A stretch of DNA of 64,000 nucleotides from Geothrix oryzae (GTDB lineage: Bacteria > Acidobacteriota > Holophagae > Holophagales > Holophagaceae). The notes under the pieces were generated by a model. That model saw nothing but the letters and a program-made list of their open reading frames with translations, was not told the origin of the DNA and did no database searches. The translations under genes were made by a program, and so were the position numbers. Each line of letters starts with the position of its first letter. Positions within the stretch are counted from its first letter, which is position 1. Below, in pieces: positions 1-64,000 of the stretch. The stretch spans positions 1,798,001 through 1,862,000 of the forward strand of contig NZ_AP027079.1 of assembly GCF_030295385.1 (NCBI RefSeq). Direction: 5' to 3'.

Positions 1-746
1 AGCGCATCCTGGCGGGGGATTTCTATGTGGCCAACCTCTGCGTTCCCTTCGATGGCGCCTTCTCCGGCTCGCCCGCGGCCTTCGCCCAGTCGGCCTTCCT
101 CCGGGCCCGGCCCCCGTTCGGGGCCCTGCTGGACCTGGGCGGCCGCCACCTGCTCTGCCTGAGCATGGAGCGCCTCCTGGCCCGCCGGGGAGACCGCCTC
201 TGGTCCCAGCCCATCAAGGGCAGCGTTCCGCTCACGGGCGAGGCCGAGGCCGACCGCCGGGCCGGCGAGACCCTGGCGGCCGATCCCAAGGAGCGGGCCG
301 AGCACACCATGATCGTGGACCTGGTCCGCAACGACCTGGGCCGCGTGGCCCGCACCGGCTCCGTTGCCGTGAGCCGCCCCATGGCCGTGGAACCCTACCC
401 CACGGTTCAGCACCTGGTGAGCACCGTCGAAGCCCAGGCCCGCCCCGGGCTGGGCCTGGCGGCCCTCCTCCGCAGCGTCCTGCCGGGCGGCAGCGTCACC
501 GGGGCGCCGAAACATGCGGTCTGCACCCACCTGGCCCAGGCCGAGGCCGCTCCCCGGGGCTTCTACTGCGGGGCCCTGGGCTGGATCGGGCCCCACGGCG
601 ACCTGGACCTGGCCCTGCCCATCCGCACCGCCCAGATCGCCGAAGGACACCTGACCTACTGGACCGGCGGCGGCATCACCCGCCGCAGCGAGGCCACCCG
701 GGAGTGGGCGGAGCTCTTCCTCAAGACCCGGGCCCTCCTCGGCTGA
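1..746 (+). CDS. pabB: Aminodeoxychorismate synthase component I (partial, 5' end outside window)
   Basis: C-terminal ~247 residues of a chorismate-using enzyme that makes 4-amino-4-deoxychorismate, the precursor of p-aminobenzoate and folate. The frame is already open at base 3, so the start lies upstream of the window. Visible family motifs are G-D-F-Y at the left edge, PIKGS near base 210 (the Lys is typical of PabB, whereas TrpE has PIAGT), MIVDLVRNDLGRV near 310 and GGSVTGAPK near 487. It ends in TGA and faces the HNH nuclease gene convergently with 12 bases between. The lysine makes PabB more likely than anthranilate synthase. Confidence 0.88.
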   Translation, partial: RILAGDFYVANLCVPFDGAFSGSPAAFAQSAFLRARPPFGALLDLGGRHLLCLSMERLLARRGDRLWSQPIKGSVPLTGEAEADRRAGETLAADPKERAEHTMIVDLVRNDLGRVARTGSVAVSRPMAVEPYPTVQHLVSTVEAQARPGLGLAALLRSVLPGGSVTGAPKHAVCTHLAQAEAAPRGFYCGALGWIGPHGDLDLALPIRTAQIAEGHLTYWTGGGITRRSEATREWAELFLKTRALLG

Positions 747-758
747 ACGGGGAGCGGA

Positions 759-1268
759 TCAGGCCGCGCTGGCCCGCTTCAGCAGCTCCTCGAAGCGTTC
801 GAAGAGGTGGGCCCGCGGCCCTTTGGGCTGGCGCTTGAGGATCATGCCGGCCTGCTCGGGTGTCCGGCCGCCCTTGCTCTGATTGCAGGACAGGCAACAT
901 CCCACCAGGTTCTGCCAGGTGGTCGAGCCGCCCTGGCACAGGGGCACCACATGGTCCACCGTGGTGGCCTTCCGCTGGCAGCCCTCGTACTGGCAGAGGT
1001 AGTGGTCCCGCCGCAGGACCCGGCGCTCCAGGCGGCCCAGCAGCAGCTTGGAGTCGCTGCAGGCCTGGGCATGGGGGAAGATGATCAATTCCAGGCGGCC
1101 CTCCAGATTGCCGTGCCGCTCGAAGGTCGCGGGGTTCAGGACATGGGCCCGACCGGCCACCACGGCGCAGAGGGCGCGACGGCGGCTCACTTCCTGCATG
1201 GGGACATAGTTCCGGTCCACGGCGATGACCTCGCCGGCTCCGTGACGACCCCCTCCCTTCAGCATCAC
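759..1268 (-). CDS. HNH endonuclease family protein
   Basis: 169-residue HNH nuclease-like protein. A zinc-binding pair of Cys pairs brackets the core: CQYEGC around residue 93 and CLSCNQSK around residue 124. The HNH signature runs TTVDHVVPLCQGG followed by W-Q-N-L. This matches the stand-alone HNH proteins common in Bacteroidetes, cyanobacteria and Acidobacteria, whose role is unsettled (DNA nicking or repair are guesses). There is no restriction or phage context. The start is a double ATG (MMLKGG), and the second Met is equally plausible. Confidence 0.8.
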   Translation of the reverse strand: MMLKGGGRHGAGEVIAVDRNYVPMQEVSRRRALCAVVAGRAHVLNPATFERHGNLEGRLELIIFPHAQACSDSKLLLGRLERRVLRRDHYLCQYEGCQRKATTVDHVVPLCQGGSTTWQNLVGCCLSCNQSKGGRTPEQAGMILKRQPKGPRAHLFERFEELLKRASAA

Positions 1269-1319
1269 ACCCCCGGATTGGCCCGAATCCTAAGGCATTC
1301 CTGCGATTTGGGAAGTGAA

Positions 1320-2609
1320 TTATTCGCTCCCTCCCGGCATCGCCAGCACTGGCGCGCCCTCGGCCCGTGGTTCCCCCGCGACCTCCGGAGCCGCCTCCAC
1401 CCCCGCCAGCCGCTTTTCCATGAGCTCCTTCCGCTTCGAGACCTCCCCCAGCCGCTTGCTGGCGTCATCCAGCCTGTCCTGGACCGCCGCCAGGGCCGTC
1501 CCGAACCGCCCGAACTCGGCCTTCACATGGCCGAGCACCCGCCAGACCTCGCTGCTCTGCCGGCTGATGGCCAGGGTCTTGAACCCCACCTGGAGGCTGT
1601 TGAGGAAGGCCGTGAGGGTGGTGGGCCCCACGAAAGTGACTTTGCATTCCCGCTGGAGCCGGCCGAACAGCCCCGGCCGCCGCAGCGCCTCCGCATAGAG
1701 CCCCTCGAAGGGCAGGAAGAGCAGCGCGAAATCCGTGCTGTAGGGCGGCGCGATGTACTTGTCGCGGATGTCCCGCGCCTGGGAGAGCAGGCGGTTCTCC
1801 AGCGCTCGGCCCGCGGCCTCCACGGCGGCCAGATCCCCGGCCTCGTAGGCCTCCATGAGCCGCTGGTAGTCCTCCAGCGGGAACTTGGCGTCGATGGGGA
1901 GCCAGACGCTGCCCCCCTCCTCGGCTCCCGGCAGCTTCACCGCGAACTCCACCACCTCGGCGGAACGGGGCTTCACCTTCACATTCGCCGCATACTGCCC
2001 GGCAGACAGGAACTGCTCCAGCAGCGCACCCAGCTGGGCCTCGCCGAGCACGCCCCGGGTCTTCACATTGGTGAGCGCCCGCTTCAATCCGCCCACATCC
2101 TGGGCCAGGGACTGCATCTCGCCCAGCCCCTTCTGCACCTGCTCCAGGCGCTGGGCCACGAGGTTGAAGCTCTCGCCGAGGCGCTTCTCCAGGGCTTCGT
2201 GGAGCTGCTCGTCCACCGTGCGGCGGATCTGTTCGAGCTTGGCCTCGTTCGAGGTTTGGATGGCATCCAGCCGCTGCTGCACCTGCTGCTGGACCAGGCC
2301 GAGCTGAGCGGCCTGCTCCGCGCGGGAAGCCCTCAGCGCCTCCTGGACGGCGGTCGTGAGCTGGCGGAAGCCCTCGCCCAGCTTTTCGGCCTGGACGGTC
2401 CGCAGCTGACCGAGCTCCGAAAGGACGGGCTGGATTTGCATGGCCAGGGCCTGCCGGGCCTCGCCCCGGTCGCGCGAGGCCAGCTCCTCGGCATGGCGGC
2501 GCAGGGCCTCGAACGGGGCGGCCTCCAGGGGGGGCCGGCGCAGGGCCGCCCAGACCGCCAGGGCCGCGGCGGAACAAGCAAGAAGGGACACGATCAGCGG
2601 GAGGTCCAT
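1320..2609 (-). CDS. rmuC: DNA recombination protein RmuC
   Basis: 429 residues. There is one N-terminal membrane anchor (about residues 5-23), a long Ala/Gln/Glu-rich coiled coil (about 35-190), then the RmuC domain with the characteristic stretch GVLGEAQLGALLEQ and D-A-K-F-P-L-E-D-Y. RmuC proteins limit inversions at short inverted repeats and are thought to act as nuclease-like recombination factors. The length is normal for the family. It lies just downstream of tsaE with only 7 bases between, so it is probably co-transcribed with nnrD/E and tsaE. Confidence 0.9.
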   Translation of the reverse strand: MDLPLIVSLLACSAAALAVWAALRRPPLEAAPFEALRRHAEELASRDRGEARQALAMQIQPVLSELGQLRTVQAEKLGEGFRQLTTAVQEALRASRAEQAAQLGLVQQQVQQRLDAIQTSNEAKLEQIRRTVDEQLHEALEKRLGESFNLVAQRLEQVQKGLGEMQSLAQDVGGLKRALTNVKTRGVLGEAQLGALLEQFLSAGQYAANVKVKPRSAEVVEFAVKLPGAEEGGSVWLPIDAKFPLEDYQRLMEAYEAGDLAAVEAAGRALENRLLSQARDIRDKYIAPPYSTDFALLFLPFEGLYAEALRRPGLFGRLQRECKVTFVGPTTLTAFLNSLQVGFKTLAISRQSSEVWRVLGHVKAEFGRFGTALAAVQDRLDDASKRLGEVSKRKELMEKRLAGVEAAPEVAGEPRAEGAPVLAMPGGSE

Positions 2610-2616
2610 GCCTCCA

Positions 2617-3051
2617 TCATCGTCCGCCGTGCGCGACAGGGAGTGTCCATTCCGCCCGGCGCCCCTCGCCTTCCTGGGAGAGTTTCAGCTCGGCCACCCA
2701 GTCCGTGGGCCAGGGGCCATCCGTGCCGGCCCACTCCACCACGAGGCGGTCCGCAGCCTCCAGGGTCTCCTCGAGGCCCAGGGACCACGCGCCTCCGGGG
2801 CCGGGGCGGTAGAGGTCCAGGTGGAAGACCCGCCCCCCCGGATGGTCGTAGCGGTGGAGCACGGCGTAGGTGGGCGAGGCCACTTCATCCGGATCCCCCC
2901 CCAGGCCCCGCAGGAAGCCCCGGGTCCAGGTGGTCTTGCCCGCACCCAATTCGCCCCGCAGCAGCCAGGTTCCACCCGCCGGCGTGACCCGGGCCAGGGC
3001 TTCGCCCAGAGCCTCCGTGGCTCCGTCATCGGCCAGGAAGGACTCAGGCAC
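2617..3051 (-). CDS. tsaE: tRNA t6A37 biosynthesis ATPase TsaE
   Basis: 144-residue P-loop ATPase needed for the universal N6-threonylcarbamoyladenosine modification at A37 of ANN-decoding tRNAs, working with TsaB and TsaD. Walker A is GELGAGKTT (about residues 33-41); the SPTYAVLHRY and HLDLYR stretches are typical of the family. The start overlaps the 3' end of the upstream nnrD/E gene by 8 bases, so the two are translationally coupled. This NAD(P)HX-repair/TsaE pairing is seen in many bacteria. Neither tsaB nor tsaD is in the window. Confidence 0.92.
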   Translation of the reverse strand: MPESFLADDGATEALGEALARVTPAGGTWLLRGELGAGKTTWTRGFLRGLGGDPDEVASPTYAVLHRYDHPGGRVFHLDLYRPGPGGAWSLGLEETLEAADRLVVEWAGTDGPWPTDWVAELKLSQEGEGRRAEWTLPVAHGGR

Positions 3052-4438
3052 GCAACAACTCCGGAAGCAGCTCCGCCAAGTCCCGGGGGAGCAGCCCCGC
3101 GCCCGGGAGCTGATCCCCGGCGGCGCCGTGGAACCAGGTGGCCGCGGCCGCGGCCTCGCGCATGGGCAGCCCCTGGGCGCGGAAACCGGCCACCATGCCC
3201 GCCAGCAGATCGCCGCTGCCGCCCGTCGCCATGCCCGGATGGCCCGTGGGGTTGATCCACAGATCGCCCCGGGCGCCTCCGGCGATCACGGTCTGGGCTC
3301 CCTTGAGGACCAGGACGCCGGGCTTCCCCGCCGCCACCAGCCGGGCCTGGGCCAGACGCTCGTCCATCAGCAGGGGACGCGAGAGCCGGAAGAGCCGGGC
3401 GAATTCACCGGGATGGGGCGTGATGGCCGTGCCGGGCCGCTCCATCCAGCGCTTCCCTTCACCTTCCTTCAGGGCCGAGGCGTCCACCACCAGCGGACCC
3501 TCCCAATCCGGCACCTGGGCGATGCCCCCGGGACCCACCAGGAGCACATCGGCCTCCGGCGGGACGGTTCCCCGCCAGGGGTGCACCATGGCTTCGGGGA
3601 CCTGGGCCGCGATCTCGGCGCGGACCTCGGGCTCCGCCAGCACCGTGACCAGGCCCACCCCCACGCGCAGGGCACCCAGGGCCGCCAGCACCGCGGCCCC
3701 GCTCATGCCCAGGCTGCCCGCCCGGATGGCCACATGTCCGAAGCTCCCCTTGTGGGCATTCCAGGCCCGGGGGGGGAGGATCGGCCGTTCCAGCAGCTGC
3801 ATCGCGGCTTCCGGGGAACGGTTCAGGGGGATGGGGATCACCGAGATCTCGCCGCAACACTCCTTCGCCGGAAGCAGGCCGTGGCAGACCTTGAGGGCCC
3901 CGAAACATGCTGTCCGCGCGGCCCGCACCACTTCGCCGGGGATTTCGGCCGCGCCAGGATCCAGGCCCGAGGGCAGGTCCAGGGCCAGCACCGGGAGTCC
4001 GCTGCCATTCAGGGCCTTCACCCAGACCGCGGCCGGGCCGTCCAGCGGGCGAGCGGTGCCCAGGCCGAAGAGGCCGTCCACCACCCAGCCGCGCCAGGTC
4101 CGCATGACCTCGTCCGGGCCGGCCGCCCCCTGGATGCCCCCCCCGAGGCCCCTCCAGAGCCGGGCCTGATGGGCTGCATCCCCCCGCCATTCAGGCTGGG
4201 TGAAGGGCGACCACACCGTGACCTCGCGCCCCTGGAGCCGGGCCAGGCGGGCCAGCGCCAGGGCGTCGCCGCCGTTGTTGCCAGGTCCCGCCAGCACCTG
4301 GATCGGCTCGCCGGGCGGGATGAGCGCCAGGGCCCCCAGAGCGGCGTGCTCCTGCAGGACCAGCGAGGGCATGCCCCACCCCTCGATGGCCTGGTGCTCC
4401 GCGGCCCGCATCTCGTCGGCGGTGAGGAGGGGGATCAT
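3044..4438 (-). CDS. nnrD: Bifunctional NAD(P)HX epimerase / ADP-dependent NAD(P)HX dehydratase
   Basis: 464 residues with two fused repair enzymes. The N-terminal YjeF_N half (about 1-210) has the Rossmann-type GNNGGDALALARL motif and epimerises damaged hydrated NAD(P)H. The C-terminal ribokinase-like half (about 220-464) has HPGEFARL and GGSGDLLAGM, typical of the ADP-dependent dehydratase that restores NAD(P)H. The bifunctional fusion is common in bacteria (Nnr). It begins with ATG at 4438, 83 bases downstream of purN, and overlaps tsaE by 8 bases. Confidence 0.92.
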   Translation of the reverse strand: MIPLLTADEMRAAEHQAIEGWGMPSLVLQEHAALGALALIPPGEPIQVLAGPGNNGGDALALARLARLQGREVTVWSPFTQPEWRGDAAHQARLWRGLGGGIQGAAGPDEVMRTWRGWVVDGLFGLGTARPLDGPAAVWVKALNGSGLPVLALDLPSGLDPGAAEIPGEVVRAARTACFGALKVCHGLLPAKECCGEISVIPIPLNRSPEAAMQLLERPILPPRAWNAHKGSFGHVAIRAGSLGMSGAAVLAALGALRVGVGLVTVLAEPEVRAEIAAQVPEAMVHPWRGTVPPEADVLLVGPGGIAQVPDWEGPLVVDASALKEGEGKRWMERPGTAITPHPGEFARLFRLSRPLLMDERLAQARLVAAGKPGVLVLKGAQTVIAGGARGDLWINPTGHPGMATGGSGDLLAGMVAGFRAQGLPMREAAAAATWFHGAAGDQLPGAGLLPRDLAELLPELLRA

Positions 4439-4521
4439 GCGGCACCTCCAGGGCCGTGCCCTCCGGGCTTCGGCTTCGCCAACGAGGCATTCCGCTCCTG
4501 CTTCATGCTCATGGCGAAAGT

Positions 4522-5103
4522 CTAATCCCGTTCGGCGAGATATGCCGCCAGGGCTCTCGGGAACAGCTCCATCTCCGCCGCGTACACCCGTTTCTGCAGA
4601 TCCTCCGGCGCCTCTCCGGCCAGGACCGGCACCCGCAGCTGGGCGAGGATCCGCCCATGGTCGTATTCCGCGTCCACCAGGTGCACCGTGGCGCCGGACT
4701 CGGCCTCCCCCGCCGCCAGCACGGCCCGGTGGACATGCATGCCGTACATGCCCGGGCCGCCGTAGTTCGGCAGCAGCCCCGGATGGATGTTCAGGATGCG
4801 GCCCGCCCAGCGGGGGGGCACGGTCAGCTTCTTCAGCCAGCCGCAGAGGCAGATGATCTCGGCGCCCGCCGCTTCGGCGGCCCGGTAGCAGGCCTCGGAA
4901 AAGGCCTCATCCGACGCGAAGTCCTTCCGGCTGACGACGGCCGTGGGCAGCCCTTCGGCCTCCAGGCGCGCCAGCCCCCCGGCCTGGGCCGTGGAGGCGA
5001 GCCCCAGCACGGGAAGACCGGGAACCCGGCCCTCGCGGCAGGCCCTGAGAAGGTTCAGGGCATTGCCGCCGGTGCCGGAGATGAAGAAGGCCAGCCGCTT
5101 CAC
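4522..5103 (-). CDS. purN: Phosphoribosylglycinamide formyltransferase
   Basis: 193 residues. It transfers a formyl group from 10-formyl-tetrahydrofolate to GAR in purine synthesis. Seen: N-terminal [14 protein letters not shown] (phosphate-binding loop, usually SGxGSN), the catalytic Asn-His pair in [10 protein letters not shown], and [10 protein letters not shown], equivalent to the family H-x-V-x-x-x-x-D-x-G. I place the start at GTG 5103 because the conserved N-terminus begins there. The same frame stays open further upstream, but that part lies over pta and resembles nothing. GTGA overlap: the pta stop codon sits inside the purN start, so translation is probably coupled. Confidence 0.9.
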
Positions 5104-6104
5104 TGGAGGGCCGTGAGCACCGCCACATCCGCGATGTCCTGGGCGCTGCAGCCGCGGCTCAGGTCGTTGGCGGGCCGGGCCAGACCCTGGAGCAGCGGGC
5201 CCAGCGCCACGGCGCCGCCCAGTCGTTCCGTGATCTTGTAGGAGATGTTGCCCGCGTCGAGGTTGGGGAAGACCAGCACATTGGCCTTGCCCGCCACGGC
5301 GGATCCCGGCGCTTTGCGCTGGCCCACGGAGGCCACCAGGGCGGCATCCGCCTGCAGCTCGCCGTCCACGGCGAGATCCGGCGCCTTCTCCTTCAGGATG
5401 GCCAGGGCGGCGCGGACCTTGTCCACGCAGAGATGTTCCGCAGAACCCCGGGTGGAGAAGCTCAGCAGCGCCACGCGGGGCTCCACGCCCATGACGCGGC
5501 GGGCGTTCTCCGCCGAGGCGATGGCGATGTCGGCCAGCTGTTCGGGCGTGGGATCGGGCACCACGGCGCAATCCGCGAAGATCATGGCGCCCTGCTCGCC
5601 GAAGGCCGCGTCGGGGTGGATCATCATGAAGAAGCTGGAGACGGTCTTGATGCCCTTGGCGGCACCGATGGCCTGGAGGCAGGCTCGAACGGTCTCGGCC
5701 GTGGTGTTCAGCGCGCCCGCCACCATGCCGTCGCAATGGCCCGCCTGCACCAGCATGGAGCCGAACCAGAGGGGATTGTGCACCGCTTCCAGCGCCTGGG
5801 CCTCGGTGATGCCCTTGGCCTTGCGGCGCTCGTAGTAGGCCCCGGCCAGTTCCGGAAGCAGCGGGCTCGCCGCGGGATCCACCATCTCGACCCCCTTCAG
5901 CGCGAGGCCCAGGGCCGCGCCCCGCTTCGCCATGTCAGCCGGGTCACCCAGCAGGGTGAGGTGGCAGAGGTTCTGATCCAGCAGGAGCTGGGCGGCCTGG
6001 AGCGTCCGGTCGTCCCGGCCTTCCGGCAGGACGATGTGGCGCTGCAATTCCTTGGCGCGGGCGCGGAAACGCTCCATCCAGCGGATGTGGTTGGCGTGGG
6101 TCAT
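5100..6104 (-). CDS. pta: Phosphate acetyltransferase
   Basis: 334 residues, the length of the compact Pta form with only the catalytic domain. It interconverts acetyl-CoA and acetyl phosphate in overflow or acetate metabolism. Typical stretches include [16 protein letters not shown] near the start, [15 protein letters not shown], and [16 protein letters not shown] towards the C-terminus. No acetate kinase gene lies beside it in the window. It overlaps purN by 4 bases downstream and the small unknown gene upstream by 4 bases, forming a tight three-gene unit. Other members of this fold, such as phosphate butyryltransferase, are less likely. Confidence 0.9.
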
Positions 6105-6463
6105 GGATTCCTCCGATGGCGGGACGAGGGTTTCGGCGAAGGGGGGTCGGCGAGGAAATCGTGGGGATCCCGATCCGTGCGGTCACGGAAGGTGTCCGCC
6201 AGGCTGGGGGCCCCCGAGCTGGGTTCATCCAGGTACAGGGTCTCCACGCGGTGCATGGGGATGAAGCGGGTGCCCAGGGCCACCTGGTCGGCCTCGCCCC
6301 GGCGCACGAGGGTCAGCACTTCCTCCCAGGGCACGAGGTCCACGCCGCGCAGCGCGATGCCCGAGGCATCCAGCCCCAGGATCCGCCCCCAGATCCGCTC
6401 CCGCGGCGACTGGAGCAGCACCACCACGAGGTCGCCGGGACGGAAGGGCATGGACAGAGGCAT
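6101..6463 (-). CDS. Hypothetical protein
   Basis: 120 residues, no recognised family. The first half looks like a small beta-barrel ([43 protein letters not shown]), reminiscent of Sm-like or PilZ-like folds, though I cannot assign one. The C-terminal 40 residues are polar and probably disordered. The ATG of pta overlaps its stop codon by 4 bases, which argues that it is real and translated with pta. An alternative start is the second Met at 6451. Confidence 0.65.
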
Positions 6464-6485
6464 GGGAAGGGCTCCGATTCGATTC

Positions 6486-7817
6486 TTACAGGGCCGGGCC
6501 TTCGACGATGAGACGGCCTTCGGTGAAGCCCTCCATCGCCCACCCGGGACCTTCGAAGCCGTTGCCGCTGGCCTGCACGCCCCCGAAGGGCGCCGAGTCC
6601 AAGCGGAAGGTGGGCGGAAGGTTCAGCAGGACTCCGCCGGCTCTCAAGATGGAAGCGGCCCGGCGGAGGTTCCGCTGATCGCGGCTGTAGGCGCTGGCCC
6701 TCAGGCCGAAGCGGGTGGCCGCGGCGCGGTCCAGGCCTTCGTCGAAGCTGGCCACGGGGGTGAGCACCGTGATGGGGGCGAAGACCTCCTCGCATTGGAG
6801 GGGGTCCGATTCCCCCAGGCCGCTGAGGATCGCCGGGGGCAGCAGTGCGCCGTCCCGGCGCCCCCGCAGGAGGACCTGGGCCCCGGCGGACGCCGCCCGG
6901 TCCAGGCTCTCGTCCAGCCGGCGGGCCGTGGCCTCGTCGATGAGCGGTCCGACGATCGTGGCGGAATCCATGGGGTCGCCCACGGGCAGGGCCTGCACGG
7001 CCGCCACGAACGCAGGCGCAAAGACCTCCCAAATGCCCCGGTGCACATAGATCCGCTGGGCCTTGGAGCAGCTCTGCCCCGCCCCGGCGACGGCGGCGGG
7101 GGCGAGCTGGCGGGCGACGGCGGCGGCGTCCACGCCCTCGTCCACCACCACCGCGCCGTTGCCGCCAAGTTCGAGCAGCAGCCGCTTGCCGGCCAGCACC
7201 TGCTCGAGGTGCCGGCCCACGCGCTCGGAGCCCGTGAAGCTCACGGCGGCGATGCGGGGGTCCTTAGCTAGGGCCTCCGCGGCGACGGGATCGGGCCCGG
7301 TCAGCTGCAGGAGGTGCACGGGGGCGGCCACCTGGATCCGCGCGGCTTCAAAGGCCTCCCAGAGCAGCCTCGAGGTCCGGGGCGCCTGGGGGCAGGGCTT
7401 CCAGATGGCGCTGCAGCCCACCGCCAGAGCCGGGCCGAGCTTGTGCACGGCCAGGTTCACGGGGAAGTTGAAGGGCGTGATCGCCAGCACCGGGCCGACG
7501 GGGAAGCGCCGCAGGACCGCGCGGCAACCTTCCGCACCCGCCATCAGATCGTAGGGAACGGCCTGCTCGCCGAAGGTGGCCACCACTTCCACCGTGGCCT
7601 GCAGCGTGGCCTCGGCCCTCGCCACTTCCCCGCGGGCCAGGCTGATGGGCTTGCCGGTCTCCTCGGTGATGAAGCGCGCCAAGTCCTCCCGGACCCGGCC
7701 CACCTGGTCCAGCCAGGCCTCCAGCAGGCGCCGTCGCTCCAGCCGGGAGGTGTCCTTCCAGGCTCCGAAGGCCCGCTCGGCGGCTCCGACCATGCCCTCC
7801 AACGCCATCGCCGCCAT
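6486..7817 (-). CDS. Aldehyde dehydrogenase family protein
   Basis: 443 residues, an NAD(P)+-dependent aldehyde dehydrogenase. The catalytic Glu lies in LLLELGGNGAVVV and the nucleophilic Cys in GAGQSCSKAQRIYV; the substrate-binding ITPFNFPVNLA stretch is also present. It is about 30 residues shorter at the N-terminus than classical 475-490 residue family members, as is common in the acyl-CoA/lactaldehyde-like branch. The substrate cannot be read from sequence. It is divergent from the STAS gene across a 163-base gap. Confidence 0.85.
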   Translation of the reverse strand: MAAMALEGMVGAAERAFGAWKDTSRLERRRLLEAWLDQVGRVREDLARFITEETGKPISLARGEVARAEATLQATVEVVATFGEQAVPYDLMAGAEGCRAVLRRFPVGPVLAITPFNFPVNLAVHKLGPALAVGCSAIWKPCPQAPRTSRLLWEAFEAARIQVAAPVHLLQLTGPDPVAAEALAKDPRIAAVSFTGSERVGRHLEQVLAGKRLLLELGGNGAVVVDEGVDAAAVARQLAPAAVAGAGQSCSKAQRIYVHRGIWEVFAPAFVAAVQALPVGDPMDSATIVGPLIDEATARRLDESLDRAASAGAQVLLRGRRDGALLPPAILSGLGESDPLQCEEVFAPITVLTPVASFDEGLDRAAATRFGLRASAYSRDQRNLRRAASILRAGGVLLNLPPTFRLDSAPFGGVQASGNGFEGPGWAMEGFTEGRLIVEGPAL

Positions 7818-7980
7818 GGTCCACCCTTTCCCTGGAGGCTTCAGAATCGCCCCGGACGCCCCTCCAGGTTACTCATTAAGTCCTTGAAGGGCGTCACATC
7901 CACAACTCGTGCAGAATTATCAACCTGCAGGTCCATTTGACGATACGGAAGGGAGGCCGCCTCCCCAGAAGGACATCCCC

Positions 7981-8292
7981 ATGAGTCTGACGCTGCACCA
8001 GGATCTCCAGGCTTCTCGGTTGAGGCTGGAGGGCCAATTCACCTTTGAAGCCCACACCCAGTTCCGCAGCGCCACCCAGGAGGTGCTGGACGCGACTGCG
8101 GCGGGGCCCATCACCCTCGATCTCTCGGGCCTCAGCTACCTGGATTCCTCCGCCCTGGGCATGCTGCTGCTGCTGCGCGAGAAGGCCGAGAGCAAGGGCC
8201 TCCGGGTGGTCCTGGGTAAACCCTCCCCGGTGGTGATGGAGATCCTCAAGATCGTGCAGTTCGGGAAGCTCTTCGAGATCCAGGAAGGGTGA
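7981..8292 (+). CDS. STAS-domain anti-sigma factor antagonist
   Basis: 103-residue single STAS domain of the SpoIIAA/RsbV type. The phosphorylatable serine site is in YLDSSALGMLLL (family D-S-S-x-L-G). I use ATG 7981 because an AGAAGGA ribosome site lies just upstream and the STAS fold begins there; the frame is open further upstream, but that part is low-complexity. Such proteins release an anti-sigma kinase when dephosphorylated. The next gene encodes both a SpoIIE-type phosphatase and a kinase-like ATPase domain, so the two are a likely partner-switch pair. Confidence 0.85.
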   Translation: MSLTLHQDLQASRLRLEGQFTFEAHTQFRSATQEVLDATAAGPITLDLSGLSYLDSSALGMLLLLREKAESKGLRVVLGKPSPVVMEILKIVQFGKLFEIQEG

Positions 8293-8368
8293 GGGCCGCC
8301 ATGGGGATGGGCCTCCCGCTCCTCGGGCCGCGGCGCCAGGCCAGGGGCCCCGGATCCATGGGCCTGTC

Positions 8369-10750
8369 GTGAGTCCCCGCCACTTCGGCATCCAGCGCAA
8401 GATCTTCGTGGCCTTCGGCCTGTTCTTCTCAATGGTCGTGGCGGGCGGGGGCTGGGCTGTCGCCCGCTACTTCACCGCCGTATCCCGGGCCCGGATCGAA
8501 CAGCACCAGCTCAATGAAGTGACCTTGCTGGCGCAGGCCGTGGACGAGACCATCGCCTTCTACCAGCAGTGCCTGGAAGCCGCGGCCCGGGAGATCCCCC
8601 CCAGGGCCCTTCGCGACCGCCGTTCAGCGACGAGCTGGCTCCAGGCGCGCACGAGCCTTCGCACCACCTTCCCGAACGGGGTGTTCCTGGTCGGGCCCGA
8701 TGGCCGGCTCCTGACCGAGGCGGCCGGCACCCCCCAGGGCGCCTTGGCGCCGGCCCCTCTCCGGCCCTTTCTCGATGCGGTGCTGGCGAATCGCCAGGCC
8801 CGGGTGTCCCCGGCCTATGCTCCAGCCTTTGCTCCAGCATCGGCCGGGGGGCCTGCCGTCCTGATGGCGGTTCCCCTGCTGGGAAAAGACGGGCGAGTCC
8901 TGGCCGTCCTCGCGGGGGGGATCGATCTTCTCCACGATGATTTTCTGGGGGGGATCGCCCACAAACAGCTGCCGGACTCCGGCTCCCTCCAGTTGTTCGA
9001 CTCCACGCGCCGGGTGCTGATCCATCCGGATTCGGCCCGGCTCATGAAGTCCTTCGCCCCTCCGGAGCCATCTCAGCTCTTCGACCGGGCGCTCCAGGGG
9101 TTTGAAGGCAGCGGGGAGAGGGTCAATGCCGCGGGCGTGCCGACCATCTCCTCAGTGAAGCGGCTCCGGGCCATGGATGGGGTCCTCGTGGCCAGCCTTC
9201 CGGTCGCCGAGGCCCTCCGCCCGGTCGAGCGGCTCAGGTCCTATCTCAAGCTTTCCGTGGCCCTCGTGGTGGCCATGAGCCTCTTCCTCACCTGGTTGAT
9301 CTCCCACCGGTTGGCCGACAACCTCGAGGACATCACACACCAGGTGCGGGCCCTGGGGGATCTTCCGGCGGGGAACCGGATCATCCGGATCCGGGGGAAC
9401 GACGAGGTGAGCGTCCTGGCCGGGTCCTTCAACGCCATGATCGGGCGCCTGGAGGCCAAGGAGCGTTCGCTGACCCGGGCCAGGGCCGAAACCGACGAAG
9501 AGCTCGCCATCACCAAGCACCTTCTCTGGCGCCTGGTCGAGCCGGGTCTGCGGGCCCTGCCGCCCGGATTCCACATGGAGACGCTCCAGACCCGGCGCAT
9601 CAACGGCGATGCCTGCACCTACCGCCAAGGTCTGCCCGGGGTCCACTTCGGGTTCCTATGCGACGCGACCGGCCACGGCCTGGCGGCGGGCGTGTCCACC
9701 CTCCCGGCGGTCCAGGCCTTCCTCAGCATGGCGAACCGGAACATCCCGCTGGATACGGTCTATCGCCAGATCAATGCCGGGCTGCGCGAGATGCTGCCCA
9801 CCGGCCGGTTCGTCTGCCTGCTCCTGATGCGGCTGGATGTCCACAAGGGCACCCTCTCGGTTCTGAACGCGGGCCTGCCGGATGCCCTTCTGCTGCCCCG
9901 CCGCGGCCCATCACGGCGGATCGCCTCGCACAACCTGCCCGCCGGAGTGGTCGACCAGCTGGACCCCCCCGTCGTGGAGCAGATCGCCGTATCGGAAGGC
10001 GACCGCCTGTTCGCCTTCACCGATGGCCTTCAGGACATGCTCGGCGACCGCCTTCCATCCATCCTGGCGTCCTCGGAGGAGCTGCCCTTCCCTGGCTGCC
10101 GGAAGGTGATCCAAGAGGCACTCGCGGCGGATGGCCTGGATCGCGAACAGCAGGACGACGCCAGCTGGGCGCTCTGGGAGGTACCCGCCCCGGCATCCGC
10201 CCAGCTCTCGAGTGCCGCCCGGCCCGCCGGCGATTCCGCGGAGCCCCTCCGCACGACCTTCGCCCTGGACTTCACCCTGAATCCCAGGGAGCAGACGATC
10301 CGCGAGTTCCTGCCCGACTGCCTCCGCCTGCTCGGCAACCAGGGCCTTCCGTCCGGGCCCTCCCAGCGCCTGGCTCTGGCCCTGACCGAGGCCCTCGCCA
10401 ACGCGGTGGACCACGGCCTGCTTCGCCTGGATCCCCGGCTGAAGGAAGAGGGAATCGAAGCCTACGAAGCCGCCCGGAAGGTCGGCCTGAAAGCCCTGAC
10501 GAATGGAGCGGTCTCGCTCCGGATCAGCCTCCGGGCGGGGCCCCTCGCCGAGATTCGCGAGATCGCCGTCGAGGTCGAGGATTCGGGGCCCGGGTTCGAT
10601 TGGCGGGCTTGGCAGGATCAGGCCGACCGGGCCGGCCAGGCCGAGCCGTCGGCCATTGGCCGGGGGCTCCTCACCCTCCGCGCCCTCTCCCCGGACCTGA
10701 GGTTCAACGAGGCGGGCAATGCCCTCCATTTCACCTTGCCTTGCGGATAA
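8369..10750 (+). CDS. Membrane SpoIIE-type serine phosphatase with HAMP and anti-sigma-kinase-like ATPase domain
   Basis: 793 residues. Order: TM1 (about 11-31), an extracytoplasmic Cache-like sensor (about 32-292), TM2 (about 294-312), HAMP (about 313-366), a PP2C/SpoIIE phosphatase with metal-binding Asp residues in INGDAC (~410) and CDATGHG (~430) and a late QDDAS, then a GHKL ATPase domain of the RsbW/SpoIIAB type with LTEALANAVDHG (~670) and EDSGPGF (~736). An external signal would gate the phosphatase acting on the upstream STAS protein. Start GTG 8369. One chain carries both the phosphatase and the putative kinase of a partner switch. Confidence 0.88.
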   Translation: MSPRHFGIQRKIFVAFGLFFSMVVAGGGWAVARYFTAVSRARIEQHQLNEVTLLAQAVDETIAFYQQCLEAAAREIPPRALRDRRSATSWLQARTSLRTTFPNGVFLVGPDGRLLTEAAGTPQGALAPAPLRPFLDAVLANRQARVSPAYAPAFAPASAGGPAVLMAVPLLGKDGRVLAVLAGGIDLLHDDFLGGIAHKQLPDSGSLQLFDSTRRVLIHPDSARLMKSFAPPEPSQLFDRALQGFEGSGERVNAAGVPTISSVKRLRAMDGVLVASLPVAEALRPVERLRSYLKLSVALVVAMSLFLTWLISHRLADNLEDITHQVRALGDLPAGNRIIRIRGNDEVSVLAGSFNAMIGRLEAKERSLTRARAETDEELAITKHLLWRLVEPGLRALPPGFHMETLQTRRINGDACTYRQGLPGVHFGFLCDATGHGLAAGVSTLPAVQAFLSMANRNIPLDTVYRQINAGLREMLPTGRFVCLLLMRLDVHKGTLSVLNAGLPDALLLPRRGPSRRIASHNLPAGVVDQLDPPVVEQIAVSEGDRLFAFTDGLQDMLGDRLPSILASSEELPFPGCRKVIQEALAADGLDREQQDDASWALWEVPAPASAQLSSAARPAGDSAEPLRTTFALDFTLNPREQTIREFLPDCLRLLGNQGLPSGPSQRLALALTEALANAVDHGLLRLDPRLKEEGIEAYEAARKVGLKALTNGAVSLRISLRAGPLAEIREIAVEVEDSGPGFDWRAWQDQADRAGQAEPSAIGRGLLTLRALSPDLRFNEAGNALHFTLPCG

Positions 10751-10834
10751 GACACCTCTCGTTCACCTCGTCTGCGCCGACTTGCCGCCACGGCCCTTGC
10801 CGCACCAGCGTAGGATGGGAGAAGGAGTACCCCC

Positions 10835-11020
10835 ATGACCAAGCCCCTCGTCCCCGCCGATCTGCTGAAGAACATCCAGGCCGCGGACAAGCCGGCCTCC
10901 GGCGCTACGGCTGGAAGACCGAAGGCCGCCGCGCACCCCAAGCCGGTCACCAAGGCATCCACCAAGCCCCAGGGCAAGAGCGGCGTCACCCACACCCGCA
11001 TGAGCAACCGCGGGAAGTAG
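10835..11020 (+). CDS. Small basic hypothetical protein
   Basis: 61 residues, rich in Lys, Ala, Pro and Thr, with no membrane segment and probably unstructured. It begins MTKPLVPADLLKNIQAADK and ends HTRMSNRGK. A clear GAGAAGGAG ribosome site precedes ATG 10835, which supports translation. No family recognised; nucleic-acid binding is only a guess from the charge. It stands alone between the phosphatase gene and the convergent DUF4010 gene. Confidence 0.6.
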   Translation: MTKPLVPADLLKNIQAADKPASGATAGRPKAAAHPKPVTKASTKPQGKSGVTHTRMSNRGK

Positions 11021-11048
11021 GGCCGCGACCGAACCCTGCCGAACCGAT

Positions 11049-12359
11049 TCAGAACTGCAGGGCCGTCACCGCCAGCGTGGCCCCGAAGGAGAGGGCCAGC
11101 ATGACCGCCAGCCGGAGGCCGAAGGCCCGTCCGCCGGAAATCCAGGCGAACCCGGCCTTGGCGAGGGTGTTGGCGCCGATGGCCAGCACGATGGCCAGCA
11201 CGGCCGTGGCCGCCGGGAGCCCCACGGACCGCACCTGGCTGCTCACGGCCAGCGTGATCGCGACCACATCGGCCAGCCCCGAAAGACCGGCCGCCATCAT
11301 GAGGCCGCGATCTCCGAACCCGGCCCGGGCCGCGGCGGAAACGAGCAGCACGGCCGCCAGCGCCAAGCCCCAGGCCAGGGCCCGCTTCAGATGGAAGGGG
11401 TTGCGCACCGGCACCTCCTCCGTGTCGATCGTGGGGGCCGCCCCGGACCGGAGGATCCACCAGGTCGCGGCGAGCAGCGTCACCACCATGGCGGCCAGCG
11501 GCGCCAGCAGGGGCCTCAGGAGATCGATGCCTCCCACCACGCCGGCGAGGAGCGCCACCCTCACCCCCATGACCGCACACGCCAGCATCACCGCCACCTG
11601 CCCGGGGCCGCGGAGGGAGGGATCGGCCTTGACCCGCCGCGACATGGTCACGGCCACGATGGTCGAACTCACCATGCCGCCCACGAGCCCCGTCATCACC
11701 GCGCCCCGGCTCGATCCCAGGGTGCGGTTCAAGGCATAGCCCATGAAATCCACGGCCGCCACGAGGGCCACCATCCAGCCCACCTTCTGGGGCGAGAGCA
11801 CCCCCCAGGGGTCCAGGGTCTTCGACGGGAGCAGGGGCAGCAGGATGGCGAAGACGATGAGCAGCTGCATGGCGGCGGTCAGGTCCTCCCGGTGCAGGCG
11901 GGGGATCCAGGCCCGGAACCACGGCTTGGACAGCAGCAGCAGGGTGACGATCACCGTGACGGCCACGGCGAGGAGGGCGTCCCGCGTGAGGAGCATGCCC
12001 AGCAGCGGGGCGGCCAGGGCCGCGATCTCCGTGGTGAGGCCCCGCTCCGCCGAGCTGGTCTGGAAGTAGAAGAGTCCGATGAGCAGGGCCGCGAAGGCCT
12101 GCACGGCGATGGGCAGGGCCAGACCCGTCCCGCCCACCTTCACGGACACCCAGCCCAGGAGGGTGAGCAGGGCGAAGGTCCGGGCGCCCAGGCTTCCCCG
12201 CAGGCCCTCGGCCTGATCGGATTCCCGGCGATGGTGGGGCTCCTCGCGGCTCTCCTGGCTCCGCTCGAAGCCGCTGCGCTCGCGCTCCAGGCCCATCATC
12301 AGACCCAAAGCCACGGCCATGCCTGCTTCTTTCAGGGTGGAGAGGTCGAGGGTCAACAT
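11049..12359 (-). CDS. MgtC/SapB-DUF4010 integral membrane protein
   Basis: 436 residues and roughly 12 hydrophobic segments. The N-terminus carries the MgtC/SapB-like signature (VALGLMMGLERER, then ALLTLLGWVSV), followed by the DUF4010 half with GLVGGMVSSTIVAV and GLADVVAITLAVS. The family is common in Proteobacteria and Acidobacteria; transport is suspected, but the substrate is unknown. It lies convergent to the 61-residue gene and 19 bases upstream of the next minus-strand unknown. Confidence 0.85.
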   Translation of the reverse strand: MLTLDLSTLKEAGMAVALGLMMGLERERSGFERSQESREEPHHRRESDQAEGLRGSLGARTFALLTLLGWVSVKVGGTGLALPIAVQAFAALLIGLFYFQTSSAERGLTTEIAALAAPLLGMLLTRDALLAVAVTVIVTLLLLSKPWFRAWIPRLHREDLTAAMQLLIVFAILLPLLPSKTLDPWGVLSPQKVGWMVALVAAVDFMGYALNRTLGSSRGAVMTGLVGGMVSSTIVAVTMSRRVKADPSLRGPGQVAVMLACAVMGVRVALLAGVVGGIDLLRPLLAPLAAMVVTLLAATWWILRSGAAPTIDTEEVPVRNPFHLKRALAWGLALAAVLLVSAAARAGFGDRGLMMAAGLSGLADVVAITLAVSSQVRSVGLPAATAVLAIVLAIGANTLAKAGFAWISGGRAFGLRLAVMLALSFGATLAVTALQF

Positions 12360-12378
12360 GGAGCGCTCCGGGAATCGT

Positions 12379-12852
12379 CTAATCGGCCAGGTTCCATATC
12401 TGGATGTGGCTGGTGCGTTTCAGCACCTCGGCCACGAGTTCCGGCGCAGGAGATCCGTAGGTCCGGACCTGGAACCGCTCGCCGCCCGGCAGGTGCACCA
12501 GGTGGACCGAGGCCCCGCCGGGAAAGTCGGGATGATTCGCCAGCGGCCGGGCGAGGGCGTCCAGATCGAGCGCCTCGAACCAGCCCGGAGGCAGCGGTGC
12601 CGTGCGGGCCCCGGGAATCAGGGCACCGACCTCCCGCGGCTGCAGGAGGATCAGATGGCTGATTCCGTCCTGCCTGCCCAGCCAGCTGAGAAAGGGGGGG
12701 AGGTCCCCGAACCCGATGCCGCCCTTGCGCCATTCGGGCCAGGCCCGCAAGGAACCCACGCCCGCCGCGTCCGCCGCCGCCATGGCCAGGGCGGCCAAGT
12801 CCGGCACGACCGGGGGGATCCAGGGTTCCACGCTCAGCATGCCGTCGAGCAT
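12379..12852 (-). CDS. Hypothetical protein
   Basis: 157 residues with no recognised family and no signal peptide. It contains conserved-looking blocks (GGIGFGDLPPFLSWLGRQDGI, then LPGGERFQVRTYGSPAPELVAEVL) that read like a small soluble domain. I chose ATG 12852; ATG 12840 is equally possible, and an upstream ATG at 12918 would leave only 17 bases to the divergent bshC start. It precedes the DUF4010 gene on the same strand and is divergent from bshC. Confidence 0.6.
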   Translation of the reverse strand: MLDGMLSVEPWIPPVVPDLAALAMAAADAAGVGSLRAWPEWRKGGIGFGDLPPFLSWLGRQDGISHLILLQPREVGALIPGARTAPLPPGWFEALDLDALARPLANHPDFPGGASVHLVHLPGGERFQVRTYGSPAPELVAEVLKRTSHIQIWNLAD

Positions 12853-12935
12853 GGCAGATCGGGTAGGCTGGGGCCCATGGGTACGATGCACCAGCCTGGA
12901 ATGACCGGATCGGCCCAAGCCCCAGGAGGGCGGCC

Positions 12936-14111
12936 ATGACCGGAGCCCGGCCCGTCATCGCCACCGGGCAGCAGATCGGCGCCGGCTGGAGCCCCGCCCT
13001 GTCCGTGGCCAAAGCCCTGGCCGCGCTGGCCGAGGCGCGGCGCAGCGGCGCCGAGGCCGTCTACTGGCTGGCGGACGAGGACCACGACCGTGCCGAGGTG
13101 GCGGGCGTCGTCGGTTTTGAGGGTGACCGCCTGAAGCGCCACCGCTTCCGCTTCGAATCGCGGATCGGCACCGCCACGGGCTGGCTGCCCTGGAACCCCA
13201 CCCACCAGGCCGAGGCCGAGCGGCTCTGGGGTCCCCTGCCCGAACCCCAGGAGCCCACGCTGAGGGGCCATGTCCTGGCCCTGGGCCGGCCGCTGTGGGA
13301 TCGGGGGATCCGCCCCTTCTCACCGACGGAGCCCCGGATCCGGGCCTCCATCCAGTCCGAGCTGGAACGCTGGCGGACCCTCGGCCTCGAGGCGCTGCTC
13401 ATGCGACAGGCGGAGGCCCTGGAGGCCCAGGGCGCGCCGCTCCCCCTGGATCCGCGGGTGCAGGCCGCCTGGTTCTCCCTGGATCCCCAGTCGGGCCGGC
13501 GGCAGCGATTGGAGCGGGGCCAGCCTCTCCCGGTCGGTCACTGGCTCAGTCCCGGCGCCGCGGTGCGCCCCCTCATGCAGTCGCTGCTGCTGCCCGTCAC
13601 CGCCGTGGTCCTCGGGCCTTCCGAGCGGGCCTACTGGCGTCTCTGCGAGCCGCTCTGGGAACGCGTGGGCCTCGCGGCACCGAAGATCCTTCCGCGGCCC
13701 ACGGTCTTCGTCATCCCCCGGGGGTTCAAGGTCTCCTCCGCCCAGCTCGACGCGCTCAAGTTGGGTGCCTGGGATCGCCTCGCAGCCTGGCCCGGCGAGC
13801 TTCCCACAGCCAAGTTCCCGGCCGCGGAATCAGATCCATCCTGGCCCCAGGCCATCCAGGCGCGCTTCCAGAAGGAGCTCGCCCGGAGCCGCGACCGTCT
13901 GGCCAAGCTGGACCGCCGCCTGCACCGCGAGGCCGCCGACCACCAGCTGGGTGGCGATCCCGAGCGGCTGCGCCAGCTCCTCTTCCCCTTCAGCGCCCCC
14001 CAGGAACGCGTGATGCCGGGGGTTCCGTGGCTGCGGAACGAGAGGCTGCTCGATGCCATCCTGGAGCGCATGGATGGCGCATCTCCCGTGATCCTGGTGG
14101 AGGAACCATGA
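12936..14111 (+). CDS. bshC: Bacillithiol biosynthesis cysteine-adding enzyme BshC
   Basis: 391 residues, shorter than the ~540-residue Bacillus enzyme. BshC is thought to join Cys to GlcN-malate as the last step of bacillithiol synthesis. The N-terminal signature is clear: VIATGQQIGAGW (family VTGQQxGLxxGP) and VYWLADEDHDRAEV (family FWxAxEDHDxxE). The next gene, overlapping by 4 bases (ATGA), is the BshB1 deacetylase, which strongly supports the call. The glycosyltransferase bshA is not in the window. First gene of a dense plus-strand run reaching ftsW. Confidence 0.88.
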   Translation: MTGARPVIATGQQIGAGWSPALSVAKALAALAEARRSGAEAVYWLADEDHDRAEVAGVVGFEGDRLKRHRFRFESRIGTATGWLPWNPTHQAEAERLWGPLPEPQEPTLRGHVLALGRPLWDRGIRPFSPTEPRIRASIQSELERWRTLGLEALLMRQAEALEAQGAPLPLDPRVQAAWFSLDPQSGRRQRLERGQPLPVGHWLSPGAAVRPLMQSLLLPVTAVVLGPSERAYWRLCEPLWERVGLAAPKILPRPTVFVIPRGFKVSSAQLDALKLGAWDRLAAWPGELPTAKFPAAESDPSWPQAIQARFQKELARSRDRLAKLDRRLHREAADHQLGGDPERLRQLLFPFSAPQERVMPGVPWLRNERLLDAILERMDGASPVILVEEP

Positions 14112-14839
14112 GCCCAGATCCTGAGGTCCTCGGCCTCGACATTCTCGCCATCGGCGCGCATCCCGACGATGTGGAAGTCCATGTGGGCGGCCTCCTGGCG
14201 CTGGCTTCGGACCGCGGCTTGAAGGCCGGCATCCTCGACCTCACCAGCGGCGACCTCGGCACCCGCGGCACCGCGGAAACCCGCCGCGCTGAAGCCCAGG
14301 AAGCCGCACGCATCCTCGGCGTGCCCCGCATCGTGCTGGACTTCCCCGATGGGCGCTTCACGGAGGAGGAATCCTATCGCCTGCGCCTGATGGCCGAGAT
14401 CCGCCGGCTGCGGCCCCGAGTGCTGATCCTCCCCGCCCCGGAGGATCGCCATCCCGACCACCGCAGGGCCCACCAGCTGGGCCGGGAAGCCGCCTATTAC
14501 GCGGGGCTGAAGAACTATCCCTGCAGCGGAACCCCCTGGCGCCCCGAGGCGATCGCCTGGGTGGGCGGTGAGAACCCCGGTCCGCCGGACCTGCTGGTGG
14601 ATGTAACCGCCGTGTGGGAACGGCGCATGGCCGCCTTCGACGCCTTCGGCAGCCAGTTCACCCAGGACGCCTCGCAGCCCGTCACCCGCATCGCCCACCC
14701 CGCCTTCCGCCGCGGCGTCCTGGGCCGCGCCATGCACTGGGGCTCCTTCCTCATGTGCGACTGGGCCGAGGCCCTCTGGTGCGAGCGGCCTGTGGCCCCT
14801 GCCCTGCTCCGCCTGCTGGCGACGCTGGAGGGACGCTGA
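14108..14839 (+). CDS. bshB1: Bacillithiol biosynthesis deacetylase BshB1
   Basis: 243 residues, LmbE/PIG-L family zinc deacetylase that removes acetyl from GlcNAc-malate. The metal site is visible in AIGAHPDDVEVHVGG (H-P-D-D) and in EDRHPDHRRAHQL (H-P-D-H), with DLTSGDLGTRGT in between, typical of BshB1. The start ATG overlaps the bshC stop as ATGA. Context with bshC makes BshB1 more likely than a mycothiol or generic GlcNAc deacetylase. Confidence 0.92.
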   Translation: MSPDPEVLGLDILAIGAHPDDVEVHVGGLLALASDRGLKAGILDLTSGDLGTRGTAETRRAEAQEAARILGVPRIVLDFPDGRFTEEESYRLRLMAEIRRLRPRVLILPAPEDRHPDHRRAHQLGREAAYYAGLKNYPCSGTPWRPEAIAWVGGENPGPPDLLVDVTAVWERRMAAFDAFGSQFTQDASQPVTRIAHPAFRRGVLGRAMHWGSFLMCDWAEALWCERPVAPALLRLLATLEGR

Positions 14840-14840
14840 T

Positions 14841-15824
14841 TTGAAACGCTTCGAATCCGACCTGCTCGCGCAGATCCAGCGCCGCGGCGATGGCGTGAGC
14901 GGCCGGGTGCTGGTGGCCTGCTCGGGCGGCGGCGATTCGGTGGCGCTGCTGGTGCTGCTCTGGACGCTGCGGAAGAGCCTCGGCCTCGACCTGACCGTGG
15001 CTCATGCGGACCACGGGCTGAGACCGGAATCTGAAGAGGACGCGCACTTCGTGCGGCAACTCTGCCGGGCCTTGGATCTCGATCTCGTCGAGGCGACCCT
15101 CGGCGTGAGGGCCCACGCCGCGTCGCGGGGCCTCGGCCTCGAGATGGCCGCCCGGGAGCTGCGCTGGGACTGGCTGCGGCAGGAGGCCGGGCGCACCGCC
15201 ACGGAGGCGGTCGCCACGGGGCACACGCTGGACGATCATACGGAAACCGTCTTCCTGCGCCTGGCCCGGGGGGGCGGCCTGGGCTGCCTGCACCCTCTCG
15301 CGCCGCGCCAGGGCCCGCGCTGGTCGCCCCTGGCGGAGACGCGCCGCGCCGACCTCCGGGCCTACCTCACCTCCCGGAACATCCCCTGGCGGGAGGATGC
15401 CACCAACGCCGAACCCTTCACCGCGCGGAACCGCTGGCGGCCGCTGCTCGAGGCGATCCGCAGCGAGGCGAAGGAACTGGACCGCCACCTGTTCGAGACG
15501 CACCTGCAGGCCGAGGAGGCCGAGCAGCTGGCCCGGACCCTGATCGGCACCTGGGAGGGCTCGCGCTGGTTCATCCGGGACGAGGGCATCGCCTTCAAGC
15601 GGGAAGCCTGGAGCGAGCGGGACCTGCGCTGGACCCTCGAAACGGCCTTCCGCCGGCTGGGTTGGCCCCGCGAGGCGACCCTGCTCAGGGGCCTCGCTCC
15701 CTGGCTGGCCAAACGCCTCTTCCGGGGCCGCAAACCCTCGTCCTGGGGGAATTTCCACCTAAACCTTGAACCAGATGGCGGGTATCTGCATCTAAGACAA
15801 GGACCCGCGCCTTCCCGGACCTAG
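14841..15824 (+). CDS. tilS: tRNA(Ile)-lysidine synthetase
   Basis: 327 residues. It converts C34 of the AUA-reading tRNA(Ile) to lysidine using ATP and lysine. The PP-loop motif is [13 protein letters not shown] (about residues 30-42); [18 protein letters not shown] and the [14 protein letters not shown] stretch are typical. It lacks the long C-terminal domains of the ~430-residue E. coli form, matching short TilS versions. Start TTG 14841, one base after the bshB1 stop, with GGAGGG upstream. tilS next to ftsH is a widely conserved pairing. Confidence 0.9.
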
Positions 15825-15868
15825 TAAACTGGAGGGCAACCTGGGCTCAGGCCCCAAGGAGTGACCCT

Positions 15869-17800
<1,932 letters not shown>

Positions 17801-17802
17801 GT

Positions 17803-18615
17803 ATGGCGCCGTTCGACTGGGGACCGCTTCTCGAAAGCGGTTCCCTTTTTCTCGGCATTCTGAATCTGACCCCGGATTCCTTCAGCGATGGGGGCCTGTT
17901 CGCCGCTCCCGCCGCGGCTCTGAATCAGGCCCAGGCCCTCGTCCAGGCCGGGGCCCGCATGCTCGACCTCGGCGCCGAGAGCACCCGCCCCGGGGCGGCC
18001 ATCGTGAACGCGGACACCGAATGGAGCCGCCTGGAGCCGGTCCTGTCCGGCCTCGCAACGGCCGGTCCCGGAGTCCCCCTCAGCCTGGATACGCGCTACG
18101 CGATCACGGCCAGCCGTGGCCTCGCGGCCGGCGCCAAAGTGATCAACGATGTCACGGGCTTTTCCGATCCGGCGATGCTGGCGCTGGCTGCGCGCTCCCC
18201 CTGCGGCCTCATCGCCATGCGGAGCCGCCGCGCGGGCGCGGGCTTCCACATGCCGCCCTACGATGACCCCGCCCCCCGGGATGTCGAACAGGCCCTCGCG
18301 GAACTGCGCGCGGTCCGGGACCGGATGCTCGGCGCCGGAATCCCCCCCGGGCGCCTGCTGCTGGATCCCGGATTCGGCTTCGGAACCACCTTCGCGGAGG
18401 ATCTCGCCCTGTGGGAGGCCCTGCCGCGCCTGCCTGAGCTCCTGGCCTGGCCCGCCGAGCGGTTCTGCATCGGCCTCTCCCGGAAGCGGTTCCTGGCCAT
18501 CCGGGCCGGACGGCCGGACCTCGCCCCCGGCCTCCGCGACGGCCTCACGGCCCAGGCCCATGCCGAAGCAGCCCAGTGGGGCTACCGGGTCTTCCGGACC
18601 CATGCCATCACTTGA
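17803..18615 (+). CDS. folP: Dihydropteroate synthase
   Basis: 270 residues. It condenses p-aminobenzoate with hydroxymethyl-dihydropterin pyrophosphate in folate synthesis and is the sulfonamide target. N-terminal signature LGILNLTPDSFSDGG, then LDLGAESTRPGA, KVINDVTGF and LLDPGFGFG. It starts 2 bases after ftsH, and folP between ftsH and glmM matches the E. coli order. A terminator-shaped hairpin with five T residues lies inside codons 6-16; no alternative start follows it before the conserved core, so the hairpin must be within the coding sequence. Confidence 0.93.
   Translation: MAPFDWGPLLESGSLFLGILNLTPDSFSDGGLFAAPAAALNQAQALVQAGARMLDLGAESTRPGAAIVNADTEWSRLEPVLSGLATAGPGVPLSLDTRYAITASRGLAAGAKVINDVTGFSDPAMLALAARSPCGLIAMRSRRAGAGFHMPPYDDPAPRDVEQALAELRAVRDRMLGAGIPPGRLLLDPGFGFGTTFAEDLALWEALPRLPELLAWPAERFCIGLSRKRFLAIRAGRPDLAPGLRDGLTAQAHAEAAQWGYRVFRTHAIT
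17819..17850 (+). terminator. Terminator-like hairpin inside the start of folP
   Basis: An 11-bp stem (GGGGACCGCTT pairing AAGCGGTTCCC, one G-U pair) with a 5-base loop is followed at once by TTTTT. The shape is that of an intrinsic terminator reading in the plus direction. It begins 16 bases after the folP start codon and 18 bases past the ftsH stop. It may partly terminate ftsH transcripts and lower folP-glmM expression. Confidence 0.6.
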
Positions 18616-18672
18616 GGCCATCGCCTAAGGCCAGCCCGTGAGGCGCCCGCCATCCTCGGTTAATCTGACGGC

Positions 18673-19992
18673 ATGAGTCTTCGCTACTTCGGAACCGACG
18701 GCATTCGGGGCGCTGCCTATCGCTCACCCCTCACCCTGGAGGAGGTATCCCGCTGGGGCGCGGCCTGGGCGCAGGTGGCCCGGGAGGCCGGCGTCAAGCG
18801 CCTGGTGGTGGGCTGGGATCCCCGGTCCAGCTCAGGCCCCATGTCCGAGGCGTTCATCCTGGGCGTCGGCCTGGGCCTCCAGGTCCTGGTGCTCGGCATG
18901 GCCCCCACGCCCGCCGTGGCCTGGAAGGTGGCGAAGCTCACGGCCGAGGGCGGGAAGACCTGGGGCCTCATGATCTCGGCCAGCCACAATCCGCCCGAGG
19001 ACAACGGATTGAAGGGCTTCAACGAACTCGGCGAGAAGCTCGAGGAGGACCAGGAGCGGGCCATCGAGGCCGCCTTCGAGGCCCTGCCCGAACCCACCAC
19101 CATCTCCGGCCCGCCCGCCCGCCTGGAGCTTCGACCCTACCTGTCCCACCTCGGGGGCATCGACCTGCCCGACGACTTCAAGGTCGTGATCGACTGTGCC
19201 CACGGCGCCACGGCCGAGGCGGCCCTGGAGCTCTTCCGCGGCCGCGGCATCCACTGGCTGGGCGTACCGGCGGACGGCCCGAGGATCAATGTCGGCGTCG
19301 GCTCCACCCACCTCGATGCCCTCTCCACCGCCGTGCTGGCCCACCAGGCCCAGCTGGGCATCGCCTTCGACGGCGATGGCGACCGCTGCCTGCTGGTGGA
19401 TGGTTCCGGCCGGACCGTGGACGGCGACCAGATGGTCTGGCTGCTGGCCCAGGATCGCGTGGCCTGCAACGACGCCCCGCCCGGCGTGGTGGGCACCCTG
19501 ATGACCAATGGCGGCCTGGCCCAGGCCCTCGCTCATGCCGGCATTCCCTTCGTCCGCACCGCCGTGGGCGACAAGTTCCTGCTGCGGGAGATGGCCAGGC
19601 GGGGCTGGGATTTGGCCGCCGAAGCCTCCGGTCACCTCATCCAGAAACGCGTGGGTCCCAGCGGCGATGGTCTTGCGGCAGCGCTGTCGATCCTCCGCGC
19701 CCTCCTGCATCGCCCCGTGGATCGGCGCTGGGAGTGGACCTTCCGCCCCTGGCCCCAGCGCCTCGTCAATGTGGTGGCCCCCGATCGCAAGGCCATCGAG
19801 GCCTGCGTGGACCTCACCTCCGCCATGGCCGCCGTCGATGCCCGCTGGGGTGAAGGCGTGCGTCAGGTGGTGCGCTGGTCCGGCACCGAACCCAAGCTCC
19901 GCCTCATGGTGGAGGCCCAGGAATCCGCGTGGGTGGATCAGGCCCTCCACGAGCTCGAAGCCGCGGCCCGCCGCGACCTGACGCTGGCCTAG
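18673..19992 (+). CDS. glmM: Phosphoglucosamine mutase
   Basis: 439 residues. It converts glucosamine-6-phosphate to glucosamine-1-phosphate for UDP-GlcNAc and cell-wall synthesis. The active-site serine loop is ISASHNPPEDNG (about 101-112), the metal-binding loop is AFDGDGDRCLLVD, and the C-terminal phosphate-binding loop is VRWSGTEPKLRLMVE. The start FGTDGIRG is classic GlmM. It follows folP after 57 bases, with a TTAATCT -10-like element about 14 bases upstream of the start, and precedes ftsW by 8 bases. Confidence 0.95.
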   Translation: MSLRYFGTDGIRGAAYRSPLTLEEVSRWGAAWAQVAREAGVKRLVVGWDPRSSSGPMSEAFILGVGLGLQVLVLGMAPTPAVAWKVAKLTAEGGKTWGLMISASHNPPEDNGLKGFNELGEKLEEDQERAIEAAFEALPEPTTISGPPARLELRPYLSHLGGIDLPDDFKVVIDCAHGATAEAALELFRGRGIHWLGVPADGPRINVGVGSTHLDALSTAVLAHQAQLGIAFDGDGDRCLLVDGSGRTVDGDQMVWLLAQDRVACNDAPPGVVGTLMTNGGLAQALAHAGIPFVRTAVGDKFLLREMARRGWDLAAEASGHLIQKRVGPSGDGLAAALSILRALLHRPVDRRWEWTFRPWPQRLVNVVAPDRKAIEACVDLTSAMAAVDARWGEGVRQVVRWSGTEPKLRLMVEAQESAWVDQALHELEAAARRDLTLA

Positions 19993-20000
19993 GACCGCAC

Positions 20001-21119
20001 ATGGCGCCCGATGTCCGCCGCCCCGTCGACCGCTGGCTGGTGTTCTTCGCCCTAGCCCTGGTGGCCGTGGGGATGGTCTGGATCTACTCGGCCTCCGCCA
20101 TCAAGGCCTCCCAGAACCACGCCGCCGCCACGGCCTTCCTCACCCGGCAACTCCTCGGCGGCTGCATCGGCATCGCCTTCATGCTCGCGCTCTCCCAGGT
20201 GGACCTCGCCCCGCTTCAGGATCACCCCCGCCCCCTGCAGATCGCCTACGGGATCCTCGTGATCCTGCTGCTCGCCGTGCTGTTCCTGGGGCCGAAGATC
20301 AACGGCGCCCACCGCTGGATCCGCCTCGGCCCCATGAGCCTGCAGCCCTCGGAGCTCTTCAAGCCCCTGTCCGTCCTCCTGGCCGCGGGTTGGATGGTGC
20401 GCCATCGCGAGGCCTGGTCCAACCATCGAGATGCCCTGCCCAAGCTGCTGGGCCTCACGGGCGTCATGCTCATTCCGCTCGCCCTGATCCTCCGCGAGCC
20501 CGACTTCGGCACCACCTTCCTGATCGTCTTCGTGACCTTGATGGTGGTGTTCCTGGGGGGCGCGCCCAAGTGGATCTTCGCCGTGGCGATTCCCATCCTC
20601 GGCGCCCTGGGCACCGCCTTCGTGGTGCTGTCGCCCTACCGGCTGGCCCGCGTGACCAGCTTCCTCAATCCCGCGGCCGATCCCCTGGGCAAGGGGCACC
20701 AGGCCCTCCAGAGCCTCGTGGCCGTAGGCAATGGCGGCTTCATGGGCGTGGGCCTGGGCGGCGGGAAACAGAAACTGTTCTTCCTGCCCGAGGCCCACAC
20801 GGATTTCATCTACGCGGTGATCGCCGAGGAGGCGGGCCTGATCGGAACCCTCACGATCCTGGCGCTCTTCATCGCCATCCTGTGGCGGGGCTACCGCATC
20901 GCCCGCCGCGTGGGTGACGCCTACCTCAAGCTCTGCGCCATGGGCTTCGTGCTGCTCCTGGTGGTGCAGGCCCTCATGAACATGAGCGTGGTGCTGTCGC
21001 TGGCGCCCAACAAGGGCATCCCCCTGCCCTTCATCTCCTTCGGGCCCAACAGCCTCATCGCCAGCCTGGTCTGCCTGGGCCTGCTGCTCTCCATCAGCAA
21101 GGAAGCCGGATCAAGCTAG
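20001..21119 (+). CDS. ftsW: SEDS-family peptidoglycan polymerase, FtsW-like
   Basis: 372 residues, about ten membrane segments. SEDS proteins polymerise lipid II glycan strands. FtsW-type stretches are GVGLGGGKQKLFFLPEAHTDF, AVIAEEAGLIG and KGIPLPFISFGPNSL; QPSELFKP is the shared FtsW/RodA motif. The first two favour FtsW (septal) over RodA (elongation), but no division-cluster genes lie nearby, so the role is inferred. Start ATG 20001, 8 bases after glmM; an upstream in-frame ATG lies within glmM and adds only non-conserved residues. Confidence 0.85.
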   Translation: MAPDVRRPVDRWLVFFALALVAVGMVWIYSASAIKASQNHAAATAFLTRQLLGGCIGIAFMLALSQVDLAPLQDHPRPLQIAYGILVILLLAVLFLGPKINGAHRWIRLGPMSLQPSELFKPLSVLLAAGWMVRHREAWSNHRDALPKLLGLTGVMLIPLALILREPDFGTTFLIVFVTLMVVFLGGAPKWIFAVAIPILGALGTAFVVLSPYRLARVTSFLNPAADPLGKGHQALQSLVAVGNGGFMGVGLGGGKQKLFFLPEAHTDFIYAVIAEEAGLIGTLTILALFIAILWRGYRIARRVGDAYLKLCAMGFVLLLVVQALMNMSVVLSLAPNKGIPLPFISFGPNSLIASLVCLGLLLSISKEAGSS

Positions 21120-22252
21120 TCCGGGCCACCCAGGCGAATCGGCTCGTCATCGTCATCCTCCACCAGCGTGATGTTGGAGCCGCCGGCCAGCAGCACCGCG
21201 TCTTCGTACATGTTCTTCAGCTTCGGTTCAAAACGCTCCGCCTGGGCCAGCCGCGGATCCGCCCGGAACGACAGCGAGCACCGCAGAAGGCCGCGCAGAT
21301 CCGAGGGCTCCAGGCCCAGGACCGCCGCCAGGACCTTCAGGGGATTCGTGGCTTCGGCACCGGCCAGGCTGGTGGTGCCGTACAGGGTGTCGCCCTCCCA
21401 TCGGAGCTCCGTCACGAGGGGCCGCAGATCCAGCTGCTTGGCCTGTTTCCGCCCCTCGACCTTCCCGCCCTTCTCCCAGATCCATTCCGGGGCGGCGAGG
21501 AAGGCCGTCGCCCGGGCTCGGGCGCCCTCTGCCAGCCCCCGAGGACAGGTCCAGCGCCAGTGGGCGGCCAGGGCCAGCTCCCCCAACGGGGAGGCGTAGG
21601 GCGCGTGCGGTTCCCATGCATGGATGCTCAGGCCTTCGGGAAGCCGCGCGTTCAGTCGCGCCATCATGGCTTCGGCGGACTCTGCGGGCTCTTTCCGAAG
21701 CGAGAGCTCGAGCCATTCCGACAGCCCGCCGGCCCCGGCCGGCAGCGGGAGTTCCACGCGCAGCATGGGCCGCGGGCGCTTGCCCAGGTCCAGGGCCAAG
21801 CGGAAACCCTCCAGGCGGAAGGCCTGCAGGAAGAGGGCGTGCAGATCCCCATCGTCGAAATCCAGCGCCGGGCCGTCCTTCGCGTACGCCACGCGGATGG
21901 CGGTGCGCTGGGTGTCCAGTTGCCACCCGGCCTCGCGCTTGACCTGGGCTCTGGCCGCCAAGGGTTCCAGCTTGGCCGCGACGGCTTTGACGACGACCGG
22001 GTCGGCGCCGTCCCGCCGTGCGGACCGCAGCAGATCCAGGGCCTCTTCCGCAAGGTCCGCCGCGGTCACGGCCTCGACGACCGCCTCCGGGCCTTCCGGC
22101 ATCCCGGTGAACAGGATCTGCCGCAGAGCCTGGAGCGGTTCCGGTTCGAGGCTCTCGCCGCCGCGTGCCATGGCCGCCAGGGCTGAGACAAGCCGGGCCT
22201 GCCGGGCCTGCGCCTCGGCGGGGATGAAGGAAGGATGCCCAAGGTCGCCCAC
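21116..22252 (-). CDS. DUF2344 (radical-SAM-linked) domain protein
   Basis: About 378 residues. The middle (about residues 110-260) resembles the DUF2344 / radical-SAM-linked protein family: IRVAYAKDGPALDFDDGDLHAL, then PRPMLRVELPLPAGAGG and MARLNARLPEGLSI. In many bacteria this domain accompanies or is fused to a B12-binding radical SAM enzyme; no such domain or neighbour is visible here. The C-terminal ~90 residues contain RGLLRCSLSF and end in an acidic tail. The start is uncertain: GTG 22252 is my choice, but the frame is open further upstream. Its stop overlaps the ftsW stop region by 4 bases, convergent. Confidence 0.7.
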   Translation of the reverse strand: MGDLGHPSFIPAEAQARQARLVSALAAMARGGESLEPEPLQALRQILFTGMPEGPEAVVEAVTAADLAEEALDLLRSARRDGADPVVVKAVAAKLEPLAARAQVKREAGWQLDTQRTAIRVAYAKDGPALDFDDGDLHALFLQAFRLEGFRLALDLGKRPRPMLRVELPLPAGAGGLSEWLELSLRKEPAESAEAMMARLNARLPEGLSIHAWEPHAPYASPLGELALAAHWRWTCPRGLAEGARARATAFLAAPEWIWEKGGKVEGRKQAKQLDLRPLVTELRWEGDTLYGTTSLAGAEATNPLKVLAAVLGLEPSDLRGLLRCSLSFRADPRLAQAERFEPKLKNMYEDAVLLAGGSNITLVEDDDDEPIRLGGPD

Positions 22253-22568
22253 GCTCCAAGGATAGTGAGTGGAGGGACGGAACGCGGAGGAAACCCCGCC
22301 TCCCTTCCGCGCAGAAATCGATAAAAAGGAACGGCCCTTACTGCCGGCCCAAGGGGGGATTTCCACATCCTCTGTGGGAACCGGGTGTGCAATCCGGAAG
22401 AATGCCTTCCAATTCAAGCCACTTGGATCCGTGCTGGGTTTTGGTGGCAGGTGGCCGGCTTCAGGCACCCATTGACAGATGACGCCGGGTTGGTTCAACG
22501 GTCCTTCCTCACCGCAAGTCAGACCTTTGCCTTTCAGCGTCCGACCCGCCAAGCTGGGATCCATCGCC
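22253..22568. other. 316-base intergenic region without a convincing gene
   Basis: This gap between the minus-strand DUF2344 gene and the plus-strand Kdo-kinase-like gene must hold both promoters. It is visibly poorer in G+C than the flanks in several stretches (around 22317-22330 and 22400-22430). It contains short inverted repeats, for example GGTG/CACC arms around 22446-22472. Frames extend through it on the minus strand but show no family similarity. A small RNA or leader is possible but not demonstrated. Confidence 0.4.
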
Positions 22569-23279
22569 ATGATCCACGACCCCTACCTCGTCCCTCCCCT
22601 GCCGGCCTCGTGGCCGTATGAGCCCGGCTCGCCGCTCCGGCCGCTGGGATGCCGGATCAATCTCGAACTTCCCAGCCTCGGCGGCGGCTGGCGCGTCTGC
22701 ACGCCTGGGGGCGTCGCCCCCGTCGGCGAGGCCGTTCCGCTGGAAGGCGCCTTCGGTCGGGGGGGCATCGTCCGCGTGGGCGACATGGTGATGCGGCCCT
22801 ACCGGCGCGGCGGCCTGCTGCGCCACTTGAACGAGCGCACCTACCGTTCCCATCTCCGCTTCGCGGCGGAACATGCCGTGCACCGAGGCCTATGGGAGGC
22901 GGGCTTCCCGACCGTGGAACCGCTCGGCTACGCATGGCGGCCCACCCGCTTCGGCGTGGAAGGCGTGCTGTTCACGCGCATGGCGGAAGGCGAGACCTGG
23001 CCCCGCCGCTGGGACCGGGGCGCCGCCCGCGCCGGAGAGCTCCGCCGCGCCATCGCGTGCCTCTGCGAATGGGGCCTGTGGGCTCCCGATCTGAACGCCA
23101 CCAATGTGATGCTGCCGGAGGCTGGCGGGGTCCTGCTGCTCGACTGGGACCGCGCGCGCTTCGAGCCCGAGGGCACGGATCTCTGGCCCCGCTACCGCGC
23201 GCGGCTCGAGCGCAGCCTCCACAAGCTGGGCGCGCCCGCCGAGGCCTTCACGATCATTGGATCTGAACCGCGTCCTTGA
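22569..23279 (+). CDS. Kdo kinase / lipopolysaccharide kinase-like protein
   Basis: 236 residues, a small protein-kinase-fold enzyme like KdkA (3-deoxy-manno-octulosonate kinase), which phosphorylates the inner-core sugar of lipopolysaccharide. Seen: MRPYRRGGLLRHLNERTYR (the RHYRRGG-type motif), an internal ATP-site-like region, the catalytic-loop-like PDLNATNVML and the metal-binding LLLDWDRARF. Start ATG 22569; a longer frame upstream adds no recognisable sequence. Its 3' end overlaps the convergent cyclophilin gene by 26 bases. The substrate is inferred from family only. Confidence 0.75.
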   Translation: MIHDPYLVPPLPASWPYEPGSPLRPLGCRINLELPSLGGGWRVCTPGGVAPVGEAVPLEGAFGRGGIVRVGDMVMRPYRRGGLLRHLNERTYRSHLRFAAEHAVHRGLWEAGFPTVEPLGYAWRPTRFGVEGVLFTRMAEGETWPRRWDRGAARAGELRRAIACLCEWGLWAPDLNATNVMLPEAGGVLLLDWDRARFEPEGTDLWPRYRARLERSLHKLGAPAEAFTIIGSEPRP

Positions 23280-23832
23280 TGAGCACGGTCTTCACCGGCA
23301 GGTTCAGGAAGTCGCTGCGCTTGTTGCTCGTCTTCACGGCCTTGATGCGGTCGACCACATCCATACCCTTGATGACCCGGCCGAACACGCAGTAGCCCCA
23401 GGTCTTGTCGTTGGCCTTGCCCTTGAAATCCAAGGTGGGGTTGTCCACCACATTGATGAAGAACTCCGCGGCCGCGCTGTGGGGGTCCGGCGTCCGGGCC
23501 ATGGCCACCGTCCCGCGCTTGTTCTTCAGGCCCGCGGCCAAGGCGCGGTCGGCTTCGTTGGGGATGGAGGCGTCCGTGCGCTTCTTCCCCAGGTAGTCCA
23601 CATAGCCGCCGCCCTGGATCATGAATCCCGGAATGACGCGGTGGAAGATGGTGCCCTTGTACTGGCCCTTCTTCACATACTTCAGGAAATTGTCCACCGT
23701 CTTCGGCGCGGCCTCGGGCTCGAGTTCCATGACGATCACGCCCATGGAGGTGTCCAGCTTCACCTGGGGCTTGGGACCGGCGCTCAAGGTCAGCGCGGCC
23801 ATCGACAAGAGGAGGGCGATCAGGGGGCGCAT
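23254..23832 (-). CDS. Secreted cyclophilin-type peptidyl-prolyl cis-trans isomerase
   Basis: 192 residues with a signal peptide (about 1-18, LIALLLSMAALTLSAG). The cyclophilin domain follows: IFHRVIPGFMIQGGGYVDY and VAMARTPDPHSAAAEFFINV are the family hallmarks containing the catalytic Arg and Gln. It should act in the periplasm, assisting protein folding. It overlaps the Kdo-kinase-like gene tail-to-tail and lies 44 bases downstream of the large repeat protein gene. Confidence 0.93.
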   Translation of the reverse strand: MRPLIALLLSMAALTLSAGPKPQVKLDTSMGVIVMELEPEAAPKTVDNFLKYVKKGQYKGTIFHRVIPGFMIQGGGYVDYLGKKRTDASIPNEADRALAAGLKNKRGTVAMARTPDPHSAAAEFFINVVDNPTLDFKGKANDKTWGYCVFGRVIKGMDVVDRIKAVKTSNKRSDFLNLPVKTVLIKDAVQIQ

Positions 23833-23876
23833 CGGGTCTCTCCAGGGGGGATCTCCCAGGATAGCGCCGACGGGCC

Positions 23877-25679
23877 CTAGTACGCGCCCAGACTCCTGGC
23901 GAGGGCATCCCGCTGTCCCTTGAAGCCCTGTTCATCCCGGGCCTCGCGGATCTGGAGCCGCGCCTGCTCCCGCTGTCCGAGCTTCAGCAGGGCCTGCGCC
24001 CGCATGAGGGCCACCCAGCCCCGCTGGTCCGCAGCGGCCGTCTTGGCAGGGTACAGGGCCAGCGCGCCCCGGACATCGCCGGTCTGGAACCGGAGATCGG
24101 CCACCAGGATGCCGAGGGGTTCGCGGATCTCGCCCTTCTCGGTGCACCGGGCCCACCAGCCCTCGGCTTCCTTCAGGCGCAGGATCTGGGTCTCCCCCTT
24201 CCCCATCGGGCGCTGCAGCAGGCGCAGCAGCGCCTTCATCCGCTCCTGGCCGGGCCGCGCCCGTCCCAGCGCGGTTCGCAGCTGCGGCCAGTGCTCCAGC
24301 GCCGCTTCGGCGCGCGCCCGCGCCAGGGCCTCGTCCGGCGAATCTCCGCGGGGCGGCAGCAGCTTCAGCACACCCTGCGGCTGGGCTTCCGGCTGGACCT
24401 TGGCCAGCGCGGCCTTACGCAGCCCCGGGCGCTCCTTGGCGGGAGCTTCAGCTATCAGGGGTGGCAGGGCCTCCAGCAGGCCGTTGAAGGCCAGCAGTTC
24501 CGCCACTCCCGTGCGCCCTTTCGCTTCCAGCGCCAGGAAGGCGCCCGGTTTCAGCCGCGCCAGCAGCTCGCCCGGGAAACCCTTCTCCAGCCGCTGGGCC
24601 ACCCAGGCATTCCAGGCGGTCTGCCAAAGTTTCTTCACCTCCGGTTCGCCCGGGACACCGCCCGCCTCCATGGCCTGCACCAGGTTGAGGGCCTCCTCCC
24701 ACAGGGACTTCCCCACCAGCACTCGCAGTTCGACGAGCTGGGCGGGTCCCTTGGGCAGCTTCCGGCCGCCCTTGCGGATCTCGGCCAGCAGGGATTCCGC
24801 GCTGGGCATGTCCTTGGCATCGGCCAGGCTTCCATCTGTGAGCAGGCTCGCCAGAGCCAGGCGCGCGTCATCCGCCTGGACCGAGCTCGGGTGGTCCTTG
24901 ATGAGCTTGCGCAGCACCTCGGCCGAGCCCTTGGCGTCTCCCGTGCGCCCCAGGGTCCGGCCGTAGGCCAGGTCAACCCGCGCCAGCAGCTCGCTCTTGG
25001 GATAAAGGTTCAGGAAGGCATTCCGGCTGCCTTCGATCTGGGCCCGGTCGCCCGCCGCGCCCAGGATCTCCACGATGGCCGCCAGGCCCTTTTCACTGGG
25101 TTTCTCATTGCCTTCCAGGGGTCGGAGCGACTGCACGATGGGCATGCCCTCCCGGGGCCGTCCCTGCTCCACCAGGGTCCACAGCAGCAGCTCCTGGGCC
25201 TTCCGCTTGCGCTCCGAGGTGAGGTCGGAGGCCAGGGCCCGGTGCAGGCGGCCCTCCGCATCCTTGAAGCGCCGCTGCCCGACGGCCTCTTCCGCCAGGA
25301 GGGTCTGGACCTCCCCCATGAAGGGGGACTTGGGCCACTGCTTCTCCAGTTTCTTCAGAGGCGGAGCCGCCGCGCTGAGATTCCCCAGGCGGGCTTCCAG
25401 CATGCCCTGGGCGTAGAGCACCAGCTCCCGCTCCGGCACCTTGCTCGACTTGAAGGTGTGGCCTTTCAGCCGGACGAGCAGCGCGCGGATGGCGGTGGGG
25501 TTTTCCGCCCTCAGCGCCTCCTTGGCCAGCTCGGCGGCCTGAGCGTCCGTCATCCGCTGGGGGGCCTTCTCCTGCGCGGAGACCCCGCCGGGGGCGGCCT
25601 TGGGCGACCCGTGTTGCCCCAGCAAAGAGGCCGTGGCGAACAGGATGGCCAGGCCCGCGGGACCGTTCACGCGAGCCAC
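23877..25679 (-). CDS. Secreted tetratricopeptide-like repeat protein
   Basis: 600 residues. An N-terminal signal peptide (about 1-22) is followed by an almost entirely helical, Ala/Leu/Lys-rich chain in which degenerate TPR-like units recur (for example KAQELLLWTLVEQGRPREGMP and GRTLGRTGDAKGSAEVLRKL). The C-terminus EQARLQIREARDEQGFKGQ also reads as TPR. Such proteins are scaffolds in the periplasm or on the outer membrane; no partner can be named. Its start overlaps the 3' end of the response-regulator gene by 13 bases, so the two are probably co-translated. Confidence 0.75.
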   Translation of the reverse strand: MARVNGPAGLAILFATASLLGQHGSPKAAPGGVSAQEKAPQRMTDAQAAELAKEALRAENPTAIRALLVRLKGHTFKSSKVPERELVLYAQGMLEARLGNLSAAAPPLKKLEKQWPKSPFMGEVQTLLAEEAVGQRRFKDAEGRLHRALASDLTSERKRKAQELLLWTLVEQGRPREGMPIVQSLRPLEGNEKPSEKGLAAIVEILGAAGDRAQIEGSRNAFLNLYPKSELLARVDLAYGRTLGRTGDAKGSAEVLRKLIKDHPSSVQADDARLALASLLTDGSLADAKDMPSAESLLAEIRKGGRKLPKGPAQLVELRVLVGKSLWEEALNLVQAMEAGGVPGEPEVKKLWQTAWNAWVAQRLEKGFPGELLARLKPGAFLALEAKGRTGVAELLAFNGLLEALPPLIAEAPAKERPGLRKAALAKVQPEAQPQGVLKLLPPRGDSPDEALARARAEAALEHWPQLRTALGRARPGQERMKALLRLLQRPMGKGETQILRLKEAEGWWARCTEKGEIREPLGILVADLRFQTGDVRGALALYPAKTAAADQRGWVALMRAQALLKLGQREQARLQIREARDEQGFKGQRDALARSLGAY

Positions 25680-26320
25680 CGGGCCAGCAGGTTCTTCTTG
25701 CCCTGGTCGAACTCCTCGTCCGTGAGCAGCCCCTTGGCCTTCAGCGCGGCGAGCCGCTCGAGGTCCACCAGGGCGTCCGGCTTCTCGGCCGCTCCCCCCC
25801 CGGGGGCGATCTGGTTGGCCAGGATCTCCATGCGCCCCAGGGTGGTTTCCAGGCGTTCGGCCCGCTCAGTCAGGGCCTTCACCTTCTCCCGCAGCTCATC
25901 GCGCTCATGGGCCATGTCCCGGCGCTCCATGAGACGCCGGAGGGTGTTGCGGAACTGGTCGATCTGCATGGGCTTGGTGACGAAGTCGAAGGCGCCCAGT
26001 TCCATGGCCTCCGTCGCCTCCCGCACGCTGCCGAAGCCCGTCAGGACCAGGACCGTGCAGCTCGGGTTGGTGTTCAGCGCAGCCCGGAGCACATCCATCC
26101 CCGACATGCCCGGCATCACCAGATCCGTGATCACCAGCTCGAAGGGGGGCTTGGCGGACCGCAGCAACCGGTCGGCCTCCTCCCCCGTCGCCGCGGTCAC
26201 CACCTGGAAGCCTTCGCCCATCAGCAGCGTGGACAGCGTCTCCCGGGGCACGGGGTCGTCGTCCACCAGCAGAAGTCTGGGGGGCGGCAGATGGGGCGGA
26301 ACGATGGGGCGAGGCGTCAC
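25667..26320 (-). CDS. Response regulator: receiver, coiled coil and SHOCT tail
   Basis: 217 residues. Receiver domain about 12-130: acidic pair in LLLVDDDPVP, phospho-acceptor Asp in LVITDLVMPGMSG, conserved Lys in FVTKPMQ. Then a coiled coil (about 135-175, ERDELREKVKALTERAERLETTL) and a C-terminal SHOCT-like helix pair (LKAKGLLTDEEFDQGKKNLLARW). There is no DNA-binding or enzymatic output, so it probably works by protein-protein contact. It lies 67 bases beyond the flhB stop on the same strand, raising a possible link to motility. Confidence 0.85.
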   Translation of the reverse strand: MTPRPIVPPHLPPPRLLLVDDDPVPRETLSTLLMGEGFQVVTAATGEEADRLLRSAKPPFELVITDLVMPGMSGMDVLRAALNTNPSCTVLVLTGFGSVREATEAMELGAFDFVTKPMQIDQFRNTLRRLMERRDMAHERDELREKVKALTERAERLETTLGRMEILANQIAPGGGAAEKPDALVDLERLAALKAKGLLTDEEFDQGKKNLLARWLA

Positions 26321-26387
26321 GGGAGATCCTGGGGCTGGCCTAAAGATACCTTTTCGGCCCGATTCGTGCCCGACTCGAGCCTGGGAC

Positions 26388-27443
26388 TCATGCCGCCCCC
26401 CGCAGGCGGTAGACGAAGGCCAGGACCTGGGCCACGGCCTGGTAGAGGTCCTTGGGGATGGGCTGGTCCACCTCGACCGCCCGGTAGAGCGCCCGCGCCA
26501 GCTCCGGCCGCTCCAGGGTGGGCACGCCGGCCTCCCTGGCCCGTTCGCGGATCTTCAGGGCGAGGTGATCCAGGCCCTTGGCCACGCAGATCGGCGCGGC
26601 GGTCTGTTCGTCGTAGCGGAGCGCGATGGCCACATGGGTGGGGTTGGTCACCACCACCGTCGCCTTGGGGACTTCCGCCAGCATGTGCCTGCGCGCCGTG
26701 GCCTGCATGATGGACTTCTGCCGCTGCTTGACCTCGGGGCTGCCCTCCGAGTCCTTCGCCTCGTCCTTCACCTCCTGCTTGGTCATGCGGATGCTCTTCT
26801 CCCAGGTGAACCGCTGCCAGGCGAAGTCCGACAGGGCGAGCAGGAGCATGGCCAGCATTACATTCCGGTAGAGCGCGAAGACCGCGCTCTGGAACAGATC
26901 CAGCGACTGGCCCAGGGGCAGCTTCAAGGTATCGAGCAGGATCGGAATCCGCGGGGCCAGCACGGCGTAGGCCACACCGGTCAGCAGGGTGAATTTGGCC
27001 AGGCTCTTGATGAGGTCCATGGCGGCCCGGGAGGAGAAGATGCGCTTGAAGCCCTGGGCCGGGTTCAGGCGGTCGAACTTCGGCTGGAGCGGCTTCGTGC
27101 TGAAGCTGAAACCCCGCTGGGCGAACCCGGTCGCCAGGGCCACCAGCAGGTTCACGGCCAGGAAGGGGAGCAGGAGTCGCCCCAGGATCATCACCACATC
27201 CCCCAGCAGGGAGACGCGGCCCGCTTCCGCCAGCGCCCCGGGCTGGGCGCGGCGCAGGAAGTGGGCCACCTGCTGGGCCATCAGCGCCATGGTGGTGCCG
27301 CCCAGCCCCATGAAGAGGAAGAAGTTCCCCCAGAGGAGCACGGCCCCATCGAAATCTGTGCTCCGCGAGACGGATCCCTCATCTCGGGCCTTCTGCCGTC
27401 GCCGTGGGGTGGCCTTCTCGGTGCGGCCGGGATCATTGGCCAT
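26388..27443 (-). CDS. flhB: Flagellar type III export protein FlhB
   Basis: 351 residues. It is the export-gate component that switches substrate specificity from rod/hook to filament. The N-terminal cytoplasmic tail begins EKATPRRRQKARDEG, followed by four membrane segments and the cytoplasmic domain with the self-cleaving NPTH motif at about residues 267-270 (VVVTNPTHVAIALRY). It starts 1 base after the fliR stop. Type III secretion SctU is the alternative, but the gene order fliOPQR-flhB supports flagella. Confidence 0.95.
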   Translation of the reverse strand: MANDPGRTEKATPRRRQKARDEGSVSRSTDFDGAVLLWGNFFLFMGLGGTTMALMAQQVAHFLRRAQPGALAEAGRVSLLGDVVMILGRLLLPFLAVNLLVALATGFAQRGFSFSTKPLQPKFDRLNPAQGFKRIFSSRAAMDLIKSLAKFTLLTGVAYAVLAPRIPILLDTLKLPLGQSLDLFQSAVFALYRNVMLAMLLLALSDFAWQRFTWEKSIRMTKQEVKDEAKDSEGSPEVKQRQKSIMQATARRHMLAEVPKATVVVTNPTHVAIALRYDEQTAAPICVAKGLDHLALKIRERAREAGVPTLERPELARALYRAVEVDQPIPKDLYQAVAQVLAFVYRLRGAA

Positions 27444-27444
27444 G

Positions 27445-28230
27445 TCAGCCCCCCAGCAGCTTCAGGGCCAGGCGCGGCGCCGTCTCGAAGAGCGGCACCA
27501 GCCAAGGGCCCAGCTCCCGGAGCAGGAGGCCGAGAATGACCATGCCCAGGGCGATCTTCAGGGGGAAACTCAGCTGGAGCAGCTGGAGCTGGGGCATGAA
27601 CTTGCCGCAGATGCCCAGGACCAGATCCAGGAGGAACAGCACGGCCAGCACCGGGAAGGCCAGCTGGAACCCCTTGGCCAGCAGCTGTCCCAGCAGCGAG
27701 ACCAGGTCCATCACCTGCAGCGGCACGCCCTGCCCCAGGGGCGCCACGCGGTAGCTGTCCACCAGGGCCACGATCATCTGGTGGTGCAGACCCGTCACGA
27801 ACACCAGCAGCGTTGCCGTCTGCATCATCAGCGACCCGGACACGGAGGTGCTCTGGGAGCTGGAAGGATCGATGAATTGCACGAAGGAGAAGCCCATCTG
27901 GGTGTCCATGAGGGTGCCGGCGAACGCCACGGCCTCGAGGATCCAGGCCACCACGGTGCCCAGCAGCAGGCCGACGGCCAGCTCCGAGGCCATGAGGCCC
28001 AGCAGCTCCGGCAGGCCGGCCGGCACCGCGGCCGGAACGGGGATCACGGGAAGGATCACCGTGGCCAGCAAAGCGCCCAGGGCCGCGCGGATCTGGAGGG
28101 GCATCTGCTCGGACCCGAGCATGGGGAAAGCCGCCAGCAGCCCCGTGATGCGGGTGAGCACCAGCATCCAGAGCACCGCCTTGGCGCCCGTGAAGGCCCA
28201 GATGGCGGAGCTGGAGAGGGTCGGCGTCAT
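27445..28230 (-). CDS. fliR: Flagellar biosynthesis protein FliR
   Basis: 261 residues, about six hydrophobic segments, part of the FliP5-FliQ4-FliR1 export gate in the inner membrane. The family stretches FPMLGSEQMPLQIRAALG and FAGTLMDTQMGFSFVQFIDP are clear. It lies 8 bases downstream of fliQ and 1 base upstream of flhB on the minus strand. Confidence 0.94.
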   Translation of the reverse strand: MTPTLSSSAIWAFTGAKAVLWMLVLTRITGLLAAFPMLGSEQMPLQIRAALGALLATVILPVIPVPAAVPAGLPELLGLMASELAVGLLLGTVVAWILEAVAFAGTLMDTQMGFSFVQFIDPSSSQSTSVSGSLMMQTATLLVFVTGLHHQMIVALVDSYRVAPLGQGVPLQVMDLVSLLGQLLAKGFQLAFPVLAVLFLLDLVLGICGKFMPQLQLLQLSFPLKIALGMVILGLLLRELGPWLVPLFETAPRLALKLLGG

Positions 28231-28238
28231 GGCCCGCC

Positions 28239-28517
28239 TCAGTTCAACTGCCGTACGACGCCGTTGAACTCCGTGAACATGCGGGTGGTGAACTGCAGCA
28301 TGACCTGGAGCATCCAGGGAAAGCTGATGGCCACCACCACCATCACGGCGACGACCTTGGGCACGAAGGCGATGGTCTGGTCCTGGAGGCTGGTCACCAC
28401 CTGGAACACCGAGATCAGCAGGCCGACCACCAGCGACACCACCAAGGCCGGCCCCGCCACCAGCAGCGCCGTGCGGAGGGCATCCTTCCCGATCTGGGCA
28501 ATCAGAAGCTCGTTCAT
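28239..28517 (-). CDS. fliQ: Flagellar biosynthesis protein FliQ
   Basis: 92 residues, the normal size, with two membrane segments (about 17-40 and 50-72). Core sequence VGLLISVFQVVTSLQDQT is typical of FliQ. I use the ATG at 28517 because it gives the family length and overlaps the fliP stop by 4 bases; the frame runs further upstream over fliP without resemblance. It forms the export gate with FliP and FliR. Confidence 0.94.
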   Translation of the reverse strand: MNELLIAQIGKDALRTALLVAGPALVVSLVVGLLISVFQVVTSLQDQTIAFVPKVVAVMVVVAISFPWMLQVMLQFTTRMFTEFNGVVRQLN

Positions 28518-29269
28518 CCGGTGTACCCCCTCACGAGCGACCCGACGATGAGGTACCAGCCGTCCACGAGCACGAACAGGAGCACCTTGAAGGGCAGCGA
28601 GATCACCACGGGCGGCAGCATCATCATGCCCATGCTCAGCAGGATGCTCGCCACCACCATGTCCACCACCAGGAAGGGCAGGAAGATCATGAAGCCGATT
28701 TCGAAGGCGGTCTTCAGCTCGCTGATGAGGAAAGCCGGCAGCAGGCATTCCATGGGCACATCGGCCTTGGTCCTGGGCGCCTGGGCCTTGGCGATGCGGA
28801 GGAACAGCGCCAGATCCTTCTTGCGGGTGTGGCGCAGCATGAACACCTTCATGGGCGCCGCCGTGCGGTCCAGGGCCTGATCCGTCGTCAGCTCGTTGCG
28901 CTGCAGGGGCTGCAGCACCGTGGCGTTAATCTCCCGAGCCGTGGGCGCCATGATGAAGAAGGTCAGCACCAGCGACAGGCTGATGAGCACCTGGTTCGAC
29001 GGCGTCTGCTGGGTGCCGAGGCCCTGCCGGAGGAAATGCATGACCACCACGATGCGGGTGAAGCTGGTGGCGGTCATGAGGATGGTCGGCGCCATGGTGA
29101 GGATGGTCAGCAGCAGCACCGCCTGCAGGCTGGAGCTGAGGGCCGGGCCCGAGGGCGTCTTGCCGAAATCCACTGTCAGGGAGGGCAAGGGGGCCGGCTG
29201 CTGCGCGCAGAGGCTCAGCCCGGCCAGCAGCAGGAAGGCGACGGGAAGCCAGCGGAGGAGGCGCTTCAC
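28514..29269 (-). CDS. fliP: Flagellar biosynthesis protein FliP
   Basis: 251 residues. It has a cleavable N-terminal signal peptide (about 1-22, ending LSLCAQ), then four membrane segments. Family blocks ILMTATSFTRIVVVMHFLRQGLGTQQ and the C-terminal MVVASILLSMGMMMLPP are clear. Five FliP copies form the core ring of the export gate. It overlaps fliO upstream and fliQ downstream by 4 bases each. Confidence 0.95.
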   Translation of the reverse strand: MKRLLRWLPVAFLLLAGLSLCAQQPAPLPSLTVDFGKTPSGPALSSSLQAVLLLTILTMAPTILMTATSFTRIVVVMHFLRQGLGTQQTPSNQVLISLSLVLTFFIMAPTAREINATVLQPLQRNELTTDQALDRTAAPMKVFMLRHTRKKDLALFLRIAKAQAPRTKADVPMECLLPAFLISELKTAFEIGFMIFLPFLVVDMVVASILLSMGMMMLPPVVISLPFKVLLFVLVDGWYLIVGSLVRGYTG

Positions 29270-29796
29270 TGGCCACCTCCACCCTGCTTGAGGAGGGCCT
29301 CCATCTCCTTCACGGGGACCGGGCGGCCCAGGTCCACCTGGCGCGACAGGGCCTCGTCGAAGCTGTCCGGTTCGCCCCGGTCGCCGGGATCGAGGCGGGA
29401 GATGAGGCTGATGCCCTGGGGCGTCAGTCCGATGAGGAACCGTTCCCCCTCGGCCTCGAGGATGGACACGAAGCGCCGGTCACCCAGGGCGAGGGTTTCC
29501 TCCACCCGCAGCTTCCCGCCACCGCCCCCGGGGAGGCGGCCCCGCCCGTATTTCCTCAATGCCCAGAGGCTTCCACCGGCCAGCCCCAGGACCAGCACCA
29601 GCGATCCGAAGGCCCTCAGTCCCGAGGGCGCGCTTTCGGGGGCCTGCCCGGGAGTCGGTTTTCCGTCCTCCAGCGTCAAGGGAGCCTGCAGTTCCTTCTC
29701 CGCCGGGGTGGGCGGCGGTGCAGGCCGGTCCGTGCCCTGGGCCCCAAGACCCAGGCCCAGCAACAATCCAAAGGACAGCACGATCCGACGCAGCAC
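29266..29796 (-). CDS. fliO: Flagellar biosynthetic protein FliO
   Basis: 176 residues. Signal-like N-terminus (IVLSFGLLLGLGLGAQ), a Pro-rich periplasmic part, one membrane segment (FGSLVLVLGLAGGSLWAL, about 67-84) and a cytoplasmic FliO domain with LRVEETLALGDRRFVSILE and FLIGLTPQGISLI. FliO stabilises FliP during gate assembly. I chose GTG 29796, which has GGAG six bases upstream; a longer open frame upstream is not FliO-like. First gene of the fliO-P-Q-R-flhB unit. Confidence 0.87.
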   Translation of the reverse strand: MLRRIVLSFGLLLGLGLGAQGTDRPAPPPTPAEKELQAPLTLEDGKPTPGQAPESAPSGLRAFGSLVLVLGLAGGSLWALRKYGRGRLPGGGGGKLRVEETLALGDRRFVSILEAEGERFLIGLTPQGISLISRLDPGDRGEPDSFDEALSRQVDLGRPVPVKEMEALLKQGGGGQ

Positions 29797-30179
29797 GACA
29801 AACTCCCGACACAGTGCAGGAGAAGGGCGAGACGGATGCCAGGGCGACCCCAGCTCGGCCAGACCGGATGGGGGACCCGCACATCGAAGAGCACCCTCCA
29901 GGTGCCGATTCCTGGGTCCAGATGCGGAGATAGCTGGCGGGAGCGCCGACCTCGTCGGGCAGGGTCTCTCCGCAGGTCCAGGCCAGGCCCCCGACCCGGA
30001 AGACCTTGATCCAGCCCGGCTTCCCGGCGGATTCCGGGCCGACCCGCCCTTCGCGGCCATGGGAAAGCGGATCCGGAAGGTGCCTTTGGAGGGCGGCCGA
30101 ACCTGGTTTTTCCGATTCGACACCTGTCTTCACAACGGATGTAGGATGGTGGCGACCATCCTGCATCCGGAGGTGCCCC
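29797..30179. other. 383-base divergent region between fliO and the molybdenum hydroxylase genes
   Basis: This gap must hold promoters for both directions. About 29905-30060 reads, on the minus strand, as a short stretch with coding-like codon choice (containing [16 protein letters not shown]), but there is no ribosome site, no clear start, and the frame runs on into fliO out of register. It may be a decayed gene fragment or a chance frame. I see no riboswitch. Confidence 0.35.
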
Positions 30180-30653
30180 ATGGCGGTGTTCACCCTGTCG
30201 GTCAATGGCCGTTCGCACACGGTGGAGGCGTCCCCGGACATGCCCCTGCTATGGGTGCTTCGCGACCGCCTCAAGCTCACCGGCACCAAGTTCGGGTGCG
30301 GTCAGGGCCTCTGCGGCGCCTGCACCGTGCACCTGGGCGGGGAGCCGACCCGGTCCTGCATCACCCCCGTGGGCGATGTCGGGGTCCAGCGCATCACCAC
30401 CATCGAGGGCCTGGATCCCCATGGAGCCCACCCCCTCCAGAAGGCCTGGATCGAGACGGATGTGTCCCAGTGCGGTTACTGCCAGACCGGCCAGATCATG
30501 ACCGCCGCGGCCCTGCTGGCCAAGCATCCGAAGCCCACGGATCGGGACATCGACCAGGCCATGGGCGAGAATGTGTGTCGCTGCGGCACCTACCTACGGA
30601 TCCGCGAGGCCATCCACCTTGCCGCGGGCCAGCGGAAGGAGGTGGCGCCATGA
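30180..30653 (+). CDS. 2Fe-2S subunit of a molybdenum hydroxylase (isoquinoline 1-oxidoreductase alpha-like)
   Basis: 157 residues. The N-terminal plant-type ferredoxin cluster has the Cys pattern [14 protein letters not shown] plus a later Cys; the C-terminal helical domain binds a second cluster through QCGYCQTGQ and CRCGTYLRI. This is the electron-transfer subunit of a xanthine-oxidase-family enzyme. ATG 30180 has GGAGG six bases upstream. The stop overlaps the large-subunit start as ATGA. No FAD subunit gene is adjacent, which fits the IorAB type rather than xanthine dehydrogenase proper. Confidence 0.92.
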
Positions 30654-32800
30654 GCACCACCCGCCGCGACTTCCTCAAGACCACGGGCGCCCTCACCCTG
30701 GCCTTCGCCTTGCCGGTGAAGCTGAAGGGCGCCGCCACCCAGACGCCAGCTCCCGCTTTTGAACCCAGCGGCATGCTGCGGATCGATCCCGACGGCGCCG
30801 TCACCATCTGGGCCACGCGGACCGAGATCGGCCAGGGCGTGCGCACCAGCATGGCCATGGCCCTCGCCGAGGAACTGGAAGCGGACTGGTCCCGCGTGAA
30901 GGTCCTCCAGGCCTCCACGGCCCCACGCTTCGGCGACCTGGGCATCACCGGCGGCAGCCAGACCACCCGCAGCACCACCCAGGCCCTGCGCAAGGTCGGC
31001 GCCCAGGCCCGGGAGATGCTCCTGCAGGCCGCCGCGGACACCTGGGGCGTACCGAAGGCCGCGTGCCAGGCGCGTGCAGGCCGCGTCCAGCATCCCGCCA
31101 CGGCCCGGAGCCTGGACTACGGAGAGCTGGCGGCCCGCGCCGCGAAGCTCCCCGTGCCCGCGGATCCGCCCCTGAAGGCTGCGAAGGACTTCCGCATCCT
31201 CGGACGCGATGTGGCTCGCGTGGACGGCCCGGACATCGTCACCGGGAAGGCCCAGTTCGCCACGGATTTCCACCTGCCCGGCATGCTGGTGGCCAGCATC
31301 GAACGCTGCCCGGTCTTCGGCGGCAAGGTGAAATCCTTCGATGCCTCCGCCGCCCTGAAGGTGCCCGGTGTGAAGCAGGTGCTGGAGGTCCCCAGCGGCG
31401 TGGCGGTTTTCGGCGAGGACACCTGGGCTGCCTTCGCGGGTCGCGAGGCGCTGAAGGTGCAGTGGGACGAGGGACCGTCCGCGAAGCTGGACAGCCCCGC
31501 CATCCGCCGGCAGTTCGAGGCCCGGCTGAAGGCCCCTGGCAAGGTGGTGCGCCAGACGGGCGACGCTGCCCAGGCCCTGTCCAAAACCGCCAAGCGGATC
31601 ACAGCCACCTACGACGCTCCCTTCCTGGCCCACGCCACCATGGAGCCCATGGTGGCCGTGGCCGATGTGAGGCCGGACCGCTGCATGATCTGGGCGCCCA
31701 CCCAGGCCGCGGGCCTGACCCTGCCCTTCGTGGAGAAACTCACGGGCCTGAAGGCGGACCGCATCGAGATCCAGGTCACCCTGGCGGGCGGCGGCTTCGG
31801 GCGCCGGGCCATGGCCGACTTCATCCTCGACGCCGTGGCCTGCTCCAAGGCCGTGGGCGCCCCCGTCAAGGTGCAGTGGACGCGCCCTGACGACTTCCAG
31901 CACGACGGCTACCGCCCCGCCACCCTGCACGAACTGGAAGCGGGCCTGGATGCAAAGGGCCGGCCCGTGGCCTGGATGCACCGGTTCGCCGGCCCCTCCA
32001 TCGCCGCCTCGAACCACTTCCCCTGGCCTCCCGAAGCCGTGGAGCTGGCCGGGGCCGCGGACCTGCCCTACGACATCCCCAACCTCCAGGTGGAGTGGGG
32101 TCAGAGCGACACGCCCGTGCCCGTCTGGTTCTGGCGCGCCGTGCCCGCCAGCTTCAACCCCTTCGTCACCGAGTGCTTCCTGGACGAGCTGGCCCACGCC
32201 GCGGGCAAGGATCCCCTCGACTTCCGCCTCCAGAACCTCCCGAAGGCCCCGCTGAAGCTGGGCCAGCACGAGTTCGACCCGGCGCGCTACCGTGCGGTGC
32301 TGGAGCTGGCCGCGGCCAAGGCCGGGTGGCGGAAGCGCAAGCTGCCCAAGGGCTGGGGCCGGGGCATCGCGGCCCATGCCTACCTCGACTGCGGCACCTA
32401 TGTGGCCCAGGTGGCCGAGGTGGAGGCCCAGGCCGGCGGCGGCATCCGCGTGCACCGCGTGGTCTGCGCCGTGGACTGCGGCCAGGTGCTGAACCCACGG
32501 AATGTGAAGGGCCAGATGGAAGGCGGCATCGCCTTCGGCCTGAGCGCCGCCCTCTACGACGAGATCACCCTCAAGGATGGCCGCGTGACCGCCTCCAGCT
32601 TCTCGGAACACCCCATCCTCCTGCTGCCGTCCATGCCCAAGGTGGAGGTGCACATCGTGCCCAGCGACCTGCCTCCGGGCGGCGTGGGGGAGCCGGGCCT
32701 CCCGCCCCTGGCCCCGGCCGTGGGCAATGCCGTGTTCGCCGCCACCGGCAAACGCCTGCGGAGCCTACCGCTCCTCCCTCCGGCGCTCCGCAAGGCCTGA
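30650..32800 (+). CDS. Molybdopterin-binding subunit of a molybdenum hydroxylase (IorB-like, Tat-exported)
   Basis: 716 residues. It begins with a twin-arginine signal ([18 protein letters not shown]), so the enzyme is probably exported folded to the periplasm. Molybdopterin-binding stretches include the early [19 protein letters not shown], then [13 protein letters not shown] and, near the C-terminus, [17 protein letters not shown], whose Glu is the family's catalytic base. The substrate cannot be read: family members oxidise isoquinoline, aldehydes or nicotinate-like rings. It overlaps the 2Fe-2S subunit gene by 4 bases. Confidence 0.9.
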
Positions 32801-32827
32801 GCTGCCACCCCAAGGCATAATGCCCTC

Positions 32828-33805
32828 ATGCACAAAGAATTGCAGGACATCCTGGCACTCATCCGGGACCAGGCGGCGCCGCTGGCTTTGGCCACCCTGC
32901 TTCGCGTCGAAGGCTCCAGCTACCGACGGCCCGGCTCGCGGCTGCTCACCGATGGGGAACAGGTGCTGCGGGGCTCGCTCAGCGGAGGCTGCCTCGAGGG
33001 CGAGGTCCTGGCCCGGGCCCGGGAGGTGCTGGCCGACGGCGTCCCGCGCCTGCTCCGCTACGATCTCCGGGGCGAGGCGGACCTCGTCTGGGGCAGCGGC
33101 AGTGGCTGCGAAGGAGTCCTGGACATCCTCGTGGAGCGGCTCGACCCCGCCTCGCCGCCGGCCTGGGTGGGCTGGACCGAAGCCGTGCTCCGCCACCGGC
33201 GCACCCTCCGCATGACCACCGCCACCGGCGAGGGCTTCCCGCGCCGCCGCCTGGACGATGGGGACATCCCCGGCGCGGGAGAAGTCCTGGAGATCATCCC
33301 CCCTCCCATCGCCCTCTGGATCCTGGGGGCCAGCGATGACAGCCGCCCCCTGGTGCGCCTCGCGAAGGAACTCGGCTGGCGGGTGGGCCTGCTGGACCAC
33401 CGCCCGGCCTTCGCGCGGCCAGAGCGCTTCCCCGAGGCCAGCCGGGTTCTCGCCGGCCACCCCGCGCAGCGGATACCGGATCTCGGGCTGGACGCCCACA
33501 GCGCCGTGGTGCTGATGACCCACAACTACCTGAAGGACCTGGAGGCCCTGCGCCTGCTGGCGGATTCCGACGCCCCCTATCTCGGCCTCATGGGCAGCCG
33601 GGCCCGCAGCGCGAAGATGGTGGCCGAGCTGGCCTCGGAAGGCCTCCACTGCGGCGACCGCCTTCACAGCCCCGTGGGCCTGGACCTCGGGGCCGAGGAT
33701 CCCGGCACCATCGCCCTCGCCGTGCTGGCGGAGATCCAAGCGTGCTTCTGCGGCCGCACGGGCGGCCCTCTCCGAACGACTCGGACGGTCGTGTCGGCCT
33801 CATGA
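32828..33805 (+). CDS. XdhC/CoxI-family molybdenum hydroxylase maturation protein
   Basis: 325 residues. N-terminal XdhC domain with ALATLLRVEGSSYRRPGSRLL and GSLSGGCLEGEVL; C-terminal Rossmann-like half with ALWILGASDDSRPLVRLAKELGW and the LMGSRARSAKM block. XdhC proteins bind molybdenum cofactor, assist sulfuration and insert it into the large subunit. It lies 27 bases downstream of the large subunit and overlaps the next gene by 4 bases. Confidence 0.9.
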   Translation: MHKELQDILALIRDQAAPLALATLLRVEGSSYRRPGSRLLTDGEQVLRGSLSGGCLEGEVLARAREVLADGVPRLLRYDLRGEADLVWGSGSGCEGVLDILVERLDPASPPAWVGWTEAVLRHRRTLRMTTATGEGFPRRRLDDGDIPGAGEVLEIIPPPIALWILGASDDSRPLVRLAKELGWRVGLLDHRPAFARPERFPEASRVLAGHPAQRIPDLGLDAHSAVVLMTHNYLKDLEALRLLADSDAPYLGLMGSRARSAKMVAELASEGLHCGDRLHSPVGLDLGAEDPGTIALAVLAEIQACFCGRTGGPLRTTRTVVSAS

Positions 33806-34356
33806 TCGCCGCCGTGATCCTGGCGGCCGGAGCGGGCCGTCGCATGGGCGGACCGAAGGCCCAGCTGCGCGTCGAGGGAGACACCTTGCTGCGCCGGGCC
33901 ACGCGGGTGGCCCTGGAGGCCGGCTGTGCGCCCGTGGTGGCCGTTGTCGGGGAAGGCGACCCGGGCCCTGGCGTCGAGGGAGTTCAGGTCCTCCCCAATC
34001 CCCAGGCGGCCGAGGGCATGGCCAGTTCCCTCCGCACGGGCCTCACGGCCCTGCCCCTGGAGGCGGAGGCCGTGCTGATCCTGACGGTGGATCAGGTCGA
34101 GGTCGACACGATCCTGCTCAAGCGCCTCCTGGCTCTGGCCGCCGCCGACCCCACCCGGCCCGCCGCCTGTGCCTACGAAGGTACCCTCGGGGTTCCTGCG
34201 GTGCTGCCCCGGCGCCTCTTTCCCGACCTGCTGGCCCTGCACGGCGATCGGGGCGCCAAGGCCATCCTCCTGCGCGAACAGGCGGCCGCCCTTCCCTTCC
34301 CGGGCGGAGCGGCCGACCTGGATACCCCGGCGGACCTGAAGCGGCTCAGGCGCTGA
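33802..34356 (+). CDS. MobA/MocA-like molybdenum cofactor nucleotidyltransferase
   Basis: 184 residues. The nucleotide-binding signature is AAVILAAGAGRRMGGPKAQL at the N-terminus, with LILTVDQVEVD as the metal-binding region and a C-terminal DLDTPADLKRL. Such enzymes convert Mo-molybdopterin to the cytosine (MocA) or guanine form; xanthine-oxidase-family enzymes use the cytosine form, so MocA-like is the better guess. ATGA overlap with the XdhC gene; last gene of the four-gene set. Confidence 0.87.
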   Translation: MIAAVILAAGAGRRMGGPKAQLRVEGDTLLRRATRVALEAGCAPVVAVVGEGDPGPGVEGVQVLPNPQAAEGMASSLRTGLTALPLEAEAVLILTVDQVEVDTILLKRLLALAAADPTRPAACAYEGTLGVPAVLPRRLFPDLLALHGDRGAKAILLREQAAALPFPGGAADLDTPADLKRLRR

Positions 34357-34399
34357 GGACGGGCTGTGCCCGGCCGAAGCGCGGAACCCCCGGACAGCA

Positions 34400-34798
34400 T
34401 CAGGCGCTGAGTGCGGCCTTCTTCTGGAGGTGGTCGTAGCGCTTGCGCGCCTGCTCCAGCTCCGACAGGTGCGTACCCGCCCACTCGCAGAGGGCGCCCA
34501 GGGGCCCGATGAGCGTGTGGCCCAGCTTCGTCAGCTCGTATTCCGTGCGGGGCGGCACCTCGGGGTAGACATGGCGCGTGACGAGGCCATCGCGCTCCAG
34601 CTTGCGCAGCGTCTGGGTGAGCATCTTCTGGCTGATGCCGCCCACCTGACGATGGAGGTCGCCGTAGCGCTGCTTCCCCTTCGACAGGAGGTAGATGAGC
34701 AGGGTCGTCCACTTGTCGGCGATGAGATCCAGCGCCTGCCGAGTCGGACACTGGGCGCTGAGGACATTGGGAGCGAGGGAACAAGCTTTACTTACCAT
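34400..34798 (-). CDS. HxlR/MarR-like winged-helix transcriptional regulator
   Basis: 132 residues. HxlR domain: CPTRQALDLIADKWTTLLIYLLSKGKQRYGDL and GGISQKMLTQTLRKLERDGLVTR form the winged helix. The family often senses quinones, aldehydes or disulfide stress through an N-terminal Cys; here Cys residues sit at about 6 and 17. I prefer ATG 34798; a GTG at 34849 would put an operator-like repeat inside the gene. It is divergent from a flavodoxin-fold reductase, which it probably represses, as YodB and HypR do for similar targets in Bacillus. Confidence 0.88.
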   Translation of the reverse strand: MVSKACSLAPNVLSAQCPTRQALDLIADKWTTLLIYLLSKGKQRYGDLHRQVGGISQKMLTQTLRKLERDGLVTRHVYPEVPPRTEYELTKLGHTLIGPLGALCEWAGTHLSELEQARKRYDHLQKKAALSA

Positions 34799-34801
34799 TG
34801 G

Positions 34802-34849
34802 GTGCCTACCTTCCAAATTAGTGCCTACTTTCTTTTCGATCGTAAGCAC
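34802..34849. promoter_or_regulatory. Probable HxlR operator repeats
   Basis: Two direct copies of GTGCCTAC (34802-34809 and 34821-34828) are followed by the inverted copy GTAAGCAC (34842-34849), with a weaker inverted copy GCAAGCAC at 34879-34886. They fill the 107-base region between the divergent regulator and reductase starts. The second and third form a near-perfect inverted repeat with a 13-base spacer, a layout expected for a dimeric winged-helix regulator. Confidence 0.55.
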
Positions 34850-34905
34850 CTAAAGTTTGGGTCACGGGCGGAGCGAATGCAAGCACCCGAAAAGGAGATA
34901 TAGAG

Positions 34906-35457
34906 ATGAGCCAGATTTCCATCGTGTTCCACAGCGGCTACGGCCACACCAAGGTGGTGGCCGAGAGCGTGAAGGCCGGCGCGGAGACCATTCCCGGCAC
35001 CAAGGTCCTGCTGGTTCCCGTCGAGGAGGTCGATGCCCACTGGGCGGACCTGGAAGCCGCGGACGCCATCATCTTCGGCAGTCCCACCTACATGGGCAAT
35101 GTCAGCGGCCCCTTCAAGACCTTCATGGACGCCAGCTCCAAGCCCTGGAGCGAGCGGAAGTGGAAGGACAAGCTGGCCGCCGGCTTCACCATCAGCGGCA
35201 GCCCCAGCGGCGACAAGCTGAACACCCTCCAGTCCCTGATGATCTTCGCCATGCAGCACGGCATGGTGTGGATCGGCAATGCCGAGCTGCCCTACAACGA
35301 GGAGGGCATCAACCGCCTCGGCAGCTACACCGGCCTCATGGCCCAGGCGGGCCAGGTGGCCCCCGAGGTCGAGCCCAACCTGGCGGACCGCAGGAGCGCC
35401 GAGCTCCTGGGGCAGCGCATCGCCTCCGCGGCCACGCGCTGGGCGAAGGGCGCCTGA
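34906..35457 (+). CDS. Flavodoxin-fold NAD(P)H:quinone reductase-like protein
   Basis: 183 residues, flavodoxin-like fold of the WrbA/NQO group. The phosphate-binding loop for FMN is HSGYGHTKVVAE, and the flavin-edge loop is FGSPTYMGNVSGPFKTFMD. It probably performs two-electron quinone reduction, avoiding semiquinone radicals. The ribosome site AAGGAG lies 11 bases upstream of ATG 34906. It is divergent from an HxlR regulator across operator-like repeats, which fits induction by electrophiles. The exact electron donor is not readable. Confidence 0.85.
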   Translation: MSQISIVFHSGYGHTKVVAESVKAGAETIPGTKVLLVPVEEVDAHWADLEAADAIIFGSPTYMGNVSGPFKTFMDASSKPWSERKWKDKLAAGFTISGSPSGDKLNTLQSLMIFAMQHGMVWIGNAELPYNEEGINRLGSYTGLMAQAGQVAPEVEPNLADRRSAELLGQRIASAATRWAKGA

Positions 35458-35475
35458 GATTGTCATGACCGGAAA

Positions 35476-35503
35476 GCCTTCCAGATCCGTTAATCTGGAA
35501 GGC
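35476..35503. terminator. Hairpin between reductase and thioredoxin genes
   Basis: Perfect 11-bp inverted repeat GCCTTCCAGAT / ATCTGGAAGGC with a 6-base loop (CCGTTA), 18 bases past the reductase stop and 17 bases before the thioredoxin start. No T-run follows in the plus direction. It could be a weak terminator, an RNA-stability element, or a block on read-through; a TTAATCT -10-like string spans the loop and right arm. Confidence 0.5.
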
Positions 35504-35520
35504 CCCGGAGGAGTTCCCGA

Positions 35521-35841
35521 ATGTCCGACCTCATCCAGCACCTGACCGATGCCACTTTCCCCGACGCCGTGGCCAAGGGCCTCACCGTCGTGGATTTCTG
35601 GGCTCCCTGGTGCGCCCCCTGCCGGGAGCTGGCCCCCGTGACCGAGATCCTTGCCGCGGAATTCCAGGGCAAGGCCGCCTTCGCCAAACTGAATGTGGAC
35701 GATTTCACGCCGCTCTCCGAGCAGTACGATGTCCTCAGCATGCCGACCCTTGTGATCTTCAAGGACGGCAAGCCCCTGGACCGCATCGTGGGGGCCCTCC
35801 CCATCGACCAGCTGCGGGCCCGCATCCAGCAGGCAATCTGA
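35521..35841 (+). CDS. trxA: Thioredoxin
   Basis: 106 residues, single thioredoxin fold. Active site WCAPCRE with redox Cys31 and Cys34 (classical thioredoxin has WCGPC; CAPC is a known variant). The cis-Pro lies in LSMPTLVIF. It reduces protein disulfides in the cytoplasm. It stands between a quinone reductase and a nitroreductase, so a role in the same redox-stress response is plausible. GGAGGAG lies upstream of ATG 35521. Confidence 0.93.
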   Translation: MSDLIQHLTDATFPDAVAKGLTVVDFWAPWCAPCRELAPVTEILAAEFQGKAAFAKLNVDDFTPLSEQYDVLSMPTLVIFKDGKPLDRIVGALPIDQLRARIQQAI

Positions 35842-35870
35842 TTCATCTCCATCCCCGATCTGAGGCACCC

Positions 35871-36521
35871 ATGAGCACCATCTCCGGCGAAAGCCTGCTC
35901 CAACAACTCAACTGGCGTTACGCCACCAAGAAATTCGACCCCACGAAGCCCATTTCCCCGGCCGACTGGGCCACGCTCGAAGCGTCGCTGATCCTCACGC
36001 CCTCCAGCTACGGCCTGCAGCCCTGGAAGTTCATCGTGGTCACCGACCCCGCCCTCAAGGCCAAGCTCCGGCCCGCCTCCTGGAACCAATCCCAGGTGGA
36101 GGACTGCAGCCACCTGGTGGTCCTCACGGCCAAGCAGGACATCACCGAGGCCGATGTCGACCGCTTCGTCGCCCGCATCGCCGAGGTGCGCGGCGTCACC
36201 CCCGAGAGCCTCGCGGGCTACAAGGGCTACATGATGGGCGACCTCGTGAAGGGGCCCCGCCACGCCATCATCCATGAGTGGGCGGCCCGCCAGACCTACA
36301 TCGCCCTGGGCAACCTCATGACCTCCGCCGCCCTGCTTGGCGTGGATGCCTGTCCCTTCGAGGGCATCGAGCCCGCCAAGTACGACGAGATCCTCGGGCT
36401 CAAGGGGACCGGCTACACCACCATCAGCGCCTGCCCCCTGGGATATCGCGCGGCGGATGACAAGTATGCGAACACGCCCAAGGTGCGCTTCGAAGCCAAG
36501 GATGTGATCGAGCACCGCTGA
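35871..36521 (+). CDS. NAD(P)H-dependent nitroreductase family oxidoreductase
   Basis: 216 residues, FMN-binding nitroreductase of the NfsB group. N-terminal NWRYATKKFDPTKPIS (Arg and Lys contact FMN phosphate), LTPSSYGLQPWKFIVV, the HEWAARQTYIALGN helix and CPFEGIEPAKYDEIL are typical. It reduces nitro compounds and quinones with NAD(P)H. It follows thioredoxin by 29 bases on the same strand. Dihydropteridine reductase-like activity is an alternative within the same family. Confidence 0.9.
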   Translation: MSTISGESLLQQLNWRYATKKFDPTKPISPADWATLEASLILTPSSYGLQPWKFIVVTDPALKAKLRPASWNQSQVEDCSHLVVLTAKQDITEADVDRFVARIAEVRGVTPESLAGYKGYMMGDLVKGPRHAIIHEWAARQTYIALGNLMTSAALLGVDACPFEGIEPAKYDEILGLKGTGYTTISACPLGYRAADDKYANTPKVRFEAKDVIEHR

Positions 36522-36560
36522 TCCGGTCCATCCGGCATTCCCCGGTAGAAGATCTTTCGC

Positions 36561-36618
36561 CACCGAGGCACCAAGAAAAGCGCGAGCGATTGCTTCCGCT
36601 CTTCTTGGTGCCTCGGTG
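36561..36618. repeat. Intergenic palindromic hairpin
   Basis: A perfect 17-bp inverted repeat, CACCGAGGCACCAAGAA (36561-36577) and its complement (36602-36618), extends inwards by four more pairs after one mismatch. It fills most of the gap between the nitroreductase and aldo/keto reductase genes. The GGTGCCTCGGTG/CTTGGTG wording resembles intergenic repeats seen in many GC-rich genomes. It could act as a terminator or mRNA-stabilising element. Confidence 0.6.
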
Positions 36619-36666
36619 TCTTGGTGGTAAGCCTTTCTCCTGCGCATCAAGCACGAAGGAGGTTCC

Positions 36667-37656
<990 letters not shown>

Positions 37657-37679
37657 GGCATCGAAGGGACGGAGGGTCC

Positions 37680-38540
37680 ATGGCCCGACGCACCGATGCC
37701 CATCCCGACAGCCTTCCCGGCCCCTTCTTCGTGGACCGCTCCTGCATCGACTGCGGCACCTGCTACCAGTTCGCGCCGGAGACTTTCGCGGATGGCGGCG
37801 ACCATGCGAAGGTCCGCGCCCAACCCGGTGATGCCCCAGCGCGGATGCGGGCCTCCATGGCCCTGGTGGCCTGTCCCGTGGGGTCCATCGGGACCGATGA
37901 CAAGGCGGAGGTCGCGGCCGCCGCCCGGGCCTTTCCCCATCCCCTGGCCGAGGATGTCCTCTTCTGCGGCTACACCAGCGAGAAGAGCTTCGGGGCCTGG
38001 AGCTACCTGCTCCGCCGGCCCGCGGGCAATGTCCTCATGGATTCGCCCCGGGCCGCCGAGCCCCTCATGAAGAACCTCGAGGCCCTGGGCGGCGTGGCCA
38101 TGCTGGTCCTCAGCCACCAGGACGATGTGGCGGACCACGGGGCCTACCGCAAGCGGTTCGGCTGCGAGCGCGTCATGCACCGGGCCGACGGCTTCACGGG
38201 CCTGGAGCGCCTCGTGGACGGCGACGCACCCGTCGCCCTGGCGGAGGATCTGCTGCTGATCCCCACTCCCGGCCACACGGCCGGAAGCGTCTGCCTGCTG
38301 TACCGGGACTTCCTCTTCACGGGGGATCACCTCTGGTGGAACCCAGACGAACGCCGGTTGTCCGCCTCCAGGACCTACAATTGGCACTCCTGGGAGCGCC
38401 AGCTTGACAGTCTGGAAAGGCTGCTCGCGTTCGACTTCACCTGGGTGCTGCCCGGGCACGGGAGCATCCACCATGCGGATTCTCCAGCCGCCATGAGGGC
38501 CGACCTGGAGCGGGCCCTGGCCGTCCTCCGGCGGTCTTGA
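37680..38540 (+). CDS. Ferredoxin-domain / metallo-beta-lactamase-fold fusion protein
   Basis: 286 residues. The N-terminus (about 15-75) is a 4Fe-4S ferredoxin module, [12 protein letters not shown] then VACPVGSI. The rest is a metallo-beta-lactamase fold with HQDDVADH (a variant of HxHxDH lacking the second His), [19 protein letters not shown] and LPGHG. Similar fusions occur in cyanobacteria and plants without known function; an oxidoreductase or redox-gated hydrolase is possible. It lies 23 bases after the aldo/keto reductase. Confidence 0.82.
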
Positions 38541-38593
38541 TCGCCGTCCCCCGGAAGGCGTGGGAAACTAGGGGGTTCCACCCGGAGTCTCCC

Positions 38594-40258
38594 ATGACCA
38601 CCGCCTCTGATGCCCCCGTCGTCACCGCCCCCCGCGGCACCCACCTGCACTGCAAGGGCTGGGTGCAGGAAGCGGCGCTCCGCATGCTCATGAACAACCT
38701 GGATCCCGAAGTGGCCGAGCGCCCCGAGGATCTGGTGGTCTACGGCGGCCTGGGCAAGGCGGCCCGCAACTGGGACTGCTTCCACGCCATCGTCAAGGAG
38801 CTGAAGCACCTGAACGACGACGAGACCCTGCTGGTGCAGAGCGGCAAGCCCGTGGGCGTGGTGAAGACCCACCCCGATGCGCCCCGCGTCCTCATCGCCA
38901 ACTCCAACCTGGTACCGAAATGGGCCACCTGGGAGCACTTCCGCGAGCTCGACCAGAAGGGCCTGATGATGTACGGCCAGATGACCGCCGGCAGCTGGAT
39001 CTACATCGGCAGCCAGGGCATCGTGCAGGGCACCTACGAGACCTTCGCCGAGGCGGCCCGCCAGCACTTCAACGGCACGCTGGCCGGCACCTGGACCCTC
39101 ACCGCGGGTCTGGGCGGCATGGGCGGGGCCCAGCCCCTGTCGGTCACCATGAACGGCGGCGTGGCCCTGTGCATCGAAGTCGACCGGACGCGCATCCAGA
39201 AGCGCCTGGACACCCGCTACCTGGACGAATGGACGGATGACCTGGACACCGCCCTGGCCCTGGTCCATCAGTATGTGGACGCCAAGGAGGCCCGCAGCAT
39301 CGGCCTGCTGGGCAACGCCGCGGAGATCCTGCCCGAGATCCTGAAGCGCGGCTTCCAGCCCCAGCTCGTCACCGATCAGACCTCCGCCCACGACGAATAC
39401 AACGGCTACATCCCCGCGGGCATGTCGCTCGAGCAGGCGGCCGACATGCGCCAGGCGCAGCCCGAGGCCTATGTGCAGCGCGCCCTGGCCTCCATGCGCA
39501 CCCATGTGGAAGCCATGGTCGAGTTCCAGCGCCGCGGCTCGGTCGTCTTCGACTACGGCAACAACATCCGCGCCCAGGCCAAGCGGGCGGGCTTCGAGAA
39601 CGCCTTCGCCTTCCCGGGCTTCGTCCCCGCCTTCATCCGCCCCCTCTTCTGCAAGGGCATCGGCCCCTTCCGCTGGGCCGCGCTCTCGGGCGATCCCGAC
39701 GACATCGCCGTGACCGACGCCGCCATGATGGAGCTGTTCCCCGAAAATGAGGGCATGATCCGCTGGCTCAAGGCCGCCAAGGAGAAGATCGCCTTCCAGG
39801 GGCTGCCCGCCCGCATCTGTTGGATCGGGGCCGGAGAGCGCCATCTCGCGGGTCTCAAGTTCAACGAGCTGGTGAGGACCGGCAAGGTGAAGGCTCCCAT
39901 CGTCATCGGCCGCGACCACCTGGACAGCGGCAGCGTGGCCAGCCCCAACCGCGAGACCGAGGCCATGAAGGACGGCTCCGATGCCGTCAGCGACTGGCCG
40001 CTGCTCAACGCCCTGACCGCCGCCTCCGGCGGCGCCTCCTGGGTGAGTTTCCATCACGGCGGCGGCGTGGGCATGGGCTTCAGCCAGCACAGTGGCGTGG
40101 TCATCGTGGCCGACGGCACGGAGCGGGCCGACCGTTGCATCACCCGCGTCCTCTGGAACGACCCCGCCATGGGCGTCTTCCGCCACGCCGACGCCGGCTA
40201 CGAGAGTGCCCGCGAGCACGCCGAAGCCATCGGCCTCCACATTCCGATGAAGGGCTGA
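38594..40258 (+). CDS. hutU: Urocanate hydratase
   Basis: 554 residues, full length for the family (about 550-560). It converts urocanate to imidazolone propionate in histidine breakdown, using tightly bound NAD+ as an electrophile. Seen: [12 protein letters not shown] (NAD-binding), [33 protein letters not shown] with the conserved Cys, and [17 protein letters not shown] start at ATG 38594; the upstream in-frame ATG lies at the end of the previous gene. No hutH, hutI or hutG lies in the window. Confidence 0.95.
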
Positions 40259-40261
40259 ATC

Positions 40262-40660
40262 ATGTCCCGCCCCTGCCCCTGCACCTCCAAGAAGCCCTAC
40301 GACCATTGCTGCGGCCCCTTCCATGCGGGCAAGGCGGCGCCGGAGACCGCGGAGCTGCTCATGCGCTCCCGCTTCTCGGCCTATGCGCTCGGCAAAGTGG
40401 ACTATCTCATCGCCACCCGGCCCGAGGCCAAGCGCGCCGAGGAGAACCGCGAGGAACTGGCCCAGTACTGCAAGTCCGTCAGCTGCGTGGGCCTGAAGAT
40501 CGTCAGCAAGGAGAAGGGCGGCAAGGCCGACGACACCGGCGTCGTCACCTTCCACGCCAGCCTCCAGGCCAACGGCCGCCGCAGCCTCCACATCGAGACC
40601 AGCACCTTCGCCCGGGAGAACGGGAAGTGGGTCTATGTGGATGGTTTGGTGAAGGGATAG
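40262..40660 (+). CDS. YchJ-family SEC-C-like metal-binding protein
   Basis: 132 residues. It starts PCPCTSKKPYDHCCGPFHAG, the YchJ/UPF0225 N-terminal zinc cluster, and continues with LMRSRFSAYALGKVDYLIAT, the family's NTF2-like domain. The C-terminal SEC-C motif of longer homologues is absent. Function unknown; metal binding is expected. It begins 3 bases after hutU and is probably co-transcribed. Confidence 0.85.
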   Translation: MSRPCPCTSKKPYDHCCGPFHAGKAAPETAELLMRSRFSAYALGKVDYLIATRPEAKRAEENREELAQYCKSVSCVGLKIVSKEKGGKADDTGVVTFHASLQANGRRSLHIETSTFARENGKWVYVDGLVKG

Positions 40661-40847
40661 GGCACCAGCAGCCACCCTTCTACTGAGCGGCGGCCGACGC
40701 CTCGTCCCCATCTGGCCAGATCGATGGACCCTCGGCCGATCCCGGCCTGGGATGGCCGGGGCTGTGCCTGTCGTGTTGTTTTTACAATGCGCCGCCCATT
40801 TTTTGATACCCTCGGGCCAGGCTCCGAAAACCCTTCCGAGGTCAGGA

Positions 40848-41987
40848 ATGAAGGATGAATCCATTTTCATTCGCCGCGCGGACCACGGGGCCAAAGTCCT
40901 GGTGGTCGATGATGACCCTCTGGCGCGGCGGGGCCTTCGCGCCATGCTGGAGCGAGGCTACTACGAGGTCGAGACGGCCGAGGGCGGCGAGCAGGCCCTG
41001 GAGAAGCTCTCCTCCTTCCAGCCCGATCTCGTGCTCCTGGACATCCACATGGACGGCATGGATGGGTTGGAGACCTGCCGCCGCATCCGGGACATCCCGA
41101 ACGGCGAGCTGCTGCCCATCATCTTCCTGACGGGGGACGAGCGCCCCGAGATCCACGCCCAGGCCCTGCGGGTCAAAGGGGACGATTTCCTTCGAAAACC
41201 TGTCCTCTCCGCGGAACTGATCGTCCGGGTCCGCAGCCTGATGCGCCTCAAGCGGCTACAGGCCGAGGTCCTGGCGGAGCGGGACAACCTGCTGGATCTC
41301 CAGAAGCAGCGGGAGCAGCTCTTCGAGTTCATCGTGCACGACCTCAAGAATCCGCTCTCGACCATACAGGTAGGCCTGGAGGTCCTGGATGGGAGGGACG
41401 ACAACAACCCGGCTTCGCGGGTCCAGCTCCGGCGCCTCCTGGACACGGCCCACAGCATGGGGCGCATGATCCAGAACATCCTCGACATCGGCCGCGCGGA
41501 GCAGATCGGATTGGAGCTCCGGAAGGTCATGATCCCCCTGGGCACCTGGATCCCCCACCTGCTCAAGGAAGTGGAGTCCCTGGTCCAGTCCCGGGGCCAG
41601 GAGCTGGTCTGGGAATGTCCGCCCGACCTCGAGGTCGAGGCCGACCAGGAGTTCCTGCGGAGGCTCCTGCTGAACCTCCTCGACAACGCCCTCAAGTACT
41701 CCCCCACCGGCAGCCATACGCGACTCGAGGCCCGGTCCACCCGGACCGGCGTGCGCCTGGAGGTCTACGACCAGGGGAAGGGCATCCCCGAGCCCATGCG
41801 GGACCGGATCTTCGGAAAGTTCGTGCGTCTCGAGAAGGAGGGCGCGAACACCCTGTCCGGTTCAGGCCTGGGCCTCGCCTTCTGCCAGCTGGTGGCCGAG
41901 GCCCATGGGGGCCGCATCTGGGTGGAGGACAACCCCACCGGCGGCAGCGTGTTCCTGGTGGAGATCCCCGGCGCCGGGGAGATCTGA
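40848..41987 (+). CDS. Receiver-histidine kinase hybrid
   Basis: 379 residues, no membrane segment. N-terminal receiver domain (about 15-135): LVVDDDPLARRG, phospho-acceptor Asp in LVLLDIHMDGMDG (~64), conserved Lys in FLRKPV. Then a linker coiled coil, HisKA with phospho-accepting His in FEFIVHDLKNPLSTI (~164), and the HATPase domain with LLLNLLDNALKYSP and GSGLGLAFCQLVAEAHGG. A receiver in front of a kinase suggests that phosphorylation input controls the kinase. ATG 40848 has AGGTCAGG upstream. The cognate partner is not evident. Confidence 0.92.
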   Translation: MKDESIFIRRADHGAKVLVVDDDPLARRGLRAMLERGYYEVETAEGGEQALEKLSSFQPDLVLLDIHMDGMDGLETCRRIRDIPNGELLPIIFLTGDERPEIHAQALRVKGDDFLRKPVLSAELIVRVRSLMRLKRLQAEVLAERDNLLDLQKQREQLFEFIVHDLKNPLSTIQVGLEVLDGRDDNNPASRVQLRRLLDTAHSMGRMIQNILDIGRAEQIGLELRKVMIPLGTWIPHLLKEVESLVQSRGQELVWECPPDLEVEADQEFLRRLLLNLLDNALKYSPTGSHTRLEARSTRTGVRLEVYDQGKGIPEPMRDRIFGKFVRLEKEGANTLSGSGLGLAFCQLVAEAHGGRIWVEDNPTGGSVFLVEIPGAGEI

Positions 41988-42089
41988 CGGCCAAATCTGG
42001 CTGAGGACTTGGCTGAGGGCCTGGCCACGAGCCCGGGCACCCGCCGACAGGCCCGCTGGTATGGTGGGGACATCCCCTCCGAGGCCCCC

Positions 42090-43064
42090 ATGCGCGCCCT
42101 TCTCCTGGCTCTGTCCCTGCCCCTCCTGGCCTCGCAGCCGGACCCCGGGGCCCCCCGCCGCCCCGTCCACACCTATTCCATCGTGGCCCGGGATCCGATC
42201 ACGGGGGACCTGGGCGTGGCGGTGCAGAGCCACTGGTTCTCGGTGGGCGCCTCGGTGCCCTGGGCCGAACCCGGCGTGGGTGCGGTGGCCACGCAGAGCT
42301 TCACCGACCCCAGCTACGGCGCCCTGGGCCTGGCGCTCATGAAGGCCGGCAAGCCGGCGCCCGAAGCCTTGAAGGCGCTCCTGGCGGCGGACGCGGACCG
42401 CGAGGTGCGGCAGGTGGCCATGGTGGACGCCCAGGGCCGGGCGGCCGCCCACACGGGCGCCAAGTGCATCCAGGCCGCGGGCCATGAGGTGGGCGAGGGC
42501 TTCACGGTGGAGGCCAACCTCATGGACAAGGCCACGGTCTGGCCCGCCATGGCCAAGGCCTTCCGCGGGGCCAAGGGCGACCTCGCGGATCGACTGCTGG
42601 CGGCCCTCCGCGCCGCCCAGGCCGAGGGCGGCGACATCCGCGGCCAGCAGAGCGCGGCCATCCTCGTCGTGAAGGGAAAAGCCTCAGGCCAGCCCTGGAA
42701 CGACCGCCTCTTCGATCTGCGGGTGGAGGACCACCCGGATCCCCTGAAGGAGCTGGGCCGCCTCATCCAGCTGCGGCGGGCCTACCGGCTCATGGACGAG
42801 GGCGACGGCTTCGTCACCGCTGCCAAGTGGCCCGAAGCCAAGGCCGCCTACGCCGCGGCCGCCAAGCTGGCCCCCGGCATCTGGGAGATGCCCTTCTGGC
42901 AGGCCGTGGCCCTGGCCTCGAGCGGCCAGCGCGACGAGGCGCTCCCCCTCTTCAAGCGGGTCTTCGCCGCCGAACCCTTCTGGAAGCGCCTCGTCCCCAG
43001 GCTCGCTGAAGTGGATCAGCTGCCCAAGGACCCCGCGCTGCTCAAGGCCATCGAGGCGCAGTAG
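42090..43064 (+). CDS. Secreted DUF1028 family protein
   Basis: 324 residues. Signal peptide about 1-18 (MRALLLALSLPLLAS), then the DUF1028 domain (HTYSIVARDPITGDLGVAVQS to VEANLM), an Ntn-hydrolase-like family of unknown substrate. The last ~80 residues (YRLMDEGDGFVTAAKWPEA onward) read as TPR-like helices. An upstream in-frame GTG-type start is rejected because ATG 42090 begins the signal peptide. Probably periplasmic. Confidence 0.85.
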   Translation: MRALLLALSLPLLASQPDPGAPRRPVHTYSIVARDPITGDLGVAVQSHWFSVGASVPWAEPGVGAVATQSFTDPSYGALGLALMKAGKPAPEALKALLAADADREVRQVAMVDAQGRAAAHTGAKCIQAAGHEVGEGFTVEANLMDKATVWPAMAKAFRGAKGDLADRLLAALRAAQAEGGDIRGQQSAAILVVKGKASGQPWNDRLFDLRVEDHPDPLKELGRLIQLRRAYRLMDEGDGFVTAAKWPEAKAAYAAAAKLAPGIWEMPFWQAVALASSGQRDEALPLFKRVFAAEPFWKRLVPRLAEVDQLPKDPALLKAIEAQ

Positions 43065-43080
43065 CCCTTAAAGAAAAGGC

Positions 43081-43163
43081 CTCCACGAAGGACACGAAGA
43101 GAACACAAACACATGAAGAATGATCATTCGTGTGCTTGCCCTTCCTTCGTGCCCTTCGTGGAG
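43081..43163. terminator. Bidirectional hairpin terminator-like repeat
   Basis: Arms CTCCACGAAGGACACGAAG (43081-43099) and its complement with one mismatch (43145-43163) surround a second 12-base palindrome, GAATGATCATTC (43118-43129). It sits between convergent genes (DUF1028 protein and lspA), with AAAGAAAAGG on the left and CCTTTATT on the right, so each direction ends in a short U-tract. The CCACGAAGGACACGAAG wording recurs in intergenic regions of many bacteria. Confidence 0.65.
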
Positions 43164-43168
43164 ATCCT

Positions 43169-43660
43169 TTATTCGTTCGCCTGGGGGTCTACCGCCTTCG
43201 GCGCCAGGAGCATCCGCAGGCCGTAGAGGACGGCCCCCACGAGGATGAAGCTGTCGGCGAGGTTGAAGGTCCAGTAGTGCCAGGTGCCGAAGACGAAGTC
43301 GAGGAAGTCCACCACGGCGCCGCGCAGAAGGCGGTCGATCCCGTTGCCCAGCGCCCCGCCGAGAATGAGGCCCAGGGCCACGCGGTCCCAGGTGGGCGTC
43401 TCCCGGGCCAGGAAGAGGCGGCCGAAGTAGAGCAGCGCCGTCAGCCCCGCCAGCGTGAAGAGGATGAACCGCGCCGCCGCCGGCAGCCAGGTGAGGCTCC
43501 CGAAGATGGCGCCGCGGTTGAAGCCCAGGGTCAGGTAGAAGAAGCCCCGGATGACGGGCAGGGATTCGCTCTCGCCCAGGGTCCGGAGAATCCAGGCCTT
43601 GGAGCCGAGGTCCGCCGCCAGGGCGAAGGCCGGAAGCAGCAGCCAGGGCAGACGGCGCAC
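43169..43660 (-). CDS. lspA: Lipoprotein signal peptidase
   Basis: 163 residues, four membrane segments. An aspartyl protease that removes the signal peptide of prolipoproteins after lipid attachment. The catalytic aspartates lie in GNGIDRLLRGAVVDFLDF and FNLADSFILVG. I use GTG 43660, which shares its G with the ileS stop codon (TAGTG) and begins the first membrane segment; the frame upstream lies over ileS. ileS-lspA adjacency is common in bacteria. Confidence 0.93.
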   Translation of the reverse strand: MRRLPWLLLPAFALAADLGSKAWILRTLGESESLPVIRGFFYLTLGFNRGAIFGSLTWLPAAARFILFTLAGLTALLYFGRLFLARETPTWDRVALGLILGGALGNGIDRLLRGAVVDFLDFVFGTWHYWTFNLADSFILVGAVLYGLRMLLAPKAVDPQANE

Positions 43661-46461
43661 TAGGCCACCACCGAGGCACAGCGGACGCAGAGGGCCGCGT
43701 CCTCTCCGGCGCCGTGGCCGCCCTTGCGGTTCCAGCAGCGGGGGCACTTCGTTCCGCCGTAGGCGTCAGCCGTGACATGGTAGGCGCCGGGAGTCACCCC
43801 CCCCACTTCCCGATCCAGTTTCGAGACCACGAGCAGCTCGTCTAGGGGCTCTCCGATCGCATCAAGAGATCGCCACTCCTCAGGAGTCAGCGTGACCACG
43901 GCAGTCGCATCCAAGCTCGTCCCAACCACCTTGTTTGCGCGGAGAGGTTCCATGGCGGAATGGACAGATTCCCTGACCCCCCACAAGGTCTCCCACTTTG
44001 GTTCAACCGCAATTGCCGGGAATTCCGGGAACCGCTGCTCATGCACGCTTCCCGAACATCCCGGAATCTGCTCCCAGGCCTCGTCGGCCGTGAAGCTCAT
44101 GACCGGAGCCAGCAGGGTGCAGAGCCCCTTGGCCAGCTCCCAGCAGGCCTGGCGGCAGCTGGCGCGGCGGGGCGAATCCAGCGCGTCGCAATAGAGGCGG
44201 TCCTTGATGATCTCGAAGTAGCGGCCGGAGAGTTCCAGCTGGCAGAAGCCGTGGATGGCCTGGGTGGCGCGGTGGAACTCGAAGCGGGTGTAGGCGTCCC
44301 GGACCTCCACCGTGGTGCGGGCGAAGGCGTCCAGCACCCAGCGGTCCAGGGGGGCGAGATCCGCGGGCGCGACGGCATCCCGGGCCGGATCGAAATCCGC
44401 CAGGGCTCCCAGCAGGAAGCGCAGGGTGTTGCGGATCTTGCGGTAGGCGTCGGCACTGCGGTCGAGGATCTCCCGGGAGATGCGGATGTCCTCGCTGTAG
44501 TCGCAGGAGGCGGCCCACCAGCGGAGGATGTCGGCCCCCAGCGTCTTCAGGATCTCCTCGGGCGTGATGACATTGCCCAGGCTCTTGGACATCTTCTGGC
44601 CCTTGCCGTCCAGCACGAAGCCGTGGGTGACCACCTGCTTGTAGGGCTTGGTGCCCGTGGCGGCGAGGTTGAAGAGCAGGGAACTGTGGAACCATCCCCG
44701 GTGCTGATCCGAACCCTCGAGGTAGATGAACTTCCCGTAGTCGTCGCGGGTCAGTTCCGGGTGCGAGGCGCACACGACAGAGGCGCTGACGCCCGAGTCG
44801 ATCCACACATCCAGGATGTCCGTCTCCTTCTGGAAGGCCGTGGAGCCGCAGGCGCAGCGGGCCCCCGCGGGGACCAGGCGGTCCACGGGAAGGTCGGCCC
44901 AGGCCTCGATGCCGCCCGCCTCGATGGCCGCGGCCGCGGTCTCGAAGATGGCATCGGCCACCAGCGGCTCGCCGCAGGTTTCGCAGCGCAGCACGGTGAT
45001 GGGCGTACCCCAGGCGCGCTGGCGGCTGATGCACCAGTCGGGGCGGCCCTCGATCATGGCGTGGATGCGGTTCTGGCCCTGGGCGGGAATCCACTGAGTG
45101 CGCTCGACGCCTTCGAGCCCCAGCTCCCGCAGGCTGCGGCCCTTCCCGGCCAGTTCCGAATCCATAGTGATGAACCACTGCTCGGTGGCGCGGAAAAGGA
45201 TGGGCGTCTTGGTCCGCCAGCAGTGCGGATAGCTGTGGTTCAGGCTCTCCTCGTGGAGCAGGCGCCCTTCCCGCTTCAGGCGATCCACCACCAGGGGATT
45301 GCAGTCGAAGATGTTCTTCCCTTCCAGCTCCGGGTCATTCACCGCCGGCAGGAACTTGCCGTCGGGGCCCACGAGCTGGAGCAGGCCCAGATGATGGGCC
45401 AGGTTGAAGTCGTCCACGCCGTGGTCTGGCGCCGTGTGCACCAGGCCCGTGCCGGTGTCGGCCGTGACATGGTCGCCCAACAGCACGGGACTTTCCCGGT
45501 CGATCCAGGGGTGTCGGGCCACGAGCGTCTGGAATTCCTTGCCCTTCCGGATCTCGACCGTGTGCAGCCCGGTACCGAGCTTCTTGGCAAAGTCTTCGCG
45601 CAGGGTGACGGCCACGATGTAGTGGCACTCCACACCCTCCGAGGTGGCGCGGACCACGGCGTATTCCAGGTCCGGGTGCATGGCCACGGCCTTGTTGCTG
45701 GGCAGGGTCCACGGCGTGGTGGTCCAGATGGGCAGGAAGAGGGGGACCGGCAGTTCCAGGCGTCTGGCCTCAGCATCGGCCACGGGGAATGCCACCGTGA
45801 TGGCCGGGCTGGTCCGGTCCGCGTACTCGACCTCGGCCTCGGCCAGGGCCGTGCGGGCGCCGTAGCTCCAGTGGACGACCTTCAGCTTGCGGGTGACGGA
45901 GCCGCTGTCGAAGAGCTTGGCCAGGTGGCGCACGGTCTCCGCTTCGTAGCGGGGGTCCATGGTCACATAGGGCTGCTCCCAGGCGCCCAGCACGCCGAGG
46001 CGCTGGAAGGCCGTGCGCTGGGTGTCGATCCACTTCTGCGCGTAGACGCGGCACTTCTGGAGGAAGTCGGCTCGGCTCATCTCGCGCCGCTTGGGGCCTA
46101 GATCCTTCTCGACCGCATGCTCGATGGGCAGGCCGTGGCAATCCCAGCCCGGCACATAGGGCGATTCGTAGCCCTCCATCCACCGGGACTTCACCACCAC
46201 ATCCTTGAGGATCTTGTTGAGCGCGTGGCCCATGTGGATCGCGCCGTTGGCGTAGGGCGGGCCATCGTGCAGAACCTCGCGGCCCTTGCCCCTGCCGGCG
46301 GCGTTGTCGGCCTTCCGCTTCGCCTCGATGCGGCGGTAGAGGCCCTCGGCCTTCCAGCGTTCCAGCCGCTTCGGCTCGCGCTGCGGCAGGTCCGCCTTCA
46401 TGGGGAAATCGGTCTTGGGAAGGAAAACCGAATATTTCTTAACCGGAGCTTGCTCGCTCAT
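43660..46461 (-). CDS. ileS: Isoleucyl-tRNA synthetase
   Basis: 933 residues. Class I signature HMGH at 76-79 (for HIGH), KMSKS near residue 622, and the C-terminal zinc finger KCPRCWNRK...CVRCASVV. The editing domain spans about 190-400. Start ATG 46461, giving MSEQAPVKKYSV; an upstream in-frame GTG/ATG region adds residues unlike IleS. I looked for a T-box leader upstream and see none. Co-transcribed with lspA. Confidence 0.96.
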   Translation of the reverse strand: MSEQAPVKKYSVFLPKTDFPMKADLPQREPKRLERWKAEGLYRRIEAKRKADNAAGRGKGREVLHDGPPYANGAIHMGHALNKILKDVVVKSRWMEGYESPYVPGWDCHGLPIEHAVEKDLGPKRREMSRADFLQKCRVYAQKWIDTQRTAFQRLGVLGAWEQPYVTMDPRYEAETVRHLAKLFDSGSVTRKLKVVHWSYGARTALAEAEVEYADRTSPAITVAFPVADAEARRLELPVPLFLPIWTTTPWTLPSNKAVAMHPDLEYAVVRATSEGVECHYIVAVTLREDFAKKLGTGLHTVEIRKGKEFQTLVARHPWIDRESPVLLGDHVTADTGTGLVHTAPDHGVDDFNLAHHLGLLQLVGPDGKFLPAVNDPELEGKNIFDCNPLVVDRLKREGRLLHEESLNHSYPHCWRTKTPILFRATEQWFITMDSELAGKGRSLRELGLEGVERTQWIPAQGQNRIHAMIEGRPDWCISRQRAWGTPITVLRCETCGEPLVADAIFETAAAAIEAGGIEAWADLPVDRLVPAGARCACGSTAFQKETDILDVWIDSGVSASVVCASHPELTRDDYGKFIYLEGSDQHRGWFHSSLLFNLAATGTKPYKQVVTHGFVLDGKGQKMSKSLGNVITPEEILKTLGADILRWWAASCDYSEDIRISREILDRSADAYRKIRNTLRFLLGALADFDPARDAVAPADLAPLDRWVLDAFARTTVEVRDAYTRFEFHRATQAIHGFCQLELSGRYFEIIKDRLYCDALDSPRRASCRQACWELAKGLCTLLAPVMSFTADEAWEQIPGCSGSVHEQRFPEFPAIAVEPKWETLWGVRESVHSAMEPLRANKVVGTSLDATAVVTLTPEEWRSLDAIGEPLDELLVVSKLDREVGGVTPGAYHVTADAYGGTKCPRCWNRKGGHGAGEDAALCVRCASVVA

Positions 46462-46548
46462 CGGCGCCCTCGTGCGTCGGGGGGCGCACCCAAGCGCCCC
46501 GGGGTTGAACCTCCAGTTCACCACGGGAACCCTTGCGTTCACAAGGGA

Positions 46549-46572
46549 AAGGGCCCGGAGAACCGGGCCCTT
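46549..46572 (-). terminator. Hairpin downstream of mscL
   Basis: Perfect 10-bp stem AAGGGCCCGG / CCGGGCCCTT with a 4-base loop, 35 bases past the mscL stop and upstream of ileS. On the minus strand it continues as TCCC, so the U-tract is weak. Likely terminates mscL before the ileS promoter. Confidence 0.7.
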
Positions 46573-46606
46573 CCACGGCAGTGTCGGGCCGGAACCCGAC
46601 CTGCGG

Positions 46607-46996
46607 CTACAGCGAACTCGTGCAGTGCTTGCAGCGGGTGGCCTTGAGAGGCACCTGCTCCAGGCAGGCGGGGCATTCCTTGGTGGCGGGGGCGGCCGGG
46701 GCCTCCTCCTTCTTCACGAACTTGCCCAGGAACTTGATCAGCACGAGGAAGATCACCAGGGCGATGATCAGGAAGTTCACCGTGGCGCCGAGGACGGCGC
46801 CGATGCGGAATTTGCCGAGGATCCACTCCTCCCACTTAATGTTGGCGGGAAGCACATAGGTCACCAGCGGCATGATGATCCCGTCCACGAAGGCCGTGAT
46901 GATCTTGCCGAAGGCGCCGCCCACGACCACGGCGATGGCCAGATCGACCACATTGCCCTTCATGATGAAGGCCTTGAACTCGTCTTTCATCGACAT
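46607..46996 (-). CDS. mscL: Large-conductance mechanosensitive channel with C-terminal zinc ribbon
   Basis: 129 residues. MscL opens under membrane tension to release solutes during osmotic downshock. TM1 about 16-46 ([30 protein letters not shown]) and TM2 about 72-92. Instead of the usual short helical C-terminus it ends with a Cys4 zinc-ribbon-like module, ECPAC (108, 111) and RCKHC (122, 125). AAGGAG lies 7 bases upstream of ATG 46996. Confidence 0.93.
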
Positions 46997-47013
46997 GAAG
47001 GCTCTCCTTAAGA

Positions 47014-47045
47014 GAACAGCGGGGGCATGATCGCCCCCGCTGTTC
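47014..47045 (-). terminator. Terminator hairpin downstream of the OmpA-like gene
   Basis: Perfect 13-bp inverted repeat GAACAGCGGGGGC / GCCCCCGCTGTTC with a 6-base loop, 11 bases beyond the stop of the OmpA-like gene on the minus strand and just upstream of mscL. A short TCTCTT stretch follows. It is strong enough to separate the two genes. Confidence 0.75.
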
Positions 47046-47056
47046 GAGGACTCGGC

Positions 47057-48208
47057 CTACTTGGTGGCCTTGGCGGCCTTCTTCGCGGGCTTCTTGGGCG
47101 CAGGAGCCGGAGCGGCGGCGCCATCGACGACACCGGTCTCGGTCTTGCGGACCTCGGTCTTGCCGTCGCTGACCTGCACATCGATCTCCACGCGGCGGTT
47201 CTTGGCCTGACCTTCCTTGGTCGCGTTGTCGGCGATGGGCTTGTCGGGGCCCACGCCCACGGTGGTGACCTTGGAAGCCGGGATGCCGGAATCCACCAGG
47301 ACCTTGGCCACCGCATCGGCCCGGCGCTTGGCCAGGGACTTGTTCAGGGCCTTGCCGCCCACGGAGGAGGTGTGACCGCTCACCTCGAGCTTGTAGTTGC
47401 CCGGGTAGGCCTTGAGGCCATCAGCCACCTTCTGGATGGCCGCGGTGGCGTCCGGACCCAGGTCCGCCTTGCCATTGGCGAAGTGCAGCACGGCCTCGTC
47501 CAGGACGATCTTGGCCGGGGGCGGGGGCGGCACAGGCTTCACCACTTCCGGCTCGGGAGCCGGGGGCGGCGGCGGGGGCGGGGGCGGCGCAACCGGCTCA
47601 GGCTTCGGCTCAGGAGCGGGCGGGGGAGGCGGCGGCGGAGGAGCCGGAGCGGCCTTCTTCGCACCACCCCAGGTGTAGCCGAGGCCCAGCGTTGCCAGAT
47701 ATTCCATGCGCGACTTGGGAAGCTCCACGCTCACAGCCTTGACATTCAGGTCGAGCATGAAGTTCTCGGCCAGCTTGCCCATGACGCCGAGCCCGCCGTG
47801 GTAGTTGAGGCGGGTGGTCTCCTTGCCGCTGGGGGAGTATTTCTTGTTCACATTCGTCCCGCCCAGACCCGCGGAGAGGTAGGGATACCAGTTCTCAGCA
47901 CCGGGACGGAAATTGAACAGGCCCGAGGCCAGCAGGTGGGTCTCGTCCCCGGTGGGAGCGCCCGGGATCTTGTCGGCCTTCAGGTCGTTATGCAGGGCGC
48001 GGAGGTCCAGGCCCCAACGGTCGGTGTACCAGTGCCCAACGCCCAGGCCGTAGTGAAGCTGATCCTTCAACTCAATGCCGGGCGTAGCAAGGTTCTTGTC
48101 CTTCTCGAAAATGGTCTGACCCAGGTGGCCAGCCACCCAGGCCTGGCCCTGCTGGGCGGACAGACTCAGCGCCGATCCAGCCAGCAGCAACAACAAGGTT
48201 TTTTTCAT
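47057..48208 (-). CDS. Outer-membrane beta-barrel protein with OmpA peptidoglycan-binding domain
   Basis: 383 residues. Signal peptide about 1-18 (KKTLLLLLAGSALSLSAQ), then a beta-barrel of about 180 residues, a hinge of two proline runs (about 195-240, alternating with AP and EPEP), and a C-terminal OmpA domain (ANGKADLGPDATAAIQKV, LEVSGHTSSVGGKALNKSLAKRRADAV, AKNRRVEI). The tail is rich in Lys, Ala and Pro. It ties the outer membrane to peptidoglycan. GGAGG lies 6 bases upstream of ATG 48208; the promoter is in the AT-rich region 48209-48467. Confidence 0.92.
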   Translation of the reverse strand: MKKTLLLLLAGSALSLSAQQGQAWVAGHLGQTIFEKDKNLATPGIELKDQLHYGLGVGHWYTDRWGLDLRALHNDLKADKIPGAPTGDETHLLASGLFNFRPGAENWYPYLSAGLGGTNVNKKYSPSGKETTRLNYHGGLGVMGKLAENFMLDLNVKAVSVELPKSRMEYLATLGLGYTWGGAKKAAPAPPPPPPPPAPEPKPEPVAPPPPPPPPPAPEPEVVKPVPPPPPAKIVLDEAVLHFANGKADLGPDATAAIQKVADGLKAYPGNYKLEVSGHTSSVGGKALNKSLAKRRADAVAKVLVDSGIPASKVTTVGVGPDKPIADNATKEGQAKNRRVEIDVQVSDGKTEVRKTETGVVDGAAAPAPAPKKPAKKAAKATK

Positions 48209-48467
48209 ACCACCTCCAGGAATAGTGATTCGCATCACGCCTCAAACTAGTCCTCGAAAGGGACTTCATGCAACCTAAAAAAGGTTCCCGACATAAATTT
48301 GGAAAAATTAAACCGTTTTCTCTACATCATGAATCGATAGGAATTTATCTTCGACTCCGTCCCACTACAAGCCGACTTATAGATGCAATCAGTCTTTATT
48401 TTTAAGAGAGAGAGGCCCTTTGTAACCTCTGTATGACCTGGAGTAAGGGCTGCTCTGATGAACCCTC
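48209..48467 (-). promoter_or_regulatory. AT-rich upstream region of the OmpA-like gene
   Basis: About 260 bases, clearly richer in A+T than the surroundings, with no credible gene. It should hold the promoter and a long leader for the OmpA-like gene. A small hairpin, AACCT/AGGTT around an A-run, lies near 48275-48290. Several TATA-like strings are present, but I cannot pick one -35/-10 pair with confidence. Confidence 0.45.
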
Positions 48468-48624
48468 GCCAAGCCTCCGGTGCGATAATAGTGATAAGCG
48501 CCGCCCCGTTTCCACGGTGGAGCCCTCCTGGACATGGACGACCGTCACGGTCCCAGTCGTGCTGGTCTTCAGCTCGTTCTGCATCCTCTTGGTATCGCCT
48601 TTGGCGATACGCAAGGCCTCCCCC
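48468..48624 (-). repeat. 157-bp tandem repeat, distal decayed copy of the biotin-carrier gene 3' end
   Basis: Second extra copy of the last 38 codons of the adjacent biotin-carrier gene plus a spacer. The frame still reads MQNELKTSTTGTVTVVHVQEG and then shifts after VETG, so it is a decayed fragment. The spacer (about 48586-48624) is identical to that of the nearer copy and contains the hairpin GTATCGCC-TTT-GGCGATAC at 48592-48610. The biotin-accepting Lys is not included. Confidence 0.85.
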
Positions 48625-48781
48625 TCAGGCTTCGGGCGCCACGACGGTGATGAGCGCAGCTCCCGTCTCCACGGTGCCGCCCTCCTGGACATGGACGACC
48701 GTCACGATCCCGGTGGTGCTGGTCTTCAGCTCGTTCTGCATCCTCTTGGTATCGCCTTTGGCGATACGCAAGGCCTCCCCC
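48625..48781 (-). repeat. 157-bp tandem repeat, proximal intact copy of the biotin-carrier gene 3' end
   Basis: First extra copy, directly downstream of the real gene. It differs from the real 3' end at only about 3 of 119 bases and retains an intact 38-codon frame from MQNEL to VVAPEA with its own TGA. The copy begins immediately after the codon for the biotinylated Lys (MEAMK-M). The spacer hairpin GTATCGCC-TTT-GGCGATAC is at 48749-48767. The 157-bp period is not a multiple of 3, so it does not extend the carrier protein. Confidence 0.88.
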
Positions 48782-49306
48782 TTAGGCTTCGGGTGCCACG
48801 ACGGTGATGAGCGCAGCTCCCGTCTCCACGGTGGCGCCCTCCTGGACATGGACGACCGTCACGATCCCGGTGGTGCTGGTCTTCAGCTCGTTCTGCATCT
48901 TCATGGCCTCCATGACGAGGAGGGTCTGGCCCTCCTGAACGGAGTCGCCGACCTTCGCGAGCAATTTCACGATCTTGCCGGGCATGGGCGAAGACAGCAC
49001 GCCGCCCCCGGCCCCGGCGCCGCCGGAACCCGCAAGGAGGGCCCGGCGGGGGTCCACCAGGGCGAATTCGTAGGGGCCATCGTAGAGCATGGCCCGGTAG
49101 GCGTGGGTGTCGGGATCCGGCGACTTGGCCGGGTCCAGGCGCACCTCCACCGAGCGGCCTTCCATGAGGATCGAATAGCAGCCGGGTTCCAGTTCCAGGA
49201 TATCGATGGGATGGCTCACGCCCTCCCAGACCAGCGTCGTCGCGCCGTCCTGGCGGATGAGTTCCACCTCATGGGATTCCTTGCCGAGGATCAGGGTCCG
49301 TTTCAC
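48782..49306 (-). CDS. Biotin carboxyl carrier subunit of an acyl-CoA carboxylase
   Basis: 174 residues. The C-terminal biotinyl domain (about 103-174) has SSPMPGKIVKLL and the biotin-accepting Lys136 in VMEAMKMQNE. The N-terminal ~90 residues (VKRTLILGKESHEVEL...) resemble the linker/BT region of propionyl- or methylcrotonyl-CoA carboxylase alpha subunits, here split off as a separate protein. I chose GTG 49306, with GGGAG six bases upstream and 10 bases after the carboxylase stop. Two partial copies of its 3' end follow it. Confidence 0.88.
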   Translation of the reverse strand: MKRTLILGKESHEVELIRQDGATTLVWEGVSHPIDILELEPGCYSILMEGRSVEVRLDPAKSPDPDTHAYRAMLYDGPYEFALVDPRRALLAGSGGAGAGGGVLSSPMPGKIVKLLAKVGDSVQEGQTLLVMEAMKMQNELKTSTTGIVTVVHVQEGATVETGAALITVVAPEA

Positions 49307-49316
49307 GCGCGTCTCC

Positions 49317-50810
49317 CTACAACCGGTTGAACCGGCCCCAGTGCTTCCAGGCATCGGGTCTCCCCTCGCCCCCGGCGGACGGCTGGGTGGCCCGTCGCTG
49401 TTCGGTTTCGAGTTCGTGCAGCAGCGCCGCCGCCACCGCGAACTTCAGGTCGGGCCCCTGCCCCTTCCGCTTCCAGAAGGGTTTGTCGAGCATGCCCGTG
49501 TGCAGGGCGCCTTCACGGAAGGGCTCGTGCTCCATCAGCGCCTCGTGGAAGGCGATGTTGTGGCGGATGCCGCCGATGCGGTACTCGCCCAGGGCCGCGC
49601 GCATGCGCTCGATGGCCTCCAGTCGCGTGGGCCCCCAGGTGCTGAGTTTGCTGATCATGGGGTCGTAGAACATGGGCACTTCGGCCCCTTCGTAGACGCC
49701 GCCGTCATCGCGTACATTGCGTCCGCTGGGCGTGCGCAGGAAGGTGATCTTCCCGGGGCTCGGCATGAAGTTCTTGTCGGGGTCCTCGGCGTAGACGCGG
49801 CACTCCATGGCCCAGCCGTTGAGGGGGATCTCCTCCTGGGTCATGGGCAGCTTCTCGCCGCGGGCCACGAGGATCTGCCACTTCACCAGGTCCAGGCCCG
49901 TGATCCACTCCGTGACGGGATGCTCCACCTGGAGGCGGGTGTTCATCTCCAGGAAGTAGAAGTTGCGGTCCGCGTCCGCCAGGAACTCCACGGTGCCCGC
50001 GCCCACATAGTTCACGGCCCGGGCCACCTTGAGGGCGGCTTCCCCCATGGCCTTGCGCATCTCCGGCGTCACATGGGGGCTCGGGGCCTCCTCGATCACC
50101 TTCTGATGGCGGCGCTGCACGGAGCACTCGCGCTCATGCAGATAGACATGGTTGCCGTGGGTATCGGAGAAGATCTGGATCTCGATGTGGCGCGGCTGGA
50201 CGATGGCCTTCTCCACATAGACGCTGTCGTCGCCAAAGCTGGACAGCGCCTCGCCGCGCGCCCGCGCCAGCGAGGAGGTGAACTCCTCGGGCTTGAGCAC
50301 CAGGCGCATGCCCTTGCCGCCCCCGCCCATGGCGGCCTTGAGCATCACGGGGAAGCCGATCTTCTGGGAGGCGACCAGCAGCTCATCGTCGGCCATGGTC
50401 TCCTGAATGCCCGGCACCACGGGGCAACCTGCGGCGATGGCCACCTCACGGGCGGCGGTCTTCGATCCCATGCTCACGATGCATTCGGGACGGGGCCCGA
50501 TGAAGGTGATGCCCGCGGCCTCGAAAGCCCTGGCGGCTTCAGCGTTCTCTGAGAGGAAGCCGTAGCCCGGATGCACCGCGTCGGCGCCGCTGCGCTTGCA
50601 GACATCCAGGATCTTCTCCAGCACCAGGTAGCTCTCCCGGGCCGCCGCGGGACCGATGAAGTAGGCCTCATCCGCCATGCGCACATGCAGGGCGCCGCGG
50701 TCGGCCTCGGAATAGACGGCCACCGTGGGGATGCCCATCTCGCGGCAGGTGCGGATCACGCGGATCGCAATCTCCCCGCGGTTCGCAATCAGGATCTTGG
50801 TCACGGACAT
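49317..50810 (-). CDS. Biotin carboxylase subunit of an acyl-CoA carboxylase
   Basis: 497 residues, ATP-grasp enzyme that carboxylates biotin using bicarbonate and ATP. Seen: KILIANRGEIAIRVIRTCREMG, the glycine-rich AAMGGGGKGMRLV, the catalytic EMNTRLQVEHPVTEWITG, and HRRHQKVIEEAPSP. About 50 residues longer than AccC and followed by a stand-alone carrier, it resembles the split alpha subunit of propionyl/acetyl-CoA carboxylases. No carboxyltransferase gene is adjacent. AGGTGAG precedes ATG 50810 and overlaps the stop of an upstream small frame. Confidence 0.92.
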   Translation of the reverse strand: MSVTKILIANRGEIAIRVIRTCREMGIPTVAVYSEADRGALHVRMADEAYFIGPAAARESYLVLEKILDVCKRSGADAVHPGYGFLSENAEAARAFEAAGITFIGPRPECIVSMGSKTAAREVAIAAGCPVVPGIQETMADDELLVASQKIGFPVMLKAAMGGGGKGMRLVLKPEEFTSSLARARGEALSSFGDDSVYVEKAIVQPRHIEIQIFSDTHGNHVYLHERECSVQRRHQKVIEEAPSPHVTPEMRKAMGEAALKVARAVNYVGAGTVEFLADADRNFYFLEMNTRLQVEHPVTEWITGLDLVKWQILVARGEKLPMTQEEIPLNGWAMECRVYAEDPDKNFMPSPGKITFLRTPSGRNVRDDGGVYEGAEVPMFYDPMISKLSTWGPTRLEAIERMRAALGEYRIGGIRHNIAFHEALMEHEPFREGALHTGMLDKPFWKRKGQGPDLKFAVAAALLHELETEQRRATQPSAGGEGRPDAWKHWGRFNRL

Positions 50811-50814
50811 GGGC

Positions 50815-50955
50815 TCACCTTTGCTCAATGGTGCTCGATCGCTGGCCTGCGCGGGGACCTGACCCCGATCGCTTCGCTCCCGCTCCCTCGCTGCGCTCGA
50901 TCACAGAGGGGTCATCATCCCCCCGATTGGCAACGAGGATCTTGGTCACGGTCAT
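50815..50955 (-). pseudogene. 46-codon upstream frame starting like the biotin carboxylase
   Basis: Begins MTVTKILVANRG, matching MSVTKILIANRG of the carboxylase at 10 of 12 residues, with mostly third-base differences at DNA level. It then diverges into DDDPSVIERSEGAG... and stops at TGA 50815-50817, four bases before the carboxylase ATG. GAGGT lies upstream of its ATG. Either a remnant of a duplicated or paralogous carboxylase start, or a functioning leader peptide coupled to translation of the carboxylase. Confidence 0.6.
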
Positions 50956-50976
50956 GGTTGGACCTCGGAATCGGGC

Positions 50977-51432
50977 ATGATGGAGGCGATGCGATTCTCC
51001 AGCCTAGCAAACCCGCTGCTCGCCATCACGCTTGGCGTCCTGATCTTCCACTGCGGGCGGAAGGGCGACCCCATCCCCCGCCCGCGCGCGGCCGCCCAGG
51101 CCCCCGAGGTCCGGCTGGAGGGCCTGCGGAAAGTCCGGCTCACGCTGCCCCCGGCGGATGTGAAGGGGGATCCCCTGGCGGGGGTGGAGCTGGTCCGGGT
51201 GCTGTATCTCCCCCTGGCCCTCGCCAAACCCTCGCCCGAGGAGGTCTTCAACCACGGGGAGGTCGTGCTGGAACGGCGGCGCCCCGATCTGCCGGGGCCC
51301 GGGGAGCCGTTCACCATGGACCTGGGCTCGCTGCAACGGCCCCAGGGCTGGATCGTGGTCGTGGCGGTGCGTCTGGGCAATGTGGCGGGGCGCCCCAGCG
51401 ATGTGCTGCCCTGGATGGACCCGGCCCTCTGA
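50977..51432 (+). CDS. Putative small lipoprotein
   Basis: 151 residues. The N-terminus LLAITLGVLIFHC is a lipoprotein signal with Cys at about residue 26, followed by GRKGDPIPRPRA. Gram-negative genomes often carry a small lipoprotein starting C-G-x-K-G-D/P-L-x-x-P (LptM-like), and this resembles that start, but the rest (LRKVRLTLPPADVKG... WIVVVAVRLGNVAGRPSDV) looks like a fibronectin-type fold. Start could be ATG 50977, 50980 or 50989. Divergent from the carboxylase and convergent with coaBC. Confidence 0.65.
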   Translation: MMEAMRFSSLANPLLAITLGVLIFHCGRKGDPIPRPRAAAQAPEVRLEGLRKVRLTLPPADVKGDPLAGVELVRVLYLPLALAKPSPEEVFNHGEVVLERRRPDLPGPGEPFTMDLGSLQRPQGWIVVVAVRLGNVAGRPSDVLPWMDPAL

Positions 51433-51446
51433 CGGATGGGGCCGCG

Positions 51447-52655
51447 CTACCGGCCGCTCTCCCGGGCTTCCAGCCGGTGAGCCCACCACTGCACCACGGC
51501 CCGGGCCAGCTGATCCTTCGCCAGGGGCCCGAGGGGGGGGTGGGGGCCCTGGGCCGTGACGGGCGTCAGGGTGTTGGCCTGGGCGCCGAAAGCCCGGCCG
51601 TCCTGGACATCGTTCACCAGCACGGCATCCAGGCCCTTCTTCACCAATTTGGCGGCGGCCTGCTCCAGGTGCTTCTCGCTCTCGGCCGCGAAGCCGAGCA
51701 CCCACTGATCCGCCCGTCGGGCAGCGGAGAGGCGTGCCAGGATGTCCGGCGTCCGCACCAGCACCAAGGTCTCGGGCCCGTCGCCCTTCTTCACCTTCTC
51801 GGGCGCCAGCGCTTCGGGGCGCTGGTCCGCCACGGCGGCGGCGGCCACCAGGCCGTCCGAATCCGCCCAGCGGGCCTCGCAGGCCTCCAGCATCTGCTGC
51901 GCGCTGCGGACGCGGAGGGTCTCCACGCCCCAGGGCGCCGGAAGGTCGCCGCCCAGCACCAGCTGGACCTGGGCGCCCACATCGCGGAAGGCCCGCGCCA
52001 GCTCGATGCCCATGGCGCCGGTGCTGCGGTTGGTGAGCGTGCGGACCGGATCCAGATCCTCCCGCGTGGGGCCCGAGGTGATCAGCACCCGGCGGCCGCG
52101 GAGGCTGCGCAGCTTGGGCGTGCCGTGCATCTGGATGGCCTCGGCGATGGCGACCACCTCCGCCAGCTTCCCGGATCCTTCCTCGCCGCAGGCCAGGGTG
52201 CCCTCGCCGGGTTCCACCACCGCGTGGCCGAAGGCGCGCAGCCGGGCGATGTTCGCCTGCACCGCGGGATGCTCCCACATGCCCGTGTTCATGGCCGGGG
52301 CCCAGAGCACCGGTGCCCGGGTGGCGAGCAGGACGGTGCTGAGCAGATCCGTGGCGAGGCCGTTGGCGGTCTTGCCCAGGATGTTCGCCGTGGCGGGCAC
52401 CACGGCCACCAGGTCGGCCCAGCGAGCCAGCTCGATATGCTCGATGCTGGGATTCGCGCGCCATTCCCCCTGGTCGGGGTTGGCCCCGAAACAGGGCTCG
52501 CCCGTCAGGCTGGTGAGCGTGAGCGGCGTGATGAACCGCGCCCCGGCCTCCGTGAGGATGCAGCGCACCCGGTGGCCCTGGTTGGCCAGCAGCCGGGCCA
52601 GCTCGGCGGATTTGTAGGCGGCGATCCCGCCGGTGATCCCCAGGATGATCTGCAT
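51447..52655 (-). CDS. coaBC: Bifunctional phosphopantothenoylcysteine decarboxylase / phosphopantothenate-cysteine ligase
   Basis: 402 residues, two steps of coenzyme A synthesis. CoaC half (about 1-185): ILGITGGIAAYKSAELARLL, the active-site SIEHIELARWADLVAVVPATAN, and the PAMN motif APAMNTGMW. CoaB half (about 186-402): VLITSGPTREDLDPVRTLTNRSTGAMG and VLVNDV. I use ATG 52655; the longer open frame upstream is out of register with the DinB gene. The start overlaps the DinB stop by one base (TGATG). Confidence 0.94.
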   Translation of the reverse strand: MQIILGITGGIAAYKSAELARLLANQGHRVRCILTEAGARFITPLTLTSLTGEPCFGANPDQGEWRANPSIEHIELARWADLVAVVPATANILGKTANGLATDLLSTVLLATRAPVLWAPAMNTGMWEHPAVQANIARLRAFGHAVVEPGEGTLACGEEGSGKLAEVVAIAEAIQMHGTPKLRSLRGRRVLITSGPTREDLDPVRTLTNRSTGAMGIELARAFRDVGAQVQLVLGGDLPAPWGVETLRVRSAQQMLEACEARWADSDGLVAAAAVADQRPEALAPEKVKKGDGPETLVLVRTPDILARLSAARRADQWVLGFAAESEKHLEQAAAKLVKKGLDAVLVNDVQDGRAFGAQANTLTPVTAQGPHPPLGPLAKDQLARAVVQWWAHRLEARESGR

Positions 52656-53125
52656 CAGATGGCTCCCGGCAGGCCGTGCAGCTTGCGGATGATCCCGATC
52701 TGCCCCAGGTGGTAGCACTCGTGCATGAAGAGGAACGACAACACCTGTTCCAGGGGCTGTTCCGTGCCCAGGGCCGGGTTCAGGGTCGGGCGGTCCCAGT
52801 CCTCCAGCTGCTGGAAGGCGGCCTTCAGGGCCTGATCCGTCGCCCGGAAGGCCTCCAGCAGCCCCGCCCAGTCCAGATGGGCGGTGGCCCCCGGGCCGCC
52901 GCGGGCATAGTGCTGTTCCCAGGTCGGTTCCTCCGGCAGGCTCCCGCCGAGCATCTTCACGATCCGGCGCCGCGAGGCCACCAGATGTCCCGCGATCCAG
53001 GCGGCCGAAGCCACGCCGGAGGCCGGCCGTTTCGCGGCCAGATCCTCGGTGAGCCCCGCCCCATTCAGCTCCAGGAGCCGGATGTTGCCGCCGAAGGCGG
53101 TCCGCCAGAGCTTGCCCCGTTCCAT
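52655..53125 (-). CDS. DinB/YfiT-like four-helix protein
   Basis: 156 residues. The DinB-superfamily metal site is suggested by three His: WIAGHLVASRRR near residue 46 and FMHECYHLGQIG near residue 139. Members are bacillithiol-, glutathione- or mycothiol-linked transferases or remain uncharacterised; because bshC and bshB1 are in this window, a bacillithiol-S-transferase-like role is worth considering. ATG 53125 has GGGAGGG upstream; an earlier ATG at 53146 adds seven residues. Confidence 0.8.
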   Translation of the reverse strand: MERGKLWRTAFGGNIRLLELNGAGLTEDLAAKRPASGVASAAWIAGHLVASRRRIVKMLGGSLPEEPTWEQHYARGGPGATAHLDWAGLLEAFRATDQALKAAFQQLEDWDRPTLNPALGTEQPLEQVLSFLFMHECYHLGQIGIIRKLHGLPGAI

Positions 53126-53221
53126 GGTCCCTCCCGGAAGACCCAATCCTACTCCAGGAGCCCGTCCGGACCATTGCCGGAAGCCCTTTCAGATGCTATG
53201 CTTCCAGGTTCGGAGTGCCCC

Positions 53222-53506
53222 ATGACCCAGCGCACCATCGTTCGTGTCCCGGAAGAAATCGCCAACAAGTACCGCTTCGTCGTCGTGGCGGGCAAGCGCT
53301 GCGACCAGCTTCAGCGCGGCGCCTTCCCCAAGGTCGAGGTGATCGTGCCCGTGAACAAGCACGGCCAGGCCCAGGATGCGCCCAAGCTCGCGTCCTTCTG
53401 GGGCCAGGTCGCCGTCGCCGAGGTGGAAGAGAACCGCATCGCCTTCGAAGAGGCCGAGGTGCTCACCATCGAAGACACCACGGTCGTTCCCATCTCCAGC
53501 GAATAA
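53222..53506 (+). CDS. rpoZ: DNA-directed RNA polymerase omega subunit
   Basis: 94 residues. Core region NKYRFVVVAGKRCDQLQRGAFPKV matches the omega signature (RF-LV-VAxKRARQLxxG). Omega aids assembly of beta-prime and in some bacteria mediates ppGpp effects. GGAG lies just upstream of ATG 53222 and a GCTATGCTT -10-like string about 25 bases upstream. Followed by a strong intrinsic terminator. Confidence 0.88.
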   Translation: MTQRTIVRVPEEIANKYRFVVVAGKRCDQLQRGAFPKVEVIVPVNKHGQAQDAPKLASFWGQVAVAEVEENRIAFEEAEVLTIEDTTVVPISSE

Positions 53507-53523
53507 CCGACCGATTCCTTCTG

Positions 53524-53552
53524 AAAAGCCCCCGGCGTTCCGGGGGCTTTTT
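53524..53552 (+). terminator. Rho-independent terminator of rpoZ
   Basis: Stem AAAAGCCCCCGG / CCGGGGGCTTTT (12 bp) with a 4-base CGTT loop and five T residues at the 3' end, 18 bases past the rpoZ stop. The clearest intrinsic terminator in the window. Confidence 0.92.
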
Positions 53553-53619
53553 ACGGCCTGGATCCTATTTCCACGGCTGATGAAATAAAGCCTTGCGCGA
53601 GGACCGGGCGGGTCGCAAT

Positions 53620-53637
53620 ATTCAACGCGTGTTGAAT
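53620..53637. promoter_or_regulatory. Palindromic operator upstream of the TetR efflux operon
   Basis: ATTCAAC-GCGT-GTTGAAT, a 7-bp inverted repeat with a 4-base centre, ends 9 bases before the TetR start codon. Position and symmetry fit autorepression of the efflux operon by its TetR protein. Confidence 0.6.
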
Positions 53638-53646
53638 TGGAGTCCC

Positions 53647-54342
53647 ATGCCCGCCCCCGCGTCCTCTCCGCCCCCTGCCCGCCCCCGCGGCCCCAAGCCC
53701 ACCCGAATGGATGCGGACCAGCTGCTGGACGCAGCCCAGGAGGTCTTCGCACGGGACGGCCTGCGTGCCGCCAGCCTGAGGGCCATCGCCCGGCAGGCGG
53801 GCTGCGACCCCGCCCTGATCTACTACCACTTCGACAGCAAGGAGGCCATGTTCACCGCCCTCCTGGATCGCCGCATCCCGCCCCTGGTCGAGGAGCTGAA
53901 GCGGCTGGCCGATCCATCCGATGGCCGCCACACCGTCCTGCGCCTCTGGGAGGTCCTGGGCATCTACGGCCGGCGCCTAGGCCAGGATCCCGGCCTCCGC
54001 AGCCTCGTGCGCGGCGAGATCGTCCGGGGGACCGAGGGCATCCAGGAATCGATCCAGAGCCGCCTGTTCGGGGCCGCCCTCCAGGTCCGGAGCATCCTCG
54101 AGCAGGGGGTCCAGCGGGGCGAGGTGCGGGAGGGGGTGGATCTGCTCCTCGCCACCTTCTTCTTCGTGAAGCTCCACCTGGAGGTTCTCGATGTGCTGCC
54201 CGTCGTGGCCCCGCGCATCCTGGGGCTGACGCCGGACGAATCCGTGGCCAAGGGCGAACGCGCCTGGCTGGACCTCTACTGGCGGGGCCTCGCCGCCAAC
54301 CCGGCCGCCCCGGTGCCCCCGCTGCCCGACTCCCGCTCCTGA
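53647..54342 (+). CDS. TetR-family transcriptional regulator (CecR-like)
   Basis: 231 residues. After a Pro-rich N-terminus, the HTH is DQLLDAAQEVFARDGLRAASLRAIARQAGCDPALIYYHFDSKEAMF. The C-terminal ligand domain has the layout of CecR/YbiH-type regulators, and the following genes match the E. coli cecR-ybhG-ybhF-ybhS plan. ATG 53647 is preceded by GGAG and by a palindrome that could be its own binding site. Ligand unknown. Confidence 0.9.
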   Translation: MPAPASSPPPARPRGPKPTRMDADQLLDAAQEVFARDGLRAASLRAIARQAGCDPALIYYHFDSKEAMFTALLDRRIPPLVEELKRLADPSDGRHTVLRLWEVLGIYGRRLGQDPGLRSLVRGEIVRGTEGIQESIQSRLFGAALQVRSILEQGVQRGEVREGVDLLLATFFFVKLHLEVLDVLPVVAPRILGLTPDESVAKGERAWLDLYWRGLAANPAAPVPPLPDSRS

Positions 54343-54368
54343 TCCATCCCATCGTTGAAGGATCTCCC

Positions 54369-55319
54369 ATGCGCAAGGCCCTGCTCCTTCTTCCGCTGCT
54401 CCTTCTGGCCTGCCGGCGGGATCCCCGCCCCCTCCTGAACGGCCGGGTCGAGGCCTACCTCACGGACCTCGGTCCCCGGGCCGGAGGACGCCTCGTGGAA
54501 CTCCAGGTCCGCGAAGGCCAGCGCGTGAAGGCGGGGGACCTGTTGGCCCGGGTGGTCGCCGAGGAACTGGACGCCGCCGTGCTCCGCGACCAGGCCGGCT
54601 TCGACAGTGCCGACGCCAAGCGCCTGGAACTGGACCGGGGCACCCGAGCCGAGCAGATCGCCCAGGGTGAAGCCCGGGTGCGCGATGCCGAGGCTGCGGT
54701 GAGGCTCGCCGAAGAGAACCTCCAGCGCACGGCCCTGCTCTTCCGGGACAAGGTGCTCTCCCAGGCCGAGCTGGACCGCGTCACGGCCGAGCGCGATCGG
54801 GCCGCGGCGGCGCTGAACCTGCAGACCAAGGCCCTGGCCGAACTGAAGGCCGGAGCCCGCATCGAACAGCGGCAGGCCGGTTCCGCCGAAGCGCGGAAGG
54901 CCCAGGCCGTGCTGCGGCAGAGCCAGGCCCAGGCCGGCTTCACGGAGGTGCGGGCCCCCTTTGACGGGCTCGTCACTCACCGCCTGCGGGAGCCCGGCAG
55001 CATCCTGGCCCCGGGCCAGCCGGTGCTCACCCTGGCCCGCCTCGACCAGCTGTGGGTGCGGATCTACCTGCCCCAGCCCCTGCAGGGCCAGGCGCGGCTC
55101 GGCTCCCCCGTCACCGTGGAGACGCCGGACAAGCGCATCATCGAGGCCACCCTCGACGAAGTGGCGTCCGAAGCCGAGTTCACGCCGAAGATGGTCGAGA
55201 GCCGCGAAGAACGCGTGAACCTCGTCTACCCCGCCCGGGTGAACCTCAAGGGCGGCTGGGACCAGGGCCTGGTGCCCGGCGTGGCCGTGGATGTCCGCCT
55301 GGGGAGCGCCCGCCCATGA
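54369..55319 (+). CDS. HlyD/YbhG-type membrane-fusion lipoprotein
   Basis: 316 residues. Lipoprotein signal RKALLLLPLLLLAC with acylated Cys at about 15. Then barrel-sandwich hybrid halves (GGRLVELQVREGQRVKAGDLLARV and GFTEVRAPFDGLVTHRLREPGSIL) separated by a long coiled coil (about 65-190). It links the inner-membrane ABC exporter to an outer-membrane channel. AAGGA upstream of ATG 54369; ATGA overlap with the ATPase gene. Confidence 0.9.
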   Translation: MRKALLLLPLLLLACRRDPRPLLNGRVEAYLTDLGPRAGGRLVELQVREGQRVKAGDLLARVVAEELDAAVLRDQAGFDSADAKRLELDRGTRAEQIAQGEARVRDAEAAVRLAEENLQRTALLFRDKVLSQAELDRVTAERDRAAAALNLQTKALAELKAGARIEQRQAGSAEARKAQAVLRQSQAQAGFTEVRAPFDGLVTHRLREPGSILAPGQPVLTLARLDQLWVRIYLPQPLQGQARLGSPVTVETPDKRIIEATLDEVASEAEFTPKMVESREERVNLVYPARVNLKGGWDQGLVPGVAVDVRLGSARP

Positions 55320-56203
55320 TCCTGCTGGAGGCCCGGGACCTCACTTGCCGCTTCGGTCCGAAAGAGGCCGTGAAGGGGCTGGACCTGAGCCTCTCCGAGG
55401 GCGACCTCGTGGGGCTCATCGGCCCCGACGGCGCGGGAAAGACCACCACCTTCCGCATGCTCATCGGCCTGCAGAAGCCTTCCGGCGGAGCGGTGGTCCG
55501 CCACCTGGACCGGCAGGGCGTCAGCTATGTGCCCCAGACCTTCAGCCTCGCCCCCGAACTCACGGTGGCTGAGAACCTGCAGTTCCAGGCGGGCCTCTTC
55601 GGCCTGCCGGATCCCGCCCCCCGGATCCGGCGCCTGCTGGAATCCGTGGACCTGGCCTCGTTCCGGGACCGGCCTTCCGGGGCCCTCTCCGGCGGCATGA
55701 AGCAGAAGCTCTCCCTCTGCACGGCCCTGCTCACGGAGCCGCGCCTCCTCCTCCTGGACGAGCCCACCACGGGCGTGGATCCCGTGAGCCGCCGGGAGTT
55801 CTGGGAGCTGCTGCACGCGGTCCATGACGAGGGCGTGGCCATCCTCTTCTCCACGCCCTACATGGACGAGGCCGAGTACGCCCATCGCATGCTGCTCATG
55901 CACGAAGGCAGGGTCCTCCAGGAAGGGGACCGGGCCTCCTTCCGGCGGGGCCTGCCCGGCCTGATGTTCCGGCTCGTGAGCGCCCGGCGCCGCGAGGTGC
56001 AGGCGGCGCTCGCCGCGCTGGCGCCCCTGGACCTGTTCGCCGAGGGCGAGGTGCTGCGCGTCCGCTTTCCCGACCAGGACCCCGCGCCGCTGCTGGCACG
56101 GCTCTCCGCCCTGCCGGGCGTCGAGCAGGTCCGCCTCGCCGAGACCAGCGTGGAGGATGTCTTCCTCCACGCCCTCGTGGAAGCCGGGGGCGCTCATGGC
56201 TGA
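55316..56203 (+). CDS. ABC transporter ATP-binding protein 1 (YbhF N-half-like)
   Basis: 295 residues. Walker A GPDGAGKTTT (about 36-44), signature LSGGMKQKLSL, Walker B LLLLDEPTTGVDP, and a C-terminal DUF4162-like tail. It powers export with the second ATPase and the permease. In E. coli YbhF the two ATPase halves are one protein; here they are separate genes overlapping by 8 bases. Confidence 0.92.
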   Translation: MILLEARDLTCRFGPKEAVKGLDLSLSEGDLVGLIGPDGAGKTTTFRMLIGLQKPSGGAVVRHLDRQGVSYVPQTFSLAPELTVAENLQFQAGLFGLPDPAPRIRRLLESVDLASFRDRPSGALSGGMKQKLSLCTALLTEPRLLLLDEPTTGVDPVSRREFWELLHAVHDEGVAILFSTPYMDEAEYAHRMLLMHEGRVLQEGDRASFRRGLPGLMFRLVSARRREVQAALAALAPLDLFAEGEVLRVRFPDQDPAPLLARLSALPGVEQVRLAETSVEDVFLHALVEAGGAHG

Positions 56204-57125
56204 GCCGATCCTGCAGGTCCGGGGCCTCACGCGCCGCTATGGCGACTTCACCGCCGTCTCGGAGCTCAGCTTCGAGATCCAGCCCGGGGAGATCTTCGGC
56301 TTCCTCGGGCCCAACGGCGCCGGAAAGAGCACCACCATCCGCATGCTCTGCGGCGTGCTGGCGCCCAGCGCGGGCGAGGCCCGGGCCCTGGGCCGCGACC
56401 TGTTCACCGAGGCGGACCAGGTGCGGGGGCGCATGGGCTACATGAGCCAGAAATCCAGCCTGCTGACGGATCTCACGGTGACGGAGAACCTCCGGTTCTT
56501 CGGGGGCCTCTACGGCCTCGAAGGCCCGCGGCTGGCCTCCGAAGTCGATTTCCGCCTGAGGGAGATGCAGGTCTGGGCCCACCGGGACCTGCTCGTGGCC
56601 AAGCTCTCCACCGGCGAACGGCAGCGGGTGGCGCTGGCGGCGGCCACCCTCCACCGGCCGGAGGTGCTCTTCCTGGACGAGCCCACCAGCGGCGTGGATC
56701 CCCTGCGACGGAGGCTCTTCTGGGAGGCCATGGACGAACTCGTGGCGGAGGGCATGAGCATCCTCGTCACCACCCACAACCTGGCCGAAGCCGACCAGTG
56801 CGATCGCCTGGCCTTCATCCTCGGCGGAAAGCTCATGGCCTACGGGCGCCCGCGGGCCCTCAAGGAAGGCCTGGGCCGCCAGGTGATCGAGCTGCGCGCC
56901 GAGGGCTTCCGGGCCCTGCGGGCCGCGGCCCGGGCCCGCCCCGAAGTGCTCGCCGCCGAGCTGCTGGGGCGCAGTGTGCGCCTCTCCCTCCCGGCCGAGG
57001 CCGATCCCTCCGCGCTGCTCGCGGCGCTCCGGCAGGCCGGCCACGCCTTCGAGGCCCTCCCGCCGGAGCTGCCCTCCCTCGAGGACCTGTTCGTGGATCT
57101 CGTCCAGCGCTCTCGCGCCGCCTAG
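56196..57125 (+). CDS. ABC transporter ATP-binding protein 2 (YbhF C-half-like)
   Basis: 309 residues. Walker A GPNGAGKSTT near residue 42, a degenerate signature LSTGERQRVAL (Thr in place of Gly), Walker B VLFLDEPTSGVDP, and a C-terminal tail domain. ATG 56196 overlaps the end of ATPase 1 by 8 bases, supporting coupled translation and a heterodimeric ATPase. Confidence 0.92.
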   Translation: MAEPILQVRGLTRRYGDFTAVSELSFEIQPGEIFGFLGPNGAGKSTTIRMLCGVLAPSAGEARALGRDLFTEADQVRGRMGYMSQKSSLLTDLTVTENLRFFGGLYGLEGPRLASEVDFRLREMQVWAHRDLLVAKLSTGERQRVALAAATLHRPEVLFLDEPTSGVDPLRRRLFWEAMDELVAEGMSILVTTHNLAEADQCDRLAFILGGKLMAYGRPRALKEGLGRQVIELRAEGFRALRAAARARPEVLAAELLGRSVRLSLPAEADPSALLAALRQAGHAFEALPPELPSLEDLFVDLVQRSRAA

Positions 57126-57133
57126 GAGCGACC

Positions 57134-58261
57134 ATGTGGAACCGCATCAAAGCCCTGGTCTGGAAGGAATTCCTGCAGCTGCGCCGGGACCGGATGACCC
57201 TGGCCTTCACGCTGGGCATGCCCCTCATGCAGCTCATCATCTTCGGCTTCGCCATCAACTACGATGTGAAGCACATGCCGGCGGCGGTGCTGGACGAGTC
57301 CCGGAGCCAGGAGAGCCGCAGCTTCGTGGATGGCCTGGTGGCCACCCAGTATTTCGATGTGAAGGCCCATGTCGCCTCCGAGGCTGAGCTCCGCGCCGCT
57401 CTGGACCGCGGCCGCGCCCAGGTGGGCGTGTGGTTCCCGCCGGACTACGCCCGCCGCATCCGGTCGGGCCTGACCGGCGAGGTGATGATCCTCGTGGATG
57501 GCTCCAGTCCCACCACGGCGGGCAGCGCCATGTCGACGGCCGCCGGCGTGGGCCAGCTCCGCAACACTCAGCTGCTGTACGACCGCATGGGCTACGGAGG
57601 CGCCGCCAAGCCCGTGATGCCCGTGGAGGTGCGGATCCGGCCCTGGTACAACCCGGATCTCCGCAGCCCCACCTTCATCGTGCCGGGCCTGGTGGGGGTG
57701 ATCCTCTCCATGACCTGCATCATGTTCGCGGCCAACGCCATCGTGCGCGAGAAGGAGCGCGGCACGCTGGACCAGGTGCTCGTCACCCCGGTGACGCCCA
57801 TGGAGCTGTTCGCCGGCAAGATCATCCCCGTGGTGGTGATGGCCTACGCCCAGATGACCGTGCTGTTCGGCGTCGCCCACCTCTTCTTCGATGTGCCCGT
57901 GGCGGGATCCGTCATCCTCCTCTACCTGATGACCGGGCTCTTCATCGTCGCCATGCTCGGCATCGGCATCCGCATCTCCACCACGGCCCAGAGCCAGGGC
58001 CAGAGCGCCCAGATGAGCATGCTCACCTTCCTGCCCTTCGTGTTCCTCAGCGGCTACATCTTCCCCCGGGAGGGCATGCCCCTGCCGTTCTTCCTCCTCG
58101 GCGAGATCATGCCGCTCACCCACTTCCTCATCATCATCCGAGCGGTGGTACTGCGGGGCGCGGGCCTCGAGGCCTTCTGGCCGGAGGTGCTCAAGCTGCT
58201 GGGCCTCTCGGCCGTCATCTGGACCATGGCCCTGCGGAGCATGAAGCGGGCCGAGGCCTGA
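57134..58261 (+). CDS. ABC-2 type permease (YbhS-like)
   Basis: 375 residues. TM1 about 25-45 (MTLAFTLGMPLMQLIIFGFAI), a periplasmic domain of about 130 residues, then five membrane segments, with EKERGTLDQVLVTPVTPMEL as the typical coupling helix before TM3. E. coli has two permeases (YbhS, YbhR); only one follows here, so it may form a homodimer. The next gene is on the other strand. Confidence 0.92.
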   Translation: MWNRIKALVWKEFLQLRRDRMTLAFTLGMPLMQLIIFGFAINYDVKHMPAAVLDESRSQESRSFVDGLVATQYFDVKAHVASEAELRAALDRGRAQVGVWFPPDYARRIRSGLTGEVMILVDGSSPTTAGSAMSTAAGVGQLRNTQLLYDRMGYGGAAKPVMPVEVRIRPWYNPDLRSPTFIVPGLVGVILSMTCIMFAANAIVREKERGTLDQVLVTPVTPMELFAGKIIPVVVMAYAQMTVLFGVAHLFFDVPVAGSVILLYLMTGLFIVAMLGIGIRISTTAQSQGQSAQMSMLTFLPFVFLSGYIFPREGMPLPFFLLGEIMPLTHFLIIIRAVVLRGAGLEAFWPEVLKLLGLSAVIWTMALRSMKRAEA

Positions 58262-58264
58262 TGT

Positions 58265-59062
58265 TCAATCGAAACGATAGCTGGCCAGGCTGAGGTTGCC
58301 GAGCTGCCAGCCGTCAAACAGCTTTTCCGGCGCGGCCAACTTTCCCGCGGTCCCGGAGGCCCCGAGGGCCACGAAGAGGGGATCCAGATGTTCGGAGGTC
58401 GGCACGGATTCCGCCGCACCCGGGGCCGACCGCCACTCCCCGAGCGCCTCGGCGTCCTGGGCCGCCAGGCGGGCATCCACCCAGGCCTGGAAGCCATTGG
58501 CCCAGGGCTCGGGGCCGGAGGCGTCCTGCCAATCCAGGCGGCGGAGGTTATGCACCACGCCGCCGCTACCGAGGATCAGGACGCCGCGCTCACGCAGCGG
58601 GGCCAGGGCCCGTCCCGCCGCCAGGAGCCGTTCCGGCGTCCGGGGCCGGGGGAGGGACAGCTGCACCACCGGCAAAGTGGCCTCCGGGGCGAGGTAGCGC
58701 AGCGGCACCCAGGCCCCGTGATCGAGGGGGCGTTGGGGGTCCAGTTGAGTCTCCAGGCCCGCGGCCTGAAGCAGGCTGGCGGCCTCCCGGGCCAGGCCCG
58801 GGGAACCCGGGGCCGGATAGTCCAGGGCATACAGCGCCTCGGGGAATCCCCCAAAATCGTGCATGACGCCCGGCCGCTCGGCCGAGGAGAGCCGGAACGG
58901 ACCCGCGGCTTCCCAGTGGGCCGAGCAGACCAGGATGGCCCGCACGGGTGGCAGCCTCCGGCCGAGGTCCGAGACGGCCTGCCCCCAGGCGCCCCCATCC
59001 AGGGCGAGCATGGGGGATCCGTGCGCGAGGAACAGGGAGGGAAGCGGGGCCGAAGCGTCCAT
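58265..59062 (-). CDS. Extradiol dioxygenase family protein (YgiD/4,5-DOPA dioxygenase-like)
   Basis: 265 residues, class III extradiol dioxygenase fold. Metal-binding and active-site His appear in FLAHGSPMLAL, VCSAHWEAAGP, PLDHGAWVPLRYL and GSGGVVHNLRRL, the usual YgiD/LigB-like pattern. It may cleave catechols such as DOPA; the physiological substrate is unknown. I prefer ATG 59062 (AGGA 7 bases upstream) over ATG 59083. Confidence 0.88.
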   Translation of the reverse strand: MDASAPLPSLFLAHGSPMLALDGGAWGQAVSDLGRRLPPVRAILVCSAHWEAAGPFRLSSAERPGVMHDFGGFPEALYALDYPAPGSPGLAREAASLLQAAGLETQLDPQRPLDHGAWVPLRYLAPEATLPVVQLSLPRPRTPERLLAAGRALAPLRERGVLILGSGGVVHNLRRLDWQDASGPEPWANGFQAWVDARLAAQDAEALGEWRSAPGAAESVPTSEHLDPLFVALGASGTAGKLAAPEKLFDGWQLGNLSLASYRFD

Positions 59063-59187
59063 GGAGAAATCCTGGCAGGCCATTTTACATGTTTCAACTT
59101 CTTTTTTGCCTCTCGCGGTCGCGCTCTCCGGTGCCGATGGAGCAAGTGAGGGGATAAGCTAAAGTAGATCACTTTCTGGAGCCCGCA

Positions 59188-59916
59188 TTGAACCTCAGGC
59201 TTGGCGTCAACATCGACCATGTGGCCACCCTCCGGCAGGCCCGGGGAGGGCATGAGCCCGAACCCGTCGCCGCCGCCCTGCTGGCCCAGAGCGCCGGGGC
59301 CCACGGCATCACGGTCCACCTCCGGGGCGATCGCCGCCACATCCAGGACCGCGACCTCCGTCTTCTCAAGGAGGTGCTGGCGGTGCCGCTGAATGTCGAG
59401 TGTGCGGCCACCCCCGAGGCCCTGGAGGCGGTCATTCCCGCCCGCCCCTCCTGGGTGACGCTGGTCCCCGAAAGCCGCGAGGAGCTCACCACCCAGGGCG
59501 GCCTGGATGCCATCTTCCTCCAGGGCATGCTGCGCCCCGTGCTGCGGGAACTGCGCAGCGCCGGCATCCGCGTGAGCCTGTTCGTGGATCCGGTGCTCGA
59601 CCAGGTGAAGATGGCCGCCAAGCTCGAAGCCGATGCGGTGGAGCTGAACACGGGGGTCTACAGCGACCTGCCCATGGATTCCGACGCCACGGCGGAGCTG
59701 GCCCGCATCCGTGACGCCGCCCGCCTGGGCAGCCGCCTCGGCCTGCGCGTCCTGGCGGGCCACGGGCTGAATCTGCAGAATGTGGGTCCCATCGCGGCCA
59801 TCCCCGAGGTCGAGGAGCTGAACATCGGGCACAGCCTCATCGGGAGGGCCGTGCTGGTGGGACTGGAGCGGGCCGTGGAGGAGATGCTCGGCGCCGTGGT
59901 GGAAGCCCGGCCGTGA
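59188..59916 (+). CDS. pdxJ: Pyridoxine 5'-phosphate synthase
   Basis: 242 residues, TIM barrel. It condenses deoxyxylulose-5-phosphate with 3-amino-1-hydroxyacetone phosphate to make pyridoxine phosphate. Seen: LGVNIDHVATLRQARGG at the start, GITVHLRGDRRHIQDRDL, and the C-terminal LAGHGLNLQNV plus LNIGHSLIGRAV. Start TTG 59188 with GGAG upstream. Its stop overlaps the start of the receiver gene (GTGA), so a vitamin B6 gene heads a signalling operon. Confidence 0.95.
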   Translation: MNLRLGVNIDHVATLRQARGGHEPEPVAAALLAQSAGAHGITVHLRGDRRHIQDRDLRLLKEVLAVPLNVECAATPEALEAVIPARPSWVTLVPESREELTTQGGLDAIFLQGMLRPVLRELRSAGIRVSLFVDPVLDQVKMAAKLEADAVELNTGVYSDLPMDSDATAELARIRDAARLGSRLGLRVLAGHGLNLQNVGPIAAIPEVEELNIGHSLIGRAVLVGLERAVEEMLGAVVEARP

Positions 59917-60293
59917 GTACCGTCCTGGTGGTCGACGACGATTCCGAGGTCCGGCTGGTCCTCCGGGAATACATCGAGATGGCCGGGCATCGCGTCCTTG
60001 AGGCCACCGACGCGAGTTCCGCCCGCCGGGCCCTGGCTCAGGAGCCGGTGAACCTGGTGTTCCTGGATGTCCTGATGCCCGGCGAGAGCGGCGCCGCGCT
60101 GTGCCATTCCATCAAGGACGATCCGGAGTGCCAGGGCATCAAGGTCGTGCTCCTCACGGGCTACGACGGCGAGTCGGCCTGGCGGGAGGGGCTTCGCAGC
60201 GGTGCGGACATCTTCGCCGTGAAGCCCATCACCCGGGAACGGATCCATGTCCTGCTGCAGGAACTGCTCGCCCCGGTCGAGGGGCAGCCATGA
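59913..60293 (+). CDS. Single-domain CheY-like response regulator
   Basis: 126 residues, receiver domain only. Acidic residues in VLVVDDDSEVR, phospho-acceptor Asp in LVFLDVLMPGESG, Thr in VVLLTGYDG and Lys in FAVKPITRE. With no output domain it must act by binding a partner. It overlaps pdxJ and the next gene by 4 bases each, and two genes downstream lies a CheZ-like phosphatase that could dephosphorylate it. Start GTG 59913. Confidence 0.9.
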   Translation: MSTVLVVDDDSEVRLVLREYIEMAGHRVLEATDASSARRALAQEPVNLVFLDVLMPGESGAALCHSIKDDPECQGIKVVLLTGYDGESAWREGLRSGADIFAVKPITRERIHVLLQELLAPVEGQP

Positions 60294-61108
60294 GCAACCT
60301 GCGCGGCACCCTGGAAAGCATCTCCCTGACGGATGTGGCGCAGCTGCTCCATGTCAACCGCAAGACGGGCATGCTCCAAGTCAGCTCCGGCAAGGTGAGC
60401 GGCGTGCTGTATTTCTCGCGCGGCGAAGTGATCCATGCGGAGACCCTGTCCACCCGGGGCGAGCCCGCCGCCTTCGAGATCCTGGAGTGGGTGTCCGGCC
60501 AGTTCGAGTTCCTCACCACCCAGCTCCAGATCCCGGTGACGATCCGCCGCACGGTGCCCGACCTGCTCATGGATTCCGCGCGGATCCAGGACAGCCGGAA
60601 GCGCCTCAACACCATCTTCCCCCGCCTCACGGCGGTGCCCTGGCCCACCCTGCCGGCCCCGCAGCTCTTGGAGGGCCTCAAGCTCTTCGCCGAGGAACGC
60701 CGCGTCCTGCCCTTCTTCGACGGCTACCGCGACTTCCAGGAAATCATGGCGGCCTCCGGCCAGCACGATGTGGCCGTCCTCCAGGCGGCCTCCATCCTCA
60801 AGGACGCCGGCCGACTGGATGTGCTGGAGCCCGACGCCCATGTGGCCGTCACCCAGCTGAAGACGGGCCTCTTCCGCAAGGGGGACCACCTCGAACTGCC
60901 CAAGGCCATGGAGGGCTGGTGGACCGTGGTGGGGCCCTACCGCCACGGCGTCCGGAACCTGCGCATCATCTGGCCCAAGGGCCCGGCGGTGGAGCGGGTG
61001 GAGTTCGTGCCCGGCCTGCCCGACAAGCAGGTGGCCATCCCGCGAGAACTCATGCAGGCCTGGGGGCTGGCCGAAGGTACGCATGTGAAGGTGCGGCCCG
61101 CACCCTGA
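60290..61108 (+). CDS. DUF4388 (PatA-like) domain protein
   Basis: 272 residues. The N-terminal DUF4388 domain (about 1-110, MSNLRGTLESISLTDVAQLLHVNRKTGMLQV) is found in signalling proteins of delta-proteobacteria, cyanobacteria (PatA) and Acidobacteria, often beside receivers and gliding or polarity factors. The C-terminal half has no recognised fold and ends in a small beta-rich domain (KQVAIPRELMQAWGLAEGTHVKVR) like a swapped-hairpin barrel. ATGA overlap with the receiver gene. Confidence 0.85.
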   Translation: MSNLRGTLESISLTDVAQLLHVNRKTGMLQVSSGKVSGVLYFSRGEVIHAETLSTRGEPAAFEILEWVSGQFEFLTTQLQIPVTIRRTVPDLLMDSARIQDSRKRLNTIFPRLTAVPWPTLPAPQLLEGLKLFAEERRVLPFFDGYRDFQEIMAASGQHDVAVLQAASILKDAGRLDVLEPDAHVAVTQLKTGLFRKGDHLELPKAMEGWWTVVGPYRHGVRNLRIIWPKGPAVERVEFVPGLPDKQVAIPRELMQAWGLAEGTHVKVRPAP

Positions 61109-61126
61109 GGGCGCCCTGGAGTTTCC

Positions 61127-62056
61127 ATGACCGATGCCCCCGACGACCAGATTCCGACCAGCGGCTCCGACGCCTTGGTGGCCGAGTTCCAGGCCCGCCG
61201 GGAGCGCCTTGACCAGCGGCTCATCACCCTCGAGGAGCTGATCGGGGACCTCCGCCGGGACCTCCAGGGGGATTCCCAGGCCAGCCTCCTGCGCCTGGCC
61301 CAGGCCGCCCGGGACATGGCCAACGGTCAGGTGTACCAAAAGATCGACATCGAGGCCAAGGGCGAACTGGGGGCGCTCGTCTCCAGCATCAACCAGACCC
61401 TCCTCAACCTGCAGCAGCTGGATGCCTCGGTGAAGCACCAGAGCACCCAGGTGCCGGAACTGGCTGCCCAGCTCGACGCCATCACCTCGGATACCGAAGA
61501 GGCCACCCAGAGCGTCATGAACCGCCTGGATAAGCTCATGGCCGCCAGCGACGACGCCACGCGAAGCCTCGAGGCCTGCCAGAAGGGCCTGAACGAACAG
61601 AGCCAGCGGCAGAGCCACCTGCAGGAGTCGGTCGCCGGCTTCCTGGACCGGGCCGCGGGCGGTGAAGATCGGACCGCCCTGGCCCAGGAAGTGCTCGAAT
61701 TCCTCTTCGCCCAGCAGGTCACGGCTCCGGCCGCAGCGACGGACCTGGCCCCCACGAAGGCCCTGCTCCAGCAGGTGAGCGACGAGGCCTTCGAGATCCT
61801 CAACATCCTCCAGTTCCAGGACATCACGCGCCAGAAGATCGAGAAGGTCGTGATCCTCCTCAAGCAGTTCCAGAGCGGCCTCAACCGGCTGCTGGTGATC
61901 TTCAACATCCATTCCGGCGCCATGTCCGGCGAGGGCTTCGCCGAGCGCCGCGTGGCCACCCAGGACCACATCTTCGAGACCAGTCTGGAGGCCGACAGCC
62001 GCAAGGACAGCGTCGACGACATCATCGCCCAGTTCAAGAAGACCGGCGGAAACTGA
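61127..62056 (+). CDS. CheZ-like phosphatase with a soluble HAMP-like domain
   Basis: 309 residues, highly helical, no membrane segment. About 60-105 reads as a HAMP domain (ARDMANGQVYQKIDIEAKGELGALVSSINQTL). The catalytic CheZ helix is ILQFQDITRQKIEKVVILL, with Asp232 and Gln236 spaced as D143/Q147 of E. coli CheZ. The C-terminus SVDDIIAQFKK resembles the CheY-binding amphipathic tail (QVDDLLASLGF). It would dephosphorylate a CheY-like protein, most obviously the receiver encoded two genes upstream. Confidence 0.82.
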   Translation: MTDAPDDQIPTSGSDALVAEFQARRERLDQRLITLEELIGDLRRDLQGDSQASLLRLAQAARDMANGQVYQKIDIEAKGELGALVSSINQTLLNLQQLDASVKHQSTQVPELAAQLDAITSDTEEATQSVMNRLDKLMAASDDATRSLEACQKGLNEQSQRQSHLQESVAGFLDRAAGGEDRTALAQEVLEFLFAQQVTAPAAATDLAPTKALLQQVSDEAFEILNILQFQDITRQKIEKVVILLKQFQSGLNRLLVIFNIHSGAMSGEGFAERRVATQDHIFETSLEADSRKDSVDDIIAQFKKTGGN

Positions 62057-62088
62057 CGGCCGGGGCCCAGCCGATCAGACCAAACCGA

Positions 62089-62775
62089 TCAGACCAGGAC
62101 GATCTCCAGCTCTCCGATGCCCTCGATGCCGCAGCGCACACGGTCCCCTCGGACGATGGCGCCGACGCCGGAGGGCGTCCCGGTGAAGATGATGTCTCCC
62201 GGGGCCAGGGCCACATAAGACGACAGGTGGGCGATCACTTCGGCCACATTCCAGGTCATCTGGGCCAGGTCGCCGTGCTGCCGCTCCACGCCGTTCACCG
62301 ACAGCCAGATGGCCCCGGAAGCCGGGTGGCCGAGGCGGGCCGCCGGCACGAGCGCCGAGACCGGCGCCGACTGGTCGAAGCCCTTGGCCATCTCCCAGGG
62401 TTGGCCCTTGTCCTTGAACTTCGCCTGGAGGTCCCGGCGCGTGAGATCGATCCCCACGGCGTACCCATAGACGCAGGCGAGGGCCTCCTCGGCTGGAATG
62501 TCCCGGCCCCCTCCGCCGAGGGCCACCACCAGCTCCGCCTCGTAGTGCAGGTTGGAGGTGATCGGCGGATAGGCGATCTCACCGCCGCCCGGCACCACGG
62601 CATCATGCGGTTTCCCGAAGAAGAACGGGGGCTCGCGGTTGGGATCGCCACCCATCTCCCGGGCGTGGTCCGCATAGTTCCGCCCCACGCAGTAGATGCG
62701 CCGGACCGGGAACAGAGGCTCCATGCCTTCGACCGGAATCGCAGGGCGGGGGGGGGTGGGGATGACGAACGCCAT
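62089..62775 (-). CDS. Fumarylacetoacetate hydrolase family protein
   Basis: 228 residues, metal-dependent FAH fold. Seen: RIYCVGRNYADHAREMG, PFFFGKPHDAVV, YEAELVVALGGGGRDIPAEEAL (metal ligands Glu) and IIFTGTPSGVGAIVRGD. Members include acylpyruvases, oxaloacetate decarboxylases and homoprotocatechuate isomerase; the substrate cannot be decided, though acylpyruvate/oxaloacetate is common for this short form. Nine bases after the Xer recombinase stop region, same strand. Confidence 0.9.
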   Translation of the reverse strand: MAFVIPTPPRPAIPVEGMEPLFPVRRIYCVGRNYADHAREMGGDPNREPPFFFGKPHDAVVPGGGEIAYPPITSNLHYEAELVVALGGGGRDIPAEEALACVYGYAVGIDLTRRDLQAKFKDKGQPWEMAKGFDQSAPVSALVPAARLGHPASGAIWLSVNGVERQHGDLAQMTWNVAEVIAHLSSYVALAPGDIIFTGTPSGVGAIVRGDRVRCGIEGIGELEIVLV

Positions 62776-62784
62776 GGAATGCTC

Positions 62785-63705
62785 CTAGCCTTTGGCCCGG
62801 GGGTGGGCCTTCTCGTAGGTTCGGGCCAGTTCATCGAGGCCCAGGTGAGTGTAGCGCTGCGTGGTGCTGAGGCTGGCGTGGCCCAGCAGTTCCTGGATGG
62901 CCCGCAGGTCCATGCCGCGGTTCAGCAGGTGGGTGGCGAAGCTGTGCCGCAGCGCGTGGGGGCTGACGCGCGATCGCACGGAGGCGGCTTCCAGGGCCGT
63001 CCGGAGCAGCGCCCGCACGCTGGTCGGCGTGAGCCGCCCACCGCGCTGGTTCAGGAAGAGGGCCGCACTGGGCGGCAGCCCCCGGCTCGCCAGGAAGGCG
63101 GAGCGGAACCCGAGGTAGGCCGCGAGGATCTCCGCCGCTTGGGCATGGTAGGGCACCAGGCGCTCCTTGCGTCCCTTGCCCAGCACCCGCAGGGTGCGCT
63201 GGTCCGTCAGCAGATCCTGCAGATCGAGACCCACCAGTTCGGACACGCGCAGGCCCGAAGCATAGAGCAGTTCCAGCAGGCAGGTGAGGCGCGAGGAGGG
63301 GAAGTCGATGGCCGGCGGCAGGTCCAGGAGGGCCTGGCTTTCACCCTCCGTGAGGAAGGCCGGGAGCCGCTGGGGCTGCTTCGGATTCCGTAGGCCGGAA
63401 GCGGGATTCTTGGCGATGCGCCGCGTCTCCCACAGCCAGCGGAAGAACCCCCGCACCGTGGAGAGGATGCGGGCCTGGCTGGCGGGATCGAGGCCGCGGT
63501 CCCCCAGCTCCAGAGCGAATCCCCGGACGGTGCGGGGACTGACCTCCCAGTCGTCCCACCGGCCGCGCACGGCGTGGTCGAGGAGCTTGTCCAGATCACC
63601 CTGCTGGGCCCGGGCGGTATGCGGCGACACGCCCCGGGCGCGCTGCTCCAGGTGGAAGGCCTGGATGCCCTCCCCCAGCGGCGCTGCGCCCTTCCCTGTT
63701 ACCAT
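62785..63705 (-). CDS. Tyrosine recombinase XerC/XerD-like
   Basis: 306 residues, full length for Xer proteins. N-terminal SAM-like core-binding domain (about 15-110), then the catalytic domain with Arg in YASGLRVSELVGL, Lys in LGKGRKERLVP, HALRHSFATHLL (H-x-x-R), and LGHASLSTTQRYTH with the nucleophilic Tyr. Probably resolves chromosome dimers at dif; no other phage or integron genes are nearby. ATG 63705 has AAGG upstream. XerC versus XerD cannot be settled here. Confidence 0.9.
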   Translation of the reverse strand: MVTGKGAAPLGEGIQAFHLEQRARGVSPHTARAQQGDLDKLLDHAVRGRWDDWEVSPRTVRGFALELGDRGLDPASQARILSTVRGFFRWLWETRRIAKNPASGLRNPKQPQRLPAFLTEGESQALLDLPPAIDFPSSRLTCLLELLYASGLRVSELVGLDLQDLLTDQRTLRVLGKGRKERLVPYHAQAAEILAAYLGFRSAFLASRGLPPSAALFLNQRGGRLTPTSVRALLRTALEAASVRSRVSPHALRHSFATHLLNRGMDLRAIQELLGHASLSTTQRYTHLGLDELARTYEKAHPRAKG

Positions 63706-63738
63706 GCCTTCACATCCCCCAAGTGTTTCGGAGTCATT

Positions 63739-64000
63739 GTGGCCCAGCCCATCGAAACCATTGCCCAGCTTTTCTATACGGCCGCGGAGAAGAACCTTCC
63801 CGATGCCCTGGCCGCGAAGCGCAATGGCGTCTATGAACCCATCTCCCACGCCGAGATCGTGGCCCGGGTCGAGCGTTTGGCCCTGGCCATGGCCGCCCGC
63901 GGCCTCAAGCCCGGAGACCGGGTAGCATTCATGTCGGAAAACCGCCCGGAGTGGGCCATCGCCGATTACGCCTGCGCCATCCTGGGCACTCCCGATGTCA
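63739..64000 (+). CDS. AMP-dependent acyl-CoA synthetase/ligase (partial, 3' end outside window)
   Basis: The first 87 residues only, running off the window. They read VAQPIETIAQLFYTAAEKN, then ISHAEIVARVERLALAMAARGLKPGDRVAFMSENRPEWAIADYA, the N-terminal pattern of long-chain fatty-acid-CoA ligases. Start GTG 63739, divergent from the Xer recombinase across 33 bases. ATP/AMP-binding motifs would lie beyond the edge. Confidence 0.85.
   Translation, partial: MAQPIETIAQLFYTAAEKNLPDALAAKRNGVYEPISHAEIVARVERLALAMAARGLKPGDRVAFMSENRPEWAIADYACAILGTPDV

Follow-up and report, generated by a model that had tools for sequence, protein, structure and literature searches.

A hairpin element of the Holophagaceae associated with duplicated gene termini and a triple biotin-carrier gene end in Geothrix oryzae

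In a 64,000-nucleotide stretch of the Geothrix oryzae genome (the window), the end of a minus-strand biotin-carrier gene occurs three times in register. We found that the copies are separated by a short hairpin element that is dispersed through the genus and its relatives, and that at about 24 independent loci the layout is the same, with a gene terminus (A), the hairpin, and a second terminus (A'). We lean toward the reading of a miniature palindromic element that inserts site-specifically and thereby duplicates ~66 or 119 bp of its target.

A repeat search of the window gave a period of exactly 157 bp for the three gene ends, and TRF reported a tandem repeat at 48491-48906 (period 157, score 741), in agreement with the original prediction. 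The gene itself (48782..49354, minus strand) would encode a biotin carboxyl carrier protein of 190 aa, counted from the first ATG; because this ORF overlaps the neighboring biotin carboxylase subunit gene (49317-50828), translation may in fact begin closer to 49309. The protein matches NCBIfam PRK05641 with an E-value of 3.6e-25, which is under the curated cut-off of that family, so the assignment is at the family level only.

The duplicated unit at this locus is the last 117 nt of the gene. Its target site on the minus strand, AAGATG (48896..48901), spans the biotin-Lys codon and the one after it, and the duplication begins after the first A, within the Lys codon. As had been predicted, each gene-end copy starts just past that codon: its first letters, ATGCAG, follow the AAG that encodes the biotin-accepting Lys of EAMKM. 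Reading along the minus strand, the gene's own 3' end (A1, ATGCAG...TAA, 48782..48898) is followed by a first hairpin element (48742..48781, core 48744-48773), which is composed of GGGGGAGG, the 30-nt hairpin, and GG; by a first downstream copy of the gene end (A2, 48625..48741); by a second, identical hairpin element (48585..48624, core 48587-48616); and by a distal, decayed gene end (A3, 48468..48584). A1 and A2 are 98% identical over 110 nt, close to the earlier estimate of about 3 differences in 119, and A2 keeps an open frame, ending in TGA. A3 matches at 93% across its first ~82 nt and decays beyond, again as proposed, and its downstream flank aligns to the native sequence that follows the gene in the element-free relative G017. 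The 40-nt spacer, GGGGGAGG-CCTTGcGTATCGCCAAAGGCGATACCAAGA-GG, had been described as preceding every copy; it lies 5' of the second and third copies and is absent before the gene's own end.

An assembly artefact was ruled out, given that the genome is a single contig of 3.27 Mb and that 14 other genomes of the genus have the gene end, the hairpin, and a second end at this locus. The three-copy state was seen in the window genome only. We conclude that the array most likely began as one hairpin insertion, common to the 14 other genomes, and that a further 157-bp unit was later added to this two-copy arrangement, giving the additional hairpin and the third gene end that are particular to this genome. 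The suggestion of a recent tandem expansion holds for the last step, from two to three gene ends. It fails for the origin, because the boundary of the duplication is a hairpin common to unrelated loci and native sites do not have the hairpin.

The window hairpin, CCTTG-c-GTATCGCC-AAA-GGCGATAC-CAAGA, has a stem of 12-13 bp with one bulged C and is longer than first described. The element as a whole is ~38-40 bp, with the general form xGGGAGG followed by TCTCGcGTATCGCC-NNN-GGCGATACCGAGA. A search for the hairpin pattern, as the original prediction had proposed, matched all 47 Geothrix genomes at 1 to 20 copies per genome, and the reversed pattern, used as a control, had no match in the same 47. 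Across the order, the hairpin is present in 59 of 77 genomes and in 8 of 11 genera, the named relatives being Geothrix species and other Holophagaceae. Among 98 distinct versions, the stem covaries (pair 11-19, GC 75 and CG 19; pair 12-18, CG 66 and GC 28; pair 3-26, CG 87 and TA 10), and 86 have no stop codon in any of the six frames, compared to 16% of shuffled sequences. The base directly before the hairpin is G at all 24 loci and position -4 is G at 21, with a variable middle (GAGG, GCGG, GATG, and others). As regards the alternating orientation typical of BIME/REPIN clusters, the arrays seen are mostly head-to-tail, with an inverted pair in L181. An Rfam search of the hairpin yielded chance-level matches, none above the gathering score.

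We scored a context as duplicated when at least 15 of the 20 bases directly after the hairpin matched sequence 36-279 bp upstream. By this measure, 31 of 60 non-redundant contexts are duplicated, compared to 15 of 448 control positions. The period is 102-108 bp in 24 of the 31, where 0.9 would be expected if periods were uniform; the remaining periods are 155, 157, 159, 170, 215, 69, and 42 bp, a minority class thus lying at 155-178 bp. Duplication begins at A^ARANG, within coding sequence, and over the 24 independent loci the motif is strict (A in 24 at -1, R in 23 at +1, A in 21 at +2, and G in 22 at +4). At all 24, the gene body lies 5' of the hairpin, which leaves the gene whole in front of the element. 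Two further patterns were considered and set aside: periods in multiples of a 10.5-bp helical turn, which 69, 170, and 215 do not fit, and conservation of the codon phase of the cut, which is accounted for by high third-position GC.

Both gene ends and gene starts are affected, some of the names of the flanking genes coming from translation alone. The ends are those of the biotin carrier, rpsT with its terminator, nadB, efp, a sucB-type E2, and nuoJ; the starts are those of polA, uppS, manC, an rdgB-like gene, and an amino-acid permease. At about half of the loci the element is at a gene start, in antisense orientation, and at rpsT it is found past the intrinsic terminator. Given these positions, the proposal of a modified 3' UTR finds no positive support. 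The hairpin is also found inside ORFs and inside other repeats. Two loci have fresh copies. At an RqcH-like locus in G032, 97% identity over a 73-nt copy extends as far as the hairpin, and native flank follows the copy; at the nadB end in L234 the copy is 73/73 identical and is followed by 9 nt of hairpin. A partial hairpin after the distal copy was likewise seen in L008 (21 nt) and in L012. The window genome has the same architecture at two other sites, an RqcH-like gene end (C1:297385) and an amino-acid permease gene start (C1:1933901).

Where orthologues were available, native sites without the element have neither hairpin nor duplication. At the permease locus, the element is in the window genome, G007, and G017 only, and ~27 relatives are single-copy. 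At the biotin locus, comparison of a filled site (L011) with an empty one (L028) gives a 38-bp insert and a 119-bp duplication. Of 30 genomes compared there, 15 have A-hairpin-A', 3 have hairpins in altered surroundings, and the rest are without an intact hairpin; filled and empty genomes are interleaved. For G017, which is closely related to the window genome, the simplest explanation of the empty site is deletion between the repeats. In 11 of the 15 filled genomes, A and A' are sisters within one genome, and identity is higher within a genome (0.916) than between genomes (0.858 for A, 0.802 for A'), indicating that the copies have been homogenised or re-made. At the manC start of G005, a single-copy site resembles a hybrid of A and A', the product that deletion through repeat recombination would give.

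From these comparisons between species, we infer an enzyme-driven insertion with a long target duplication. An enzyme would cut the two strands ~66 or 119 nt apart, or would replicatively copy that segment, so that the target would be duplicated on insertion and the gene left whole before the element. Later recombination between the direct repeats could then expand the array, as in the window strain, homogenise the copies, or delete the element. The array would need no coding or regulatory role and may be selfish or neutral DNA. Several observations sit less easily with insertion. A symmetric staggered cut does not predict the one-sided position of the gene body, which counts against this reading, and the partial distal hairpins of L234 and L008 also fit a tandem duplication that took in both gene end and hairpin, with later loss of the last hairpin. 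Type I copies of the element, described below, show no long duplication, which likewise counts against it, as does the failure to find a mobilising enzyme, the genes for REP transposase and reverse transcriptase being absent from this genome and most relatives.

A second palindrome occurs in the same operon. The start of the accC-like biotin carboxylase gene is duplicated on the minus strand (50773-50812 and 50918-50957; period 145, 85%; whole region 50773..50957), with an unrelated GC-rich palindrome between the copies (50860-50914). This duplication is common to many relatives; some genomes have arrays and others are empty, and in G014 and G029 a related palindrome is found at the same carboxylase gene with another duplication start. 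Since an unrelated palindrome has the same layout, the process may not need one hairpin sequence. It is conceivable, as a tentative reading, that the whole reflects a new insertion process in the Holophagaceae, in which a putative enzyme would place a ~38-bp hairpin at A^ARANG with a ~66- or 119-bp duplication and would also act on an unrelated palindrome.

The strongest competitor, to which we give an appreciable but minor share of belief, is slippage or template switching. Here a hairpin already present downstream would stall or loop the replication fork, the nascent strand would realign at a short purine match (A-RR, like the hairpin tail GAGA-RG), the gene end would be recopied, and the distal hairpin would later be lost. 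This would explain why the duplication always starts immediately 3' of the hairpin, why the junction has a one-base A identity and purines, and why partial distal hairpins and a second, unrelated palindrome with the same layout are found. However, it does not account for the clustering of periods around ~105 bp across unrelated loci, and motif positions +2 and +4 fall outside any match to the hairpin. Furthermore, in the freshest cases (L323, L139, and L011), the distal copy runs straight into native flank with no hairpin, and lone-hairpin intermediates are nearly absent from the biotin and permease loci.

A block of gene end plus hairpin might instead move between species in the manner of homing and replace the corresponding gene end in each recipient, through homologous recombination or a site-specific enzyme. 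The patchy, interleaved distribution of filled and empty sites with the same junction is consistent with this, and in G004 the distal manC A' resembles the native sequence of relatives and A differs by 30%. That divergence is weak evidence, because the N-terminal DNA of manC evolves fast. At many loci with fresh copies, moreover, A is almost identical to its own A', and the copy was therefore made locally, which leaves this account improbable.

Movement as a REP-type element by a RAYT (Y1 HUH) transposase is disfavoured, and we consider it very unlikely, even though a short bulged hairpin with a G-rich, partly conserved tetranucleotide on its 5' side resembles REPs (PMC2817692, PMC8266576). 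Y1_Tnp (PF01797) is present in just 5 of the 47 genus genomes and absent from the window genome, none of its loci is near a hairpin, and the known IS200/IS605 enzymes, relatives of RAYTs, do not make large target duplications (PMC2817692). Equally hard to credit is a functional 3' or 5' regulatory hairpin under selection with an incidental duplicated end; stem covariation and persistence of the hairpin at orthologous positions across many species would suit it, but the range of positions described above and the many close relatives without a hairpin at the same gene do not. Copying by a reverse transcriptase was rejected, with PF00078 (E<=0.001) in 15 of 47 genus genomes only and not in the window genome, and with the rpsT and antisense gene-start sites also against it; a phage-borne element was rejected on the result of 0 exact hairpin matches in IMG/VR viral contigs.

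Among the three original options, that of a mobile spacer capturing a gene end came closest, in that the element is dispersed and tied to terminus duplication at many loci. Like MITEs, it is small, palindromic, mobile, and non-coding and is accompanied by direct duplications of the target; in contrast to the few (2-15) bp of MITEs, its duplication is ~66-119 bp, and at ~38 bp it has no recognised parent transposon, none having been seen near the hairpin copies that were read. It shares with Rickettsia palindromic elements a mostly stop-free palindrome with a few copies in ORFs (L217, L267), but it is shorter and, because the terminus is duplicated, usually outside the ORF. Integrative elements that insert in gene 3' ends and carry a replacement end also keep the gene whole through a duplicated end, whereas the Geothrix insert is ~38 bp with neither integrase nor cargo and is found at gene starts as well. 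With REP/REPIN and RAYT systems it has in common a dispersed, short, bulged hairpin, stem covariation, probable single-strand recognition, and perhaps the 5' G-rich tetranucleotide; it differs in that 42 of 47 genomes lack PF01797, in its 1-20 copies, and in its frequent long, fixed-length target duplication inside coding ends. The RHE/DHE hairpins of fungal and sponge mitochondria (PMC2800124) similarly invade intergenic and coding DNA, by a mechanism that is not known; they belong to another genome and differ in sequence and size, and the text consulted notes no systematic fixed-length duplication of gene ends. In open-licence literature on Geothrix repeats, long target duplications, and small palindromic elements, we found no published description of the hairpin with terminus duplication.

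The way in which small palindromic repeats spread among bacteria is not settled. In this case the footprint is large and measurable: the length of the duplication is near-fixed, its start motif is strict, genes lie on one side only, and dozens of species provide both filled and empty sites. The mechanism is therefore directly testable. Such duplications would give elements a route to occupy the ends of core genes without breaking them (rpsT, polA, uppS, efp, the sucB-type E2, and the biotin carrier), and in genome annotation they give rise to spurious short ORFs and to tandem gene ends.

Other forms of the hairpin were also seen. Type I copies (GATATCnnTTTG-hairpin) have no long duplication. 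In L033, L036, L037, and ~46 related copies, GATATCnnTTTG-hairpin lies within longer repeats whose outer inverted arms vary among copies yet remain complementary; those of L033 have MITE-like terminal inverted repeats of ~20 bp (AGAGGTCGTAACAAAACCC). The same 42-nt form lies within CACCAAG/CACGAAG-type palindromic repeats at CCA^AGG (L051, L111, L184, L202, and similar), likewise without a long duplication, and in L217 and L267 it is in frame within an ORF, adding 14 codons. After an adenosine-deaminase-like gene end (L083), at least five hairpins are spaced 68-71 bp apart.

Follow-up and report, generated by a model that had tools for sequence, protein, structure and literature searches.

Why should a small reading frame directly upstream of a biotin carboxylase gene open with almost the same 12 residues as the carboxylase itself? 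The question is raised by a 64,000-nucleotide stretch of the Geothrix oryzae genome (contig NZ_AP027079.1, positions 1,798,001 to 1,862,000; hereafter the window), where a sequence-only reading had proposed either a leader peptide translationally coupled to the carboxylase gene, accC, or the remnant of a paralogous carboxylase whose body had been deleted. We consider it highly probable that the leader is the native accC start, severed after codon 12 by an inserted unit from a family of palindromic elements that leaves the genes it enters whole. The features at the locus are:

50815..50955, minus strand: leader reading frame of 46 codons, made up of the native start, the hairpin element, a spacer and a TGA four bases before the accC ATG
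49317..50810, minus strand: accC, biotin carboxylase subunit, intact (ORF; Pfam Biotin_carb_N, CPSase_L_D2, Biotin_carb_C)
50773..50812, minus strand: inner, gene-attached copy of the 40-nt start repeat (repeat family D2)
50918..50957, minus strand: outer copy of the accC start, native and truncated, which the conserved 5' flank adjoins without a break
50851..50916, minus strand: hairpin element (covariance model R1, 68.5 bits, E 1.8e-11; this copy is among the 45 used for the model)
50811..50850 (bounds approximate), minus strand: R-spacer, from the element to the accC ATG, carrying a new ribosome site and diverging at the rate of 4-fold sites

The small frame is indeed real, as had been claimed: it encodes 46 aa on the minus strand (50815-50955), begins MTVTKILVANRG in resemblance to the accC start, and has a ribosome site of its own, CGAGGT, upstream of its ATG, with CCGAGGTCCAACC preceding that ATG at 50955. 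Its TGA (50815-50817) lies inside AAAGGTGAGCCCATG and is followed by GCCC and then by the accC ATG at 50810. Six of the first 12 codons differ between leader and accC, four synonymously and two not (S/T and I/V), and these 12 accC codons are the inner copy of a duplicated edge, a 40-nt direct repeat (50773-50812 versus 50918-50957) of 85% identity. A scan of the window for local direct repeats returned five pairs, among which the accC-start pair ranked third; two triplet-shuffled windows yielded no pairs, and a chance origin of the repeat is thus excluded. The only other pair of note in the window is a 30-nt direct repeat (28944-28973), its copies 144 nt apart and 87% identical. Between the two accC starts lies a GC-rich palindromic stretch, in which TGACCCC..GGGGTCA is nested in GGGGxx..GTCCCC. 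No Pfam family matched the 46-aa product. Beyond what had been noticed earlier, the remainder of the frame is the hairpin element, and accB, in the same operon, likewise has a duplicated 3' end.

To place the repeat in its evolutionary setting, we read the region upstream of accC in 47 genomes of the genus, of which 34 could be judged and 13 were left unjudged. The start-hairpin-start arrangement was found in 23 of the 34 (G024 being counted on a partial view, as its contig begins inside the arrangement) and a single start in 11. The earlier reading had held that relatives lacking the sequence, together with no ribosome occupancy, would point to random debris, and as to the relatives the outcome is mixed, with presence in two thirds or so of the judgeable genomes (23/34) and absence from the rest (11/34). 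In those 11 genomes the single start has the same 5' flank as the outer, truncated start of the insert-bearing genomes; the flank CATCATGCCCGA..GAGGTCCA.CC stands before the outer copy here and before the single start in relatives without the insert. It follows that the native start is the truncated one, and that the unit inserted at the inner site consists of hairpin, spacer and inner start. The break falls after codon 12 in 18 genomes and after about codon 25, with different outer sequences, in five. Seven genomes carry tandem units at accC (G020, G044, G046, G047, G050, G054 and G055); the contigs of G044 and G047 end within the array, and one array unit of G050 has lost its hairpin between GGGG runs. 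A deleted paralogue would account for the similarity of the first 12 residues, but we give it practically no chance: insert-free relatives have one gene start, no second carboxylase stands at the locus in any relative read, the leader is continuous with the 5' flank of insert-free relatives, the unit is repeated in tandem elsewhere, the break always lies at the hairpin, and the same layout recurs at many unrelated genes.

The accC hairpin (G000:C1:1848851-1848916, G000 being the genome of the window) belongs to a dispersed family. A pattern derived from other hairpin copies found 37 sites in 18 of the 47 genomes, and the reversed control pattern found none. The covariance model R1, built from 45 copies, matched at least 46 of the 47 genus genomes (111 candidates scored per genome), at least 11 of 30 genomes from other genera of the same family (56 scored per genome) and none of 16 genomes from two other families of the class (likewise 56), the absences in these searches being soft. 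Four R1 matches lie in the window's own genome, one of them at accC, two at a distance of 157 bp from each other and a fourth elsewhere; the impression from exact searching that the hairpin is unique in that genome was discarded, the family having emerged in relatives and through the covariance model. At G000:C1:1376684-1376902 (L161), two element copies 157 bp apart are accompanied by a third copy of the flanking edge.

Most element copies consist of two hairpins. In the apical hairpin, compensatory changes, affecting both sides of a pair, are seen at seven of eight pairs when 22 copies of one kind, most of which lie by tRNA genes, are compared; among seven protein-gene copies, both sides have changed at five of eight. 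The accC copy is without the long apical hairpin, and the window's hairpin taken alone folded no better than shuffles (z -0.71). No match of the element to an Rfam family rose above the gathering score, which only tRNA passed. Short, dispersed, non-coding and accompanied by direct repeats, the element resembles MITEs in these respects. Two candidate mobilisers were rejected: IS1634 is absent from 39 of the 47 genomes, including G000, and has terminal repeats that differ from the element, and Y1 transposases, which a REP/RAYT reading would call for, occur in only five of the 47 and not in G000. Between these two types of transposase, checked across the 47 genomes, no transposase or recombinase could be linked to the element.

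For an analysis of the flanks, we took 101 of the 109 model matches, leaving out two array copies (L164 and L165) and the six weakest. A direct repeat with a score of at least 18 flanks 83 of the 101 elements, a score that none of 122 control positions taken from these loci attained. The outer repeat ends no more than 10 nt from the element in 66 of the 83 and no more than 4 nt from it in 58; in those 66, repeats are 29-199 bp long (median 69) with a median identity of 0.95. Element copies are not independent, several being the same site in different species. Clear duplication is missing at 18 of the 101 elements, several of them by tRNA genes. Fourteen targets, at 5' and 3' edges, were identified with Pfam: biotin carboxylase, a UvrA-like ATPase (ABC_tran only), a XerD-like integrase, RecR, electron-transfer flavoprotein alpha, semialdehyde dehydrogenase, YebC, MoaE, iron/manganese superoxide dismutase, a UPF0004 (MiaB-like) protein, an AAA_assoc_C protein, an alpha/beta hydrolase, a CTP_transf_like (NadD-like) protein and a histidine-kinase-like ATPase. 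A tRNA-Arg gene is also a target (ARAGORN), and oxidoreductase, YbgC-like and FabF-like targets were named by eye, the first two giving no Pfam match on the short edges searched.

The arrangement has a fixed polarity. Seen from the conserved left end of the element, the truncated native edge lies to the left and the gene body to the right; the body was attached to the inner copy in 48 cases, to the outer in none and to both in one, with ten cases unclear and seven too short. At the tRNA-Arg loci L103, L071, L094 and L164, the promoter region and 5' part are repeated in units of 152-170 bp with a hairpin; the array in G046 is 100% identical over two units, and several contigs break off within arrays of this type. 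A mobile element could be dispensed with if replication slippage at GC-rich palindromes had made simple tandem duplications; this would fit arrays that expand unit by unit and the hairpin-loss variant of G050, bounded as it is by GGGG runs. However, slippage does not explain how one 65-nt element came to stand at many unrelated genes with a single polarity, and we regard it as very improbable. To the eye, the R-spacer seemed strikingly complementary to the target sequence just outside the element. Over 22 targets, this complementarity was only modest (40 of 20000 permutations equalled or exceeded the observed sum) and clear in about five (miaB, the oxidoreductase, recR, the AAA_assoc_C gene and the HATPase gene); some high scores (nadD, the ybgC-like gene and L317) fall within the copied edge or another hairpin, and the complementarity was dropped as evidence.

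Could the duplicated edges simply be target-site duplications? A mobile element with DDE chemistry might generate very long and variable ones, with selection keeping the insertions near gene edges and the R-spacer representing the outer part of the duplication after divergence. Indeed, the observed repeats (29-199 bp, median 69) lie inside the range of 8-514 bp given for IS1549/IS1634 in the excerpt of PMC2266710 used here. Yet at the miaB locus L168 the leader DNA next to the repeat differs completely between the copies, the coding parts of which are 100% identical, and such a sharp transition at start codons argues against the simple form of this explanation. Orientation relative to the gene is also fixed, which symmetric insertion would not yield, and IS1634 itself is missing from most hosts and has unrelated ends. 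Since the non-coding ends of the duplication are unlike at old sites, a plain long target duplication is not demonstrated, and we judge this explanation unlikely.

At the hydrolase gene, whose locus was read in 30 of the 47 genomes, filled and empty alleles occur within one species, the insert being present in G044 and absent from G000. The G000 start matches the truncated G044 copy nearly letter for letter, and the inner G044 copy has a different tip, resembling the inner tips of G006 and G018. The site is filled in G005 too, and probably in G008, where the first copy ends like the truncated one and the spacing is longer. Replacement of gene ends through site-specific recombination, as practised by phages and islands, with the hairpin as the residue of such an element, would produce the same topology, in which a supplied end is received and the old end pushed outward; the supplied hydrolase tip, common to several species and unlike the native tip, is in keeping with it. 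Against this, every target has its own duplicated sequence, which implies that there is no common attachment site, and the same hairpin core stands at no fewer than 14 unrelated genes. We think such replacement quite improbable.

Conservation relative to 4-fold sites was used for the hydrolase gene and accC only, with recR, yebC, the AAA_assoc gene and the miaB locus L329 left out. Element and spacer at the hydrolase gene are 88-97% identical among four species, against 46-78% at 4-fold sites in that gene. At accC, the hairpin is 94% identical, and 4-fold sites and spacer both stand at 64% (medians, 12 genomes, 66 genome pairs). Because the hairpin is conserved above 4-fold sites, it must be either constrained in place or recently spread; at accC constraint fits better, since the spacer diverges freely.

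We then asked whether the displaced start is coupled to the gene, as the other half of the sequence-only reading had it. Of the 17 genomes with a complete leader broken at codon 12 (type A), 14 have the leader stop 3-4 nt ahead of the accC ATG, and the remaining three have it at -10, +10 and +14; TGA, TAA and TAG all occur across the 17. When the spacer was shuffled, a stop at -10..+4 arose in 731 of 20000 trials, and when it was mutated to about 64% identity such a stop was kept in 4551 of 20000. Codons of the leader and the accC start show 45 synonymous and 19 other changes across genomes, G010 being excluded from these totals (its start is masked by N, and its counts of 1 and 12 were dropped). 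The stop positions and the spacer trials support selection for translational coupling at accC, with shared ancestry as a caveat, so that coupling retains the backing of a conserved stop position through comparison and the paralogue offered beside it falls away. Overlap of stop and start is also found at other 5' targets, namely the hydrolase (4/4), nadD (1/1), five of six MiaB-like loci (the sixth is an array in which the real start was not found) and L317, and early leader stops occur at the UvrA-like, YbgC-like and oxidoreductase genes and at accC type B. Selection for coupling at the hydrolase, nadD and miaB was rejected, as simulation showed that the ATGA overlap follows from reading phase alone.

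Might the leader then serve to regulate accC, as a leader peptide or attenuator whose control structure is the hairpin and whose mimicry was selected for its function? Retention of frame and stop in 14 of 17 genomes, the hairpin conserved well above 4-fold sites and the excess of synonymous changes (45 versus 19) would all suit such a role. However, the arrangement is missing from 11 of the 34 judgeable relatives, the same element occurs at 3' ends and tRNA genes where a leader cannot act, and the likeness of mimic and gene is what duplication and conversion would be expected to give. A regulatory origin is in our view improbable.

Downstream of accC, the partner gene has a displaced edge of its own:

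48782..49306, minus strand: accB-like biotin carboxyl carrier gene, downstream of accC (Pfam Biotin_lipoyl; GTG start at 49306 picked by eye)
48505..48818, minus strand: two extra copies of the accB 3' end in 157-bp units (repeat family D1), with a different small hairpin at the joints
48585..48612, minus strand: second-family hairpin (GCGTATCGCC..GGCGATACC), outer copy (G000:C1:1846585-1846612)
48742..48769, minus strand: second-family hairpin, inner copy (G000:C1:1846742-1846769)

The accB 3' end is thus present three times in the window, and many relatives have similar repeats. The second hairpin family was found in all 47 genus genomes, with no control matches, and a repeat score of at least 18 accompanied 20 of the 34 copies examined. 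With the accC start displaced and the accB end repeated, both outer ends of the accC-accB pair therefore bear displaced edges. In G006 (contig C7, 98252-98622), the second hairpin recurs six times at a spacing of 68-71 bp as an array of hairpin units. Upstream of accB at L020, L023 and other loci, there are small frames overlapping the accB start, some with GC-rich hairpins.

Taken as an insertion that severs and restores the gene edge, the accC locus can be given a probable history. From the outside towards the gene, the inserted unit comprises a GC-rich hairpin of about 66 nt and a spacer that brings a new ribosome site; then follow the first 12 codons for the second time, now attached to the body of the gene. 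The hairpin belongs to a set of short non-coding palindromic elements of this bacterial family that sit in protein-coding or tRNA genes, within about 30-200 bp of an edge, the accompanying duplication leaving the target gene whole. The displaced accC start is probably still translated: ribosomes would load at the old site, cross the hairpin without leaving the frame, terminate four bases short of the new ATG and reinitiate at it. We infer that the element moves and that the edge is duplicated when it inserts; the likeliest route would be copying that begins at a break or fork at the inner site and re-enters upstream. Insertions elsewhere would be lost because they break the gene, with selection for intact genes acting as the filter, and slippage or conversion may later keep the duplicate copies alike. 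More tentatively, and at rather less than even chances in our estimate, we propose a "home and rescue" element: tiny non-coding DNA that enters conserved housekeeping and tRNA genes close to one end and in every case carries in, or gives rise to, a functional copy of the edge that it severs. It would spread across species at shared sites, and the starts that it displaces would become coupled leader frames.

Inserts of the kind seen at accC offer a way for DNA to sit harmlessly inside the conserved genes of a compact bacterial genome. They account for certain otherwise odd short frames and for partial repeats of genes, constitute a source of coupled leader frames, and predict unstable arrays at housekeeping genes that break short-read assemblies. 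The filled and empty alleles within one species make the insertion mechanism testable.

Several known systems share parts of this picture. Some integrative elements, among them e14 in icd and the islands in dusA, replace the end of a gene: they displace the native edge and supply a substitute, using an integrase and one attachment site. The displaced and supplied edges are the same here, but the element is about 100 bp long, carries no gene and has many targets. At E. coli tyrT, 178-bp repeats carry the 3' end of the tRNA. These too are tandem units of a gene end plus other sequence, at one E. coli locus as opposed to the two families and many genes described here. Rickettsia palindromic elements (RPEs) end up within the mature host protein. 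They are described as short palindromic elements in unrelated genes, read in frame (PMC10969869, in the portion consulted). In contrast, the present element lies outside the intact gene, the normal product being kept through the edge copy and the element not being retained in it as an RPE is, and it targets 3' ends and tRNA genes as well. Prokaryotic MITEs are, in the same portion of PMC10969869, short, non-coding, structured, dispersed and flanked by direct repeats, whereas our element is GC-rich, lies inside gene edges, has repeats of gene sequence of 29-199 bp and a fixed polarity, and no partner transposase was found for it. Rescue of a gene edge in one polarity is not described there for either MITEs or RPEs, and in the open-access literature we found no description of an element with gene-edge rescue. 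The nearest published precedent, through their long and variable direct repeats (8-514 bp), is IS1549/IS1634, for which no mechanistic model had been proposed by 2008 according to the excerpted text of PMC2266710; these are, however, full transposons, with terminal repeats unrelated to the palindromic element at accC.
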